DNA of 64,000 nucleotides from Bacteroidales bacterium (GTDB lineage: Bacteria > Bacteroidota > Bacteroidia > Bacteroidales > JAIOZK01), in contig JAIOZK010000020.1 of assembly GCA_021740625.1 (NCBI GenBank), positions 1-64,000 of the forward strand, given 5' to 3'. A program made the translations under genes and the position numbers. Within the stretch, counting starts at the first letter, position 1. Each line of letters starts with the position of its first letter. The notes under the pieces are model-generated. The model was not told the DNA's origin and did no database searches. It worked only from the letters and a program-made list of their open reading frames with translations. Shown here piece after piece: positions 1 to 64,000 of this stretch.

Positions 1-8
1 AAAACTCA

Positions 9-62
9 GAACCAGAAGGAATTTTCAGCCCTTCGGGCTGAGGACAACAATCCTTCTGGTTC
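9..62. repeat. Nested inverted repeat: GAACCAGAAGGA (9-20) / TCCTTCTGGTTC (51-62), enclosing hairpin TCAGCCC-TTC-GGGCTGA (25-41)
   Basis: Perfect 12-bp outer arms and 7-bp inner stem read directly. Confidence 0.85.
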
Positions 63-150
63 AAATATCGCTCTTGAATTAAATACTCAGAAGTTGAAAA
101 AATCAAAGAAAACGGTCAACGTTATTTAGGCATAGACAATATCCAAATCT

Positions 151-270
151 CAAATTCCAAATAACAAATAAGCACCAATACCTAATTTCAAAAATCCAAA
201 CGGACCTTAGCCACGTGTGTTTTTGTCATTGTTATTTTGAATTTGGCATTTATTTGTTATTTGGTACTTG
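151..270. repeat. AT-rich intergenic inverted repeat (CCAAATAACAAATA / TATTTGTTATTTGG)
   Basis: 14-bp perfect arms at 157-170 and 251-264. Confidence 0.8.
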
Positions 271-338
271 TTATTTGGTGCATTGTCAAGGATCAAGCCT
301 CATGCAACCATTCTGATGCATTTTTGTCTGTATAAAAA

Positions 339-1058
339 ATGGAAAAACTGAAATCAACTGGATCAAAACTACTACTTGTTGGGATCTTCGCCATGGCCAT
401 GGGTTTTATGGAAAGTGCGGTGGTAGTTTACCTGCGTGAGATTTATTATCCCGATGGGTTTGATTTTCCCTTGCAGAACATTGACGGGCATATCGGCATT
501 ACGGAGATCATCCGCGAAGCAGCCACCATGATCATGCTCCTCGGTGTAGCCTTTTTAGCAGCACGCAGGGCCATGGAACGTTTTGCCTGGTTCATATTTG
601 CCTTTGCTATCTGGGATATTTTTTATTATGTTTTTCTGAAACTCATCCTCAACTGGCCCGAATCATTGCTTACCTGGGATATTTTATTCCTGATCCCGTT
701 AACCTGGGTGGGACCGGTGCTGGCGCCTATCATCAATTCGCTTACCATGATCATCCTGGCATTGGTCATTTTGTATTTTATTGACAGGAAAAACAATTGT
801 AAAGTGGGAGTACCGGAGTGGACATTGTTGATTGCAGGTTCAATTGTAATCATGATCAATTATATGGAAGATTATACCAGCTTCATGATGCAACGGTTCA
901 GCTTCATCGAACTCTTTGCTTCTTCAAACCTGAAAAAGATCATGGAGCTCAGTTCCCAGTACATACCGATGAATTTTAACTGGTGGTGGCTTGCGGTGGG
1001 AGAGTTGATGTTTTTCGCAACGATTTATTTTATAATCAGAAAAAACAGGAAAAGTTAA
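339..1058 (+). CDS. Hypothetical multi-pass membrane protein
   Basis: 239-aa ORF, several hydrophobic segments. Confidence 0.75.
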   Translation: MEKLKSTGSKLLLVGIFAMAMGFMESAVVVYLREIYYPDGFDFPLQNIDGHIGITEIIREAATMIMLLGVAFLAARRAMERFAWFIFAFAIWDIFYYVFLKLILNWPESLLTWDILFLIPLTWVGPVLAPIINSLTMIILALVILYFIDRKNNCKVGVPEWTLLIAGSIVIMINYMEDYTSFMMQRFSFIELFASSNLKKIMELSSQYIPMNFNWWWLAVGELMFFATIYFIIRKNRKS

Positions 1059-1338
1059 CGAAATTCTAATATCTGGCATAAACCCAACTTGGCCGATATG
1101 TGTAATAAGGTACTGGTTCATAGCACAATGAATTTTCAATGGTACACTACATGTTTTTCTTCCAATGTGATTTGGAAACACAAAAGTGTTTTGTCCCTTT
1201 TTGGATCAATCAATTCCAAGAGGCAAATTGTGTTAAAAAACCTTAATAATTGTTAGAAATACTTTATTTTAACAATAAAGTTAGAAAGTTGGCTGTTCCT
1301 GTTCTAGGAAAGAAAATTTGAAATTAAAAGAGAAAATT

Positions 1339-1410
1339 ATGAAAGCAAAAAACTATTTAGTACTGTTTTTTTCAATGACTTTGAGCTGCAAGCACGAATA
1401 TGAATTATAA
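1339..1410 (+). pseudogene. 23-codon lipoprotein signal peptide remnant (MKAKNYLVLFFSMTLSCKHEYEL*)
   Basis: Lipobox-like LSC followed by only 6 residues and a stop; read directly. Confidence 0.4.
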
Positions 1411-1444
1411 TCATAAATTGTTTAATATAAAAACCTATTTTAAA

Positions 1445-1891
1445 ATGAGTACAGTAAAAAAAATCTCAAGTTTATTTATGTTGTTAATTATCAGCGGTAT
1501 TGGTGTATTTGCCCAAGCTGCTGAGGAAGTAAGTGATAAGGAACTAAAACAATTTGCCTCTGCATTCCAGCAAGTACAGAATGTTGATCAACAAGCTCAA
1601 CAAAAAATGATTAATGCTGTTGAGGAAGAAGGATTGGAAGTCCCGCGATTCAATGAAATCCTGCAAGCACAGCAAAACCCAAATCAGGATACTGATGCTA
1701 CTAATGAGGAAATAAAAAAGTATGAATCCGCCACAAAGGAACTTAAAAAGATAGAAGGGCAGGCTCAGCAAGAAATGCAAGAGAAAATAATTGAAGAAGG
1801 ATTAACGGTTCCCCGATATCAGGAGATATCAGCAGCCTTACAGGATAGTCCTGAATTACAGGAAAAATTACAGGAATATTTGCAAGGATAA
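1445..1891 (+). CDS. DUF4168-like secreted protein
   Basis: Signal peptide from the internal Met at 1445; two helical repeats ending GLEVPRFNEI / GLTVPRYQEI. Confidence 0.75.
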   Translation: MSTVKKISSLFMLLIISGIGVFAQAAEEVSDKELKQFASAFQQVQNVDQQAQQKMINAVEEEGLEVPRFNEILQAQQNPNQDTDATNEEIKKYESATKELKKIEGQAQQEMQEKIIEEGLTVPRYQEISAALQDSPELQEKLQEYLQG

Positions 1892-2012
1892 AACAATTTT
1901 GTACTACTGTGTTGGAATGAAGATATGTAATAACCGCTGTCTTTGTCCAATGCAGTAGTGCATTAAATAAAAGTGAGATACAAAGTGAAAACACATGATT
2001 TGGTTTGGTTAA

Positions 2013-2201
2013 CTAATATTTGATAATCTTTCCAAATTGTTTTTTGCCTTCAAATTGAAAAGTTTCAACGATATATACCCCCTTCCTTAAAGAAGGCAAA
2101 TTTATTCCATATGTTTTTGTATTTAAATCAAGGTTAAGTTTCTCAAAAAATATAACTTCACCTTTCAAATTTATAAGCCTGATTGATATTTTTTTTTGCA
2201 A
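2013..2201 (-). pseudogene. T9SS type A C-terminal sorting domain fragment
   Basis: ...LPSLRKGVYIVETFQFEGKKQFGKIIKY, no upstream domain. Confidence 0.6.
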
Positions 2202-2210
2202 AAGTTACTT

Positions 2211-2303
2211 TTATTTCTTAATAATTTTCGCACCAGAAATCATTTCATTTCCTGAATGCAATACCACGAAATACAATCCCGGGGGATAATTTCTTAGAAT
2301 GGA
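2211..2303 (-). pseudogene. Second T9SS C-terminal tail fragment (LSILRNYPPGLYFVVLHSGNEMISGAKIIKK*)
   Basis: Manual translation of the minus strand; typical PPGLYFVVL...KIIKK ending. Confidence 0.6.
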
Positions 2304-2481
2304 CAAGCCGAGGCAAGCCGGTGAGGTATCAAAATGAATAATTCAATTGATTCGCCCCAAGGAGCGAGGAACCTGACTAACGTCAGGCAAGTTATAACCC
2401 TTGAGATCCCTCGACAAGCTCGGGATCAGCTTTGAATAAATCCCAGGTATTGGTATATTTGTAGGGAAAAATGTTTTACCT

Positions 2482-2541
2482 ATGGCAAAAAATACGTCAA
2501 TTTTACTTGGGAGTTACTTTGAAAACTGGCTAAAGGAATAA
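2482..2541 (+). pseudogene. Truncated ParD-family antitoxin N-terminus (MAKNTSILLGSYFENWLKE*)
   Basis: Manual translation; matches the conserved MAKNTSxxLGxxFExF start of ParD/CopG antitoxins, then stops after 19 aa. Confidence 0.6.
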
Positions 2542-2641
2542 TAACAACAGCCGCTAATGGTTGAGAAGCAATCATACGGGATCGGAATAGCCATTTCCTT
2601 CTAGGTTTTGATAGCCATCGTGAAGAAAAGATTCCAAAACC

Positions 2642-2687
2642 AACAATCGAACAATCGAACAATCGAACAATCGAACAATCGAACAAT
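2642..2687. repeat. Tandem repeat (AACAATCG)x5 plus a partial unit
   Basis: Read directly. Confidence 0.95.
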
Positions 2688-2759
2688 TAAACCACCTACA
2701 ATACGTTTCAACAAATCATCCTATTTTTATAATTTCGCATTCACAAAGTCTTCAGGAAT

Positions 2760-3665
2760 ATGTCGATAATAGTTGATAAGGTCACAAAGATTTACGGCAA
2801 GCAAAAAGCCCTGGATGAGGTGTCTTTCCAAATCGAAGCCGGTGAGATCGTAGGCCTGCTGGGGCCGAACGGAGCCGGAAAGTCCACCATCATGAAGATC
2901 ATCAGTTGCTTCATCCCTCCTACTTATGGCGAAGCAAGCGTATATGGATATGATGTGATGGAAGAACCCCTTGAGGTGCGGAAGCGCATCGGTTACCTGC
3001 CCGAAAACAATCCCCTCTACCTGGAAATGTATGTAAAGGAATACCTGGAATTTGTTGCCGGTATCCACAAACTCGACAATAAAAAGGCAAGGATTTCAGA
3101 GATGATAGAAACCACCGGTTTGCAGATCGAACAGGACAAAAAGATCGGCGCCCTTTCGAAAGGCTACCGGCAGCGTGTAGGACTGGCCCATGCCCTGATC
3201 CACGATCCGGAGGTGCTGATCCTGGACGAACCCACTACTGGCCTCGACCCCAACCAGATCATCGAGATACGGGAGCTCATACAAAAGATCGGAAAAGAAA
3301 AAACCGTGATGCTTTCGACACACATCATGCAGGAAGTGGAAGCCATTTGCGACCGGGCCATCATCATCAACAAAGGCAGGATCGTGGCCGATGACAAAAC
3401 GAAAAACCTGTCCACCACCCGTTTGGAAAATCAGGTTGTGAGCGTGGAATTCGATAAGGAAATTCCCGAAAAAGAATTGAAAAAACTCAAGGGCATCCTC
3501 AACCTGAAAAAGGTGGATGAAAAAACCTGGGTGATCGAATCGGCCCATGATACCGACATCCGTTCCGATCTCTTTAAATTTGCCGTTGAAAAGAGTTTAA
3601 CCGTACTCTCTCTCAACAAAGAAGCCCAAAGCCTGGAAAAAGTTTTCCAGAACCTGACCAAATAG
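2760..3665 (+). CDS. gldA: ABC transporter ATP-binding protein, gliding-motility GldA-like
   Basis: Walker A GPNGAGKST, signature LSKGYRQRVG, Walker B LILDEP; 301 aa. Confidence 0.85.
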   Translation: MSIIVDKVTKIYGKQKALDEVSFQIEAGEIVGLLGPNGAGKSTIMKIISCFIPPTYGEASVYGYDVMEEPLEVRKRIGYLPENNPLYLEMYVKEYLEFVAGIHKLDNKKARISEMIETTGLQIEQDKKIGALSKGYRQRVGLAHALIHDPEVLILDEPTTGLDPNQIIEIRELIQKIGKEKTVMLSTHIMQEVEAICDRAIIINKGRIVADDKTKNLSTTRLENQVVSVEFDKEIPEKELKKLKGILNLKKVDEKTWVIESAHDTDIRSDLFKFAVEKSLTVLSLNKEAQSLEKVFQNLTK

Positions 3666-3702
3666 TTTTATTTAAAAAAGATTTAAATAAAAAATTTTTC
3701 CT

Positions 3703-3710
3703 ACATTTGC
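3703..3710 (+). promoter_or_regulatory. Putative Bacteroidota -7 element TACATTTG
   Basis: Matches TAnnTTTG, immediately 5' of the riboswitch-like sequence. Confidence 0.6.
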
Positions 3711-3772
3711 GCCAGTGGACAGATTTGGGTGATTGCAACCACAGAAAAACAATGCTAAAGCACAGCCTTTTC
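3711..3772 (+). promoter_or_regulatory. SAM-II-like riboswitch upstream of metK
   Basis: GTGGACAGATTTGGGTGATTGCAACCACAGAAAAACAATGCTAAAGCA; contains SAM-II hallmarks: GTGG/CCAC P1, GATTT, TTGCAACCAC, A-rich linker, GCTAAAGC; 55 nt upstream of metK. Confidence 0.8.
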
Positions 3773-3826
3773 TGAAGCTCCAATCCCCTTATTTATTTTT
3801 TTATTCATTTATCAAAATCATTAGTT

Positions 3827-5116
3827 ATGGCATATTTATTTACATCGGAATCGGTTTCGGAAGGCCACCCGGACAAGGTTGCCGATCAGATATCGGATGC
3901 ATTGCTGGATGAATTGCTGAAACAGGATCCCAATAGCAAGGTAGCATGTGAAACAATGGTTACAACTGGACTGACCATTTGCAGCGGAGAAGTGAAAACG
4001 GAAGGTTATGTAGATGTTCAGAAGGTGGCCCGTGAGGTGATCAGACACATTGGGTATACCAACGCGGAATATCGCTTTGATTACAATTCCTGCGGAGTGA
4101 TATCAACCCTGCATGAGCAATCCCCTGACATATCCATGGGCGTTGAGCGCCAGAAGAAAACTGAGCAGGGGGCCGGCGACCAGGGCATGATGTTCGGATA
4201 CGCATGCACAGAAATGGACAACCTCATGCCCATGCCGATCGAAATAGCCCATATCCTGCTACAGGAACTGGCTGCCATCCGCAAGGAAGGCAAAAAGATG
4301 AAGTACCTGAGGCCCGATTCAAAATCCCAGGTTACCGTGGAATATGAGGATGACGGAACTCCTTTGAGAATTGATACCATCGTTTTATCCACACAACATG
4401 ATGAATTCGATACGGAAGAGAAGATGCTGGAAGTGATCCGGGAGGATATACTGAACATCCTGATACCAAGGGTTAAAAAAAACATTCCGGCCAGGGTAAA
4501 AAAGCTTTTCAAAAATGATTTCAAACTTTACGTGAATCCTACCGGGAAGTTCGTGATCGGAGGTCCTCACGGCGACACCGGGCTCACGGGAAGAAAGATC
4601 ATCGTTGATACTTACGGTGGTAGAGGTGCTCATGGCGGTGGCGCTTTTTCCGGGAAAGACTCCTCCAAGGTAGACCGTTCAGCAGCATACGCAGCCAGGC
4701 ACATTGCCAAGAATATGGTAGCTTCCGGAGTCGCCGACGAGGTCATGGTTCAAATTGCCTATGCAATCGGCATTGCGGAACCGGTGGGCGTTTTCGTGAA
4801 TAGCTTTAAAACAGCCAGGGTAAAAGATGCATCGGGAAAGATCATGTCGGACGGGGAGATCGCCAAAAAGATCGATAAGATCTTTGACCTTCGCCCTTAT
4901 GCCATCATCAAACGGCTTGGACTCAGAAATCCCATCTTCGAAAGAACAGCCAGTTATGGCCATTTCGGTCGCGATCATTATACCGAAGATGTGGAAGTAA
5001 CCTACAAAAGCAAGGATACTTTCAGCAAGAACGGCAAAAACTATAAAAAGGTTGAATTTTTTGCCTGGGAGAAACTGGATTATGTGGATAAGATCAAAAA
5101 GGCTTTCGGGCTTTAG
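3827..5116 (+). CDS. metK: S-adenosylmethionine synthase
   Basis: [40 protein letters not shown]; 429 aa. Confidence 0.97.
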
Positions 5117-5132
5117 ATAGAATTTGCTTAAA

Positions 5133-5236
5133 TTTAACCGCAAAGTACGCAGTATTTTTGCAAAGTACGCAAAGACAATATATTGGATGATGTGATGTTG
5201 CGATCATTACTACCTCTTTGCGTATTTGCGGTTAAA
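5133..5236. repeat. Dispersed intergenic inverted repeat TTTAACCGCAAA ... TTTGCGGTTAAA
   Basis: 12-bp perfect arms at 5133-5144 and 5225-5236; related copy at 61941-62024. Confidence 0.85.
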
Positions 5237-5247
5237 CAAATAATACC

Positions 5248-5832
5248 ATGCAAACCCAATACAAAACCAACCGCATCGAGGCCCTCACCGATGGCGTGTT
5301 CGCCATTGCCATGACCATCATGGTGCTGGCCATTGATATTCCGGATAAAAGCCAGGCTCTGACAAGCAAGGAATTGCACCAGACCCTGCTCAATCAGCTC
5401 GATCAGGTTTTAAGCTATATCATTTCTTTTGTATTGCTGGCGATCCTGTGGAACATAAGCCATAAACAGCACCGCTACCTCAAAGCTACCAACCAGTCAC
5501 ACATTTGGCTCAATATCTTTATCCTGATCTTCGTTTGCCTGGTGCCCTATACCACAAACCTGACCACTGATTTTCCGAACGATTGGATGACCCACCTCTA
5601 CTTCAATACGAATTTGCTCATCATAGCCCTTTTGTATTTTCTGAACTGGTCTTACGCCATGCGGAAGAAGGAACTGGCCGAAGATAAAGTCACGGATAAG
5701 GATATCATGAAAGGAAAATTCAATATTCTCAGCTTTGTGGTAGTTTCTGTTATGGCAATCATCATGTCTTTCATCATCCCGGACTGGTCCTCCATGCCCT
5801 ATGTATTGCTGTTTTTTGTGATGAAGAAATAA
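5248..5832 (+). CDS. TMEM175/DUF1211 family membrane protein (putative K+ channel-like)
   Basis: N-terminal RIEALTDGVFAIAMTIMVL motif and multiple TM segments. Confidence 0.85.
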   Translation: MQTQYKTNRIEALTDGVFAIAMTIMVLAIDIPDKSQALTSKELHQTLLNQLDQVLSYIISFVLLAILWNISHKQHRYLKATNQSHIWLNIFILIFVCLVPYTTNLTTDFPNDWMTHLYFNTNLLIIALLYFLNWSYAMRKKELAEDKVTDKDIMKGKFNILSFVVVSVMAIIMSFIIPDWSSMPYVLLFFVMKK

Positions 5833-5862
5833 AAAAAAGGGAAGCGAATTTTTCCGCTTCCC
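5831..5862 (-). terminator. Intrinsic terminator for the minus-strand gene 5885-7018
   Basis: Stem GGGAAGCG/CGCTTCCC followed on the minus strand by T8. Confidence 0.8.
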
Positions 5863-5884
5863 GCAAAATCTCCTTCAATATTTT

Positions 5885-7018
5885 TTAATGATTGATGATC
5901 AGTTTGCTTGATTTAATAATTTTTTCATCAATTAACACAGAATACATATAAACACCGCTGTTGAGGTCGGATACATTCAAACTCAATTGTCCTGATTTTC
6001 CGCTGATATGGATGGTTTTAACAACTTCTCCAACAATATTATGTACAATCAGTTTCATCCCTGCAGGAAATAGCTCCTGGCTTAAATCAAAAAACACCTC
6101 ATTGTCCGCGGGATTGGGATATGCAGCCGAAATTTTTTCAGCAAGCATTTCTTCCTGCAGGCCTTCAGGGGAAGTTTTGAAGCTAACATTGATATAAATG
6201 CTATCCTGTGGATTATCAGCATTGAAGATGATGTAATTGATCTCCGTTATTCCTTCGGTACCGGCAGGCTGGTAATGTGCTGAGAAATCTGTTGCTGACT
6301 CACCGGAAGCCAGGGTTTTGGATTGCGTTGAGACAATTGTCGTTGGGCTGTAACATTGATCTGCCCAACAGAATGTATTGGTGGTTTCCGGAACCTCGCT
6401 GATTACATTCTTTTTGGCCAGCACCTCGATTGTATTAGCGGAAATGTTTTTTATATCGAAATTTTCCACATCAAGCTGGCTTTCATCCGGATCTCCTTCA
6501 ACCAGAAATTCTTCCCCGTTTTCAATCAATTCACCTTCATATCTCATTTCAAAACTGGATGCAATGGTTTGCTGGGTTATGAATTTTACATTGATGTAAA
6601 AAGTATCGCTTGTATTGTTCATATCAAAAAAGACATAATTGATCTCAGAAGTTCCCAGGTTTTCGGAAGGCGTAAAATGAGCCGAAAAATCCGTTGCCGA
6701 CTCTCCCGGCCCCAGTGTTTTATAATCTGTGGAAACAATTGTAAAGGGCGGATAACAAATATCGGCCCAGCAGAATGTATTCATGGATTCTTCCACGGCT
6801 GTGATCACATTTTTCTTGGCCAGGATATCCATGCTGTTATCTCCGATATTTTTTACATGAATATTATCAAGGACCTCTTCCGGTCCGAGCGGTTCAATAT
6901 ACAAAGTAAAATTTTCGCCATTATCAATTACTGTTCCGTTGTAAGTGAGTTCAAAACTTTGAGCAGACAAGCCGATTGTCAACATCAAAAAAAGCGCAAA
7001 GAGTAAAGTCTTTTTCAT
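5885..7018 (-). CDS. T9SS-secreted protein with two tandem ~125-aa domains
   Basis: Signal peptide at MKKTLLFALFL, duplicated NTFCWADxCYxPxTIVS, C-terminal sorting tail. Confidence 0.8.
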   Translation of the reverse strand: MKKTLLFALFLMLTIGLSAQSFELTYNGTVIDNGENFTLYIEPLGPEEVLDNIHVKNIGDNSMDILAKKNVITAVEESMNTFCWADICYPPFTIVSTDYKTLGPGESATDFSAHFTPSENLGTSEINYVFFDMNNTSDTFYINVKFITQQTIASSFEMRYEGELIENGEEFLVEGDPDESQLDVENFDIKNISANTIEVLAKKNVISEVPETTNTFCWADQCYSPTTIVSTQSKTLASGESATDFSAHYQPAGTEGITEINYIIFNADNPQDSIYINVSFKTSPEGLQEEMLAEKISAAYPNPADNEVFFDLSQELFPAGMKLIVHNIVGEVVKTIHISGKSGQLSLNVSDLNSGVYMYSVLIDEKIIKSSKLIINH

Positions 7019-7113
7019 AGAATTTAATTTTTCAGGATTACAATCAAAATGCAAAGTTAGCAAAAAGGCATAAATTCAAATCTCTAATTCCCAAATGCTT
7101 GAAAACTTTTTAA

Positions 7114-7146
7114 AAAGACAACCTTATCAGCACAAAGGTTGTCTTT
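7114..7146. repeat. 12-bp hairpin AAAGACAACCTT / AAGGTTGTCTTT in a divergent intergenic region
   Basis: Perfect stem, 9-nt loop; T-run on the minus-strand side. Confidence 0.8.
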
Positions 7147-7257
7147 GTTTATTGAATTCAGTCCATAGTTTTGTCAAAATTTGTGAATTGAATTGAGCTT
7201 TTGTACCTTACATAATTAAAAATCTATATTTTTACATTTTAATTAAAATCAGACAAT

Positions 7258-8922
7258 ATGAAAAATTTACATTTACTATTTACAACACTTATACTGCTAT
7301 TTGCACTCTCATTGCACGCACAGCAAGTCGACCGTGAATATGTGGTGGTGGAGATCGCTACAGGAACCTGGTGCCAGTACTGCCCGGGTTCGGCCATGGG
7401 TGCTGACGACCTGATCGCCAATGGGCATGATGTTGCCATCATTGAATATCATTATGGAGATGACTACCAGAACACCTATGCAACATCCAGAATCAGTTAC
7501 TACGGTGTGAGCGGATATCCTACTGCATATTTTGACGGTGTACTTTCTGTGGTTGGAGGCAGTCAGACACAGAGCATGTACCCACAGTATTTACCCAGGT
7601 ACAACCAGCGGATCGGTATTCAATCCTCATTTTCGATAGAAGTAGAAGGAGAAACATACGGCCTGATCGACTACGAGGTGGATATTACTGTTGACAAAGT
7701 TGCCAGTACCAGTGCCTCCAATCTGAAGCTGCACTTAGTAATTACTGAATCAGGCATTGAAGAAAGCTGGCAGGGAATGGATGAACTGAATTATGTTGAA
7801 CGTCTGATGGTTCCCAACCAGTATGGAACTTCCGTTGATTTTACCAATGGCAATACACAGGAAGTAAATTTGAGCTTTTCAGTGGATGAGTCCTGGGTTT
7901 ATGAGAATTGCGAAGTTGTTATTTTCCTGCAGGATCACGCCACCAAAGAGATCCACCAGGCTACCAAGATGCCTTTATCGGCATTCGATCCGGCCTATGA
8001 GCGGGATGCCTCCATCATATCCACCAGGAATGTACCGGAAACAAGTTGCAGCGGATCGGTTTCCCCCATCGCCACCATCAGAAATAATGGCAGCGGCACA
8101 CTCACCTCGCTGGATATTGTTTACCAGGTGAATGGCGGTGAAACGCAAACAGAAAGCTGGACGGGTGAGCTTGAGTTCCTTGAAACGGAAGAGGTTGAAT
8201 TGTCAGCCATTGGTTTCGAAGTGGAAGAAGACAATACACTTGAACTTTGTACCAGCAATCCCAATGGGCAGGGCGACCAGTTCCCCGACAATGATACCAC
8301 CTGGGTGGAGTTTGAAGAAGCAGAGCATACGGAAACAACGGTTGGACTTATCCTTCGTCTCGACAGCAGCCCTGAGGATATCTCATGGGAAGTTACCAAT
8401 GATGAAGGTGAAGTAGTTTACGAAGGTGGAGATTATACCCAACCCAACCAAAATATTTCTGAAGTATTCGATTTTACGGATGACCCCGGCTGTTACAAAT
8501 TTTCAATCTATGATGCTGCAGGAGACGGATTGAGCCTTCCGGGCTTCTATCTCCTGTATTATGGCAACAATATTACCATCAAGCAAGGGGGGCATTTTGG
8601 TTACCAGGAATCCCTGGAGTTTGTGGCCGATGATTTTGTTAGTATACCCGAGAGTGTAGGTTACAATAACAATGTTCGCGTTTATCCAAATCCTTTTGCT
8701 TACACTACCAACATAAGTTTTAGCCTAACACAACGCGAAGATGTTACAATTGAAATTTACAACTTGCTCGGACAAAAGGTGTTCTCCACCGGTAAAATAT
8801 CTTATGGTATTGGCGAACACAACAAAGTCATCAACCCGGATAATCTGGACAAGGGAGTTTATTTCGTTCAGTTAGTGATAGGAGAAAATACATATACCAA
8901 AAAAGTTGCTGTCAATGATTAA
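7258..8922 (+). CDS. Omp28-like/thioredoxin-fold T9SS-secreted protein
   Basis: VVVEIATGTWCQYCPGSAMG, C-terminal T9SS tail YPNPF...KGVYFVQLVIGENTYTKKVAV. Confidence 0.85.
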   Translation: MKNLHLLFTTLILLFALSLHAQQVDREYVVVEIATGTWCQYCPGSAMGADDLIANGHDVAIIEYHYGDDYQNTYATSRISYYGVSGYPTAYFDGVLSVVGGSQTQSMYPQYLPRYNQRIGIQSSFSIEVEGETYGLIDYEVDITVDKVASTSASNLKLHLVITESGIEESWQGMDELNYVERLMVPNQYGTSVDFTNGNTQEVNLSFSVDESWVYENCEVVIFLQDHATKEIHQATKMPLSAFDPAYERDASIISTRNVPETSCSGSVSPIATIRNNGSGTLTSLDIVYQVNGGETQTESWTGELEFLETEEVELSAIGFEVEEDNTLELCTSNPNGQGDQFPDNDTTWVEFEEAEHTETTVGLILRLDSSPEDISWEVTNDEGEVVYEGGDYTQPNQNISEVFDFTDDPGCYKFSIYDAAGDGLSLPGFYLLYYGNNITIKQGGHFGYQESLEFVADDFVSIPESVGYNNNVRVYPNPFAYTTNISFSLTQREDVTIEIYNLLGQKVFSTGKISYGIGEHNKVINPDNLDKGVYFVQLVIGENTYTKKVAVND

Positions 8923-8965
8923 TTTCTCAATGAACAAATAATTATTTGAAAACAACACATTTAAG

Positions 8966-8998
8966 AATCCGGTTGAGATAACAGCCGGATTTTTTTAT
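8966..8998 (+). terminator. Intrinsic terminator
   Basis: AATCCGGTT-gagataac-AGCCGGATT followed by a T-run. Confidence 0.85.
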
Positions 8999-9090
8999 GA
9001 TTCAAGAACAAAAGAAAAAAGTATGCTAAAGTGTGCTTAAAGAAAATTACCAATTGACTTTCATTGGCTTTCCAAAAAGTGTTCTTTTGT

Positions 9091-9714
9091 TTAATCATGC
9101 TTCAGGCTTTCAAAAATTGTAATTGAGAGGTTAAAACTTACCAAATTGTAATAATATTTGTAGAAAACTTCAGAAGGGTTTTTGCTGTCTTTAGAGTATA
9201 TTCCCGACTGAAAGCCTTCAATCTGTAAATAGATTTTCAGGGTACTTTTTTCAAATTTGACAAAGTAACCTATTTGACCGGGTATGGAAATCAAAAATTC
9301 ATTGTAAGTATTACTAGAATTGTTTATAAAAGGGAAATATCGAACTTTCACGCCGGTTCCCACAAAACCACCCATTCTATTTCCAATCATAAAATCAATA
9401 TAAACGGGCAGACACAAATAGTTATATTTGTCGCTTTTATCCACGATCAATTGACCGGCAATAATACCACTTGATAAGACGCTTATTTGATTTTTCATTT
9501 CATAATTAAGCAGGAACCCCATATCAAATCCGTGATCATGGCTGGTCTTCTCTTTGAAGAAAGAACTCCGAAGTTTGTCAACTGTAAAGTTATTGTAAGC
9601 CAGTTTTGCGGAATAATACAGCTTTTGTGAATTCGAGGTAATCGACAATGAAAGAAAAATCAGGATAAAAAGGAATAGGATGATTTGGCGGTTAAATTTA
9701 TTATACATGGCCAA
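9091..9714 (-). CDS. Outer-membrane beta-barrel (PorT-like) protein
   Basis: Signal peptide, aromatic beta-strand pattern, 207 aa. Confidence 0.6.
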   Translation of the reverse strand: MAMYNKFNRQIILFLFILIFLSLSITSNSQKLYYSAKLAYNNFTVDKLRSSFFKEKTSHDHGFDMGFLLNYEMKNQISVLSSGIIAGQLIVDKSDKYNYLCLPVYIDFMIGNRMGGFVGTGVKVRYFPFINNSSNTYNEFLISIPGQIGYFVKFEKSTLKIYLQIEGFQSGIYSKDSKNPSEVFYKYYYNLVSFNLSITIFESLKHD

Positions 9715-9853
9715 TATAATTTATTATTACCTGGATTTTGCCAAACTTCCTCAAAAATAGCAATAATTTGTTGAAATAGACATTGATGATTTATTTGATT
9801 TAAAAAACTTCGGACGTTATAATGAAATCTGTTTTTGCATGCAGAAATTCAAA

Positions 9854-9871
9854 AGTGCGCTTCAGCGCGCT
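9854..9871. repeat. REP-like hairpin AGTGCGC-TTCA-GCGCGCT
   Basis: 7-bp stem (one G:U), TTCA loop. Confidence 0.75.
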
Positions 9872-9899
9872 GGACGGGATTGGGAATGGTTTCTATTTT

Positions 9900-9919
9900 C
9901 ACCCACCTGAAGGTGGGTG
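9900..9919. repeat. REP-like hairpin CACCCACC-TGAA-GGTGGGTG
   Basis: 8-bp perfect stem. Confidence 0.85.
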
Positions 9920-9954
9920 CTAAGCTCATGATCACTCACATATGAGAAAATGAA

Positions 9955-10100
9955 GCTGTCCAAAAAGTACCAACAGTTATATGGGTCACATCGAGCGAAG
10001 TCGAGATGCACTGATAATCAACGATCTTTAGGCTTCGACTTCCTACCTAGCCGGCAGGCAAGGCACTCAGCCTGACGAGATATCGCACTTTTTGGACAGC
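9955..10100. mobile_element. MITE-like element copy A, 14-bp TIR GCTGTCCAAAAAGT/ACTTTTTGGACAGC
   Basis: Perfect terminal inverted repeats, about 146 bp, related copies elsewhere in the window. Confidence 0.75.
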
Positions 10101-10130
10101 CTCATTAAGAAGCAATGTGATGATTTTCAT

Positions 10131-10148
10131 AGGGCGCTTCAGCGTCCT
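10131..10148. repeat. REP-like hairpin AGGGCGC-TTCA-GCGTCCT
   Basis: 7-bp stem with one G:U and a TTCA loop. Confidence 0.75.
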
Positions 10149-10154
10149 TGCATT

Positions 10155-12161
10155 CTAAAAATATTTTTCCAACAAGCTGTCATCCGCCAGATTTGGCAGG
10201 GTAACCTTCAGCCGTGGTTCTGCCTCCATCGCCCTTTTGATGGCAAAAATGGCTTCATCGTTGCGGGCCCAGCTGCGGCGGGCAATGCCGTTGTTCACGT
10301 CCCAGTGAAGCATCATTTTCAGGCGTCGGCCGGCATCTTCGCTGCCGTCGAGTAGCATACCGAATCCTCCGTTGATCACTTCGCCCCAGCCAACACCACC
10401 ACCATTGTGAATGGAAACCCAGGTAGCGCCTCTGAATGAATCCCCGATCACATTTTGTATGGCCATATCGGCGGTAAAGCTTGAACCATCGTAAATATTG
10501 GCTGTTTCACGGAAAGGTGAATCTGTTCCCGAAACATCATGATGATCGCGGCCCAAAACCACCGGCGCACTGATGCGTCCTTCTTTGATGGCTTTGTTGA
10601 AAGCTTCTGCAATCCGGGTGCGGCCTTCGCAATCGGCGTATAAAATCCTGGCCTGGGAACCCACTACCAGCTTATTTTCTTCGGCAGCCCTGATCCAGCG
10701 AAGGTTATCTTCCATTTGCTGTTTGATCTCAGGAGGCGCGGTTTTGGCCATTTCTTCCAGCACATCGCCGGCAATCTTATCCGTTAATTGCAGGTCTTTG
10801 GGGTCGGAAGAAGTACAAACCCAGCGGAAAGGCCCAAAGCCATAATCAAAACAGATCGGACCCATGATGTCTTCTACATAGGAAGGATAAATGAAACTTC
10901 CATCCTCTTTCATCACATCGGCCCCTGCCCTGCCTGCCTCCAGCAGGAAGGCATTTCCGTAATCCCAGAAATACATGCCTTGCTTGCTCATGCTGTTAAT
11001 GGCATTGACCTGCCTAACCAGGGATTTTTGTACTTCTTTTTTGAATCGCTCAGGATCCTTGGCCATCATCGTGTTGGATTCTTCAAAACTGATCCCGGCC
11101 GGATAATAACCCCCGGCCCAGGGGTTATGCAATGAGGTCTGATCCGAGCCCAATTCTATCTTTGTGCCTTCTTTCACGAATTTTTCCCAGAGGTCGACAA
11201 TATTGCCCTGGTATGCCAGTGAAACAGCTTCTTTCTTTTCCCGCGCTTCTTCAATTCTTGCAAGCAAATCATCCAGGTCGGTGTATACTTCATCCACCCA
11301 GCCCTGGCTGTGGCGCTTTTCAACAGCCGCCGGATTGATCTCGGCAACCACACCCACGGCGCCTGCAATCACAGCCGCTTTGGCCTGAGCTCCCGACATG
11401 CCGCCCAGTCCCGACGTAACGAAAATCTTACCGCCCAGTCCATCTCCGCCTTCCTGTAAGCGCCTGCCGGCATTCAAAACAGTAATCGTAGTTCCGTGCA
11501 CAATGCCCTGGGGGCCAATGTACATGAAAGAACCAGCCGTCATTTGCCCGTACTGGCTTACGCCCAAAGCATTAAATTTCTCATAATCATCCTGTGAAGA
11601 ATAATTCGGGATGACCATACCATTGGTGACCACAACTCTTGGGGCATCTTTATGCGAAGGAAAAAGTCCCATGGGGTGACCTGAATATAGCACCAGGGTT
11701 TGCTCATCTGTCATTTCGGCCAGATACTTCATGGCCAGCCTGTATTGCGCCCAGTTCTGAAATACTGCACCATTCCCGCCATAGGTGATCAGTTCATTGG
11801 GATGCTGGGCAATGGTATAATCCAGATTGTTGCTCAACATGAGCATGATGGCGGCTGCCTGCTTTGAATGATGCGGAAAGTCTTCGATCTTGCGGGCACT
11901 GATCTTATAATCCGGGCGGAACCTGTACATGTATATCCGTCCGTATTGATTCAGTTCTTCGGCAAACTCTTTTGCCAGTTCCTGGTGATGTTCCGCTTTG
12001 AAATACCGAAGTGCATTTTTCAATGCGAGCATTTTTTCCGGTTTGCTTAAAATATCCTTTCTAACCGGGGCATGGCTGATTTCGGGATCTGGCCCCTTTG
12101 GTTCCGGCAATTCATCCGGTATGCCTTCCAGAATGGCATGTTTAAAATCTTCAATTTCCAT
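10155..12161 (-). CDS. hutU: Urocanate hydratase
   Basis: 668 aa; urocanase motifs GGNGAVFQNWAQYR, VTSGLGGMSGAQAKAA, GRDHHDVSGTDSPFRET. Confidence 0.95.
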   Translation of the reverse strand: MEIEDFKHAILEGIPDELPEPKGPDPEISHAPVRKDILSKPEKMLALKNALRYFKAEHHQELAKEFAEELNQYGRIYMYRFRPDYKISARKIEDFPHHSKQAAAIMLMLSNNLDYTIAQHPNELITYGGNGAVFQNWAQYRLAMKYLAEMTDEQTLVLYSGHPMGLFPSHKDAPRVVVTNGMVIPNYSSQDDYEKFNALGVSQYGQMTAGSFMYIGPQGIVHGTTITVLNAGRRLQEGGDGLGGKIFVTSGLGGMSGAQAKAAVIAGAVGVVAEINPAAVEKRHSQGWVDEVYTDLDDLLARIEEAREKKEAVSLAYQGNIVDLWEKFVKEGTKIELGSDQTSLHNPWAGGYYPAGISFEESNTMMAKDPERFKKEVQKSLVRQVNAINSMSKQGMYFWDYGNAFLLEAGRAGADVMKEDGSFIYPSYVEDIMGPICFDYGFGPFRWVCTSSDPKDLQLTDKIAGDVLEEMAKTAPPEIKQQMEDNLRWIRAAEENKLVVGSQARILYADCEGRTRIAEAFNKAIKEGRISAPVVLGRDHHDVSGTDSPFRETANIYDGSSFTADMAIQNVIGDSFRGATWVSIHNGGGVGWGEVINGGFGMLLDGSEDAGRRLKMMLHWDVNNGIARRSWARNDEAIFAIKRAMEAEPRLKVTLPNLADDSLLEKYF

Positions 12162-12172
12162 CTGTTAAAAGT

Positions 12173-12778
12173 TTAAAGTTTTTCCTGGGCGTTTTTCAGG
12201 ATGTTATACAGAAACTCCCTTGCCCTGAACAATTGTGCTTTTACCGTTCCGAGCGGCAAATCTAGTTCTTTTGCTATTTCCTCGTATGAATATTCTTTGA
12301 AATATCGCAATTCGATTAATTTCCTGTAATGCGGTTTCAACTTTTCAACCACATCCCGCATCAGTTTAATTTTTTGCTTTTTGATCACCTTTTCTTCCGG
12401 ATCCGGGCTCTGGGAAGGCAGCTTGTTGGCCAGCTCATCATCTTCATCCGAATATCCTTCATTCATGGAAAAAGTATGTTTTTTCTTCCTTCGGATAAAA
12501 TCAATGCAATTGTTGGATGCAATCTTGAACAGCCAGGTGCTGAAAGCATAATCGGGAGTATACTGCCTGAGGTTTTTAAAGGCCTTGCCGAATGCTTCGA
12601 TGGTGAGATCGTCGGCATCGTTGGGATTGTTGGTCATTTTCAGCAACATAAAATAGAGGGAATCCCGGTAGTGTTTCATCAGTTCGGCATAAGCCTTCTG
12701 ATCACCATTGTTTACAGCTTTCATCACAAGCCTGTAATCCCTGATTCCTTTCTCGGTTAAATTGGGGTTTACTTCCAT
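12173..12778 (-). CDS. ECF-type RNA polymerase sigma-70 factor
   Basis: Sigma region 2 (DADDLTIEAFGKAF) and region 4 (YSYEEIAKELDLPLGTVKAQLFRAREFL). Confidence 0.92.
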   Translation of the reverse strand: MEVNPNLTEKGIRDYRLVMKAVNNGDQKAYAELMKHYRDSLYFMLLKMTNNPNDADDLTIEAFGKAFKNLRQYTPDYAFSTWLFKIASNNCIDFIRRKKKHTFSMNEGYSDEDDELANKLPSQSPDPEEKVIKKQKIKLMRDVVEKLKPHYRKLIELRYFKEYSYEEIAKELDLPLGTVKAQLFRAREFLYNILKNAQEKL

Positions 12779-13899
12779 TTATGCTGCTTTACGAAAAGGT
12801 TCCTTCCTGCGCTTATCAGGTTTAACAATATGATTATCAATTCAAACAAGGGCGAAAATACGAATAAATCTTTTTCATTTAATCTGTTGCTGCATTTTTT
12901 TAGAACAATCATTTGTGTACAAAGCCGCAAGGCAAAGGCAGCCAGTACAATGATCCAGGCGTAGCCCAGGGATATCAGAAGGAAGAACAACACATAAAAG
13001 GAAAGCTGTGAAAACGCATAAAGCCCCAGCAGCCATTTAAATTTCGAACGGTAAAATTTCCCCGTTGAAAGGTGTCTTTGCTTCTGCCGGAGCCATGCCG
13101 CAAGCGTTGATTTGGTCGTGGAGAGGGTGTGCGCCTTTGGCCGGATCTCAATCCGGGTATTGTGGCGATGTGCCACTTTGTTCACGAAAAGATCATCATC
13201 ACCTGAACTTAATTTGTAATGAGATGTAAAACCTTTTTGGCGTATAAAAAGTTCTTTCCGGTATGCCAGGTTTCGCCCCACACCCATATATGGTAATCCG
13301 GCCAGGGCAAAGGATAAATACTGAACGCCAATGTGAAAAGTATCGAATCGTATGATCCGGTTCAGCAAGCTCTTCTTTTTTTCATACGGTCCATACGCCA
13401 GCACAACATCCGTGGCTTTGTTAAAATTACCAGCCATCGCTTTAATCCAGGCATTGCTTGCAGGACGACAATCTGCATCCGTCAGCAGAATTATTTCGTT
13501 CTTTGCCGAGCGGATCCCGATGCTCAGGGGAAATTTCTTCCCTCTGAAAAAATTCAGATTCTGGTACAGCTTAATTGTTTTCAGGTGCTGATACTTCTTT
13601 TCAAATTCTTCCAGCAAGCTGGAAGTTTCATCATCCGAAGCATCGTTGACTACAAGCACCTCATATTCAGGGTAATCCTGCTCGAGAATTAGCGGCAGGT
13701 TTTTTTTGAGGTTCAGATATTCATTCTTTGCTGCTATCACCACAGATACTGCTTTTCTGCTTCCGCTGCTTTTTCGGGCTTTGTAAAATCCAAGTCTTGC
13801 AAAGAAAAACCAGTAATAGAACACTTGTATCAAGGTGATCACGAGATATAAAATCAGCAGCATGCTCCAGATGTTCAATGTTTCCGGGATCAATTGCAT
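12769..13899 (-). CDS. Family 2 glycosyltransferase, membrane-associated
   Basis: SVVIAAKNEYLNLKKNLPLILEQDYPEYEVLVVNDASDD; DADCRPAS; C-terminal TM segments. Confidence 0.9.
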   Translation of the reverse strand: MQLIPETLNIWSMLLILYLVITLIQVFYYWFFFARLGFYKARKSSGSRKAVSVVIAAKNEYLNLKKNLPLILEQDYPEYEVLVVNDASDDETSSLLEEFEKKYQHLKTIKLYQNLNFFRGKKFPLSIGIRSAKNEIILLTDADCRPASNAWIKAMAGNFNKATDVVLAYGPYEKKKSLLNRIIRFDTFHIGVQYLSFALAGLPYMGVGRNLAYRKELFIRQKGFTSHYKLSSGDDDLFVNKVAHRHNTRIEIRPKAHTLSTTKSTLAAWLRQKQRHLSTGKFYRSKFKWLLGLYAFSQLSFYVLFFLLISLGYAWIIVLAAFALRLCTQMIVLKKCSNRLNEKDLFVFSPLFELIIILLNLISAGRNLFVKQHKWK

Positions 13900-13957
13900 A
13901 GACCAGGCAAAATTATTTCTACAAAAGTATTCAAACTTTGGATTCAATATGTTTCTT

Positions 13958-13965
13958 TAATTTTG
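13958..13965 (+). promoter_or_regulatory. Putative -7 element TAATTTTG for tgt, with TTTG at 13937-13940
   Basis: Matches TTTG...TAnnTTTG. Confidence 0.5.
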
Positions 13966-13989
13966 CGGAAACTTACATTTTCTGTTCAT

Positions 13990-15120
13990 ATGCAGTTTAC
14001 CATCACAGGGAAAGACAGGAAGAGCAAGGCAAGAACGGGGGAGTTTACCACGGGGCATGGCCAGATCAGAACGCCTGTATTCATGCCAGTAGGAACTGCA
14101 GGGGCAGTAAAGGCAGTGCATATCCCTGAAATTGAGCAGGACACCAAAGCACAGATCATCCTCGGAAACACCTATCACCTGTATCTCAGGCCGGGACTGG
14201 AAGTGATCAAAAAGGCCGGCGGACTGCACCAGTTCAACAACTGGAAAGGACCCATCCTCACCAACAGCGGAGGATACCAGGTATACTCCCTGGCCCACAA
14301 AAGAAAACTCAGCAGTGAAGGCGTAGTTTTTCAATCCCACATTGATGGTTCGCGGCATAGCTTCACCCCCGAAAATGTTATTGATATTCAGCGTACCATC
14401 GGAGCCGACATCATCATGGCCTTTGATGAATGCACACCTTATCCCTGCGATTATACATATGCTAAAAAATCCCTGAAGATAACCCATAACTGGCTGGACA
14501 GATGTATCAAGCATTTTGATGAAGGACAGACACTTTATAGATATGAGCAGTTTTTATTTCCGATCGTGCAGGGCAGTGTTTACAAAGACCTCCGCAGGGA
14601 ATCCGCAGAATTCATTAGCTCGAAGGGAGCTGTGGGCAATGCCATCGGAGGCCTCAGTGTTGGTGAGCCGGCAGAGATGATGTATGAAATGACGGAACTT
14701 GTGTGCAACATCCTTCCGGAAGAAAAAGCCCGTTACCTGATGGGGGTGGGAACCCCGGAAAACTTGCTGGAATCCATTGCGCTGGGCGTTGATATGTTCG
14801 ACTGCGTAATGCCGACACGCAATGCCCGTCATGGAATGCTTTTCACAGAAGAGGGCATCATCAATATCAAAAATGAAAAATGGAAAGATGATAACAGTCC
14901 GATCGATGAAAACGGGCATTCTTTTGTCGACAGCTATTATTCAAAAGCCTATCTCAGGCACCTGATCGTTTCAGGGGAAATGCTGGGAGCCATGATCGCT
15001 TCCCTGCACAACCTTAGGTTTTATACACACCTGATGGAAGTGGCCAGGGATAAGATACAGAAGGGAGTCTTTTTGGATTGGAAAGAAGAAATGACCAGAA
15101 AAATATCAAGGAGAATTTAA
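13990..15120 (+). CDS. tgt: Queuine tRNA-ribosyltransferase
   Basis: TPVFMPVGTAGAVKAV, LGNTYHLYLRPG, FDCVMPTRNARHGMLFT; internal ATG chosen as start. Confidence 0.96.
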   Translation: MQFTITGKDRKSKARTGEFTTGHGQIRTPVFMPVGTAGAVKAVHIPEIEQDTKAQIILGNTYHLYLRPGLEVIKKAGGLHQFNNWKGPILTNSGGYQVYSLAHKRKLSSEGVVFQSHIDGSRHSFTPENVIDIQRTIGADIIMAFDECTPYPCDYTYAKKSLKITHNWLDRCIKHFDEGQTLYRYEQFLFPIVQGSVYKDLRRESAEFISSKGAVGNAIGGLSVGEPAEMMYEMTELVCNILPEEKARYLMGVGTPENLLESIALGVDMFDCVMPTRNARHGMLFTEEGIINIKNEKWKDDNSPIDENGHSFVDSYYSKAYLRHLIVSGEMLGAMIASLHNLRFYTHLMEVARDKIQKGVFLDWKEEMTRKISRRI

Positions 15121-15196
15121 TAAATAATTAAAGTTTAATTAAAACTGCCTTAAGGGGTAAAATGACTGCCTTGTATAACATTGCAGTTTGATTCAT

Positions 15197-17167
15197 ATGA
15201 TGAAGGAACATTTGAAATATCTTAAGTTTCTGCTGAAAAAATTGTTGCTGATACTGGTATTTTTCTCTTTGCTCAGACTGTTATTTTACATTTTGCATCA
15301 CAATGAGTTTGATATAAGCCTATCAGAACTGCCCGGGATCTTATTTTACGGCATTCGTTTCGACCTTTCGGTAGTGTTTACCGCAAACCTCCTGATCATA
15401 TTGTTGTATCTGCTCCCCTTCCCCTTCAGGAGCAATCGCTTTTATCGTTCTTCTGTCAATTTTATTTTCATCCTGATCAACATAATCGCATTTTCTATTT
15501 ATGCGATCGACTTTGAGTTTTTCAATCTCTACCAAAGAAGAATATCCTACCCTGAATTAAGCTCTTTCCTGGAAAATTTCAATATGGGGGTAGTTTTCGA
15601 ATTCATTGTCAACTACTGGATACCTTTGATCATATGCTTATTTTTTTCATGCTTGTTTATCCTGATCAACAAGAATATCCGTTTCCGGAAACCCCGGCTA
15701 AGTTCTGGATGGAATTATTACACAGGCCAAACTTTGATTTTTTTGGTATTTATGGGTTTAAGCATCCTACTTGGCAGAGGCGGTTTACAGATGAAACCCC
15801 TGGATATCGTCATGGCCGGTCATTACACAAAAAGTAAGAACATAAGCCTGGTCACCAACAATCCCTTTGTTCTGATCAAAACACTGGACCGGGAATCTTT
15901 TGATCAGGATACTTCAGAATCATGCCCCGAGCTTTATTCCGGTAAAAAATATATCAAATCATATTATGATCCCGGCAAGGATTTCAACAGTAAAAATATC
16001 GTCATCATCATCCTGGAAAGTTTTTCAAAGGAATTCATTGGCTCCCTGAATCCCAATTTTCAGCAGCATCAGGATTATCACGATTATACTCCCTTTCTCG
16101 ACTCCCTGATCAATCATAGCTTTGTATGCACAAATGCTTTTGCCAATGATGAGAATTCAATCAGGGCCCTGCCCAATATCATTTCAGGCATCCCTTCTCT
16201 GATGAAAGACAATTTGCCTTATTCTCTATACATACAGAATCATTTCAGCAGTCTTTCATCCCTGCTGAAGGAAAAAGGATATCACAGCTCATTTTTTCAT
16301 GGCGGAAAGAACGGTACCATGTCGTTTGATGCCCTGGTCAAACTCAATGAATTCGACCGGTATTACGGCATGAATGAATATCCTGGCAAAGAAGATTATG
16401 ACGGTCACTGGGGCATTTACGATGATAAGTTTTTTGGATTTATGGCAGATAAACTGGATGAAACGAAACAACCTTTTCTTTCTGTGGTTTTCTCTCTTTC
16501 CAATCACGCTCCCTATAAAGTTCCGGAGCGCTTGCAATCAAACTTCCAGGAATATGAACTTCCCATTCACAGGGTAGCTGCCTATACAGATTATTCTCTA
16601 AAAGAATTCTTTGAAAAAGCATCCAGAATGGACTGGTTCAGCAGCACGGTATTCGTCATTACAGCAGATCACGTGCCCAGACCGCAAGAAAGATACAAAG
16701 CTTTTTATCAAAAAGGACCGGGTAGCAGAATGGTGCCCATCATTTTCTACGATCCTGGCAATCCGAATCTGAATGCCAGCTTTTCTGAAACCGCACAACA
16801 AATCGACATCATGCCCAGCCTCCTGGATTACCTGAATTACGACAAACAATTCTTTGCCTTCGGCAGCAGCCTCTTCGACAGCAGCGCCAAACGCTTTGCC
16901 ATTACATACCTTGGCAACAACAGGCATCTTTATATCAAAGACAGCCTGGCAATTTATACCAAAAATGACGAGATCTCATATGCTTATCTTTATCAAGAAG
17001 ATAGCCTCTTAAACAATAAGATCAAAGCCTTGCCACATTATCTGCAACGTGCGCTGAAGCAAGAAATATTTTGTTTCAGGGATTTTTATGTGGAGGCTAT
17101 GATCAGGAATAAGCTTACCTTTGAACGCAATTTGTACCACAACAACCTGCAATCATGGGCAAACTGA
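15197..17167 (+). CDS. LTA synthase-like membrane sulfatase/alkaline phosphatase superfamily protein
   Basis: N-terminal TM segments, KNIVIIILESFSKEFIGSL and FSLSNHAPY motifs. Confidence 0.88.
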   Translation: MMKEHLKYLKFLLKKLLLILVFFSLLRLLFYILHHNEFDISLSELPGILFYGIRFDLSVVFTANLLIILLYLLPFPFRSNRFYRSSVNFIFILINIIAFSIYAIDFEFFNLYQRRISYPELSSFLENFNMGVVFEFIVNYWIPLIICLFFSCLFILINKNIRFRKPRLSSGWNYYTGQTLIFLVFMGLSILLGRGGLQMKPLDIVMAGHYTKSKNISLVTNNPFVLIKTLDRESFDQDTSESCPELYSGKKYIKSYYDPGKDFNSKNIVIIILESFSKEFIGSLNPNFQQHQDYHDYTPFLDSLINHSFVCTNAFANDENSIRALPNIISGIPSLMKDNLPYSLYIQNHFSSLSSLLKEKGYHSSFFHGGKNGTMSFDALVKLNEFDRYYGMNEYPGKEDYDGHWGIYDDKFFGFMADKLDETKQPFLSVVFSLSNHAPYKVPERLQSNFQEYELPIHRVAAYTDYSLKEFFEKASRMDWFSSTVFVITADHVPRPQERYKAFYQKGPGSRMVPIIFYDPGNPNLNASFSETAQQIDIMPSLLDYLNYDKQFFAFGSSLFDSSAKRFAITYLGNNRHLYIKDSLAIYTKNDEISYAYLYQEDSLLNNKIKALPHYLQRALKQEIFCFRDFYVEAMIRNKLTFERNLYHNNLQSWAN

Positions 17168-18798
17168 TCATAAAGCTTGAAAAGAATCCCTGGATACTTT
17201 ACATGCTTGCTATTGTATTGGTTTTTCCTGCTTTGCTCATCAACCTGGGAAAACATCCTTTCACCTCGGATGAGCAGATCAGGGGTCTGGTGGCGCTGGA
17301 GATGCTGATCCGGGATAACTTCATGGTACCGACCATGCATGGTGACTTTTACCTCAAGAAACCACCTCTTTTCAACTGGATCATTCTGGCTTATGCCTGG
17401 GTTTTCGGAAACTTCGATGAGTTTAGCCTGCGATTGCCAACCGTGGTTTCCAGTATATTGTATGCAGCTACGGTCTTTTATTTTTTCAGAAAACATTTCG
17501 GGAACAAAGTCGCTTTTGCAAACGCCATCGTACTGCTTACCTGCGGCAGGATGCTTTTCTGGGATACGCAACTGGCACTTATCGACATCACCTTTTCCTG
17601 GGTGATCTTCATCAATTTCATGATCATATACGAATATTTTAACAAAGGAAAGTTCTGGCAATTGTTCCTGATCTCTTATGCCCTGACCGCCATCGCCTTT
17701 ATGCTGAAGGGACTTCCCTCCGTTGTTTTCCAGGGGACCACACTGCTGGTGTTTTTCATTTACAAAAAAAGATTTCTGAAACTGATCTCCTGGCAGCATG
17801 TCGCAGGAATACTGCTTTTTGTGTTTTTGCTCGGCATTTATTATTTGATGTATTTTAAGTCCTTCCCGGGGACTTTTGAAGATGTGATCTCCACGCTTTT
17901 TGCCGAAACCACGCGGCGTACCGTTTTGCGCTTTGGCTGGGAAAGGACCCTGCTGCACCTGCTGACTTTCCCCTTTGAACAGATGTACCATTTTTTGCCC
18001 TGGTCTGTTCTAACCATTCTTTTGTTCAGGAAAAAACTATTCAAAAAACTTTTTACCCATCCGCTGATCAAATACAATGCGGTAATCATGCTAGCCAACA
18101 TCATTGTTTACTGGACTTCCCCCGAAGTACATCCGCGCTACCTGCTGATGTTTGTGCCCTTGTTTTTCAGTGTACTGCTGTATCTTTACTATAAAATTTC
18201 ACTCACCCGGAACCTGCAAAAAGATATCATTGACTATGTCTTCATATTCCTTGCCATTGCCGGCACACTTGGTAGTCTTGTATTGCCCTTTCTGAAACAA
18301 ACAGAACAAATCCACCTGATCTGGCTGAAAACACTCTTCGTGTTCCTGTTGCTTGCCTTCTTCACCTATTTGCTGATCAGAATGAGGACGTACCGCATCA
18401 TATTGTTTGGGATCATACTGCTCATCGTCAGGATTGGATTTAATTTTTCGGTCCTGGAAGTGCGTTCCAAAGTTGGTTACCGGGTCGAAAGCAGGGAAGG
18501 CGCCATCAAGACCGGGCAATTGACAAAGGGAAAAGAATTGAAAAAATACAAAAACACCTGGATGGATGATTTCAGTGCTTTTTATATCACGCGAGAAAGG
18601 ATGGATATCCTCAGGCCCCAGCGTGAGAATTTCGATACCAGCACTTATTACCTGGTAGATGAACGTCGTATAGATGAAAAGGATTTCGAAAAGATCCATC
18701 AATTCGACCTGGTGTGGGAAAGAAAGAATATCTGGCTCACCCGCATTAAACCCAAAAAAAGTAAAATGCTGAAGGATGGCAGTGAAGAAGGAAAATAA
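17155..18798 (+). CDS. GT39/ArnT-like membrane glycosyltransferase
   Basis: KHPFTSDEQIRGLVALEM...KKPPLFNW, many TM segments. Confidence 0.85.
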   Translation: MGKLIIKLEKNPWILYMLAIVLVFPALLINLGKHPFTSDEQIRGLVALEMLIRDNFMVPTMHGDFYLKKPPLFNWIILAYAWVFGNFDEFSLRLPTVVSSILYAATVFYFFRKHFGNKVAFANAIVLLTCGRMLFWDTQLALIDITFSWVIFINFMIIYEYFNKGKFWQLFLISYALTAIAFMLKGLPSVVFQGTTLLVFFIYKKRFLKLISWQHVAGILLFVFLLGIYYLMYFKSFPGTFEDVISTLFAETTRRTVLRFGWERTLLHLLTFPFEQMYHFLPWSVLTILLFRKKLFKKLFTHPLIKYNAVIMLANIIVYWTSPEVHPRYLLMFVPLFFSVLLYLYYKISLTRNLQKDIIDYVFIFLAIAGTLGSLVLPFLKQTEQIHLIWLKTLFVFLLLAFFTYLLIRMRTYRIILFGIILLIVRIGFNFSVLEVRSKVGYRVESREGAIKTGQLTKGKELKKYKNTWMDDFSAFYITRERMDILRPQRENFDTSTYYLVDERRIDEKDFEKIHQFDLVWERKNIWLTRIKPKKSKMLKDGSEEGK

Positions 18799-19648
18799 AA
18801 AATACAAGTACCTGCAGTTGGCCCTCAAACTGACTATAACCGCCGTGGCCCTCTATTTTGTGTTCAGGAAGATTGAGCTCGATAAATTGCTAACCTACTA
18901 TAAAACTGCAGATTTGCTTTATCTCTTCATTGCACTTACAGCTTTCGTTATGGGCCAGTTTATTTCTGCCCTGCGTCTCAATGTGTTTTTCAGGAAGATC
19001 GACCTGTATGTCAGCGACCGGAGCAATTTCAAGCTTTACCTGCTGGGCATGTTTTACAATGTTTTCCTGCCGGGTGGTATCGGTGGGGATGCTTACAAAA
19101 TCTATCTGCTGAAGAAAAAATTCAATTATAAAATACGTTCTCTTTTCTGGTGTATCTTTACCGACCGCCTGATCGGGCTACTGGTTTTGTTTTGCCTGGC
19201 GGTATTCCTCTTTCTATTCCTGCCGGGCTATGGTCGCTTTCAATGGTATGCCTGCTTGCTGATCCCCCTTGCTATCCTTGTTTATCATATCTTTATCCGG
19301 CAATTCCTGCCACAATTTAAAGGTATTTTTTTCGATACCTTCAGTCAGTCTTTTTTTATCCAGGTTTTGCAATTGTTCTGCGCATTGTTCATCTTGTTTG
19401 CTTTCGGCAGCAGCGAAGAATATGTTTCCTATTTGTTCCTTTTCCTGATTTCCTCCATCGTGGCCTCACTTCCCATAACAATTGGTGGGGTTGGAGCCCG
19501 TGAAATAACCTTTCTCTATGGGGCCGAAATGCTTGGATTGAACACCAATCTCTCAGTGGCCCTGAGTTTTATGTTTTACATCATGACACTCCTGACCTCT
19601 CTTTCAGGAATTTATTTTAGTTTAGATCATAAAAAAATTGCTTTGTGA
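18776..19648 (+). CDS. Lysylphosphatidylglycerol synthase TM region/flippase-like (UPF0104) protein
   Basis: NVFLPGGIGGDAYKIYLLKKK and PITIGGVGAREITFLY motifs. Confidence 0.88.
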   Translation: MAVKKENKKYKYLQLALKLTITAVALYFVFRKIELDKLLTYYKTADLLYLFIALTAFVMGQFISALRLNVFFRKIDLYVSDRSNFKLYLLGMFYNVFLPGGIGGDAYKIYLLKKKFNYKIRSLFWCIFTDRLIGLLVLFCLAVFLFLFLPGYGRFQWYACLLIPLAILVYHIFIRQFLPQFKGIFFDTFSQSFFIQVLQLFCALFILFAFGSSEEYVSYLFLFLISSIVASLPITIGGVGAREITFLYGAEMLGLNTNLSVALSFMFYIMTLLTSLSGIYFSLDHKKIAL

Positions 19649-20601
19649 TGAAAGATTTCGTTTCCATTATCATCCCGATTCACAACGAAGAACCCAATAT
19701 TGCCGAACTTACCGAGGGTATTGTTGCCGAGATGAAAACCACCAAATATGGTTTTGAACTGATCTATATCAATGACGGCAGCACCGATGATTCCTGGAAA
19801 AGGATCAGGGAAGTATCGGATAAATTCGAGGAAGTCAGGGGCATTGACCTGGCAGGCAACTACGGGCAAACCATTGCCATGCGGGTTGGTTTCAAAGAAA
19901 CAAAGGGAGATTTTATCATTGCTTATGATGGCGACCAGCAGCATGAACCCAGGTACCTGCACACCTTCATCAAATATCTGGAAGAAGGTTACGACATGGT
20001 GAGCGCTGACAAAGCCATCAGGGCGGACGGCTGGCTCAAAGACCGTTTTGCAAAGGCCGGACACTGGACCATCAGCAAGATCACCGGGGTAAAATTGCGC
20101 TATTTCGGAGCCACACCCAAAGCTTACCGCAGCTACATGGTGAAAGACCTGAATATGCTGGGCGATGAACACCGCTTCATCGGTGCTACCATGGTGAAGA
20201 AGGGAATTAAGTATATCGAATTCCCGATGACCATACAATCCCGCAAAGGCGGCAAAAGCAATTACAAACTGAGCAAGATCTTCCTGGTGATCATCGACCT
20301 GATCTTTTTGAAATTCATCCTGAGCTATATGAACAAGCCCTTTCGTCTTTTCGGTTTGTGGGGCGGACTGATATTTCTCATCGGCCTTGTTTTCAGCCTG
20401 ATCATGACCATCGGTTCTTTGTTCTTCGGCATCAACATCCGTGAGAACTACCTGGCTGAATTCCTGTTTTTTACCTCCATGACCCTGATCGGCCTGTTGC
20501 TGGTCAGCATTGGCATCCTGGCCGAGATCGGGATCTTTAACTATTATGCCGGAGACATCAAAAAGCCCTATGTCATCCGAAAAAAAACGGATGAGACCTG
20601 A
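19645..20601 (+). CDS. Polyprenyl-phosphate glycosyltransferase (GT2, DPM1/ArnC-like, with TM tail)
   Basis: SIIIPIHNEEPNIAELTEGI; YINDGSTDDSW; SRKGGKSNYKLSKI; TM tail. Confidence 0.9.
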   Translation: MMKDFVSIIIPIHNEEPNIAELTEGIVAEMKTTKYGFELIYINDGSTDDSWKRIREVSDKFEEVRGIDLAGNYGQTIAMRVGFKETKGDFIIAYDGDQQHEPRYLHTFIKYLEEGYDMVSADKAIRADGWLKDRFAKAGHWTISKITGVKLRYFGATPKAYRSYMVKDLNMLGDEHRFIGATMVKKGIKYIEFPMTIQSRKGGKSNYKLSKIFLVIIDLIFLKFILSYMNKPFRLFGLWGGLIFLIGLVFSLIMTIGSLFFGINIRENYLAEFLFFTSMTLIGLLLVSIGILAEIGIFNYYAGDIKKPYVIRKKTDET

Positions 20602-20618
20602 CACAATGCCGGTGTAAG

Positions 20619-21386
20619 ATGCACTACAAAACCATCGTCATATCAGACACGCACCTGGGTTCGGCCGATACAAAAGCCAAAGAACTTTCCAAGTTTCTGA
20701 AGGCAAATTCCTGTGAACGTCTGATCTTGAACGGGGACATCATCGATGCCTGGAACCTGAAAAGAAGCGGCAACTGGTCCAAAAAAGACACCCGCATTTT
20801 CAGGAGGATACTGAAAATGATGGAATCGCATGATACCGAAGTAATTTATGTGAAGGGAAACCATGATGATTTTTTGAACAATGTAATCCCTTTCAGTATG
20901 GGGAAGTTTTATGTCCTGAATTCTTATGAACTGAAATCGGGTGATAAGACACTCTTCGTAACCCATGGCGATATTTTCGATATGATAAGCACCAATATGA
21001 AATGGCTGGCCAACCTGGGGGATATGGGATACAAATTCTTGCTGTGGATGAACCGCAGGTATAACCAACGCAGGCGACTGAAAGGATTGCCTTACTATTC
21101 CCTTTCCCAGGAGATCAAACACAAAGTAAAACTCGCGGTAAATTTCATTTTCGATTTTGAAAACACCATGATAGAGTATGCCCGCAAACGCAATTACGAC
21201 GGGATCATATGCGGGCATATTCATCAGCCGGCTTTGAAAGTCATTGATGATTTATTGTACCTGAACTCCGGCGACTGGGTGGAAACCATGTCGGCCCTGG
21301 TCGAAGATTTCAATCACAAATGGCAGGTTGTTTATTATGATGATATCATTCCCTCCCAACAGGGTGAAATAATTTTCCCCGATTAA
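20619..21386 (+). CDS. LpxH-like metallophosphoesterase (UDP-2,3-diacylglucosamine diphosphatase family)
   Basis: ISDTHLGS, LNGDIIDAW, KGNHDD, THGD, CGHIHQP motifs. Confidence 0.9.
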   Translation: MHYKTIVISDTHLGSADTKAKELSKFLKANSCERLILNGDIIDAWNLKRSGNWSKKDTRIFRRILKMMESHDTEVIYVKGNHDDFLNNVIPFSMGKFYVLNSYELKSGDKTLFVTHGDIFDMISTNMKWLANLGDMGYKFLLWMNRRYNQRRRLKGLPYYSLSQEIKHKVKLAVNFIFDFENTMIEYARKRNYDGIICGHIHQPALKVIDDLLYLNSGDWVETMSALVEDFNHKWQVVYYDDIIPSQQGEIIFPD

Positions 21387-21464
21387 AGTTTAATTATCAT
21401 TCATACAATGCTTACAATGATCATTAATCACTAAATTTGTTGCTCATTCATACGCGAAGATTGC

Positions 21465-22541
21465 ATGCGGATCATCGACTGGTACATCATAAAAAAATTC
21501 CTGGGCACTTTTTTTTACGCCATTTCCCTCCTGATCATCATCGTGATCATCTTCGACATTTCCGAGAACATTGATGAATTTCTTGAAAACGACGCACCAT
21601 TCAACGAGATCGTATTCTCATATTATGTGAATTTTATCCCCTATTTTATCAATCTATTTATCTATCTTTTTACTTTCATCTCGGTGATCTTTTTCACTTC
21701 CAAGCTCGCATCCAATACGGAGATCATCGCCTTTTTGAGCAGTGGCATCAGTTTTTACCGTTTTCTCAGGCCTTATTTTATTTCAGCCATCTTCCTCGCA
21801 TTGCTTTCCTTTTACCTGGCCAATTTCCTGATCCCGCGCACCAACAAGACAAGGCGCATTTTCAAAACCACTTACATGGAAGAACTTATCAAAAGCAAGG
21901 ACCGCAATATTCACCTGCAGCTCAAGCCGGGGACTTATATTTACGTAGAGAATTTCAATGTACGCAGCAATTCGGGTTTTAAGTTCGCCATCGAAAAATT
22001 TGATGAGGAAAAACTGTATTACAAACTGAGGGGAGAGCGTATACGCTGGGATTCTGCCAGCCAGCATTGGATCATTACCGATTACTATGTTCGCCGGATC
22101 GACGGTTTGAATGAAAAGATCACCAAAGGACAGGAACTGGATACGGCGCTTGCATTGAGACCCTCAGACCTGTATGTGTATAAAGAGGATTTTGAAGAAA
22201 TGAACTTCTGGGAGCTGAACGAAAAAATCGCTGCCGAAAAACTCAAAGGCAGCGAAAAGGTAAAAATGTACGAGGTTGAAAAGAGCAAAAGACTCGCATC
22301 GCCTTTTGCCACACTAGTGATGACGCTGATCGGTGTTTCCCTTTCGAGCCGGAAAATGCGCGGAGGCATCGGCATGCATCTCGGACTGGGGATCGGGATT
22401 ACTTTCCTGTATATCCTGTTTATGCAAATCAGCACGGTGTTTGCCACCCTGGGGAATTTACCGACCAACCTGGCGGCATGGGTGCCCAATATAATTTTTA
22501 CCATGCTGGGAATTTACCTGTTGATGAAAGCTCCGAAGTAG
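21465..22541 (+). CDS. LptF/LptG family permease
   Basis: MRIIDWYIIKKFLGTFFYAISLL, six TM pattern, C-terminal permease helices. Confidence 0.9.
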   Translation: MRIIDWYIIKKFLGTFFYAISLLIIIVIIFDISENIDEFLENDAPFNEIVFSYYVNFIPYFINLFIYLFTFISVIFFTSKLASNTEIIAFLSSGISFYRFLRPYFISAIFLALLSFYLANFLIPRTNKTRRIFKTTYMEELIKSKDRNIHLQLKPGTYIYVENFNVRSNSGFKFAIEKFDEEKLYYKLRGERIRWDSASQHWIITDYYVRRIDGLNEKITKGQELDTALALRPSDLYVYKEDFEEMNFWELNEKIAAEKLKGSEKVKMYEVEKSKRLASPFATLVMTLIGVSLSSRKMRGGIGMHLGLGIGITFLYILFMQISTVFATLGNLPTNLAAWVPNIIFTMLGIYLLMKAPK

Positions 22542-22552
22542 CACTGCAAAAC

Positions 22553-22724
22553 TAATTAGAGTCTGTCCATAAACTCGCCCTCCTTCGCAAACCCCTCTAA
22601 CTCTCCGCCTAAGGCTGAGAGAACCATCCAACCCCTTGGCTGTGTGGGGGATTTTCCCTTCAGGGGACTAAGGGGGTGCGGAGGGTGGTGGTAAAATTGA
22701 GACTTTATGGACAGACTCTAATTA
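22553..22724. mobile_element. MITE-like element copy E, 21-bp TIR TAATTAGAGTCTGTCCATAAA
   Basis: Perfect 21-bp inverted termini at 22553-22573 and 22704-22724. Confidence 0.8.
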
Positions 22725-24049
22725 ATCTCCACCTTCCCATCATATGATTTGATCCTGATGACCGAATTCTTTTTGGGCGATCCCCCTTTTTTGATGTAAT
22801 CGGCCAGCAGTTTTTCGGATTCTTTTTCCAGGATGATCTCATCAAATTTCCTTTTATCCAGATCTATGTTCGTATATCTTGAATCGATGGATATTTTGTA
22901 ATCGGCTTTGTCATCAACATCGATCTCGAGATTGGTATATTTTGTTTCCAGTTCAACCAGATCAAAACCGGGTTTTAAATGATTCACATTGATGTTATCA
23001 TCATATGAATTCAGCTTGAATTTTTCCTCAATAATACCAATGGTGAAAGTAGTGTATTTGCTGTTCCCCTCAAGCGATGCAATGCCCCTGAAACTGATCT
23101 TATCATCATAGCTTTGCAGGTCAACATGCTCCTCAATATTTCCGAATGCCATGCGGGAATAGGAACTTTTTAGGTTGAGCATGTTGAGATTGCCAAAATC
23201 AAATGAGCAGTCATATGCATCCAGGACCACCTCGTTCAGGTTGGTCGTGACCAGGGTGGTGTATTTGGCTGTTCCTTCAATCCCGCTTACCTTGTCAAAA
23301 TATATCTTGTCATCATAAGAATTCAGTTTTACCCCCATACATTCCTTTACATGAACCTTTGAATATTTTGAATCGAGTTCCAATGTACCTGCATTGCCAA
23401 TTTCCACATCGCTATCGTAAAGCTTCAACACACATTCTTCCATTTCACTGGCGATCAAATCTGTATAACGCAGATCAAAGCTTATGGGTGCAGCACATCG
23501 CACCAGTTCAAGATTTCCATCATAAACCGTGAGCTTGGAACGGGCAAAAAGGGCATCGATTTGTATATCGGAATAACTGCTATTCAGGAAAAACTCATTG
23601 TTACGGGGTATGTATACTGTATAATTCACCTTGTAACTTTCGATATCAATTGATTTCCCGTTCTCAAATTTCATGCTTGTGGAACGACTGAATGAACTGT
23701 TTTTTGTTGAGAGTGATTCAAAGAATTTAGTATCAATGATAAGATGTTCCTCATTGATTTCGACCATAGGATTGCGGATGGCTTTTACAAATGTTTCCAG
23801 GTCTTCTGGCTTCTTCACCTCTATGGTATATTCCACCCGCAGGCGCATTTGTTGCTTGTCCCAGGTATTAATTTTTACATCCCCGAGTTTATTGTAAAAA
23901 CCGATTTCCGTATTGGCATCTACATCATAATTCTTTTCAAATACATCCGATTTGGAGACTTCCTGTGTATAAATATTTCCGGAAAAAATCAGCATGCCTG
24001 AAATCAGCATGCTAATAAATGATATTATCATTTTCTTTTCTGTTCTCAT
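22718..24049 (-). CDS. Secreted repeat protein (DUF4097/putative adhesin-like, predicted beta-solenoid)
   Basis: Signal peptide; alternating SYDDxI.F and KYT/SYS motifs about every 20-25 aa. Confidence 0.7.
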   Translation of the reverse strand: MRTEKKMIISFISMLISGMLIFSGNIYTQEVSKSDVFEKNYDVDANTEIGFYNKLGDVKINTWDKQQMRLRVEYTIEVKKPEDLETFVKAIRNPMVEINEEHLIIDTKFFESLSTKNSSFSRSTSMKFENGKSIDIESYKVNYTVYIPRNNEFFLNSSYSDIQIDALFARSKLTVYDGNLELVRCAAPISFDLRYTDLIASEMEECVLKLYDSDVEIGNAGTLELDSKYSKVHVKECMGVKLNSYDDKIYFDKVSGIEGTAKYTTLVTTNLNEVVLDAYDCSFDFGNLNMLNLKSSYSRMAFGNIEEHVDLQSYDDKISFRGIASLEGNSKYTTFTIGIIEEKFKLNSYDDNINVNHLKPGFDLVELETKYTNLEIDVDDKADYKISIDSRYTNIDLDKRKFDEIILEKESEKLLADYIKKGGSPKKNSVIRIKSYDGKVEIN

Positions 24050-24557
24050 AATTCTGTTTTTTTTCAATTTCGTTTAACAAGCGGTCGAGCAACCTGATCT
24101 TTTGCACGTAGTATTTTTGCAGCGCATGTTTAATTTCAGGCCGTTCACCCATTTTTTTCATGTCTTTTAAGTATTCAAGGTGGACTTTCTCAATTTCTTC
24201 CAGTTCATTCATCAACCAGGGGAAATCTTCAATATCCAATTGCTGGCTGTCAATTTCCTGCCACCTGGCATTGATGGCTTTGTTATACATATGCTGTTGT
24301 GAAAGAAAGGATTTTTCAGCAATATCATGTCCATTTTGCTCCGGATTCTGTTTGATCTCATACAAAACAACAATTCCTGCTGTTACAAAAGCAAGGATCA
24401 ATGCGGCAGCTTTCCAGAAAAGGTATTTTCTTTTCAGGTTGTCCTTGCCTGAAAGATGTGACTGGATTTCCTGCCAGATCATTTTGTCATCGGCACTTTC
24501 AACATCCAGCCTTTTCCTGTTATTGCTGATATATTTTTCCAGATCCTTAATTTTCAT
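24012..24557 (-). CDS. Single-TM hypothetical protein, candidate anti-sigma factor
   Basis: Soluble N-terminus, one TM (AAALILAFVTAGIVVLYEI), C-terminal helical region; overlaps the ECF sigma gene. Confidence 0.6.
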   Translation of the reverse strand: MKIKDLEKYISNNRKRLDVESADDKMIWQEIQSHLSGKDNLKRKYLFWKAAALILAFVTAGIVVLYEIKQNPEQNGHDIAEKSFLSQQHMYNKAINARWQEIDSQQLDIEDFPWLMNELEEIEKVHLEYLKDMKKMGERPEIKHALQKYYVQKIRLLDRLLNEIEKKQNYENRKENDNIIY

Positions 24558-25089
24558 TTTCCAGGAGTTTTTGTTGCAGCAGGAAAATGGCCCGCCGATA
24601 CTGTGACTTTGAAGTTGATTCGGAAATATCGAGCATTTCAGCTATTTCCTTATGTTTATACCCCTCAAGCAAATAAAGGTTCAGAACGACCCTGGCGCCC
24701 TCGGGCAATTCCTTGATCGCAAAGTGTATTTTTTCCGGGCTTAGCACAAAATCGTTGTCTTCATTAAGATCAGGCACATCCCCGGCGTTTTCCAGTTCCG
24801 TGAACAGGGGTTTCTTCTTCCGCAGAAAGTTCAGGGAACGATTGATGACGATCTTTTTCATCCATGCACCAAAAGAGACTTTCCCGCTGAATGCACCGAG
24901 ATTCTCAAAGGCAGCAATGAATGAATCCTGCAGTATATCCTGCGCATCTTCTTTGTTCTGAACCATCCTGACACAAATATTATACATAGCCTTTGCATAC
25001 AAATGATACAATTGAAAACGGGCATTACGATCTCCTTTGAGACAAAGGCCGATCAAATCAGCGTGTATTTCCCTGTTTCCCTCCTTCAA
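24547..25089 (-). CDS. ECF-type RNA polymerase sigma-70 factor
   Basis: NKEDAQDILQDSFIAAFENL; YKHKEIAEMLDISESTSKSQYRRA. Confidence 0.92.
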   Translation of the reverse strand: MKEGNREIHADLIGLCLKGDRNARFQLYHLYAKAMYNICVRMVQNKEDAQDILQDSFIAAFENLGAFSGKVSFGAWMKKIVINRSLNFLRKKKPLFTELENAGDVPDLNEDNDFVLSPEKIHFAIKELPEGARVVLNLYLLEGYKHKEIAEMLDISESTSKSQYRRAIFLLQQKLLENEN

Positions 25090-25117
25090 AAATTACTGAT
25101 TTATTATAAAGACAACT

Positions 25118-25157
25118 AAAAATAAAAAAAGACGGAATTTTATCCGAGAAATCCGTC
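25118..25157 (-). terminator. Intrinsic terminator overlapping the ispE stop codon
   Basis: GACGGA/TCCGTC stem flanking the stop, followed on the minus strand by T7ATTTT. Confidence 0.6.
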
Positions 25158-25955
25158 CCAGACGAAATATTTTTCCAATTTGCTGCAGTGAGCAGGTGCT
25201 TCCCTGAACAAAGCATAAAGCGCTGTTCCGCTGCCACTCATGGAAGCATACACCGCACCTTCTTCATACAATTGTTCTTTGATTTTCCGGATTTCCGGAA
25301 AGCGCCCAAAAACATAATCTTCGAAATCATTCACCAGAACGCCCTTCCATTGTGATGGCGCTGTGTTTTCTATCAGTTCCTGCAATTCATATTTTTTCTT
25401 CCCAGCTTTGATATTCCTGTATGCCTCCGCTGTTGAAACAGATATATCGGGCTTTACGATACGGATGTGATATCCTTTCAAATCAAGCTTTGTCTCTGAA
25501 AACACATTGCCTCTTCCGCTGGCATAAACAGCTTCGTTCCTGATAAAAAAAGGACAATCGCTTCCTAGCTCTGCTGCCATTTGCATAAGTTGATTGTGCG
25601 GAATTGCCAGGTCAAACAATTCGCTCATCATTTGCAGGCAAAAAGCCGCATCGGCAGATCCCCCGCCAAGTCCCGCTCCCATGGGAATATGTTTGTGCAA
25701 ATGCATTTCAATCGCGGGAAAGTCGTAATTCTCTGACAAAAGTTCGACAGCTTGCTCACATATGTTTTTCCCACTACCCGGGATTTTCAAACCGGAATAA
25801 TGAAAAGAATGCTCCTGACATTTTGATGGTATAATCTCAAGTGCATCACAAAAGGCAACCGGATAATAAACCGTTTCAATATCATGAAAACCGTCTTTTC
25901 TTTTTCCGGCTACAATTAAACCCAGATTAACTTTAGCATTGGGAAAGCTGATCAT
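25140..25955 (-). CDS. ispE: 4-diphosphocytidyl-2-C-methyl-D-erythritol kinase
   Basis: FPNAKVNLGLIVAGKRKDGFHDIETV; PMGAGLGGGSADAA; SGSGTALYALF. Confidence 0.95.
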   Translation of the reverse strand: MISFPNAKVNLGLIVAGKRKDGFHDIETVYYPVAFCDALEIIPSKCQEHSFHYSGLKIPGSGKNICEQAVELLSENYDFPAIEMHLHKHIPMGAGLGGGSADAAFCLQMMSELFDLAIPHNQLMQMAAELGSDCPFFIRNEAVYASGRGNVFSETKLDLKGYHIRIVKPDISVSTAEAYRNIKAGKKKYELQELIENTAPSQWKGVLVNDFEDYVFGRFPEIRKIKEQLYEEGAVYASMSGSGTALYALFREAPAHCSKLEKYFVWDGFLG

Positions 25956-26053
25956 CTTAAATAAGAAATAAAATCCTTTACATTTCATAACAAATTTATA
26001 AAATACAGGCTGTATATGCTAAAGTTTGTATTTTTGAGGTCTAACTTCTTTCT

Positions 26054-27577
26054 ATGGCCTTAATCAATTCAGTATTATCGTGGTTGATGAAAAAGCGTTT
26101 CCACCAGATCGAGCTTTTCATCAAGTATCCACATGATGTTCAGGAAGAGTGGTTCAAACGCTTGATAAGCGCAGGCAGTCAGACAGCCTGGGGAAAAGAA
26201 TACGGTTATTCTGAGATCAGCAATGTTGAACAATTCAAAAGCAAAGTTCCGGTAAACGACTACGACAGTCTAAAACCTTATATTGAGAGGTTGAGAAATG
26301 GCGAGCAATATGTTTTGTGGAATACAGAGGTGAAGTGGTTTGCAAAATCTTCCGGTACCACAAGCGACAAAAGCAAGTTCATTCCTGTGAGCAATGAAGC
26401 ACTGGAAGAATGCCATTTCAAAGGTGGCAAGGATATGCTTTCGATATACTGCAGCCTGTATCCCGAAACAAAACTTTTCAGCGGCAAAGGTCTGGCCATG
26501 GGGGGAAGTCATAAAATTTCGGAGATCAACAATGAAGAATTCCTGGTGGGTGACCTGTCAGCCATCATCATAGAAAACCTGCCGTACTGGGCCGAATTTA
26601 TCCGGGTTCCCAAGAAAAAGCTGGCCCTGCATGATAAATGGGAAGAAAAGATAGAAATGATGGCGAAAGCTGCCATTCCGCATAAAGTCACCAATATTTC
26701 AGGCGTTCCATCCTGGACCTTACTCCTGCTGAAGCATGTGCTGGAGATCACCGGCAAAGAAGATATCTCGCAGGTTTGGCCCGAGCTGGAGGTGTTTTTT
26801 CATGGTGGTGTTAATTTCGAACCTTATCAGGAGCAATTTAAGACATTGATCAGATCCGGCAACATGAAGTACCTGGAGACCTACAACGCATCCGAAGGAT
26901 TTTTCGGGATCCAGGACAGCAGGGATTCCAAAGAAATGCTGCTGATGCTGGATTATGGTATCTATTATGAGTTCATGCCCATGGAAGAATTAGGCAAGGA
27001 TCACCCCAAAACCCTTCGATTGGATGAAGTAGACCTGAACACCAATTATGCCCTGATCATTTCCACCAACGGAGGCCTCTGGCGCTATATGATCGGTGAT
27101 ACAATACAATTTACCAGTTTGTCACCTTATAAGATAAAGATCACCGGGAGGACTAAAAATTTTATCAACGCAGTGGGTGAAGAACTGATCGTTGACAATG
27201 CCGAAAAAGCCATCACGCAAGCCGGGAAGAAACATCAGGCCATTGTTTCAGAATTTACTGCAGCACCGGTTTATTTCAGCAAAGATGATAATGCAGCCCA
27301 CGAATGGCTCATCGAGTTTGAAAAGAAACCTGCCGACCTGGAAACTTATATAAATGATCTGGATGCTGCACTGCAATCATTGAATTCGGATTATGAAGCC
27401 AAAAGATACAACGATATGGTGCTTCGAAGGCCACTGGTGAAAAGTGTTCCCACGGGAACCTTTTATAACTGGATGAAGCAAAGAGGAAAGCTGGGCGGAC
27501 AAAACAAAGTCCCCAGGCTGTCGAACAACAGGAAACATGTCGAGAGCATTTTAAGCATGCTTGACGAGAGGCAATAG
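26054..27577 (+). CDS. GH3 auxin-responsive promoter family (acyl-adenylate/amido synthetase) protein
   Basis: FAKSSGTTSDKSKFIPVSNE; YNASEGFFGIQD; YMIGDTIQFTSL. Confidence 0.9.
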   Translation: MALINSVLSWLMKKRFHQIELFIKYPHDVQEEWFKRLISAGSQTAWGKEYGYSEISNVEQFKSKVPVNDYDSLKPYIERLRNGEQYVLWNTEVKWFAKSSGTTSDKSKFIPVSNEALEECHFKGGKDMLSIYCSLYPETKLFSGKGLAMGGSHKISEINNEEFLVGDLSAIIIENLPYWAEFIRVPKKKLALHDKWEEKIEMMAKAAIPHKVTNISGVPSWTLLLLKHVLEITGKEDISQVWPELEVFFHGGVNFEPYQEQFKTLIRSGNMKYLETYNASEGFFGIQDSRDSKEMLLMLDYGIYYEFMPMEELGKDHPKTLRLDEVDLNTNYALIISTNGGLWRYMIGDTIQFTSLSPYKIKITGRTKNFINAVGEELIVDNAEKAITQAGKKHQAIVSEFTAAPVYFSKDDNAAHEWLIEFEKKPADLETYINDLDAALQSLNSDYEAKRYNDMVLRRPLVKSVPTGTFYNWMKQRGKLGGQNKVPRLSNNRKHVESILSMLDERQ

Positions 27578-27608
27578 AAAAATTTTTAAATTCGTAAAAA
27601 AATAAAGA

Positions 27609-28229
27609 ATGCACATAGCGGTAGCAGGCAATATCGGTTCAGGCAAAACCACCCTGACCAGATTATTATCAAAGCATTTTGGCTGGACAGCACAATATGA
27701 GGATGTTGAATCAAATCCCTATCTGCATAGTTTTTACGAGGACATGCAGCGATGGTCTTTTAACCTGCAGGTATATTTTCTGAACAGCCGTTTCAGACAG
27801 ATCATCAACATTCGCCAGGGTGAAAAAACAGTGATCCAGGACAGGACCATTTATGAAGATGCTTATATTTTTGCCCCCAACCTGCACCAGATGAACCTGA
27901 TGACCACCCGTGATTTTGAGAATTACAGCAGCCTGTTCGAACTGATGAGTTCATTCATTCAGGCACCCGACCTATTGATTTACCTGCGTTCAAGTGTTCC
28001 GAACCTGGTAAATCATATTCAAAAAAGAGGCCGGGAATATGAAGCCTCGATCCGGCTGGACTATTTGAAGCGCCTGAACGAAAGATACGAAACCTGGATC
28101 AACAAATACGATTTGGGAAAATTACTTGTGATCAATGTTGATGAAGTCAAGTTTGAAGATAAAGCAGAAGACCTGGGGATGATCATAGAAAAGATCAATG
28201 CCGAGATACACGGCCTCTTCCAGGAATAA
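27609..28229 (+). CDS. Deoxynucleoside kinase
   Basis: MHIAVAGNIGSGKTTLTRLLSKHF; IQDRTIYEDA. Confidence 0.93.
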   Translation: MHIAVAGNIGSGKTTLTRLLSKHFGWTAQYEDVESNPYLHSFYEDMQRWSFNLQVYFLNSRFRQIINIRQGEKTVIQDRTIYEDAYIFAPNLHQMNLMTTRDFENYSSLFELMSSFIQAPDLLIYLRSSVPNLVNHIQKRGREYEASIRLDYLKRLNERYETWINKYDLGKLLVINVDEVKFEDKAEDLGMIIEKINAEIHGLFQE

Positions 28230-28247
28230 TCCAGACAAGTATAAATT

Positions 28248-28988
28248 ATGAAAATACTCGGTATCATTCCGGCCCGCTATGCTTCCACGAGGTTCCCCGG
28301 AAAACCCCTTGCCGACATAAAAGGCAAACCCATGATCCTCAGGGTTTATGAACAGGCATTAAAATCCGGCAAGCTGGATGCGCTCATTGTGGCTACCGAT
28401 GACAAGCGCATATACAACACACTGAAGGTGGCCAAAGCAAATGTGACCATGACTTCCATGCATCATAGAACCGGCACCGAACGATGTCATGAGGTCGTTA
28501 AAAAACTTTCAAAGCAAAAGCAGTATTTCGACATTGCCATCAATATCCAGGGGGATGAACCTTTTATCCAGCCTGAACAGATCGATACGGTAGCCACCAA
28601 TTTTGAGGAAGAAAACATTGAGATTGCCACCCTGGCCAAAGAAATCATTGATGAAGATGAACTGCACAATAAGAATGTTGTGAAACTTGTCAGGGGCATT
28701 TCGGGCAAAGCATTGTATTTCAGCAGGGCACCCATACCCTACCATGAGGAAAAACCGGGTTCTTCTCCGGAAGCTGTTTACCTCAAACATATCGGGATTT
28801 ATGCCTACAGGGTAGATATTTTGAAAGAGATCACAGCACTTGAACCCACGCCCCTTGAGCATCTGGAATCGCTGGAGCAACTCCGCTGGCTCGAAAACGG
28901 TTATGGCATCCACGTAAAGCTCACTGATTTTGAATCCATTGGTGTGGATAGCCCGGAAGACCTCGAAAAACTTATCAACAAAATTTGA
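28248..28988 (+). CDS. kdsB: 3-deoxy-manno-octulosonate cytidylyltransferase
   Basis: GIIPARYASTRFPGKPLADIKGKPMI; NIQGDEPFI; LEQLRWLENG. Confidence 0.96.
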   Translation: MKILGIIPARYASTRFPGKPLADIKGKPMILRVYEQALKSGKLDALIVATDDKRIYNTLKVAKANVTMTSMHHRTGTERCHEVVKKLSKQKQYFDIAINIQGDEPFIQPEQIDTVATNFEEENIEIATLAKEIIDEDELHNKNVVKLVRGISGKALYFSRAPIPYHEEKPGSSPEAVYLKHIGIYAYRVDILKEITALEPTPLEHLESLEQLRWLENGYGIHVKLTDFESIGVDSPEDLEKLINKI

Positions 28989-29050
28989 ATATCTTCGACG
29001 GACTTGCTAATTTAGCAGGTTACTTGTAAAGTACAAATCGACAGGCAGCC

Positions 29051-30229
29051 ATGAGGGTAGCGAAATATATCAGTGATCTATTATATGAGTATGAATGCGT
29101 CGTAATTCCGGGACTTGGAGGCTTTATCAGCAACGAGGTTCCCGCCAGTATCCACGACAACAATCATAGTTTTAATCCTCCTTCAAAAAAAATTGTTTTC
29201 AATCCCCATTTGCAGATCAACGATGGACTGCTGATCAATCATATTGCCAAGTATGAAGACATTTCATACTCCGATGCCCGCATCAGACTTGAACAATTCG
29301 TATTGAAATGCAAGTATGCACTGGGCAAAGGCAAGCGGATCAATTTTTACAAAATCGGCCATCTTTTTCACAATGCCGAAGATAAGATTGAATTTGATCC
29401 TGATAAATCGCGGAATTATTACGCGGACTCTTTTGGCATGTCCTCTTTCATATCACCTCCGGTAAAAAGAGACAGCAACATACGCCTTGAGAAGAAACAT
29501 GCAGACCGAAAACCAAAACAAGAGAAGCAAACAGCAGAGACTACCAGGAAGAGAGAAAAACAACCCAGGTATATCAGTCTCAACCTTTACAGCATCCTGT
29601 TCATTCTTTTAATCGGTCTTGCTTTTGTACTGGGTTATAATAGCATCAAAGATTTTTATTATAAAAATGCTGCTGGAATCCCGTTCTTCTACAGCACACC
29701 CAATGAATACCTGATCACGCACTTCCATAAACTTACTTTTTTCAAAGAAAAACCGGATGCGGCTGCTAAAACGAACAACCAGACTGATCAGAAAAATGAA
29801 AATAAAATCCTCACAGATGAGCACAGCACTTTGGAAAAGGAAGAGATGCCGGTGAAACAGGAATACAATGATCAAAGTATTGATAATGACCTCAAGGTGG
29901 TTGACCCCGAGATCAAACTGCCAGATGAGCAATCCAGGATGACAGACCAGCCTGCTCATGAAGAAATGGAAAAACCCGTTTCCAACAATCCTCAACTTGA
30001 GGAGAACAGATTCTTTATTATTGCAGGCTCATTCCAGGATGAAAGCAATGCCCATAAACTGGTACGAAAACTCCGGACCAACGGCTACCAGGCTGATATT
30101 ATCGGGCAGAACAAATACGGGATGTACCGCGTTTCTTTTGCCGGTTTCACGACCGAAGCTATGGCAGAAGAGCAACTGGCCATTATCAGGAAAGAAGAGA
30201 ATCCGGATGCCTGGGTATTTGCCAGATAA
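29051..30229 (+). CDS. HU-CCDC81-type and SPOR domain membrane protein
   Basis: N-terminal YISDLLYEYECVVIPGLGGFI...; one TM; C-terminal FFIIAGSFQDESNAHKLVRKLR SPOR. Confidence 0.88.
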   Translation: MRVAKYISDLLYEYECVVIPGLGGFISNEVPASIHDNNHSFNPPSKKIVFNPHLQINDGLLINHIAKYEDISYSDARIRLEQFVLKCKYALGKGKRINFYKIGHLFHNAEDKIEFDPDKSRNYYADSFGMSSFISPPVKRDSNIRLEKKHADRKPKQEKQTAETTRKREKQPRYISLNLYSILFILLIGLAFVLGYNSIKDFYYKNAAGIPFFYSTPNEYLITHFHKLTFFKEKPDAAAKTNNQTDQKNENKILTDEHSTLEKEEMPVKQEYNDQSIDNDLKVVDPEIKLPDEQSRMTDQPAHEEMEKPVSNNPQLEENRFFIIAGSFQDESNAHKLVRKLRTNGYQADIIGQNKYGMYRVSFAGFTTEAMAEEQLAIIRKEENPDAWVFAR

Positions 30230-30258
30230 AGCATCACAAACTTCCCATGTTAAAATCA

Positions 30259-30266
30259 TAATTTTG
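30259..30266 (+). promoter_or_regulatory. Putative -7 element TAATTTTG for trmB
   Basis: Motif match 11 bp before the GTG start; a near-leaderless transcript would result. Confidence 0.35.
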
Positions 30267-30276
30267 TCAGAAAAAA

Positions 30277-30957
30277 GTGGTCAAAAAGAAGCTCAAACGT
30301 TTCCGGGAGAACAAAACATTCAGTCATCTTCATGAATACAATTATGTGCGTTTGCAAAAAGAGCCCTTCCCCTGGAAGGGAAGGTGGAGCAAGGAGTATT
30401 TTAGGAATGACAATCCCATCACGCTGGAACTGGGTTGCGGAAAAGGAGAATACACCATCGCTTTATCAAAATGGTATCCTGAGCGTAACTTCATTGGCAT
30501 CGATCTGAAAGGAGCCAGACTCTGGCGGGGATGCAAAACGGTTGAGGAAGAAAACATACGCAATGTGGCATTTATTCGCTCACGTGCTGATTTCCTGGAA
30601 GATTTCTTCGGTGAAAACGAAATAAGCGAAATCTGGATTACTTTTCCCGATCCGCAAATGCAAAGTCCCCGCAGGAAAAAAAGGCTAACTTCACCCCGTT
30701 TTATGAATCACTACCTGAAAATTTTGAAACCCGGCGGAATGATACACCTGAAAACGGATAATGAAATGTTCTATGAATATACCCTGAACAGGATTAAAGA
30801 ATCAGGAAGTAAAATATTGTACGCTTCCGATGATGTTTACCATTCCGATGCTCCGAAAGCCATTACGGAAGTCCAGACTTTTTATGAACAGATGCACCTG
30901 GAAAAAGGTAAAACCATCAAGTACGTTAATTTTATATTGAAGCAGGATGAGAAATGA
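30277..30957 (+). CDS. trmB: tRNA (guanine-N7-)-methyltransferase
   Basis: LELGCGKGEYTIALS; FIGIDLKGARLWRG; ITFPDPQ; GTG start. Confidence 0.95.
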   Translation: MVKKKLKRFRENKTFSHLHEYNYVRLQKEPFPWKGRWSKEYFRNDNPITLELGCGKGEYTIALSKWYPERNFIGIDLKGARLWRGCKTVEEENIRNVAFIRSRADFLEDFFGENEISEIWITFPDPQMQSPRRKKRLTSPRFMNHYLKILKPGGMIHLKTDNEMFYEYTLNRIKESGSKILYASDDVYHSDAPKAITEVQTFYEQMHLEKGKTIKYVNFILKQDEK

Positions 30958-31276
30958 ATCATTCTTTGAAAAAGTATACGATGTTGTTAAACAAATCCCG
31001 GCCGGCCGGGTAACTTCCTACGGAGCAATTGCAGAATACCTTGGCAGCAGGGGTTCGGCCAGGATGGTTGGATGGGCCATGAATAAATCTCATATACATC
31101 CCGATATTCCGGCACACAGGGTGGTAAACCGGAAAGGGATGCTGACCGGAAAGAATCATTTCGGCAGTCCCAATATCATGTCTGAATTGCTGGAAAATGA
31201 AGGTATAAAAGTCCAAAACGACAGGATCATCGAATTTGAAAAACTATTCTGGGATCCGGGAAGGCATTTGCATTAA
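30947..31276 (+). CDS. Alkyltransferase-like (ATL) MGMT-family protein
   Basis: GRVTSYGAIAEYLG; PAHRVVN in place of PCHRV; 109 aa. Confidence 0.9.
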   Translation: MRNESFFEKVYDVVKQIPAGRVTSYGAIAEYLGSRGSARMVGWAMNKSHIHPDIPAHRVVNRKGMLTGKNHFGSPNIMSELLENEGIKVQNDRIIEFEKLFWDPGRHLH

Positions 31277-31294
31277 TTTTTCACAACAAGTGAA

Positions 31295-31478
31295 GAGACT
31301 GTCTGGAAGGTGCGATATTTCATCGGGCTGAGCAATGTTGAAACTTGGCGATATTTCGTCAGGCTGAGCGCCGTGCCGGCCAGGCAGGGAGTCGAAGCCC
31401 ATGAGCCACTGATCATCAGTGGATACCGACTACGACCAATATGATCCAGATAACTGCATGATGCTTTTTGTGCAGCTT
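31295..31478. mobile_element. MITE-like element copy C (degenerate, inverted orientation)
   Basis: Contains the reverse complement of the copy B core (GCGATATTTCGTCAGGCTGAGCGCCGTGCCGGCCAGGCAGGGAGTCGAAGCC) and degenerate TIRs. Confidence 0.65.
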
Positions 31479-31570
31479 CTTCACTGTTCAATTGAAAAGC
31501 TAACCGGATGATTGCTAATCGGGGAATATTTACTAATTTTACCAAATCTAAATTAAAATAGATTTGTAAG

Positions 31571-32626
31571 ATGAATATTACGGAAGAAAAGGTTTTAGAA
31601 GCATTACAGGAGGTCATCTATTTTAAGGCAGGCGATAATATTGTCAACCTGAAAATGGTCCATGATCTGAAAATTGATGGCAACAAGATCAGCTTTTCAC
31701 TTGTATTCCCGAAGAAAGTTGACCAAAGCAACGAGATTGTTGTGAACCGGGCCAAAAAAGCACTGAAAGATGCATTGGGAGAAGATCTTGATATTGAGAT
31801 TGGGATCAAGTCAGAAAAAGACATTGGAGGTGGTCCGCTCGCAAGCATAAAAAACATCATTGCCGTTGCATCCGGAAAAGGTGGGGTGGGTAAATCCACT
31901 GTAGCAGTTAACCTGGCCATTGCACTCTCGAAAACAGGTGCAAAAGTGGGTTTGCTGGATGCTGATATTTACGGTCCATCCGTCCCTACCATGATGGACC
32001 TGGAAAGCCAGCGACCAAATGCAACAGAAAAAGACGGAAAGACCAGAATACTGCCACTCGATAAATATGATCTCAAAGTATTGTCTATTGGATTTTTTGT
32101 AGATCCCGAGCAGGCCCTGATGTGGAGGGGACCCATGGCTTCCAAAGCACTGGAGCAGTTGTTCAATGATACAGAATGGGGCGACCTCGACTACCTGATC
32201 CTGGACATGCCTCCCGGTACGGGCGATATCCATCTGACCATTGCCCAGGAATACCCGATCACAGGAGCAATAATCGTTACCACTCCACAAAAGGTGGCCC
32301 TGGCGGATGTATTGAAAGCTGCCACCATGTTCCGGCAGGATAAAATATACATTCCCGTGCTCGGCCTGGTTGAAAACATGTCGTATTTTACTCCGGAAGA
32401 ACTTCCAGATAAAAAATATTACCTCTTCGGAAAAAGCTACAGTGAAAGTTTTGCCAAACGGCTGAACATACCCTTCCTGGGACAGTTGCCCATTGTGGAA
32501 GGCCTTGCCGAAGCCAGTGATGCTGGCAAACCTGCTGCACTGCTCGAAGACTCCATTCCCGGAAAGGCATTTAAAGAACTGGCCGGAAATATTAAAAAGG
32601 GAATAAATGCGTTGAAATCAAAATAA
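31571..32626 (+). CDS. Mrp/NBP35 (ApbC) family Fe-S carrier ATPase
   Basis: AVASGKGGVGKSTVAVNLA; LLDADIYGPSVP; LILDMPPGTGD; N-terminal DUF59-type domain. Confidence 0.94.
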   Translation: MNITEEKVLEALQEVIYFKAGDNIVNLKMVHDLKIDGNKISFSLVFPKKVDQSNEIVVNRAKKALKDALGEDLDIEIGIKSEKDIGGGPLASIKNIIAVASGKGGVGKSTVAVNLAIALSKTGAKVGLLDADIYGPSVPTMMDLESQRPNATEKDGKTRILPLDKYDLKVLSIGFFVDPEQALMWRGPMASKALEQLFNDTEWGDLDYLILDMPPGTGDIHLTIAQEYPITGAIIVTTPQKVALADVLKAATMFRQDKIYIPVLGLVENMSYFTPEELPDKKYYLFGKSYSESFAKRLNIPFLGQLPIVEGLAEASDAGKPAALLEDSIPGKAFKELAGNIKKGINALKSK

Positions 32627-32645
32627 AAACAGACTGTACAAAACG

Positions 32646-32891
32646 ATGGCAAATAAAGAAGAACTCGTAAGTAAGGTAGAGAAAGTGATTGAACAAATCA
32701 GGCCTTATTTGCAACAAGATGGCGGTGATATCGAGTTTGTTGAAATCACCGATGATAATGTGGTAAACGTCAGGCTGACGGGTGCATGTGGTTCATGCCC
32801 ATACAGCACCATGACATTGAAGAGTGGTGTAGAAACTGCAATGGTCAAAGCAATACCGGAGATCAAATCGGTAGAAGCAGTCAACATATGA
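32646..32891 (+). CDS. NifU C-terminal domain-like protein
   Basis: IRPYLQQDGGDIEFVEI; GACGSCPYSTMTLK. Confidence 0.94.
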   Translation: MANKEELVSKVEKVIEQIRPYLQQDGGDIEFVEITDDNVVNVRLTGACGSCPYSTMTLKSGVETAMVKAIPEIKSVEAVNI

Positions 32892-34532
32892 TCAGGACAG
32901 GTACCTGGCAACAATAGGCATCCTGCGACCCATGCCAAAAGCTTTTTTGGATACCCTTAATATCGGGGGTGTCTGGTGTCTTTTGTACTCATTGACATTC
33001 ACAAGTTTGAGGGTTTTATCGACGATTTCTTTTTCAAAGCCCATTGCAATGATCTCACGGGGTCCCTTGCGCATTTCGATATACTGGTAAAGAATCTGAT
33101 CCAACACATCATAATCGGGCAGCGAATCCGAATCTTTCTGATCAGGGCGTAATTCTGCCGATGGAGGCTTCAGGATAGTATTCTCAGGAATGATCTCCTG
33201 CTCTTTATTGATATAGCGGGCCAGCTCAAAAACCTCTGTTTTATAAACATCCCCAAGTACGCTCAAGCCCCCGTTCATGTCTCCATAGAGGGTACCATAA
33301 CCAACGGCTGCCTCACTTTTATTGGATGTATTCAACAAGATATACCCGAACTTATTGGACAATGCCATCAGGATCACTCCCCTGGCCCGGGCCTGTATGT
33401 TTTCCTCTGCAATATTAAAAGACCGGTTTTTAAAATAAGGTTGCAGTGCATCCAAAAATGACCGGTAGTTTTTTTCAATAGGGATAATATCGTAGGGGCT
33501 TTCAAGGTTTTTTGCCAGGGCTTCGGCATCCTGAACCGAATGTTCCGAAGAAAATCCCGAGGGCATCAGCACGGCATAAACATTTTCCGGACCCAACGCC
33601 CTGGCTGCAAGCACCATGGTTACCGCAGAATCAATCCCTCCCGAGAGGCCGAGAATGGCCTTCTTAAAACCAAGTTTGTAAAAGTAGTTCCGTATTCCCA
33701 TGACCAGAGCATCATGGATCCTTTCAATTTTGTTTTCCTCATTTTTCCTTTTCTCCCCGGACAAAGGATGCTGAACCTCTTCCAGATCGAATATCCTGAA
33801 ATCCTCTTCAAAGTAATTCAACTCATCATGGATCCGTCCTGCCGGGTCAATCACAAGCGATCCCCCGTCAAACAGCAATTCCGTTTGCGCGCCCACATGA
33901 TTTACATAGAACAAGGGTAGCCTGTACTTTTCAACATTCTGCAGGAGCACTTCCGCCCTTTCTTCTCTTTGACTGGCATGAAAAGGCGAAGCCGCTATGT
34001 TGATGATAAAATCCGGGTTCTCCTTCATCAATTCATCCATCGGATTGATGGTATACAAAGGATGGTTCCCCAGGTTCCAGAGATCTTCGCAAATGTTCAG
34101 GGCAATCTTTTTCCCATGGTAATTCACGCATGTAAACTCATGGTTGGGTTCAAAATAACGGTACTCATCGAAAATATCATAATTGGGCAAAAGAGCTTTG
34201 TGGTGTACCGACTGTACCTTGCCATCCGCAAGGAAATAAGCTGAATTAAACAGGTCTTTTCCCTTATATTCGGGGTTGAAAGAGGGGCTGCCGACAATTG
34301 CTGCAATTCCGTGGCATTCATCAGCAATTTTCTCTACTGCATCCTGGCATCGCTCGACAAAATCGCGGAACTCCAGGAAATCCCTTGGCGGATAGCCCGA
34401 AACCGCCAGCTCCGAAAATACAACAAGGTCAACATTTTCCAGTTTTCCCTTCCGGATGGAATTGATGATCTTCCTGCTGTTCTCCTCAAAGTTACCGATA
34501 TGATAATTGATCTGTGCTAAAGCTATCTTCAC
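32892..34532 (-). CDS. nadE: Glutamine-dependent NAD+ synthase
   Basis: N-terminal nitrilase domain (VFSELAVSGYPP; CEDLW), C-terminal LGLSGGIDSAVT. Confidence 0.95.
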   Translation of the reverse strand: MKIALAQINYHIGNFEENSRKIINSIRKGKLENVDLVVFSELAVSGYPPRDFLEFRDFVERCQDAVEKIADECHGIAAIVGSPSFNPEYKGKDLFNSAYFLADGKVQSVHHKALLPNYDIFDEYRYFEPNHEFTCVNYHGKKIALNICEDLWNLGNHPLYTINPMDELMKENPDFIINIAASPFHASQREERAEVLLQNVEKYRLPLFYVNHVGAQTELLFDGGSLVIDPAGRIHDELNYFEEDFRIFDLEEVQHPLSGEKRKNEENKIERIHDALVMGIRNYFYKLGFKKAILGLSGGIDSAVTMVLAARALGPENVYAVLMPSGFSSEHSVQDAEALAKNLESPYDIIPIEKNYRSFLDALQPYFKNRSFNIAEENIQARARGVILMALSNKFGYILLNTSNKSEAAVGYGTLYGDMNGGLSVLGDVYKTEVFELARYINKEQEIIPENTILKPPSAELRPDQKDSDSLPDYDVLDQILYQYIEMRKGPREIIAMGFEKEIVDKTLKLVNVNEYKRHQTPPILRVSKKAFGMGRRMPIVARYLS

Positions 34533-34544
34533 GATTCAAACTCC

Positions 34545-35237
34545 TTAAAAAATCACTCCGAGATTAAATTCAATATAGTTGTTGATGGCCTGGTGGGTGA
34601 TTTCAGGATCGAAGCTGTTCTGATCTTTCAATACATCTGTAAAGCCATTGTCGAAGGTGATCCCGAAAGTCAAAGCTGTTGAACCCCCCAGATTATATTC
34701 TCCTCCAACACCCAGGATCAGGGATTCGCGGATGGTCTTCATTTCTTCTTTGATATCCTTTTCATCATTGCTGATTTTCTCCGTTTCCCCAATAAATTTA
34801 TCTGTTCCTTTCGCCGTCAGCAAAAAACTTGTCCCAAGCCCGATCTTTCCATAAAAGCGGAATTTACCAAATTCATTAGTCTTCATTTTCAAGACCAGGG
34901 GCACTTCAATGTATTTGGTTTTATAGCTTCGATGCAAAATACCCAGGTCATTCACCGAATCGTTTAATTTGACCTGATGGGGATAAGCAAGACGCCCGTT
35001 CAGGTAAACCACCTTAAATCCAGTAGATATGGCATAGTTTTCCATGAGAAAAAATTCGGAAACAAACCCCCAACTAAATCCAACTTCTGATCCATCGTTT
35101 TCATAATCGGAGATATCCGACCGGAACCACCCGATGTTGGGCGCTACCTCAAAACCAAATTTAAAAGGCTTATGTTGTGCGCGCAGGAAAGGGCTGAATA
35201 ATATTCCAAGCAACAAAATGATAATGATCCTTTTCAT
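34545..35237 (-). CDS. Outer-membrane beta-barrel (porin/PorT family) protein
   Basis: Signal peptide, beta-barrel pattern. Confidence 0.75.
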   Translation of the reverse strand: MKRIIIILLLGILFSPFLRAQHKPFKFGFEVAPNIGWFRSDISDYENDGSEVGFSWGFVSEFFLMENYAISTGFKVVYLNGRLAYPHQVKLNDSVNDLGILHRSYKTKYIEVPLVLKMKTNEFGKFRFYGKIGLGTSFLLTAKGTDKFIGETEKISNDEKDIKEEMKTIRESLILGVGGEYNLGGSTALTFGITFDNGFTDVLKDQNSFDPEITHQAINNYIEFNLGVIF

Positions 35238-35362
35238 AATTGTCTGATTCAAATTACATCCCGAAAGTACTTCTTATTCAATCGGCTTTCAAGTGCTTTC
35301 TGAAGTATTTTCCAAAGATTAATTGTTAATAATTCCAAACCCGCTTTTCGCAATTAGTTTGT

Positions 35363-35370
35363 TATATTTG
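35363..35370 (+). promoter_or_regulatory. Putative -7 element TATATTTG
   Basis: Matches TAnnTTTG 27 bp upstream of the ATG. Confidence 0.45.
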
Positions 35371-35397
35371 TTACAAAAATTCTAAAAAACAAAACGC

Positions 35398-36024
35398 ATG
35401 AAAAGGATAGCCATTGTACTTGTAATCATATTTGCTGCAAGTTATGCAAATGCACAGATTAGTTTCGGACCCAAGATCGGTTATAATACTTCCAAACTTT
35501 CTGTAGACAAAAGTGACATCAAAACCGATTTGAAAAACAGTTTCCAGTTTGGCGTTTTCCTAAGACTTGGAAACAAGATATATGTGCAGCCCGAGCTGAC
35601 CTGGCTCACACAGGGTGGTGTATTCAAGAAACCCGGTGATGAAGGTAATCTTTCACCTTTCAAACAGGAAATCGATCTTAAGACAGTGCAGGTACCCGCT
35701 TTGATCGGTTATGAGCTGATTGATCTGAAAATTGCCAATATCAGGGCATTTGCAGGGCCTGTTGCCTCTTTTGTAACCAACAAGGAAATAGATTCGAATG
35801 AGAGTGAGGGATACATCAAACCCATTCAGGAAGCTGATCTGAAAGACATTCTCTGGAGTGCCCAGATCGGTGTGGGAGCAGACGTACTCATGTTTACCCT
35901 GGATATTCGTTACAACATAGGCATCAGCAAAGTACTCGGCGATGTGGAATATGAAGGAGAAAAACTAACTTTCGATTCCCGGGCCAGTGGGTTCAATGTC
36001 AGCCTGGGCTGGAAAATCTTTTAG
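35398..36024 (+). CDS. Outer-membrane beta-barrel (PorT family) protein
   Basis: Signal peptide; ISFGPKIGYNTSKLS...; 208 aa. Confidence 0.8.
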   Translation: MKRIAIVLVIIFAASYANAQISFGPKIGYNTSKLSVDKSDIKTDLKNSFQFGVFLRLGNKIYVQPELTWLTQGGVFKKPGDEGNLSPFKQEIDLKTVQVPALIGYELIDLKIANIRAFAGPVASFVTNKEIDSNESEGYIKPIQEADLKDILWSAQIGVGADVLMFTLDIRYNIGISKVLGDVEYEGEKLTFDSRASGFNVSLGWKIF

Positions 36025-36065
36025 TATTTATACAAGAAACGCATCATAATTGTGCAATAAATGAA

Positions 36066-36210
36066 GCTGTCCAAAAAGTATCTTCAAGCTATCTGGGTCA
36101 TATCGTAGCCGAGATGGTCTGTGATAACTAGCAGTCTTTAGGCTTCGGTTCCCTGCCTGGCCGGCAGGCACGGCGCTCAGACTGGCGAAATATCGTACTT
36201 TTTAGACAGC
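36066..36210. mobile_element. MITE-like element copy B
   Basis: GCTGTCCAAAAAGTA ... TACTTTTTAGACAGC termini, 145 bp. Confidence 0.75.
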
Positions 36211-36233
36211 CCCTGTTATTAATATCATAACCC

Positions 36234-37229
36234 ATGAAATTTACGCATCTGACAGGCCTTTTCTTCCTGATCATCCTGATTTCCTGCAGCAGTCAGAAAT
36301 CCAGGACGGATGTTGATGTATCCGGTATTGAGATCAGGGAGATTGAAATCAACCGCTATGAAGAGGCATTGTTTGCTATTGATCCTGACAGCCTCCGGCA
36401 GGGATTGAAAAAGATCGATCCCAGGTATGAAATATTTCTGGGTCCCGAATGGGATACTCCCCGCAACCTTACCCAGTTGAAGGCTTATATCACCGATCCG
36501 AAGATCAGGGAATTGTATCATGACACAAAAGAGAAATACCCCGATCTTAATTTTTTATCCCGGGAGCTGACAAAGGCATTTCAACACTATAAATATTACT
36601 ATCCGGAAAAAGAGATCCCGGCTGTGTATTCCTATGTTTCCGGCTTGCATTATGAACATCCCGTGGAATATGGCAAGCAAGTGCTGATCATCGGGTTGGA
36701 CAATTACCTGGGAAAAGATTACCCGGCTTACAAAAAGCTGGGCATCCCACTTTATAAAGCCAGGCTGATGTCGCGAGAATACATCGCATTGGATTGTTTC
36801 CGTAAACTGGCCATGATGCAAACTCCGGGATACGAAACACGGTCGCTTCTGGATGAAATGATCCTGCAGGGTAAGTTCCTGTATTTTCTTGATGCCATGC
36901 TCCCGGATAAGGCCGATCACCGCAAGATTGGGTATACGCAAGATGAAATTTTGTGGTGCCATGCACACGAAGCTGATATTTGGGCATTTCTGATAGAAAA
37001 CGATCTGCTGTATTCAAGAGATTTTCAAAGCATCAAAAGTTTTATTTCAGATGCCCCGTTTACAAAAGGATTTGGGAATGATTCTCCGGGCCGGCTGGGG
37101 GTGTGGGTTGGCTGGCAGATCGTTAGAAAATACATGGAGAAAAACCCAGGGGTAAAACTTCAGCAAATGCTCGATAATAAAGATGCCCAGGATATTCTGA
37201 TGCATTCAGGCTACAAACCCTCCAAATAA
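36234..37229 (+). CDS. gldB: Gliding motility lipoprotein GldB-like
   Basis: Lipobox LISC; IEINRYEEALFAIDPDSLRQGLKKIDPRYEIFLG. Confidence 0.82.
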   Translation: MKFTHLTGLFFLIILISCSSQKSRTDVDVSGIEIREIEINRYEEALFAIDPDSLRQGLKKIDPRYEIFLGPEWDTPRNLTQLKAYITDPKIRELYHDTKEKYPDLNFLSRELTKAFQHYKYYYPEKEIPAVYSYVSGLHYEHPVEYGKQVLIIGLDNYLGKDYPAYKKLGIPLYKARLMSREYIALDCFRKLAMMQTPGYETRSLLDEMILQGKFLYFLDAMLPDKADHRKIGYTQDEILWCHAHEADIWAFLIENDLLYSRDFQSIKSFISDAPFTKGFGNDSPGRLGVWVGWQIVRKYMEKNPGVKLQQMLDNKDAQDILMHSGYKPSK

Positions 37230-37309
37230 AATTTGAAAACTTTTTCCTTCCGGCATGTGACAAATGACCTGGTTGAGGTATTAAGGGATATGGAATAAAA
37301 CCTCAATCT

Positions 37310-38854
37310 ATGTTAATAAAAACTTATGGAAGTGCCATTATCGGGGTAAATGCCATCCCGATCACCGTGGAAGTGAATATCGAAAACGGAATGAATTTTT
37401 ATCTTGTCGGCTTGCCCGACTCAGCCGTCAAAGAAAGCCAGCAAAGAATCGATGCCGCCCTGCAGAACAATGGCTTCAAGATTCCGGGCAAGCGGATCAC
37501 CATCAACATGGCTCCGGCGGATATCCGGAAAGAAGGATCCTCCTACGACCTGACAATCGCACTTGGGATACTGGCTGCATCCGAACAGATACAGCAGGAA
37601 AAGGTAAGCGATTATATCATCATGGGCGAACTGGCGCTTGACGGGAAGCTGCGCCCGATCAAAGGAGCCCTTCCCATTGCAATCAAAGCGAGGGAAGAAG
37701 GTTTTAAGGGCTTCATACTTCCGAAAGTTAATGCACGCGAAGCTGCCATTGTGAGCGATATCGATGTGTATGGTGTGGATGAGATCGGTGAAGTGATCGC
37801 CTTTTTTAACGGGGATGGGAAGCTGGAAAAGACAGAGATCGACACCCGGGAAGAATTTTACAATAGTCTGAATGATTATGAGTTTGATTTCACGGATGTG
37901 AAAGGGCAGGAAAATATCAAGCGGGCCCTGGAGATCGCGGCGGCTGGTGGACATAATGCTATTTTAATTGGTCCTCCGGGATCGGGCAAGACCATGCTGG
38001 CCAAGCGCCTGCCATCCATCTTACCACCGCTTAATTTGTATGAAGCCCTGGAAACGACAAAAATTCATTCTGTTTCCGGCGTTTTGTCAAAGAACACATC
38101 CCTCTTATCCGTCAGGCCCTACCGATCGCCCCACCATACCATCAGCGACGCGGGCCTCGTTGGCGGGGGTACTTTTCCCCAGCCCGGAGAGATCAGTCTG
38201 GCACACAATGGTGTTTTGTTTCTGGATGAACTGCCCGAATTCAAAAGGACGGTGCTGGAAGTGATGCGACAACCCATGGAAGACCGTGTGGTGACCATCT
38301 CCCGGGCCAGGGTATCCGTAGAATACCCGGCCAATTTCATGCTGATTGCAGCCATGAATCCCTGTCCCTGCGGCTATTACAACCATCCTGAACAGGAATG
38401 TTCTTGTGTGCCGGGAGCGGTTCAGAAATACCTCAACAAGATCTCCGGGCCATTGCTCGACAGAATTGATATTCACGTGGAAGTAGTTCCTGTCTCTTTT
38501 AAGGAGATCGCCTCGGATCAGCACGGTGAAAAAAGTGAAGAGATCAGGAACAGGGTGATCGCCGCCCGGAAGATACAGGAAGACCGTTACCTTGCAAAAG
38601 AAGGCATGCATTGCAATGCCCAGATGTCGAGCAAAATGCTTCGGAAGATCTGCCGCATCAACCAGGCCGGGCAAAATTTGCTGAAAACCGCCATGGAAAA
38701 GCTCAGCCTTTCGGCACGGGCATATGATCGTATCCTGAAAGTTTCCCGCACCATCGCCGATCTGGACGAAAGCACAAATATAAAGACAGAGCACCTGGCA
38801 GAGGCTATTCATTACAGGAGCCTGGACAGGGAGAATTGGGGGGAGGCGCAGTGA
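37310..38854 (+). CDS. YifB/ComM family Mg chelatase-like AAA ATPase
   Basis: VEVNIENGMNFYLVGLPDSAVKES; GPPGSGKTMLAKRLP; PCPCGYY. Confidence 0.95.
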   Translation: MLIKTYGSAIIGVNAIPITVEVNIENGMNFYLVGLPDSAVKESQQRIDAALQNNGFKIPGKRITINMAPADIRKEGSSYDLTIALGILAASEQIQQEKVSDYIIMGELALDGKLRPIKGALPIAIKAREEGFKGFILPKVNAREAAIVSDIDVYGVDEIGEVIAFFNGDGKLEKTEIDTREEFYNSLNDYEFDFTDVKGQENIKRALEIAAAGGHNAILIGPPGSGKTMLAKRLPSILPPLNLYEALETTKIHSVSGVLSKNTSLLSVRPYRSPHHTISDAGLVGGGTFPQPGEISLAHNGVLFLDELPEFKRTVLEVMRQPMEDRVVTISRARVSVEYPANFMLIAAMNPCPCGYYNHPEQECSCVPGAVQKYLNKISGPLLDRIDIHVEVVPVSFKEIASDQHGEKSEEIRNRVIAARKIQEDRYLAKEGMHCNAQMSSKMLRKICRINQAGQNLLKTAMEKLSLSARAYDRILKVSRTIADLDESTNIKTEHLAEAIHYRSLDRENWGEAQ

Positions 38855-39107
38855 TGGGACGCTGATACTAATTGTCTAAGTGACTGATTGACTGGGTGGC
38901 AATAGGCCGTCGCTGCGATATAGCGGAAAAAAGAAATAAGATCACACGGGTCTCGCTTTAAGCGAGGCTCTCACTGGTGAGACATATTATTATTCATACG
39001 TGTTTTTAGTATATTATTTATACGTAAGATGAATTATTTTGAATCTTTAGACGTATAAATATTAAAAAATTACGGAAGTGTAATGAACACATGACTGATT
39101 TTAACAA

Positions 39108-39326
39108 TTGCTTTTAATCATAGATGTTTTGTCGATGAATAAAAAGGTTGTTGTCAATGCCCTCAACTCAGAATTTCTTGATTTTGAGGATGCATTGCAA
39201 AATTTTTCAGCCATTCAGGCAGGAAATATTGAAGTGATCATTACAAGAAATATTAAAGATTACAGAAAAGGCAGTATTTCATGCATGACACCCGGAGATT
39301 ACCTTAAAGTGTTGAATATGGAATAA
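39108..39326 (+). pseudogene. C-terminal fragment of a PIN-domain (VapC-like) toxin
   Basis: DFEDALQNFSAIQAGNIEVIITRNIKDYRKGSISCMTPGDYLKVL; N-terminal half absent. Confidence 0.7.
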
Positions 39327-39399
39327 TGATATCATAATTATTAATCATTCCTCAACATTAATTCTATTATCTTAGTCATAAAAATCAAAACCAGTTACA

Positions 39400-40578
39400 A
39401 TGAAATCCGTTTTCTTTTTCCTGTTCTTTCTGTTGATTGTAAAGCTTAGTTTTGCCCAGGACAGCCTCGCCGGTAAACATCCGCAGTCGCCCAAGCCACC
39501 CAAACATATTATCCATTCGGGAGATATGAAATATCATTTGGGTATTGGAGGTTACATCAACCTGACTGGAATTTACGAACTTGACAATGCCATGCAGGAT
39601 CACCTGGATTTCATCACTTATGATATCAAGGTGCCCGAACCTGCTGAGATGCGGAAGCTTTTCCTGATGAACGCCAATCAGAGTCGTCTAAGTGCAAACC
39701 TGCTCGGAGACACAAAATACGGGAAATTGAAAGTATACCTTGAAGCCGATTTCAACGGGGTGCAGGGAGCTTTCAGGCTCAGGCAGGCTTATGGTTCGCT
39801 GGGTGGCTTCCTGGTGGGACAAACCTGGTCCACCTTCACGGACCTAGATGCATCACCCAACACCATAGATGCGGAAGGCCCGAATGCAGAGATAGCATTT
39901 AGAACGACCATGATCCGCTACAGTCATTATTTCACGAAAAACCTCAGAATATCACTGGCAGCGGAAACACCAACCGCTTCTCTTTTTGTTGATAATCAAA
40001 CAGAAAACCAGGCCCAGTTCGTACCAGAATTCGTATCGACCCTTAAATACAAAAACTCATGGGGACATCTCCAGCTGGGTGGTGTTTTCAGGGATATTAC
40101 TTATTTCGACAGCATTGCCGGAAAAACACAAAGCACGCCCGGCTGGGGCGTATCAGGAAGCGGAAGTATTCAATTCAGCAAAACATTCACCTTCATGTCG
40201 CAATACATTTACGGCAAGGGCGTGGCCAAATATATCCAGGACATTTCGGACCGCGGCATGGATCTGATCCCCGAAAAAAATCCTGATAAGGGAAAAATGG
40301 AAGCACTGGAATGCTGGGGCGTTTACGGGGCATTGAATATCAGCTTCACGAAAAAACTATCATCAAATTTAATATACAGCATTACCCGGGTCACCTCAAT
40401 GCCACAACTTCCACCCGATGAATTTAAAGATGGTCAGTATTTTGCCTTCAATATTTTTTATTCATTGCTCCCAAACATCACCATTGCAGGAGAATACCTG
40501 TGGGGTGAACGGAAAAACAAGAACAATAAGATTGGGACGGCACAACGTATGAATATGATGATGAAGTTTGATTTTTAA
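39400..40578 (+). CDS. DcaP-like outer-membrane porin
   Basis: Signal peptide; GQTWSTFTDLDASPNTIDAEGPNA; beta-barrel pattern. Confidence 0.8.
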   Translation: MKSVFFFLFFLLIVKLSFAQDSLAGKHPQSPKPPKHIIHSGDMKYHLGIGGYINLTGIYELDNAMQDHLDFITYDIKVPEPAEMRKLFLMNANQSRLSANLLGDTKYGKLKVYLEADFNGVQGAFRLRQAYGSLGGFLVGQTWSTFTDLDASPNTIDAEGPNAEIAFRTTMIRYSHYFTKNLRISLAAETPTASLFVDNQTENQAQFVPEFVSTLKYKNSWGHLQLGGVFRDITYFDSIAGKTQSTPGWGVSGSGSIQFSKTFTFMSQYIYGKGVAKYIQDISDRGMDLIPEKNPDKGKMEALECWGVYGALNISFTKKLSSNLIYSITRVTSMPQLPPDEFKDGQYFAFNIFYSLLPNITIAGEYLWGERKNKNNKIGTAQRMNMMMKFDF

Positions 40579-42200
40579 TAGCTCCTTGGAGATTCAACTT
40601 CTATTTCTTCTTTCCATACCGGAAGTGCAACAGAATTACGATTCTCAAGCACGTTTCGCCTGTACTGCACCGGATAACCATGCTCTTCAACCCTGCCTTT
40701 GGCATTTTTAACATAGCCGTCATTATATTTGGTGATGAGATGTTCACCCAGCGCAATCCAGAGCTTCATCAGCTTATTGGTTTCCTCTCTTGCATATTCA
40801 GTCAGGTAGTCAATGGCTTTGTTTTTGTCAGACTCCAGCAATGCGATGGCCTGCATATCGATCGTATCCTGATTGGACAAATAAAAATATTCAACACTAT
40901 CCTGCACAGCCTGCATATCTTTTACCATATCCGAATATCGCACATTGCAATAATTGGCCACAAAATTAAACACCCACCAGGCCGAATCCCAGGAAAACTT
41001 TTTCAGGCTGCCGGTTTTGAAAGGCTTTGGGATCACTTTAATTGAATTATACAAGGGAACATATACCGTAAAATAGGTATCATCCACACCAAACCAGATG
41101 AGCCCACCTACTTCATTGGGCAGCCAGCTACGCGACTGAGCGATAAAAGAAAAAGCGGTATTATAAGTAGAGATCGGTCTTTCCCAGGCACAGTCCACTC
41201 CATCCACTTCCCAGTTGAGAGGACGATGGCGGTTGGGGTTGCCAAAAGGACCGGCATCATAGCCTTTGGTCATGTCGATCTCCGTTCCTTCGTAATGATC
41301 TCTTAAAAGATCCATTACATCATCAACACCCAATTTCTGATCAGGTTTTATCCAGAGCGGGTATCGCTCAGCACCTTTTACCCCGCGGTTATAATCTATG
41401 GAGAGATTCGCAGAAGGTGCCGCCCGGTTCATGATGCTCCATACGCGGGATGAACAATACCGTAAATTGGCAGGATTTGAAGGGTCATACGCTTCATTGA
41501 ACTCAAAGGACTTACCGGAATCAGGGTCAAAGTATCCATGTTCAACAGCAAAGGAAATCACATTATCGGAATACATGCAATTTTCGGGATCATCCAGGGG
41601 AAAGGTCCCGATGCGCGCCTTGTTGGCATGGCAGGAGATCATCCCGTCGGGGATTTTTACGGCCACCCAAATGGCGCCTTCTCCCCCCTCACCGGTGCCA
41701 ATCATTTCCAGGATCCAGGCTTCGTTGGGATCGGTGATGGAAAAACTCTCGCCTTCACTGCCATAACCGTATTTTTCTGCCAGGCCGGTCATGACCTCCA
41801 CAGCTTCGCGGGCTGTGCGGGCTCTTTCCAGTCCAAGACGCATCAAATGCCAGTATTGCAAAAACTTGCTGTGATTCCAGAGTTCCTCCCTTCCCGTAAA
41901 GGTGGTTTCACCCACAGCTACCTGATGCTCGTTCATATGAAATCCGATCAATTCATAAGTGTGTTTCGCCTGGGGGATCTGTCCAGTTACATCGCTTCTC
42001 CAGCTATGGAACTCCATCATCTCGCCAGGCGCATAATCACGGGCAGGTTGCTTTTTTAAATGATAAATGTATTCGGCATCGTTGGTATAAGCCAGGAAGA
42101 CCGACCCATCTTTTGAAGCTCCCTTTGTAACGATGATGTTGGTGCAAGCAAGAGCAGTGCCTGCCAGCATTGTCAGAAAAAAAATTAAACAATTACGCAT
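40575..42200 (-). CDS. C69-family dipeptidase
   Basis: Signal peptide then ACTNIIVTKGASKDGSVFLAYTND. Confidence 0.9.
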   Translation of the reverse strand: MRNCLIFFLTMLAGTALACTNIIVTKGASKDGSVFLAYTNDAEYIYHLKKQPARDYAPGEMMEFHSWRSDVTGQIPQAKHTYELIGFHMNEHQVAVGETTFTGREELWNHSKFLQYWHLMRLGLERARTAREAVEVMTGLAEKYGYGSEGESFSITDPNEAWILEMIGTGEGGEGAIWVAVKIPDGMISCHANKARIGTFPLDDPENCMYSDNVISFAVEHGYFDPDSGKSFEFNEAYDPSNPANLRYCSSRVWSIMNRAAPSANLSIDYNRGVKGAERYPLWIKPDQKLGVDDVMDLLRDHYEGTEIDMTKGYDAGPFGNPNRHRPLNWEVDGVDCAWERPISTYNTAFSFIAQSRSWLPNEVGGLIWFGVDDTYFTVYVPLYNSIKVIPKPFKTGSLKKFSWDSAWWVFNFVANYCNVRYSDMVKDMQAVQDSVEYFYLSNQDTIDMQAIALLESDKNKAIDYLTEYAREETNKLMKLWIALGEHLITKYNDGYVKNAKGRVEEHGYPVQYRRNVLENRNSVALPVWKEEIEVESPRSY

Positions 42201-42322
42201 ATTAATCATATTTGATGTGCAGTTGATCGCAAATTACGAAATTTTCAAATATACTGTTCTGAAATATGCACTGAGACCACTCGTTTTCGCTTGGGATGGC
42301 ACGCTATCCGGAGGATACAGAA

Positions 42323-42455
42323 GAGACTTTCCCAAAAGTATCTAATTGCTGTTGTGAGTCACATCGAGATGAATCGAGATGCACTGATAATCAGTCGCCA
42401 TTTGGCTTCGACTACGCTTCTCAGCCTGACAAATTTTCGTACTTTTTGGACAGAC
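42323..42455. mobile_element. MITE-like element copy D (degenerate)
   Basis: Interior CACATCGAGATGAATCGAGATGCACTGATAATCA and right end TACTTTTTGGACAGA match copy A. Confidence 0.65.
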
Positions 42456-42657
42456 GCTTGCCAAGCCTTTGAAACTCCGTCATTCTGTTAAGTTTCATAT
42501 CTGAAAAAGACGCAGGACTCCTTCAATTTATCGGAAAACAGTGCTTGCCAATTATCAATCCAAACAATAATAGAGCTCCACCTTTTTACATTTTATTCTG
42601 TCACAAGGAAAAAATAAATTATTTTTATAAATTATTATAAAACAGTTTATCATCATT

Positions 42658-43503
42658 TTGGGGAAAAATCAAAGCAATATTGTTCAATCGCTGAAAGAAA
42701 ACCTGGGCTTATATTTTGCCATCAGCATTGGCATTTTCTTATTCGTATTGTTTTTCCAACCTTTTCCTATCAGCCAGTTCGATTTTAACAACAGTCTGCT
42801 TTTCGTAGGAGGATTGGGCGGAACTTCTTTTTTGTTCATGATCCTGATCCACAATGTTCTTCCATGGAATGTTTTTAGAGAAACCCGGGATTTGGTTAAT
42901 AAGAGAATCATATCCTATCTTGCAGGTTTTGCGTTGTGGTTGCTTTGTTCTGTTGCTTTTGCTTTCTATCTTCACTTTGTTGGAAAAGTGCACCTCAGCT
43001 TTTTTATCATTCTGAAATTGGTCATTATTGCACTTGCTCCATCCATCGCGCTCAGGATACACGATCTGTTACATTTTTATAAACAAAAAGAATTATCCCT
43101 GCTGAATAAAAATCAGTTTTTACAAAAGAAATTGGAAAAATACCAGGAAGGTCTGCAGCAAAAAACAATTGAATTTGCCAGTGATACAGAAAGCAAAGGA
43201 ATTAAGCTTTTCCTGAATGATATTGTATGGATTAAAAGCGCTGACAATTATGTTGAAATTTACTACCGGGAAGGGAGTAATTTCAGAAAAAAAATGCTGA
43301 GAAACACTTTAAAAAATATTGAGGTACAGTTGAAAAACCATGCAGAGTTCATGCGTTGCCACCGGACCACCATCATCAACATCACATATGTTGATAAGTT
43401 ATTCAGGAAATCCAACAATTATTTCCTGCATTTAAAGGAAGTCGAAGAACAGATTCCTGTTTCAAGGCAATACATAATCAGCTTAAAAGAAAGCCTTTGG
43501 TAG
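42658..43503 (+). CDS. Membrane-bound LytTR DNA-binding regulator
   Basis: N-terminal four TM helices; C-terminal LytTR (DIVWIKSADNYVEIYY; FMRCHRTTIINI); TTG start. Confidence 0.85.
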   Translation: MGKNQSNIVQSLKENLGLYFAISIGIFLFVLFFQPFPISQFDFNNSLLFVGGLGGTSFLFMILIHNVLPWNVFRETRDLVNKRIISYLAGFALWLLCSVAFAFYLHFVGKVHLSFFIILKLVIIALAPSIALRIHDLLHFYKQKELSLLNKNQFLQKKLEKYQEGLQQKTIEFASDTESKGIKLFLNDIVWIKSADNYVEIYYREGSNFRKKMLRNTLKNIEVQLKNHAEFMRCHRTTIINITYVDKLFRKSNNYFLHLKEVEEQIPVSRQYIISLKESLW

Positions 43504-43651
43504 ATGCTGGGATGAATGGCATTCATCCCCTTCTTTTAAAAATTATCCCATAATCGCTTTTTTTACCACAGTTTCTGGTTTGTTCATCCCATTTATTTTT
43601 TTCCTGATGCACTACAAAATAATTTTGTAGAAAATCAAATTAAGATCAAAG

Positions 43652-45136
43652 ATGAATATTTTACTTCTATATCCAAAATACCCCGACACATACTGGAGCT
43701 TCAAACATGCATTGAGATTTATTTCAAAAAAAGCGGCAGTGCCTCCCCTGGGTTTGATCACTGTTTCGGCAATGCTGCCGGACAACTGGAACAAAAAACT
43801 TGTTGACCTGAACATCGAAAACCTGAAGTCATCTGATCTTGCCTGGGCGGATTTTGTTTTCCTCAGCGCCATGTATATACAGAAAAAATCAGTGGATCAT
43901 ATCCTGGAATCTTGTTCAAAAGAAAAAGTGAAGATCGTTGCCGGGGGACCGCTTTTTACACAGGAATATAAAAACTACCCGCAAATAGATCATTTTGTTT
44001 TAAATGAGGCAGAGATTACCCTGAAACCATTCCTGAATGATCTGAAAAATGGGAAAGCACAGCGAATATATGAAACAGACGAATTCGCCGATCTTTCTTG
44101 CTCACCGGTTCCCGACTATCATCTGCTCTCTGTGAAAGATTATGCATTTATGAACATTCAGGTTTCACGGGGTTGTCCGTTTGATTGCGACTTTTGTGAG
44201 ATTACTGCTTTGCTTGGCCACAAAGTAAGGATGAAAAAAACAGAACAGGTATTACAGGAATTGCAGGCCATATACGAGCAAAACTGGAATGGTCCGGTTT
44301 CCATTGTGGATGACAATTTCGTTGGCAACAAAAACATTGTAAAGAAAAAATTGCTTCCTGCCATGAAGGAATGGGTGAGGGAGCGTCATTATCCCTTCAC
44401 TTTTAATATACAGGCTTCCATCAATCTTGCGGATGAAGAACAAATCATGTCGCTAATGACGGAAACAGGCTTCAATTCGGCTTTCATTGGCATTGAAACA
44501 CCCGATGAGGAATCACTGAAGAGTTGCAACAAAGTGCAGAACAACAAAAGGGATCTTGTACAAAGCGTGCGCAAAATACAAAATTCAGGCATACAGGTTT
44601 CCGGTGGTTTTATTGTAGGTTTCGACAGCGATGCCCCCGACATTTTCAGAAGGCAGATCGAATTCATTCAGCAAAGCGGCATTGTTTCGGCCATGGTGGG
44701 ATTGCTGAATGCCCCGAAAAATACGAAACTCTATGAACGCATGAAAAAAGAAAACCGCCTCACTGTGGAGGCTACAGGGGATAACACGGATATGTCGATG
44801 AATTTTACACCCAAGATGGATCAGAAACAATTGCTGGAAGGTTATCAAAGCATTCTGAACAACATATATTCCGCAAGGCCCTACTATGATAGGGTCCGGC
44901 AATTCCTGCGCAATTACAAAAGACAAAACAATCCCGGGAAAAAGAAGATAAAATTTTCTCAGATCAAGGCCTTTGCTAAGTCCATCCTGATCATTGGCTT
45001 TAAAAACAGGGGACGCAGGGAATACTGGAAATTTATGATCTGGACTTTGTTGCGGCACCCACGCTCCATTATCGAAGCCGTTACCTATACGGTTTTCGGT
45101 TATCATTTCAGGACCATTTACGGCCTTAAAAGATAA
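43652..45136 (+). CDS. B12-binding domain radical SAM protein (DUF4070 type)
   Basis: RGCPFDCDFCEI CxxxCxxC; N-terminal B12-binding-like domain; C-terminal DUF4070-like region. Confidence 0.88.
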   Translation: MNILLLYPKYPDTYWSFKHALRFISKKAAVPPLGLITVSAMLPDNWNKKLVDLNIENLKSSDLAWADFVFLSAMYIQKKSVDHILESCSKEKVKIVAGGPLFTQEYKNYPQIDHFVLNEAEITLKPFLNDLKNGKAQRIYETDEFADLSCSPVPDYHLLSVKDYAFMNIQVSRGCPFDCDFCEITALLGHKVRMKKTEQVLQELQAIYEQNWNGPVSIVDDNFVGNKNIVKKKLLPAMKEWVRERHYPFTFNIQASINLADEEQIMSLMTETGFNSAFIGIETPDEESLKSCNKVQNNKRDLVQSVRKIQNSGIQVSGGFIVGFDSDAPDIFRRQIEFIQQSGIVSAMVGLLNAPKNTKLYERMKKENRLTVEATGDNTDMSMNFTPKMDQKQLLEGYQSILNNIYSARPYYDRVRQFLRNYKRQNNPGKKKIKFSQIKAFAKSILIIGFKNRGRREYWKFMIWTLLRHPRSIIEAVTYTVFGYHFRTIYGLKR

Positions 45137-45182
45137 TATCCTTACCTGTAAAACAAATTCATATTTATAATGTTATATACGA

Positions 45183-46280
45183 ATGACAATGACAAGGATA
45201 CGATTCACTCCCCGCAAAAACCCGGAGTTTATCAGAGAACTAAGAGAAAAAGTTAAATCTTACTTCGAAGAGAACAAAATATCGACTTACGGAAATTCAG
45301 GTATATATATAAAATCAGCTTTGATGTCGGTCCTGTATTTCCTGCCCTTTTTAGCCATGCTCAGCGGCGCCATCAGCAATGTATGGATCATTTTAACATG
45401 CTGGATAATAATGGGCATTGGGATGGCAGGAATGGGCATGGTATTGATGCATGATGCCAACCACGGCACATGGTCGAGATACTCCTGGTTGAATAATCTG
45501 CTTGGCAGGTCTTTGTATCTTTTCGGGGGCTTTCCGACCACATGGAAACAACAACATAACATACAGCATCATGGATTTACAAACATCGAAGGTCAGGATG
45601 AAGACATCAAATCCGTTGGTTTATTGCGCTTTTCGCCGCATCAACCCCTGAAGAAAATACACAGGTTCCAGCATTATTACGCCTGGCTTTTTTACGGATT
45701 GATGACCATCTCATGGATCAGCATCAAGGATTTCAAACAAATCATAAGATACAAAAAGGAAAAAGTAAATCTGAATACGAAAAAGTCATACGACCGGCTG
45801 ATGTTCGACCTGATCGTTTCCAAAATTTTGTATTATGGCATTTTCCTTATATTGCCTTTGGTCCTGGTTCCCATTGCCTGGTACTGGACATTGTTGTTCT
45901 TTTTGATCATGCATTTTGTCAGCGGCTTTCTTTTGACCATCATTTTTCAAACCGCCCATGTAATGCCGGATTCGGCTTACCCCCTGCCTGATGAGAAAGG
46001 CACCGTCGATAACAACTGGGCCATTCATCAGCTTAGCACAACATCGAACTTTTCTCCCAACGGCAGGATTTTCTCATGGCTGATCGGGGGATTGAACTAC
46101 CAGGTGGAGCATCATTTGTTTCCAAACATCAGCCATGTTCACTACCGGAAAATTTCCCGGCTGGTAAAAAATACAGCCCAAAAATATGAACTGCCCTACC
46201 ATTCCCAGCCAAGTTTTGTCCGAGCGGTATGGGAACATGGAAAAATGCTGAGGATGCTGGGCAAAGGTGGAACTGTATAA
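45183..46280 (+). CDS. Membrane fatty acid desaturase
   Basis: Histidine boxes HDANHG, HNIQHHGFTN, QVEHHLFPNISH. Confidence 0.92.
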   Translation: MTMTRIRFTPRKNPEFIRELREKVKSYFEENKISTYGNSGIYIKSALMSVLYFLPFLAMLSGAISNVWIILTCWIIMGIGMAGMGMVLMHDANHGTWSRYSWLNNLLGRSLYLFGGFPTTWKQQHNIQHHGFTNIEGQDEDIKSVGLLRFSPHQPLKKIHRFQHYYAWLFYGLMTISWISIKDFKQIIRYKKEKVNLNTKKSYDRLMFDLIVSKILYYGIFLILPLVLVPIAWYWTLLFFLIMHFVSGFLLTIIFQTAHVMPDSAYPLPDEKGTVDNNWAIHQLSTTSNFSPNGRIFSWLIGGLNYQVEHHLFPNISHVHYRKISRLVKNTAQKYELPYHSQPSFVRAVWEHGKMLRMLGKGGTV

Positions 46281-46391
46281 AGTCATACAGAGTTACCCTT
46301 TCTATTACAATATATATCAAGGTATTTACTTTTTCTTTTAGCGCTGCTAAAAAACCGTTAAATTGAAATCCATTATCTTCGCAATGCTTCA

Positions 46392-47864
46392 ATGTCATTT
46401 AAAACAGTGGACCTTAGCGAAAAAGTCAGGAAATCAATGCAGGTGATAGCAAACAGCAACAGAAAACTGCTGCTGTTTTTTCTTGTCTCTGCGGTTATCT
46501 TCAAAATGCTGACCTTTTTTTTCAGCGTAATCGACATCGATGAATCCACCTATCTCCTCATCGGCAAAGAAATATTCAAAGGCAACTGGCTTTATGTCGA
46601 TTATTATGATACCAAACCCCCAGGGATCTTCCTGATCTTCGGCTTCATAGAATTAATAACAGCTCATGGGATTTTCTTTACAAGATTGCTTGCCGCCCTC
46701 CTGGTAGGGATCACTTCCTATTTGCTCTTCAAGCTTAAACTGAAGATCAGCGGCAACCGTTATGCCTCCATTTTCGCCGGACTGGCCTACCTCATCCTGG
46801 CCTCGATGTACCGTTTTACCTTTGCGGCCAATACCGAGATTTTCTTTATCTTTTTCACCATCCTGGCTTTCAACATATTTTTCAGCAACAAAGGACATGT
46901 TAAATATTTTCTGGGGGGCCTGATGGCCGGCATTGGCTTTACCATCAAATATGTAGTTGCTTTTGATATCCTGGCATATGGTGCTTTTCTGACCTATCTG
47001 CTCTTCATAAAAAAGATGCCATTCAAAGAATTTTTGAAGGCAGGGATTCTGATCCTTCTTGGATTAATAATCCCGATCAGTGCAGTGGCATTGACCTATG
47101 CACTGGCCGGGCACTTTCATGCCTTCCAGCAATTTGCCTTTTCTTTCCTTGTGAATTACCAGGATGCTCATGAATTGAAGAATTACTGGGATTATATCCT
47201 CGACATACACCTGAAATACCTGCCTGCTTTTGTATTCTTCTATTATTTGCTTTACAGAAATGTAATCCGGATGGGAAAACATCCGGTTTCATTTTTTGCT
47301 GTGGGATGGGTCATCATGGTGTATCTTTCCGTTTTCCTGCAAAAGAAATCCATCACCCATTACAGCATACAGGTATTTCCGGTGATGGCCTTCGTACTCG
47401 CGGATATATTTATCCTGCCCAACAAAACCGGCAAATACATAAAAAAATATACACGACAGTTTTTTGTTCGCACCTTCGGCATTTTGCTGATCATCAACCT
47501 GATCAACCAGTCATATTACCTCACAAGACGCGATATTCCAAGAGAGATCGCAGCTTATATCGAACCCAGATTGGATAAGGATGATATTGTTTACGTACCC
47601 GCATACAAGCACATCATTTATTATCTGCTTGACCAGCCGCCTCCGACGCCCTGGGTTCATCCGACACTTTTCGCTTACAGGCACCATAAGGAAAGCCTGG
47701 GGATCGATGTCAATCAGGAAGTCGAAAAGATATTGCAAAAGGAACCCGAATTCGTGGCATTCAGGATCGATCCTTATATGTATGAGCATAAGGAATACTT
47801 TTATGAGCATTATGAAGAGGTGAAAGCTTTTGGGAATAAGATCTTTCTGTATAAAAGGAAATAG
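46392..47864 (+). CDS. GT39-type membrane glycosyltransferase
   Basis: VIDIDESTYLLIGKEIFKGNWLYVDYYDTKPPG; many TM. Confidence 0.8.
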   Translation: MSFKTVDLSEKVRKSMQVIANSNRKLLLFFLVSAVIFKMLTFFFSVIDIDESTYLLIGKEIFKGNWLYVDYYDTKPPGIFLIFGFIELITAHGIFFTRLLAALLVGITSYLLFKLKLKISGNRYASIFAGLAYLILASMYRFTFAANTEIFFIFFTILAFNIFFSNKGHVKYFLGGLMAGIGFTIKYVVAFDILAYGAFLTYLLFIKKMPFKEFLKAGILILLGLIIPISAVALTYALAGHFHAFQQFAFSFLVNYQDAHELKNYWDYILDIHLKYLPAFVFFYYLLYRNVIRMGKHPVSFFAVGWVIMVYLSVFLQKKSITHYSIQVFPVMAFVLADIFILPNKTGKYIKKYTRQFFVRTFGILLIINLINQSYYLTRRDIPREIAAYIEPRLDKDDIVYVPAYKHIIYYLLDQPPPTPWVHPTLFAYRHHKESLGIDVNQEVEKILQKEPEFVAFRIDPYMYEHKEYFYEHYEEVKAFGNKIFLYKRK

Positions 47865-47872
47865 TTTCTGGG

Positions 47873-48030
47873 TGAGCGAAGGCTTCGCTGAAAGGTATTG
47901 ATCCCATTAAAAGTTTTCCGGATCAGCGAAACCCTCGCGGATAGGTTCGTTAGAGCTATTTCACAAAGTCTAAAATATAATTGCCATCCCCCGCGCACCC
48001 CTTCGTCCCCTGAATGGGAAATTCAAGCTG
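47873..48030. repeat. Intergenic dispersed-repeat debris
   Basis: GCGAAGGCTTCGCTGAAAGGT / GCGAAACCCTCGCGGATAGGT direct repeat and a CACCCCTTCGTCCCCTGAATGGGAAAT block resembling the reverse complement of the interior of 22553-22724. Confidence 0.55.
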
Positions 48031-48080
48031 GATGCAAGAAGGGCCGTTTGCAGGAATGAGAATGAATTTATGAAAGACCT

Positions 48081-48518
48081 CTATTCGGTAATCTTTAAAG
48101 GAGCATTGCACTCCAAAGTAACTTTTTCACTTAATCCGTTGATAGTCTGTCCACAAGTCTGCTGACCAAGGCCACCGTTTGTTCCACTGTATGAAGTCTT
48201 GCCGCTGAAATCGATCTGCGCCCCCGGTAATGCGGTAAATTTAACACTCAGGCAAGCAGAATCACCCAAACGAAAATCATCCAGGCTTAATGTCCATGGA
48301 AACACCGGATTTTCAACGGTCTTCATTTCCTGGTCTTTGTTCATATAACGAAATACCATATCTTCATAATCCCCGTGTGGAAACTCAAAGGCATAGGTCA
48401 GGGTGTAGGAAACCGGTTTTTTTTCGTTCTCATCATTATCATTGTCTTTTTTGCAAGATGTTAAAATCACTGCGATCATGCTAATTACAAGCAAAGTGCT
48501 TCTGAAAAATTTCATCAT
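48081..48518 (-). CDS. Hypothetical lipoprotein
   Basis: Signal peptide with lipobox ILTSC. Confidence 0.65.
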   Translation of the reverse strand: MMKFFRSTLLVISMIAVILTSCKKDNDNDENEKKPVSYTLTYAFEFPHGDYEDMVFRYMNKDQEMKTVENPVFPWTLSLDDFRLGDSACLSVKFTALPGAQIDFSGKTSYSGTNGGLGQQTCGQTINGLSEKVTLECNAPLKITE

Positions 48519-48696
48519 TATTTGGTTTGATTAAATTAGATAGCAAAATTATTATAATTGTCCCTTCTTTGCTACAACAATTGATTTTTTTTATTGAAGT
48601 CAAACTTAAACCCGAAAACAGCCTTACAAACCAACTGAAAAAATTATTTTTACAGGCTCATAAGCAAAAATCCGAATCATTAATTAATCAATCCAG

Positions 48697-50319
48697 ATGA
48701 AAAGGATCATTCTTTATTTTGAACAAAATCCATGGGTATTATACCTGATTGCATCCGTTTTGGTGTTGCCCGCTTTCCTGGTCAACCTGGGCCTGATGCC
48801 CCTCCGTTTCGACGGGGCCTTCCGCGGACTGGTGGCACTGGAAATGTTGTATTCTGATAATTACATTACCCCTACCCTCAATGGTGAATTCTATTATAAC
48901 AAACCGCCTCTCTTCAACTGGTTTATCCTGCTCATTTATAAACTGACTGGTGTTTATAACGAATTTACCATCCGCATCCCGGTGATCCTTTCGATCATTT
49001 TTATCGGCATCGCTGTGTACGTCTTTTTGCACAAAAGATTCAATCGCGATTTTGCCATGATCAACGCATTTCTTTTCATGACAGGCGGTTGCCTCTTTTT
49101 CGGCTATTCCTCCCTGGGTCTCACCGATGTTACCTATTCATTTTTGCTGCTAATGTCCTTTTTCAGCCTCTATCATTTCTACCTTAAAGAAAAATTATTC
49201 CTTGCTTTTGTACTTTCCTGGCTTTTTGCTGCAGGAGGCTACCTGGTAAAAGGATTGCCGGCCGTGGCCTTTCAGGTGATCACACTGGTAGTTTTCATGG
49301 TCGTGAACAAAGATTTCAAAAGGCTTTTTCACTGGAAGCACATCCTGGGAGTTTTCGGATTTCTGATCCCGCTCGTGGCCTACTACTATTCATATTTCCG
49401 CATCAACCCGGATGGCTGGGAAAGGGTAGTCTACAGGATGTACATCGAATCGGCACAGAAATCCACCCTGGGCACCAACAGCTTCATGGATTTCGTGGAG
49501 CACATTGCACGTTTCCCGCTCTGGTTCTGGTACAACCTGCTGCCCTACAGCCTGCTGATTATTTTCTGCTTCCGGAAAGATTATTACAGCCAGATAAGAG
49601 CAAATAAATTGCTGTTATTTTCTTTCTGGGCTTTTCTCTTTAATGTACTGGTCTACTGGGTTTCCCCAGGTACGGACAAGAACATGAAATACATGATCAT
49701 GCTGTTCCCGATGTTTTACCTGATCATCTATTTCTTTTATGATAAGTTTAAAGATCCGGCGAAAACAAGAACGAAAGTGCTGCACTATATTTTCCTCGGG
49801 CTTTCTATACTGTTTGCCCTGGCCAGCTTGTATGCTCCATTTTACAAGGAAACCCGGGAACTCCCTTATATCAGTCTGATCAGCATATTGTTGTTTGTTT
49901 TCCTGGCTTTCTTCAGTTATGTTTTATACAGGATCAGCATGCACAAACTCTGGGTGTTCATCATTGTCATCATCATTGCCCGGATCGGATTCAATTTCAT
50001 TATGCAACCGGTTTATGTTTCATCTCTTCAGGAGGTGGAATTTAAAAAGGAAGCCATCGAAGCCGGGAAGGCCATCGGTGGTGAGGATGTATATCTCTGT
50101 ACATATATCAATGAAGACATTACTTTTTACATCAGCCGGGAGATCGGGCGTATCCTGCCCATGCATCATAAAGAAACCTATGATGACAATATCTTTTACA
50201 TTTTCGACCACAGGCAGATGAAGGAAATCAGAAATTCAGGACGAGATTTTGAGATTTTCAGTGAATTTGCCTGTGAGCACGAGAACAAGGATTTGTTTTT
50301 GATCAAGTTCAGGGAGTAG
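48697..50319 (+). CDS. GT39/ArnT-like membrane glycosyltransferase (paralog of 17155-18798)
   Basis: FEQNPWVLYLIASVLVLPAFLVNLG...RGLVALEM...KPPLFNW parallels 17155 ORF. Confidence 0.85.
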   Translation: MKRIILYFEQNPWVLYLIASVLVLPAFLVNLGLMPLRFDGAFRGLVALEMLYSDNYITPTLNGEFYYNKPPLFNWFILLIYKLTGVYNEFTIRIPVILSIIFIGIAVYVFLHKRFNRDFAMINAFLFMTGGCLFFGYSSLGLTDVTYSFLLLMSFFSLYHFYLKEKLFLAFVLSWLFAAGGYLVKGLPAVAFQVITLVVFMVVNKDFKRLFHWKHILGVFGFLIPLVAYYYSYFRINPDGWERVVYRMYIESAQKSTLGTNSFMDFVEHIARFPLWFWYNLLPYSLLIIFCFRKDYYSQIRANKLLLFSFWAFLFNVLVYWVSPGTDKNMKYMIMLFPMFYLIIYFFYDKFKDPAKTRTKVLHYIFLGLSILFALASLYAPFYKETRELPYISLISILLFVFLAFFSYVLYRISMHKLWVFIIVIIIARIGFNFIMQPVYVSSLQEVEFKKEAIEAGKAIGGEDVYLCTYINEDITFYISREIGRILPMHHKETYDDNIFYIFDHRQMKEIRNSGRDFEIFSEFACEHENKDLFLIKFRE

Positions 50320-50451
50320 TCATTTTCTTTTTAGTGATGAATTTCTTTGCCCTGAAATTACCTGAGTAGAATTCAAAATTTCTTCAAAGCATACTGATTT
50401 TTTGAATGAGCAGGTTTTAAAAGTAGTTCAATTCAATGATTGAGCTTCTTT

Positions 50452-51834
50452 CTACGGTTCCCACAAAACCTCATCCAGGTTCGGATCCCAATGATCATAT
50501 TTCACCCTGTCGGCCATTTCTGCCACTCCGGCCAGGGGAATTGTACGGGCAGTCATTTCTCCTGCCAGTTTTCCGGCAAAGCCCCAGGATTCGGATTCCA
50601 GGTACCAGTTGCCCGGTTCGGTATTGGTATCATTATCCGGAAAGCCGTCTTCCAGTGTTGCACTTTCGTCAATTTCCGTTTTTACATAGGCAAGGTCGCA
50701 ATTCAATCTTGTCCATAAGCCGGCGGTTTTATGAAAACCGTCGTATGCCTGCCGGATGTGCGGCTTGTCTTTTGCCACCTGCACATGGTCGAAAGTTGCA
50801 AAAGGCAGCAAGACTTTCAGATCAGGAAGTTTATCCCCTATTTCACCATAGTTGTGCACAGTAATGCGATACGGCCAGAAATTTCCGGTCATATCCGGAT
50901 TGGCCACATCTTCGGGCCAGTTTTGCATGCTGAATACACCATTATCAAGCAGGGCCTGTGTTAAGGGGTGAGAGAAATATCTTTTTCCATTAATATTGGG
51001 GCCTTTGTCATTCAGCACATAATCATCTCCGTTGGGAACAACAAACAACGGCCTGCCTTCTGGGAAGGCCTGGTTCTGTATCCAGTCGAGATGGGTGTAC
51101 TCGACATCAATGCTGGTCGGGGTATAGTTCAGATGATTGTAATATGGATTGTATTGTGCAATATGCGCATCGTCCCAGTGCCCGATCTCCAGGGGATACA
51201 TTTCAGCCATGGTAGGATTTTCGCGACCCACGAAATATTTCAGTCCTGTTAAATATTCCCCGTAATACGCCATCACATTTGTAGCCACCACACCTGCATG
51301 AGAAGAAGCAAACATGCCCACATTGTCGAACAGGGGCTCCACACCGATCAGTTCATCCAGTTTTTTACCGTCCGTATCTTCCCTCAGCCCCAAAGCAAAC
51401 CGGATCACATCCCGCAAAGCGGAGAGGGATTTTGGTCCACCAAAATCATAGCTTCCCTCGCTGCTGATACCCGTTTCGGGATCGCTTTTGCCTGGCCAGA
51501 GATGGCTGATGGTGATGGCACCAACATCTGCGGTATTATACTCCAGGTGAAATGGTGTGTTAGGTTTGTTGTATTTATCCACAAACCAGGTGGAAGCGAT
51601 CACCACTACCGGTGCACTTTCGCCGTACCTGGGATTTTCCGGGATATCGATGCGGACAGCGATCCTGCCGTTTTCTTCGCAGTTTATGTGGGTGTACACG
51701 ATTTCTCCGGGTCCGGGCAGCAAGGGGTTGTTATTGCTATTTTCAGATGATTTCTGGCAGGACTGAAAGCCTGTCCAGGAAATTAGAAATACCAGCAGGA
51801 AGAAAGCATTCCTGATTTTTCGTTTGTATTCCAT
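50452..51834 (-). CDS. Alpha/beta-hydrolase-like lipoprotein
   Basis: Lipobox FQSC; nucleophile-elbow-like FASSHAG; 460 aa. Confidence 0.55.
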   Translation of the reverse strand: MEYKRKIRNAFFLLVFLISWTGFQSCQKSSENSNNNPLLPGPGEIVYTHINCEENGRIAVRIDIPENPRYGESAPVVVIASTWFVDKYNKPNTPFHLEYNTADVGAITISHLWPGKSDPETGISSEGSYDFGGPKSLSALRDVIRFALGLREDTDGKKLDELIGVEPLFDNVGMFASSHAGVVATNVMAYYGEYLTGLKYFVGRENPTMAEMYPLEIGHWDDAHIAQYNPYYNHLNYTPTSIDVEYTHLDWIQNQAFPEGRPLFVVPNGDDYVLNDKGPNINGKRYFSHPLTQALLDNGVFSMQNWPEDVANPDMTGNFWPYRITVHNYGEIGDKLPDLKVLLPFATFDHVQVAKDKPHIRQAYDGFHKTAGLWTRLNCDLAYVKTEIDESATLEDGFPDNDTNTEPGNWYLESESWGFAGKLAGEMTARTIPLAGVAEMADRVKYDHWDPNLDEVLWEP

Positions 51835-51887
51835 CAGTAAAAATATTTGAAATTATCGCTTGTATAAGAATGCATTCTTATTGCAAA

Positions 51888-53987
51888 TTAATCTTTCAGG
51901 CAGCGCACTGAAAAAGAACCATGGGTGTCTATATTTGAAATCCTGTGCCCTACTTTTCCTAAGTTACCAATAAAATGATAATACCAGGCGGAGTTACCCC
52001 ATGTTCTTGTAGATGACCAAACATACGCCTCCCTTTTCTCATGCAAAAATGAGCTATAAAACACACCAGCTGGCAGGACAGTAAAACCGTATGCATCACT
52101 GCCATTGCCATCATCTTCCCAACCCGTTTTGGATTTTAGATTAAAACCAGCATTGTATCCATTGTATCCCTTGATATCCCATTCAGGATCGCCCACTCCA
52201 TAAACGCTGTCGACCGTACCCTCCAGCACTTTCCATTCCTCATCGGTGGGAATATGCCAGCCATCAGGACAAATGCCCTGCACACCTTCTTCATCGGTGT
52301 ATTGCATCATTTCCCACCACATATAATATCCACCGTATTGATCACAGTTTTCCATATCATTATCCAGACAATATTTTTCGATGATTCCATTTTCTTCAGG
52401 ATCTTCCTCCTCGTTTATCATGACACCGACGTTCAGGTTTTCTTTCATCCAGCATTGTTCCCCGATTAATACCGTATTGTAAACATTTCCATCTGCATCG
52501 GTAACAGTGGGTGTTCCCGGACAGGGCATTCCATATTCTCCTGCAACATTGACCGCATGAGTTTTGCTATTTACAAGACCTTCGGTATCCTTTACCTCCA
52601 TTTTAGCTGCGAAATTTCCGGGAAAGCTATACTGATGTTCTGTTATTTTGTTATGATCCCAATCGGTGTCCCAGTTGCCATCTCCATCAAAATCCCATCT
52701 CACCATCAGATCTTCTGTCGGGTCCTCGTTATCATAGCTATCGGAGCCATCAAACTCGAATACCGTTTCCACATCACCCGATTCGGGTTCCACCGTAAAA
52801 ACCGGGATGGGGTTGGTATTGGAACCGGAGGCCTCCGCGATCAGGTATTGCAAATCAAAAATATTGGCATTGAAATCCGCCAGGGTAAAAACCAATACTT
52901 TCACCTTAACACCCACATCCGCGCTCAAACCTGCATATAAACTCCACCAGGGACTGGCCCCCAGCTCAGCTTCCAGCAATCCATACAAAGGCGTAGAAAC
53001 ATTGGGAGAAATAATACCGTATATCTTGACATCCAACTGAGGCTTGATATAAGCTTTGGCTTCTGCCGTATTGTTTAGCGCAGGAGGAATATTATCAAAA
53101 CCTTTATCGAGCTCATAGGATGTTGACCAGTCACCGTTTTCATAAACCACACTGGTCAGGATCTCAAGGTCCTGTGTCACGCCGGAAGTCACGGTAGAGC
53201 TTACCCCGATGTTCACGCCTACCTTGACAGTAAATACCGGTGTAAGTGTTACCGGGACCGGACCCATCATCACCGTTATGGTAGGAAAGGTAATTTTTGC
53301 CAGGGGAACCTCTTTTTCTAGCTCAAGAGATGCCAGGGTAATTTCGGTAACCAGGTCAAGTTGTTCCTCAATATCGAAATTGAATTCAAGGTATTTCAGC
53401 TCGTATTTTACGATCTCAGACTTACCGCTAATGGCCGGATTGATCCCCAGCTCGCCAGTAATGGACACATGTTCGTGAACCGGAACATCCACACTCAAAG
53501 TGAATTGAACATCTTCCCCCTCGCGTGTTTCCACTTTGCTGAGTTCGACCCCTTCCCGCAGGTATTCGATTTTCAGATCTTTTTCGGGGTATTGCAATTC
53601 TTCGGAGAATTCGAAGCTTCCTTTCTCCACCGCTTCTGCTAAAGCGGCCTGGGTCGTTTCAATGATCAGTTTGTCTCCATCTTTCTCGATAGAAGTGATC
53701 TTTCTCAGCAGTCCTTCACCTTCCGCTGAAATAATAATATCACCCGCCTCCAGATCGTATTCCTGGCCGATGCTTTCTTCAAAACGCAAAGTCCAGTCGA
53801 GGCTGTCAACGGCAATGATATTCTCTTGCCAGCTTTCTTCGCTTATTACTTTGGTTGTTTCAGGAATGATTACTTCGGGCTCCTCCGGAACTTCATCTCC
53901 CTCCTTTTTACAGGAGCTAAAGATCAAGCTGATTGATAAGAACATACAGAGAAGCTTCGCCAATAAAATGCCGGTTTGGTTTCTCAT
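51888..53987 (-). CDS. Lipoprotein with PKD-like and C-terminal FISUMP domains
   Basis: Lipobox FSSC; VRWDFDGDGNWDTDWDHNKITEHQYSFPGNF; DADGNVYNTVLIGEQCWMKENLNVG...CPDGWHIPTDEEW. Confidence 0.85.
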   Translation of the reverse strand: MRNQTGILLAKLLCMFLSISLIFSSCKKEGDEVPEEPEVIIPETTKVISEESWQENIIAVDSLDWTLRFEESIGQEYDLEAGDIIISAEGEGLLRKITSIEKDGDKLIIETTQAALAEAVEKGSFEFSEELQYPEKDLKIEYLREGVELSKVETREGEDVQFTLSVDVPVHEHVSITGELGINPAISGKSEIVKYELKYLEFNFDIEEQLDLVTEITLASLELEKEVPLAKITFPTITVMMGPVPVTLTPVFTVKVGVNIGVSSTVTSGVTQDLEILTSVVYENGDWSTSYELDKGFDNIPPALNNTAEAKAYIKPQLDVKIYGIISPNVSTPLYGLLEAELGASPWWSLYAGLSADVGVKVKVLVFTLADFNANIFDLQYLIAEASGSNTNPIPVFTVEPESGDVETVFEFDGSDSYDNEDPTEDLMVRWDFDGDGNWDTDWDHNKITEHQYSFPGNFAAKMEVKDTEGLVNSKTHAVNVAGEYGMPCPGTPTVTDADGNVYNTVLIGEQCWMKENLNVGVMINEEEDPEENGIIEKYCLDNDMENCDQYGGYYMWWEMMQYTDEEGVQGICPDGWHIPTDEEWKVLEGTVDSVYGVGDPEWDIKGYNGYNAGFNLKSKTGWEDDGNGSDAYGFTVLPAGVFYSSFLHEKREAYVWSSTRTWGNSAWYYHFIGNLGKVGHRISNIDTHGSFSVRCLKD

Positions 53988-54143
53988 GTTAATCTGGTTT
54001 GAAATCAAATGTATGAAAAAAACCGGCATCTTAAAAGTTAAATATCAATTATATGTATGCAATGTACATTTATCACATATATTGATCGGAACGGTCAGCC
54101 ACAAAAGCAGGAAGACACAAAGAACACACAAAGATTTTTTTGC

Positions 54144-55202
54144 TTAAAACAGAGCTGGTATTGGAAACTTAGGCGTTTGTGCTCCATTCTTCTCGTAAAG
54201 TCCCCAGGAAGGACCTATGCCGTTGGGTTCATCTGTTTTCCAGGTTTCGTCGAACATTTCGAACCAGAAGGCATTGTAAGCGGTATTGCGGAAGTTCTTT
54301 CCATTGACCCAGTCAAGGGTGGCCTTGAAATTGATTTCCGCATTGGCCACATTTTCCCTGCCGGTTGGTGTGCCGTTGTTGTTCACGCCCGTCGGCCAGC
54401 CAATCTCACTGATCACCACGCCCAGTCCGAAATTATTTTCGGCATTGCTCATACCATGATTGTAGGACCATTGCATATTGCCGGCAATATCTCCGGGTTG
54501 CCCGTTTCCATAATAAGGATAAACGGTCATAAAGATAACCCTGTGATCTTCATCATTCAAATCCCTGCACTTCTGCAGGATGGGACCGCAATAATCCTGG
54601 TTCTGGTAGTTGCCTGTATTGTCAGCACCAACACCTGTGATGCATGAAGTTACACGGATATTTAGCCCGACGGCTTTCAGTTTGTCATGTCCGTATTGCA
54701 TATATCCCGCAACTGTGGCAGGATGTACGTAATTTGGTCCATGCAAATTTGTTTCATTGCCAATGACCAGCGCCAGCACATGGGAAGGATGATTCTTGAT
54801 CGCCTGAACGGCTTTGTCTATATCGGCCTTGGTCTGGTTGGCATTGTTGGGATAACAGTGCACCCCAATGGCTACTTCGAGATTTTTTGCGGAAGCAACC
54901 GAAACAACCTGTTCCATGCCATCGGCAACGGTATAGGTTTTCATGAAATCAAAATGTTTTGCGATCAGATTCAGATCGGCCTCGATCTGGCTTTTTGGTA
55001 TGAAAGTGCCCGGGGCCTGTCCATCATTATGATAGGGACTGTAACAGATGCCCATATGTTCAATACTTGTAGCAATGTCTTTATGAGCTTCCAGGACTGC
55101 CAGTTCAGCAGTATCATCCGGATCCTCTTCCTTTTCACAGGAGGCAAGTACAAAGGTCATCAGGAATAATCCAATTCCATATTTAATTTTCTCAATACGC
55201 AT
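54144..55202 (-). CDS. GH17-like glucan endo-1,3-beta-glucosidase lipoprotein
   Basis: IGNETNLHG acid/base-like and VVISEIGWPTG nucleophile-like motifs; lipobox LASC. Confidence 0.8.
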   Translation of the reverse strand: MRIEKIKYGIGLFLMTFVLASCEKEEDPDDTAELAVLEAHKDIATSIEHMGICYSPYHNDGQAPGTFIPKSQIEADLNLIAKHFDFMKTYTVADGMEQVVSVASAKNLEVAIGVHCYPNNANQTKADIDKAVQAIKNHPSHVLALVIGNETNLHGPNYVHPATVAGYMQYGHDKLKAVGLNIRVTSCITGVGADNTGNYQNQDYCGPILQKCRDLNDEDHRVIFMTVYPYYGNGQPGDIAGNMQWSYNHGMSNAENNFGLGVVISEIGWPTGVNNNGTPTGRENVANAEINFKATLDWVNGKNFRNTAYNAFWFEMFDETWKTDEPNGIGPSWGLYEKNGAQTPKFPIPALF

Positions 55203-55447
55203 AATAAATGATTTTTGGTTTCTAACTACGGGGCAAGCTAATTTTCCCCGTTGATGCATCTCATCAATAATCAAAATCTTACCTGGAAAGCAATGCCTAA
55301 AAGTAAGGAAGATGATAACAGCTTGTTGTTAATGTTATGTTAAATGATTCTAAATAAAATTCTGGTGACAATTGCAGCCGGTTCTGCAAACTACGCTAAC
55401 TTTGACCTTGTTATTTTTTATCATTAGCTTTACTTTTATTTCCAGGA

Positions 55448-57025
55448 ATGAAATTCTTCAAAGATAAAATACTGCTTTCGGGCATCATACTCATCGTCAT
55501 CATTGTGGTGCCGAGTTTTATTTTTTCATTGTACCAGTATGGGTCTATCGATACAGAGGAAGAAGTGATCGAAGATGTATACGAAAATCAACTGGATGCC
55601 ATCCTGCTTTCCATCAACCAGTATTCTACCGACATCCTGAATGCGTGGGTTAAAGACCTGAACCAGATCGTCAACATGGCAGATATCGGGAAAACCGAAC
55701 TTGAAAGTTTTTTCAGTAACAGGAAGCAGATTATTGCCGTTTATGCCAGAGAACTCGATTCGGGCGAAGCCCCTTTCATAGCCTGGGCCGGCACTCCTTT
55801 TACCCATGTATCTGCCCAAATTGAAGATTATATTAATAGCAATGAACCGCTTATTGCTCGCTTAAAGGAACATCTGGAAAGCAATTACCAGCAAGTACTG
55901 GGGTTTGATGTGCTTTCGGAAAAAACCAATCTGAGCGGTTTTGTTTTCCTGATGAAGGACCTGCAGGACAATATCTATGTGGGTGTGATCATTGTCAATA
56001 CAAATCGTTTCATAGATGAGATCATTTCACCGAAAATTCAGGAAACGGCTGGAAACAAAATGAACATCGTGGTGTACCACAATACGACCGATGAAATAAT
56101 TTATGCCAACAATGCAAATGCTGATATACAAGTGCAGAAATCCAAAGAACTCTGGCTGATGCCCAATTATTTCATCGGGATAGAATTGCCGGGAAAAACA
56201 CTCGATGACCTGGTGAATAGACGTGTAACGACCATCATCGTGCTCATTGTTTTGTTCAACCTGATACTGATCACCGGGATCTGGTATCTTTTCAGGAACA
56301 TCAAAAGAGAAAGAGAATTGATAAAGATACGTTCGGATTTTGTTTCCAATGTTTCGCATGAGATCAGAACTCCACTGTCAATGATCTCGATGTTTACCGA
56401 AACCCTGAAGCTAAATCGCATCAAAGATGAAAACAAGAAAAAGGAATATTATAATATCATTTACCAGGAAACAAAAAGGCTTACCGGCATTGTGAATAAC
56501 CTGCTGAATTTCGCCAAAATGGAAAACAACAAAAGGGTTTATACCTTTGGCCGGGAATCCCTGAATGATATTGTGCGAGATATTTTTTATACATACAAGT
56601 TCGATTTGGAAAAAAAAGGCTTTGTCTACGAATCCAGCCTGGATGAGAACCTGAGTCATATTGACATTGATAAAGATGCCGTTACCGATGCGCTTGTCAA
56701 TCTACTCAACAATGCCATCAAGTACAGTGCGGAAGAGAAATTTATTAAGATCAGCACGGGTAAGGACAACAAAAAGCAATTCATTGCAATAGAAGACAGG
56801 GGGATCGGGATACCTGAAAGAGATCAGAAACATATTTTTGATAAATTTTACCGGGTAACATCTGGCGACCTGGCCCAAAAAGCCGAAGGTTCAGGTCTTG
56901 GCCTTAGCATCGTGAAACACATCATGGAAGCCCATCAGGGAGAAATTGTATTGAATAGCAAATTAAATGAAGGAACAAAGGTAATTTTGTATTTCCCTGA
57001 CAAAACCGAAAACAATCCGACATGA
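55448..57025 (+). CDS. Membrane sensor histidine kinase
   Basis: FVSNVSHEIRTPLSMI; IAIEDRGIGIPERDQKHIFDKFYR; two TM segments. Confidence 0.94.
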   Translation: MKFFKDKILLSGIILIVIIVVPSFIFSLYQYGSIDTEEEVIEDVYENQLDAILLSINQYSTDILNAWVKDLNQIVNMADIGKTELESFFSNRKQIIAVYARELDSGEAPFIAWAGTPFTHVSAQIEDYINSNEPLIARLKEHLESNYQQVLGFDVLSEKTNLSGFVFLMKDLQDNIYVGVIIVNTNRFIDEIISPKIQETAGNKMNIVVYHNTTDEIIYANNANADIQVQKSKELWLMPNYFIGIELPGKTLDDLVNRRVTTIIVLIVLFNLILITGIWYLFRNIKRERELIKIRSDFVSNVSHEIRTPLSMISMFTETLKLNRIKDENKKKEYYNIIYQETKRLTGIVNNLLNFAKMENNKRVYTFGRESLNDIVRDIFYTYKFDLEKKGFVYESSLDENLSHIDIDKDAVTDALVNLLNNAIKYSAEEKFIKISTGKDNKKQFIAIEDRGIGIPERDQKHIFDKFYRVTSGDLAQKAEGSGLGLSIVKHIMEAHQGEIVLNSKLNEGTKVILYFPDKTENNPT

Positions 57026-57714
57026 TACGAATTTTGATCGTTGAAGATGAAGAACATATGCGTTTGGGCCTGCGTGACAACCTCGAATTCGAGGATTACG
57101 AGGTGGATACCGCAGGGGATGGTGAGGAGGCTTTGCAGAAACTGAATCATAACAACTACCAGCTCATCTTGCTGGATGTGATGCTTCCGAAAATATCGGG
57201 TTTTGATGTGTGTAAGAAGATCAGGAAACAGGGGATCAATACACCGGTGATCTTTTTAACGGCCAAATCACAGGAAATCGACAAGGTGATCGGCCTGGAA
57301 ACAGGAGGGGATGATTATGTTACAAAACCTTTCAGCCTCCGGGAGCTCTTAGCCCGCATCAAAGCCATACTCAGAAGGGAAAAGATCAGAAGCGACCCAA
57401 ACAGAAGCGGCAAGTCGGTTGAAATCGGCAAACTAAAAGTAGACTTTGAATCCTATACTGCTTCCATTGGTAAAGAGGAGGTAAGCTTATCCGTCAAGGA
57501 GTTCCAGATTCTTGAATTTTTATGGAACAGGAAACGGGCTACCGTAAAACGCAGTGCCATCCTGGATCATGTCTGGGGTGACGAATACCAGCCTTCTTCC
57601 CGAACCATCGATAATTTTATTGTCAAACTGCGCCAGAAGATCGAAGAAGATCCCAATCATCCCAGAATTCTGATCACTGTGCATGGGATGGGGTATAAAT
57701 TGGTGATGCATTGA
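57022..57714 (+). CDS. OmpR-family response regulator
   Basis: ILIVEDEEHMRLGL; LLDVMLPKISGFDVC; winged-helix C-terminus; overlaps the HK gene by 4 bp. Confidence 0.95.
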   Translation: MIRILIVEDEEHMRLGLRDNLEFEDYEVDTAGDGEEALQKLNHNNYQLILLDVMLPKISGFDVCKKIRKQGINTPVIFLTAKSQEIDKVIGLETGGDDYVTKPFSLRELLARIKAILRREKIRSDPNRSGKSVEIGKLKVDFESYTASIGKEEVSLSVKEFQILEFLWNRKRATVKRSAILDHVWGDEYQPSSRTIDNFIVKLRQKIEEDPNHPRILITVHGMGYKLVMH

Positions 57715-57784
57715 TTTGCATGGCTTGCATTCCCTGTTTAAAATTTAACCACTCTTGAGCAATCATCTGATGCTTGGGGGATGG

Positions 57785-57870
57785 CTAAAATGGAAAATGT
57801 AGAATGATGAACAATGCCGAATGGAAAATGAATTTCATTGCCCATTCCACAATGTACATTTTGCATTTTT
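57785..57870. repeat. Imperfect AT-rich intergenic inverted repeat centred on AATGAATTTCATT
   Basis: AATGTAGAATGATGAACAATGCC... and its approximate complement CATTCCACAATGTACATTTTGCATTTTTCAT. Confidence 0.6.
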
Positions 57871-57999
57871 CATGTAATGACAATTCCATGACATCTCATG
57901 ACATCATTCCACAACTCCATGATCACGGGGTGATATCCCGGTTTTAGTTTAGCCGTGAATTTCAAATCATCAACATTGTTAAACTAAAAACTTAAAAAA

Positions 58000-58365
58000 A
58001 TGAAAACACGCGTATTTTTTTCAATCCTGTTCATCATGGGCATCATCGCAACAAACAATGCATTTTCAAAAGACAAGAACGATACAGTCTGTCACTCCAT
58101 GAAGGAGTTGAGGGCTAAAATTCATGCCTGCCTCTCGACAAAGTCATATGATGAAAATTTCAAGACGGATACCGAATACCAGGCAGATGTTTACTTCTCC
58201 ATCGATGAGAACGAAGAATTCAAACTGGTAAGTGTACTTGCAGAAAATGATGACTTCAAAGCATACGTCATCGAATGTTTGGAGCAAAATCCTATTTTTG
58301 TTAAGAATTGCCAGAAAAACAAGGTTTACAAATTGCCGGTTAAATTTGTATTCATCATTAAATAA
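58000..58365 (+). CDS. Small secreted hypothetical protein
   Basis: 121 aa with signal peptide. Confidence 0.7.
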   Translation: MKTRVFFSILFIMGIIATNNAFSKDKNDTVCHSMKELRAKIHACLSTKSYDENFKTDTEYQADVYFSIDENEEFKLVSVLAENDDFKAYVIECLEQNPIFVKNCQKNKVYKLPVKFVFIIK

Positions 58366-58399
58366 TTGTGATCCTTGAATTTTTGTAAAAGCGATTTCA

Positions 58400-59425
58400 A
58401 TGAAGAGGCTAACATGCATCATCATATTCAGTATTCTTTTTCTCGGCTTGCGGGCGGATAATTATTCCGAGATCGTGAACCTGGAAGGACGCTGGAAGTT
58501 TTCTGCAGGAGATAATCCGGCTTGGTCCTCCCCTGCTTTTGACGATAGCGACTGGGATGAAATCCGGGTTCCCCGCACCTGGGAAAGCCAGGGATACCAG
58601 GGATACGATGGTTTTGCATGGTATCGCAAATCATTTTCCCTTCCCCCGGTTCCAGAAAATGAAAAGATCGTGTTCATCCTGGGGAGTATTGATGATACAG
58701 ATGAAGTGTATTTCAATGGGGAAAAAATCGGAAGCACCGGCCACCCCTTTCCTGATTTTTACACGGGATACACACATCAAAGAAGATATGTCATTCCCGG
58801 GGATCTTTTAATACCAGATGGCAAAAACCAGATTTCGGTACGGGTTTATGATGCCTATCTCGACGGGGGCATCATAGACGGTCCTGTTGGATTATTCCTC
58901 GACAAATCGGCAGGGTTACTTGAGCTGGACCTGTCGGGTGACTGGAGATTTAAAGTCATCGGATCCCATCCTTTTGCTGCTGAAGGTACTGACAATTCCG
59001 GTTGGAAGAGCATAAAGGTCCCTTCCGACTGGGAAAGCCAGGGTTATTATAATTATGACGGGAAGGCAGTGTATATGCTGAACTTTTATATGCCTGTAAA
59101 ACTGAAAGGGGAAAAGCTGTACCTCATCCTGGGCAGGATAGACGATATAGAACAGGTACAGTTCAATGATCAGACCATCGGAAGTTTTACCAATTTTACC
59201 AGGGATCCAAACAAAGCTTATGATGAATTCAGGTACTATGCACTCCCGGGAGATCTGATCAAATTCGGGAACTCTAACCATATCATCGTAATGGTGGAAG
59301 ACCACAGAGGTCCCGGAGGCATCATTGAAGGTCCGGTCGGCATTGCATGCGAAGCCAATATTGACAAACTAAAATCATACAATGATCCGGATCGCTCGAT
59401 CTGGGATTATTTATTTGATGATTAA
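58400..59425 (+). CDS. Secreted protein with two GH2-type sugar-binding jelly-roll-like domains
   Basis: LEGRWKFSAGDNPAW...WDEIRVPRTWESQGYQGYDGFAWYRKSF, repeated in the second half. Confidence 0.8.
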   Translation: MKRLTCIIIFSILFLGLRADNYSEIVNLEGRWKFSAGDNPAWSSPAFDDSDWDEIRVPRTWESQGYQGYDGFAWYRKSFSLPPVPENEKIVFILGSIDDTDEVYFNGEKIGSTGHPFPDFYTGYTHQRRYVIPGDLLIPDGKNQISVRVYDAYLDGGIIDGPVGLFLDKSAGLLELDLSGDWRFKVIGSHPFAAEGTDNSGWKSIKVPSDWESQGYYNYDGKAVYMLNFYMPVKLKGEKLYLILGRIDDIEQVQFNDQTIGSFTNFTRDPNKAYDEFRYYALPGDLIKFGNSNHIIVMVEDHRGPGGIIEGPVGIACEANIDKLKSYNDPDRSIWDYLFDD

Positions 59426-59427
59426 AG

Positions 59428-60459
59428 ATGAAAATTTTAAATTTAAATATTGCTATCTTTTGCATCCTGCTTCTTTCAGGCGGCGCTGTTTCCCAGGATC
59501 TTGAGTCGGTGAAAGACCTGGAAGGTCAGTGGAAATTCAAGATCGGTGACAACCTGGAATGGGCAGAGACAAACTATGATGACAGCCAATGGGATGATAT
59601 TTATGTTCCTGACCCCTGGGAAGATCAGGGATATCATGGTTATGACGGTTTTGCCTGGTACAGGACCGGATTCACAATTCCCGAAGATGCCAGAGATAAG
59701 GGCCTTTACCTGGAACTGGGTTACATAGATGATGCAGATGAGGTTTATGTAAACGGAAAACTCATCGGGCATTCGGGCAGTTTTTATCCTCAGTTTATCA
59801 CAGCTTATTCGGCACGCAGACAATATTATATACCCAAAAATTTTTTAAAGCAGAACGGGAAAAATGTCATTGCGGTGCGTGTGCTGGACACGCAGCTTTC
59901 GGGCGGGATCGTAAATGGAGACATCCGCTTGCTAAAGGAGAAAATCCCATTTGATCCTGTTATCCCCATGGCAGGTAGCTGGAGATTCAGGACCGGAAAT
60001 AATGAAAACTGGAAAAATACAACAGACTTCAACAGCAACTGGAATGAATTACATGTTCCGGGCTTCTGGGAAGATGCCGGTTACAGAAATTATGACGGGG
60101 ATGCATGGTATGGCTCACAGGTAGAGATCAACCAGGAACTGGCACAAAAAAGATTATTGCTGGTGCTGGGCCGCATCGATGATTATGATAAAACCTATTT
60201 CAATGGAACGCTCATCGGGCAAACGGGATTTTTAGATTACAGAAATTTTGCCCGCAACACCGGATCCGAATACAGCGCTTACCGTGCCTATTATATTCCC
60301 TCCGGCATCATTCACCCGGGAAGCATCAACACCATCACGGTCCATGTTTATGACCGGGGTGGAGGAGGCGGCATCTACCAGGGACCTGTCGGGATCATCA
60401 CCGAAGAGGACTTTGTTCGCTACTGGAGGGAGAAGGCACGGATGAAGCGAGAGGAATGA
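59428..60459 (+). CDS. Tandem paralog of 58400-59425
   Basis: LEGQWKFKIGDNLEW...VPDPWEDQGYHGYDGFAWYRTGF, repeated in the second half. Confidence 0.8.
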   Translation: MKILNLNIAIFCILLLSGGAVSQDLESVKDLEGQWKFKIGDNLEWAETNYDDSQWDDIYVPDPWEDQGYHGYDGFAWYRTGFTIPEDARDKGLYLELGYIDDADEVYVNGKLIGHSGSFYPQFITAYSARRQYYIPKNFLKQNGKNVIAVRVLDTQLSGGIVNGDIRLLKEKIPFDPVIPMAGSWRFRTGNNENWKNTTDFNSNWNELHVPGFWEDAGYRNYDGDAWYGSQVEINQELAQKRLLLVLGRIDDYDKTYFNGTLIGQTGFLDYRNFARNTGSEYSAYRAYYIPSGIIHPGSINTITVHVYDRGGGGGIYQGPVGIITEEDFVRYWREKARMKREE

Positions 60460-60461
60460 GG

Positions 60462-60532
60462 GAATGGATGGTTGGTTGGATGGTTGGATGTTTGAATGAT
60501 TGGATGACTGGATGATTGGATGGTTGGAGAAT
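60462..60532. repeat. Degenerate GGATGGTT/GGATGATT tandem repeat
   Basis: Read directly. Confidence 0.9.
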
Positions 60533-60535
60533 GGA

Positions 60536-60706
60536 ACGTTTTAGCGATTTGCGGGATTCGTATATCGAATATCGTGCAATCGCTTAATCGTTACATCAAA
60601 ATAAAAGAAAGATATTCGATTGAACGATTGTGCGATGGAACGACGTAACGATTTGACGGGAACCTCCATCGAATATCGAATATCCGGCAATCTATAAATC
60701 GCCAAA
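60536..60706. repeat. Pair of imperfect ~60-bp direct repeats (GCGATTTGCGGGATTCGTATATCGAATATC... / ACGATTTGACGGGAACCTCCATCGAATATCGAATATC...)
   Basis: 60536-60593 and 60641-60706 align by eye. Confidence 0.65.
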
Positions 60707-60762
60707 TCAATATCACCCAAAAAAATTATCTTTGAAAGACAAAACCAATTAACAAGGAAACC

Positions 60763-61938
60763 GTGAAAGAAGAATTCAAATCCGGAAGACGGCATTTCTT
60801 CAAGCTCGCTGCTCTTGGCGGCCTTGGGGCAAGCATCATGTCGCCACTAAACCTGAGATCCTCCCTGGCCAGAATGACGGGTGAAGATGAAAAAACAAAA
60901 ACCAATATCGATGAAGCATTAAAACATCCCCGCACGGAAAACTCCATGCCGGGGAAGTATCCCGGAAAAGTTGTAAAGATCAAAGACCCGGATAGCGTGG
61001 TGGATGACAAGCCCCAGGAAGCCGAAGTTTACAAAATGCTGGCAGAAGGAATGCTCCTGCTGACTGGTGAGAAAAAGCTCAAAAAGGCCTGGCGGCATTT
61101 TGTCGACAAGGATGAGATCATTGGTTTGAAAGTTAACCCTGTGGCAGGCAAGCCCCTTTCAACCAGTCATGCAGTAACAAAATCTATAATCAAACAATTG
61201 CTTGAAACAGGCATTCCAAAGGAAAATATTGTGATCTGGGACAGAAGGGAGATGCAATTGCATGAAGCAGGATTCAATGAAGAGAACTATCCCGGGATAA
61301 AAATCAGGGGAACTGAACAACAGGATGCAGATGGCGGTTTTTATGACAAAGACGGTGTTTTGTACGGAGAAAAGATGATCGACAAGGACTGGTATTACCG
61401 GGCCGACTGCGAACAGGAATACGATGCCTACACCCTGCCCTACATGGTGAACAGCGGCAAATATTCTTATTTTACAAAGATCTGTACGCAGGAAGTCGAC
61501 AAGATTATCAATGTACCCATACTGAAGAATGCAGGACCGACAGTCACACTTTGTATGAAGAACCTGGCATATGGAGCCATCACCAATACAGGCCGCCTGC
61601 ACAAAACGCTCTGGGCGGAAACCTGTGCTGAGGTTTGTGCCTTCCCGCCCCTGCGCGACAAAGTGGTGCTGAACATCGTGGACGGTTTAAGAGGTTGCTT
61701 CGATGGTGGCCCCGGAGCCAATCCCCAGTTTATTTGTAATTATTATACCATGCTCGTTGGTACCGATCCGGTGGCTGTCGACCGCATTGGTTATGATATC
61801 GTAATCAAAAAAAGGATAGAAGAAGGGGTACAGGAAGAAGAATTGCCGAGAGGAAGAAAATTTATGGAGATGGCTGCCGAACTGAAACTGGGCATTGCCG
61901 ATCCGGAGAAGATCGAATTAATTGAAGCAAATGTTTAA
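60763..61938 (+). CDS. DUF362 domain protein with Tat-like leader
   Basis: SGRRHFFKLAALGGLGASIMSPL leader; VDKIINVPILKNAG; DGLRGCFDGGPGANP; GTDPVAVDRIGYDI. Confidence 0.85.
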   Translation: MKEEFKSGRRHFFKLAALGGLGASIMSPLNLRSSLARMTGEDEKTKTNIDEALKHPRTENSMPGKYPGKVVKIKDPDSVVDDKPQEAEVYKMLAEGMLLLTGEKKLKKAWRHFVDKDEIIGLKVNPVAGKPLSTSHAVTKSIIKQLLETGIPKENIVIWDRREMQLHEAGFNEENYPGIKIRGTEQQDADGGFYDKDGVLYGEKMIDKDWYYRADCEQEYDAYTLPYMVNSGKYSYFTKICTQEVDKIINVPILKNAGPTVTLCMKNLAYGAITNTGRLHKTLWAETCAEVCAFPPLRDKVVLNIVDGLRGCFDGGPGANPQFICNYYTMLVGTDPVAVDRIGYDIVIKKRIEEGVQEEELPRGRKFMEMAAELKLGIADPEKIELIEANV

Positions 61939-61940
61939 AA

Positions 61941-62024
61941 TTAACCGCAGAGGGCACAGAGAAGGCGCAAGGTACGCAAGGCTTCTTTGCGCTCTTTGCA
62001 AAACCTTTGCGAACTTTGCGGTTC
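61941..62024. repeat. Second copy of the TTAACCGCA...TTTGCGGTT intergenic inverted repeat
   Basis: TTAACCGCAGAGGGCACAGAG ... GAACTTTGCGGTTCAA. Confidence 0.75.
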
Positions 62025-62036
62025 AAAACAAATAAA

Positions 62037-62819
62037 ATGAATTTTTTTCCAACTAAGCAATTTTTATTCTTCATTTCTTTTCTCCTGTATAGTTTTCAAA
62101 CAACAGGACAGGAAATCCCTGAAATTGACGAAAAGGATGTTCCTGATTTCAGCATTACCCGAAATCAAACTTTCGATGGATCATCCCTCTGGGGATATAT
62201 GAACGGCGGGGCCGATATTTACCTTGAATACGGTTTTGAAATCCTCAGGGTGCAGGAGTTTATCAAAGATGATGAAACCATAAAAATGGAACTTTACAAA
62301 ATGGGAGATCCTCTTTCAGCATTCGGAATATACAGCATCAAAACATTCAAATGCAGGCAGGACAGTCTGCTGACTGCCATCGACTGTCTGAATCGTTACC
62401 AGTACCAAATCCTGTACGGAGATTACTATATACAGATAATTAGCGAAAGCGGTTCCGAAAAGGCAAAAGAAATGATGCTTGAAATTGGCGGGAAAATGCT
62501 TGCTGAAATTGAACCCGAAGATCTGACCCTGCCAGTCTCATACCTCACCGACAGCCTGAACATTTCCCCCGCCAATATCAAAATGCTGAAAGGACCACTG
62601 GGATTGCTGAACAAGGCTAGCGGACTGAGCAAATATTTTGACAAAATTTCAGATTATCAGATCTGGTATGCAAAAACAGAAAAGGGGGATGAAAAACTGA
62701 AATACTATGAAATCCTTTTTAAGGATCCTGATACGAAAAACAGATTAATAAAAGGCATAAGCAGAGAAAATCACCGTATCATCATGGCGGATGAAAACAG
62801 GATTGTTTTCATTCAATAA
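62037..62819 (+). CDS. DUF6599-like secreted protein
   Basis: Signal peptide; LWGYMNGGADIYLEYGFEILRVQEF; ADPLSAFGIYS-like segment. Confidence 0.65.
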   Translation: MNFFPTKQFLFFISFLLYSFQTTGQEIPEIDEKDVPDFSITRNQTFDGSSLWGYMNGGADIYLEYGFEILRVQEFIKDDETIKMELYKMGDPLSAFGIYSIKTFKCRQDSLLTAIDCLNRYQYQILYGDYYIQIISESGSEKAKEMMLEIGGKMLAEIEPEDLTLPVSYLTDSLNISPANIKMLKGPLGLLNKASGLSKYFDKISDYQIWYAKTEKGDEKLKYYEILFKDPDTKNRLIKGISRENHRIIMADENRIVFIQ

Positions 62820-62830
62820 TAAACTTCCCC

Positions 62831-64000
62831 TCAATCTTCCCCGTAAAAAATGATGGACATCATGGTGATATCATCCGATTGGACATTATCTCCCACATGC
62901 AATGTAATGTTATCCATCACCTGATGGATTAATCCAGCAGGATCTTCCCCGGCAGAGTTTTTCAAGATTTCCATGAGACGCTCCTCTGAGAAAAGATTTT
63001 TCCCTGTATCCTCCGCCTCGGTCACACCATCGGTGTATAGAAATAACTTGTCGCCCTTGTTCAAATTAACACTTGATTCGGTATATTTAAAATCCCTGAA
63101 AAGGCCCACCGGGATCAACCCGGAAATCTCAAGCATTTCAACATTCCCGTTATTACGAATGATCACCGGGGGATTGTGACCCGCGTTGGTATAGTGGATT
63201 TCGCCGGTTTGAAGATTCAGAATTCCTACAAAAGTGGTGACAAACATGCTGGATTCATTGTTGTAAGAAAGGGATTCATTCAAGGAATCGACAAATGAAG
63301 CGGGGGAACCCAGCTTACTGGCCACCGAACGCAGAAGTGTTCTGGTAACTGCCATGAAAAGGGATGCCGGAACACCTTTTCCCGAAACATCGCCGATGGT
63401 AAAGCAAAGATAATTCCCATTCAGCAGGAAAAAATCATATAGATCGCCACCCACTTCCTTGGCTGGCTTAAGCATGGCATAAAGATCAATTTGCGACAGG
63501 TTGGGGAAAGGCGGAAAAATGTGCGGGATCATGCCCATCTGTATTTCGCGGGCAATGCGCAGTTCGCTTTCGATTTTTTCACGGGCCGAAGTAGTCTCTT
63601 TCAGGTTGACAATGTATTCGGCCAATTGGTTTTGCATATAATCGAAAGAATCACGCAGATCCTTCAATTCGTCCCGGGTTTTGATCTCCGGCAGTTCCAC
63701 CTCAAAATTTCCTCCGGCGATCTTCCTGGATGCTTTGTTCAGGCTTCTCAACGGACTCGTAATGGTTCTTGAGATCAAGATGATGATCAGAAGGATGAAC
63801 AGCATTCCGCTGAGGCCCAGGATCAGTACACGCGTAAAAAGCCTGTTGATATCGGCCATGAACTCATTCACCGGAAAAACGATCCCGATCGACCAGCCAT
63901 TCAGTTCAATGGGTGCATAGGCAATCCAACTGAGCAACCCGGTTTTCACATTGTGATACTCGATCTCGGCAAAACTTGTTTCTCCACGAACCATATTGCG
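62831..64000 (-). CDS. Cache/HAMP/SpoIIE (PP2C-type) phosphatase, N-terminus beyond the window
   Basis: TM, HAMP, IQMGMIPHIFPPFP, DLYDFFLLNG, GDVSGKGVPASLFMA, YTDGVTEAED; frame open to the window edge. Confidence 0.9.
   Translation of the reverse strand, partial: RNMVRGETSFAEIEYHNVKTGLLSWIAYAPIELNGWSIGIVFPVNEFMADINRLFTRVLILGLSGMLFILLIIILISRTITSPLRSLNKASRKIAGGNFEVELPEIKTRDELKDLRDSFDYMQNQLAEYIVNLKETTSAREKIESELRIAREIQMGMIPHIFPPFPNLSQIDLYAMLKPAKEVGGDLYDFFLLNGNYLCFTIGDVSGKGVPASLFMAVTRTLLRSVASKLGSPASFVDSLNESLSYNNESSMFVTTFVGILNLQTGEIHYTNAGHNPPVIIRNNGNVEMLEISGLIPVGLFRDFKYTESSVNLNKGDKLFLYTDGVTEAEDTGKNLFSEERLMEILKNSAGEDPAGLIHQVMDNITLHVGDNVQSDDITMMSIIFYGED

Follow-up and report, generated by a model that had tools for sequence, protein, structure and literature searches.

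A SAM-II riboswitch in a Bacteroidales metK leader and its possible action through the start codon

Comparison of more than 100 relatives suggests that the SAM-II riboswitch upstream of metK in Bacteroidota turns the gene off by covering its start codon and not a ribosome-binding sequence, which is absent in these bacteria. The element analyzed here lies in a stretch of 64,000 nucleotides from the genome of a Bacteroidales bacterium (contig JAIOZK010000020.1), referred to below as the window. That it is a SAM-II riboswitch repressing metK by a translational mechanism is regarded as fairly probable, with no insistence on the exact pairing, in the window itself, of the downstream strand termed segment D. 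The aptamer class has been in print for Bacteroidota since 2007 and its identification is by itself routine; the new part is the expression platform. No description of a start-covering platform for these riboswitches was found among the openly accessible papers searched.

When the whole window was searched with Rfam cmscan, the sole match over threshold was RF01726 (SAM-II, long loops), with all model positions covered (Table 1), and this copy is also the one match over the cut-off in the 4.0-Mb genome. The aptamer stands directly upstream of metK, the ATG of which follows after 59 nt. An earlier note on this DNA had proposed a SAM-II-like element in a metK leader from the landmarks GTGG, CCAC, TTGC, GCTAA and an A-rich linker; all of these are found in the sequence, and the RF01726 score of 56.7 bits together with the TIGR01034 assignment of metK bears the proposal out. 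Alphaproteobacterial SAM-II elements (RF00521, SAM_alpha), for which the crystal structure of a metX element is available, consist of P1 and an H-type pseudoknot with a TTGCAA..C core and a GCTAA tail, and the window element has these in common with them. The RF00521 covariance model, which the earlier note had named for checking the element, nevertheless found no match at the position of the element even at E <= 10, the fitting model being RF01726, and the SAM-V model gave none in 3600-3900 at E <= 1. The element shows the testable defining features of the RF01726 family; it almost certainly belongs to the SAM-II class and is a predicted aptamer of SAM. It resembles the long-loop SAM-II elements of Weinberg et al. 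(2010) in sequence, structure, phylum and gene (metK), without essential difference; the window copy and most of its order have the short loop, and long loop inserts occur in genomes of the class that are farther removed, a Flavobacterium (L265) among them. A SAM-II element in a Bacteroidota metK leader, and with it the identity of this aptamer, is thus already known: Barrick & Breaker (2007; PMC2258182) reported SAM-II from Bacteroidetes, and the table of Weinberg et al. (2010) has the entry 'SAM-II long loops: Bacteroidetes, marine' (PMC2864571).

Table 1. Positions of the riboswitch, promoter and gene features in the window
Feature	Position	Strand	Basis
Bacteroidota -7 promoter element TACATTTG (TAnnTTTG)	3702..3709	+	Sequence; position conserved in related leaders
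SAM-II (RF01726) aptamer	3709..3768	+	cmscan 56.7 bits, cut-off 44, E 3.1e-8
P1 5' strand GTGG	3715..3718	+	Pairs with CCAC 3739-3742; varies in step in relatives
Aptamer strand GGGTGATTG, doubling as putative anti-aptamer strand	3727..3735	+	Complementary to 3781-3788; not significant in the window alone
Pseudoknot P2 5' strand GTG-A-TTGC	3729..3736	+	GTG 3729-3731, TTGC 3733-3736
P1 3' strand CCAC	3739..3742	+	Partner of GTGG 3715-3718
Linker strand CAGAAAA, predicted inner anti-aptamer helix	3742..3748	+	7-bp match with 3768-3774
A-rich linker of aptamer	3745-3749	+	Sequence
Pseudoknot P2 3' strand GCTAA-AG-CAC	3754..3763	+	GCTAA 3754-3758 with TTGC; CAC 3761-3763 with GTG
Post-P2 strand TTTTCTG, predicted inner anti-aptamer helix	3768..3774	+	Pairs with 3742-3748
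Segment D, putative anti-aptamer strand CAATCCCC	3781..3788	+	Leader MFE pairs with 3727-3735; family covariation
metK, methionine adenosyltransferase (SAM synthetase), 429 aa, gene predicted to be under control	3827..5116	+	NCBIfam TIGR01034, 521 bits, E 1.6e-156

RF01726 exceeded its cut-off in 63 of 99 relatives, most of them of different families, in 276 of 393 genomes of the order and in 63 of 393 genomes sampled across the phylum, and nearly all of these elements lie directly upstream of metK. Among 80 named metK loci, 44 carry the aptamer, from Bacteroides, Lentimicrobiaceae and Marinilabiliaceae through to Flavobacterium; in Hymenobacter and Pontibacter, also among these 80 loci, it was not seen. 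The two strands of P1 vary in step across relatives (GTGG/CCAC, GAGG/CCTC, GCGG/CCGC and ATGG/CCAT). A set of 168 non-redundant leaders was collected, in 164 of which the P2 5' strand contains TTGCAACC; the invariance of TTGC and GCTAA in this set is partly a product of the search design. The variable part of P2 (P2b; GTG/CAC in the window) covaries with the tail at z -5.3 over the 168 leaders. The absence of a covariance match, or of conservation of P1 and the pseudoknot in homologues, had been named in the earlier note as evidence that would count against the element; both were looked for and the element withstood the comparison. Separately, one genome carries two SAM-II copies with near-identical aptamers (L026, G084:C269; L035, G084:C228), and the gene after the L026 copy is without a metK-like start.

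The -7 promoter element is placed so that the transcript is expected to begin at P1, with a predicted start at about 3714-3716. A TAnnTTTG motif occurs at most 30 nt upstream of P1 in 141 of the 168 related leaders (121/148 and 20/20), compared with 3 of 102 control stretches. The presence of TACATTTG had been recognized before and its conservation in relatives agrees with this, as does its placement with the proposal that transcription would start at about the 5' end of the aptamer; its coordinates had been given as 3703-3710, one position too far downstream. Upstream, in the same orientation at 2760-3665, lies the gene for GldA, which is the ATP-binding subunit of an ABC transporter associated with gliding (TIGR03522 at 446 bits, over the cut-off). 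Just past metK, 5134-5245 holds an inverted repeat (TTTAACCGCAAAGTACGCA ... TTTGCGTATTTGCGGTTAAA) that contains GCAAAGTACGCAAAG units and looks like a dispersed palindromic repeat, with related units at 61966-61981 and 62005-62020.

Segment D, located downstream of the pseudoknot, is predicted to pair with the 5' half of the aptamer. Pairing was assessed from predicted duplex energies, the true partner strands being compared with partners permuted among leaders, and the 121 GTGG-type (Bacteroidales-type) leaders with 45-115 nt from pseudoknot to AUG were used. In these leaders the pairing reached z of about -12, a value which, like all of the permutation z values reported here, overstates significance because lineages share history and are not independent. 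A first run on 134 leaders, some of them GAGG-type, gave -14.85 versus -12.42 kcal/mol (z -12.6), with z -0.5 for the reversed strand, and a strict set of 43 leaders with dissimilar D gave z -8.3. An inner helix between the A-rich linker and the post-P2 sequence is similarly indicated (z -8.7; reversed control -0.8). Individual examples of the pairing of the aptamer with D are GCTTG/CAAGC in L038, GAGAT/ATCTC in L028 and GGATG/CATCC in L044 and L046. On the strength of these permutation tests and examples, the predicted anti-aptamer hairpin, which is incompatible with the SAM-bound fold, is a genuine trait of these riboswitches as a family; since the aptamer's 5' half and the linker pair alternatively with D and the post-pseudoknot sequence, the aptamer and the D-hairpin would be mutually exclusive. 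Distant GAGG-type leaders gave z -2.1 to -2.6 in the same tests (n = 20 sequences). Four of these distant relatives (L072, L077, L091 and L100) have a different anti-aptamer, in which GCTAAAG or ATGCTAAAA has its complement downstream of the pseudoknot, as CTTTAGC or TTTTAGCAT, often followed by GCAATC, which is complementary to the P2 5' strand.

A second pairing of segment D, with the metK start region (-8 to +12), is also indicated by covariation, at z -6.2 to -6.4 over all leaders, -4.1 in the strict set, -4.2 for ATGGN (GGN) starts and -3.3 for other starts. The corresponding controls gave -0.4 for D with codons +14 to +33, -1.0 for reversed D and +1.2 for the aptamer strand with the start; in the non-GGN families the reversed-D control itself reaches z -2.0. 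The signal is strongest in the ATGGG lineages, 50% of which have TTCCC, compared with 7-29% in other classes, and the clearest pairs of D with the start are TCCCATAA/TTATGGGA (L008), CCCATAG/CTATGGG (L021) and TCCCATTATTATTT/AAGTAGTTATGGGA (L171). Exact complementarity of 5-7-mers between D and the start was not significant (z 1.1-2.0). In 74% of leaders, D uses overlapping nucleotides for its pairings with the start and with the aptamer. The predicted energy required to open the start is 6.2 kcal/mol with D free, 4.1 kcal/mol with D masked, as when held by the aptamer strand, and 5.3 kcal/mol with shuffled D. The two competing pairings of D are supported by covariation; the logic of two states that they suggest is an inference.

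In three relatives (L204, 480-620; L236, 540-620; and L282), the metK AUG lies only 1-8 nt from the pseudoknot strand GCUAA, a direct-occlusion form that leaves no room for a terminator or for D. This form is rare, since a pattern search for an AUG beside the pseudoknot found one leader in 393 genomes of the order. These leaders bear on the alternative that SAM-II acts here on transcription, through a SAM-dependent terminator between the aptamer and metK, as most SAM-II elements elsewhere are held to do (PMC6061858; PMC2258182). The sequence TTATTTATTTTTTT does come after the window's anti-aptamer hairpin (GGGTGATTG/CAATCCCC), and at least five T in eight positions follow the helix between the aptamer strand and D in 50% of leaders, compared with 32% at matched positions. 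Runs of at least four T after the helix are, however, barely enriched (25% versus 20% background), and the T-rich stretch may instead serve the pairing of D with the A-rich region before the AUG. Furthermore, a pattern scan of 3500-4000 found no terminator-like site, no proper U-tract follows the anti-aptamer helix, and the three relatives above lack the space for one. The anti-aptamer hairpin would moreover form without SAM, so that, were it a terminator, SAM would end up promoting its own synthesis. A transcriptional mechanism is therefore considered unlikely.

A different use of the freed segment D, as a site at which Rho or a nuclease loads, would have SAM-II act by termination or mRNA decay. 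The platform around D is pyrimidine-rich and poor in G (9% G, about 30% C), as such a site would be; this alternative predicts neither the covariation of D with the start-codon region nor the existence of leaders without any D, and is considered very improbable. A translational mechanism is most likely in view of the D-start covariation, the energies of start opening, the leaders in which the AUG abuts the pseudoknot and the lack of Shine-Dalgarno sequences, and such a mechanism across the family is judged moderately probable from these comparisons.

The copy in the window conforms to this picture less clearly than the family. The anti-aptamer pairing is the lowest-energy fold of its leader, but the pairing of the aptamer strand with D is no better than in shuffles (z -0.1 to -0.9), thermodynamic folding of the leader alone is uninformative (z 0.2), and the pairing of D with the start is weak and not significant (z -0.2). 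The strongest downstream pairing of the window's D is with metK codons (-20.4 kcal/mol, p 0.03); pairing with later codons was rejected as a feature of the family, with z -0.4 for +14..+33 and only a weak -1.9 for +15..+60. When SAM is bound, D in the window may give the start no more than weak cover, or it may pair with early metK codons. These values, and a score of 56.7 bits that is below those of most relatives, might indicate a decayed, non-switching copy in which the aptamer is kept and the platform no longer works. The score is nevertheless well above the cut-off, no conserved core letter has been lost, P1, P2 and the promoter element are intact, and the anti-aptamer is strong (z -2 to -3) in L012, from the same-genus relative G001; such decay is considered very improbable.

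In the translational mechanism favored here, the riboswitch would repress metK, and hence SAM synthetase, when SAM is plentiful. Without SAM, the aptamer strand would hold D in the D-hairpin and leave the AUG open (ON). With SAM, the aptamer would be fixed and D released to pair over or near the AUG, so that initiation would fall (OFF). The start codon is the expected target given that Shine-Dalgarno sequences are not used in these bacteria; mRNAs of Bacteroidetes lack them, and initiation is tuned by the structure near the start (PMC6847099). The alphaproteobacterial SAM-II platform is mostly transcriptional and rarely acts by occlusion of the Shine-Dalgarno sequence (PMC6061858), and neither a terminator nor Shine-Dalgarno occlusion is evident here. 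SAM-V, whose pseudoknot fold is related to that of SAM-II and which is found in marine Bacteroidetes among others, is a translational OFF switch (PMC6061858) that covers the Shine-Dalgarno sequence, whereas here a separate downstream segment, D, is proposed to cover the AUG. A start-codon-covering platform is a supported hypothesis for the family. In its complete form, with a Shine-Dalgarno-free platform in which one strand alternates between aptamer and start codon so that SAM closes the AUG, and with a pseudoknot that abuts the AUG and acts directly in a few lineages, the proposal is given about an even chance.

To our knowledge, there has been little study of how riboswitches act where mRNAs, as in this phylum, have no Shine-Dalgarno sequences. 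If the proposed platform is correct, it would provide a testable rule, namely that one strand is common to the aptamer and the start codon, together with natural variants in which the AUG lies next to the pseudoknot. A further gain would be a compact translational switch, responsive to SAM, that could be used in laboratory Bacteroides.
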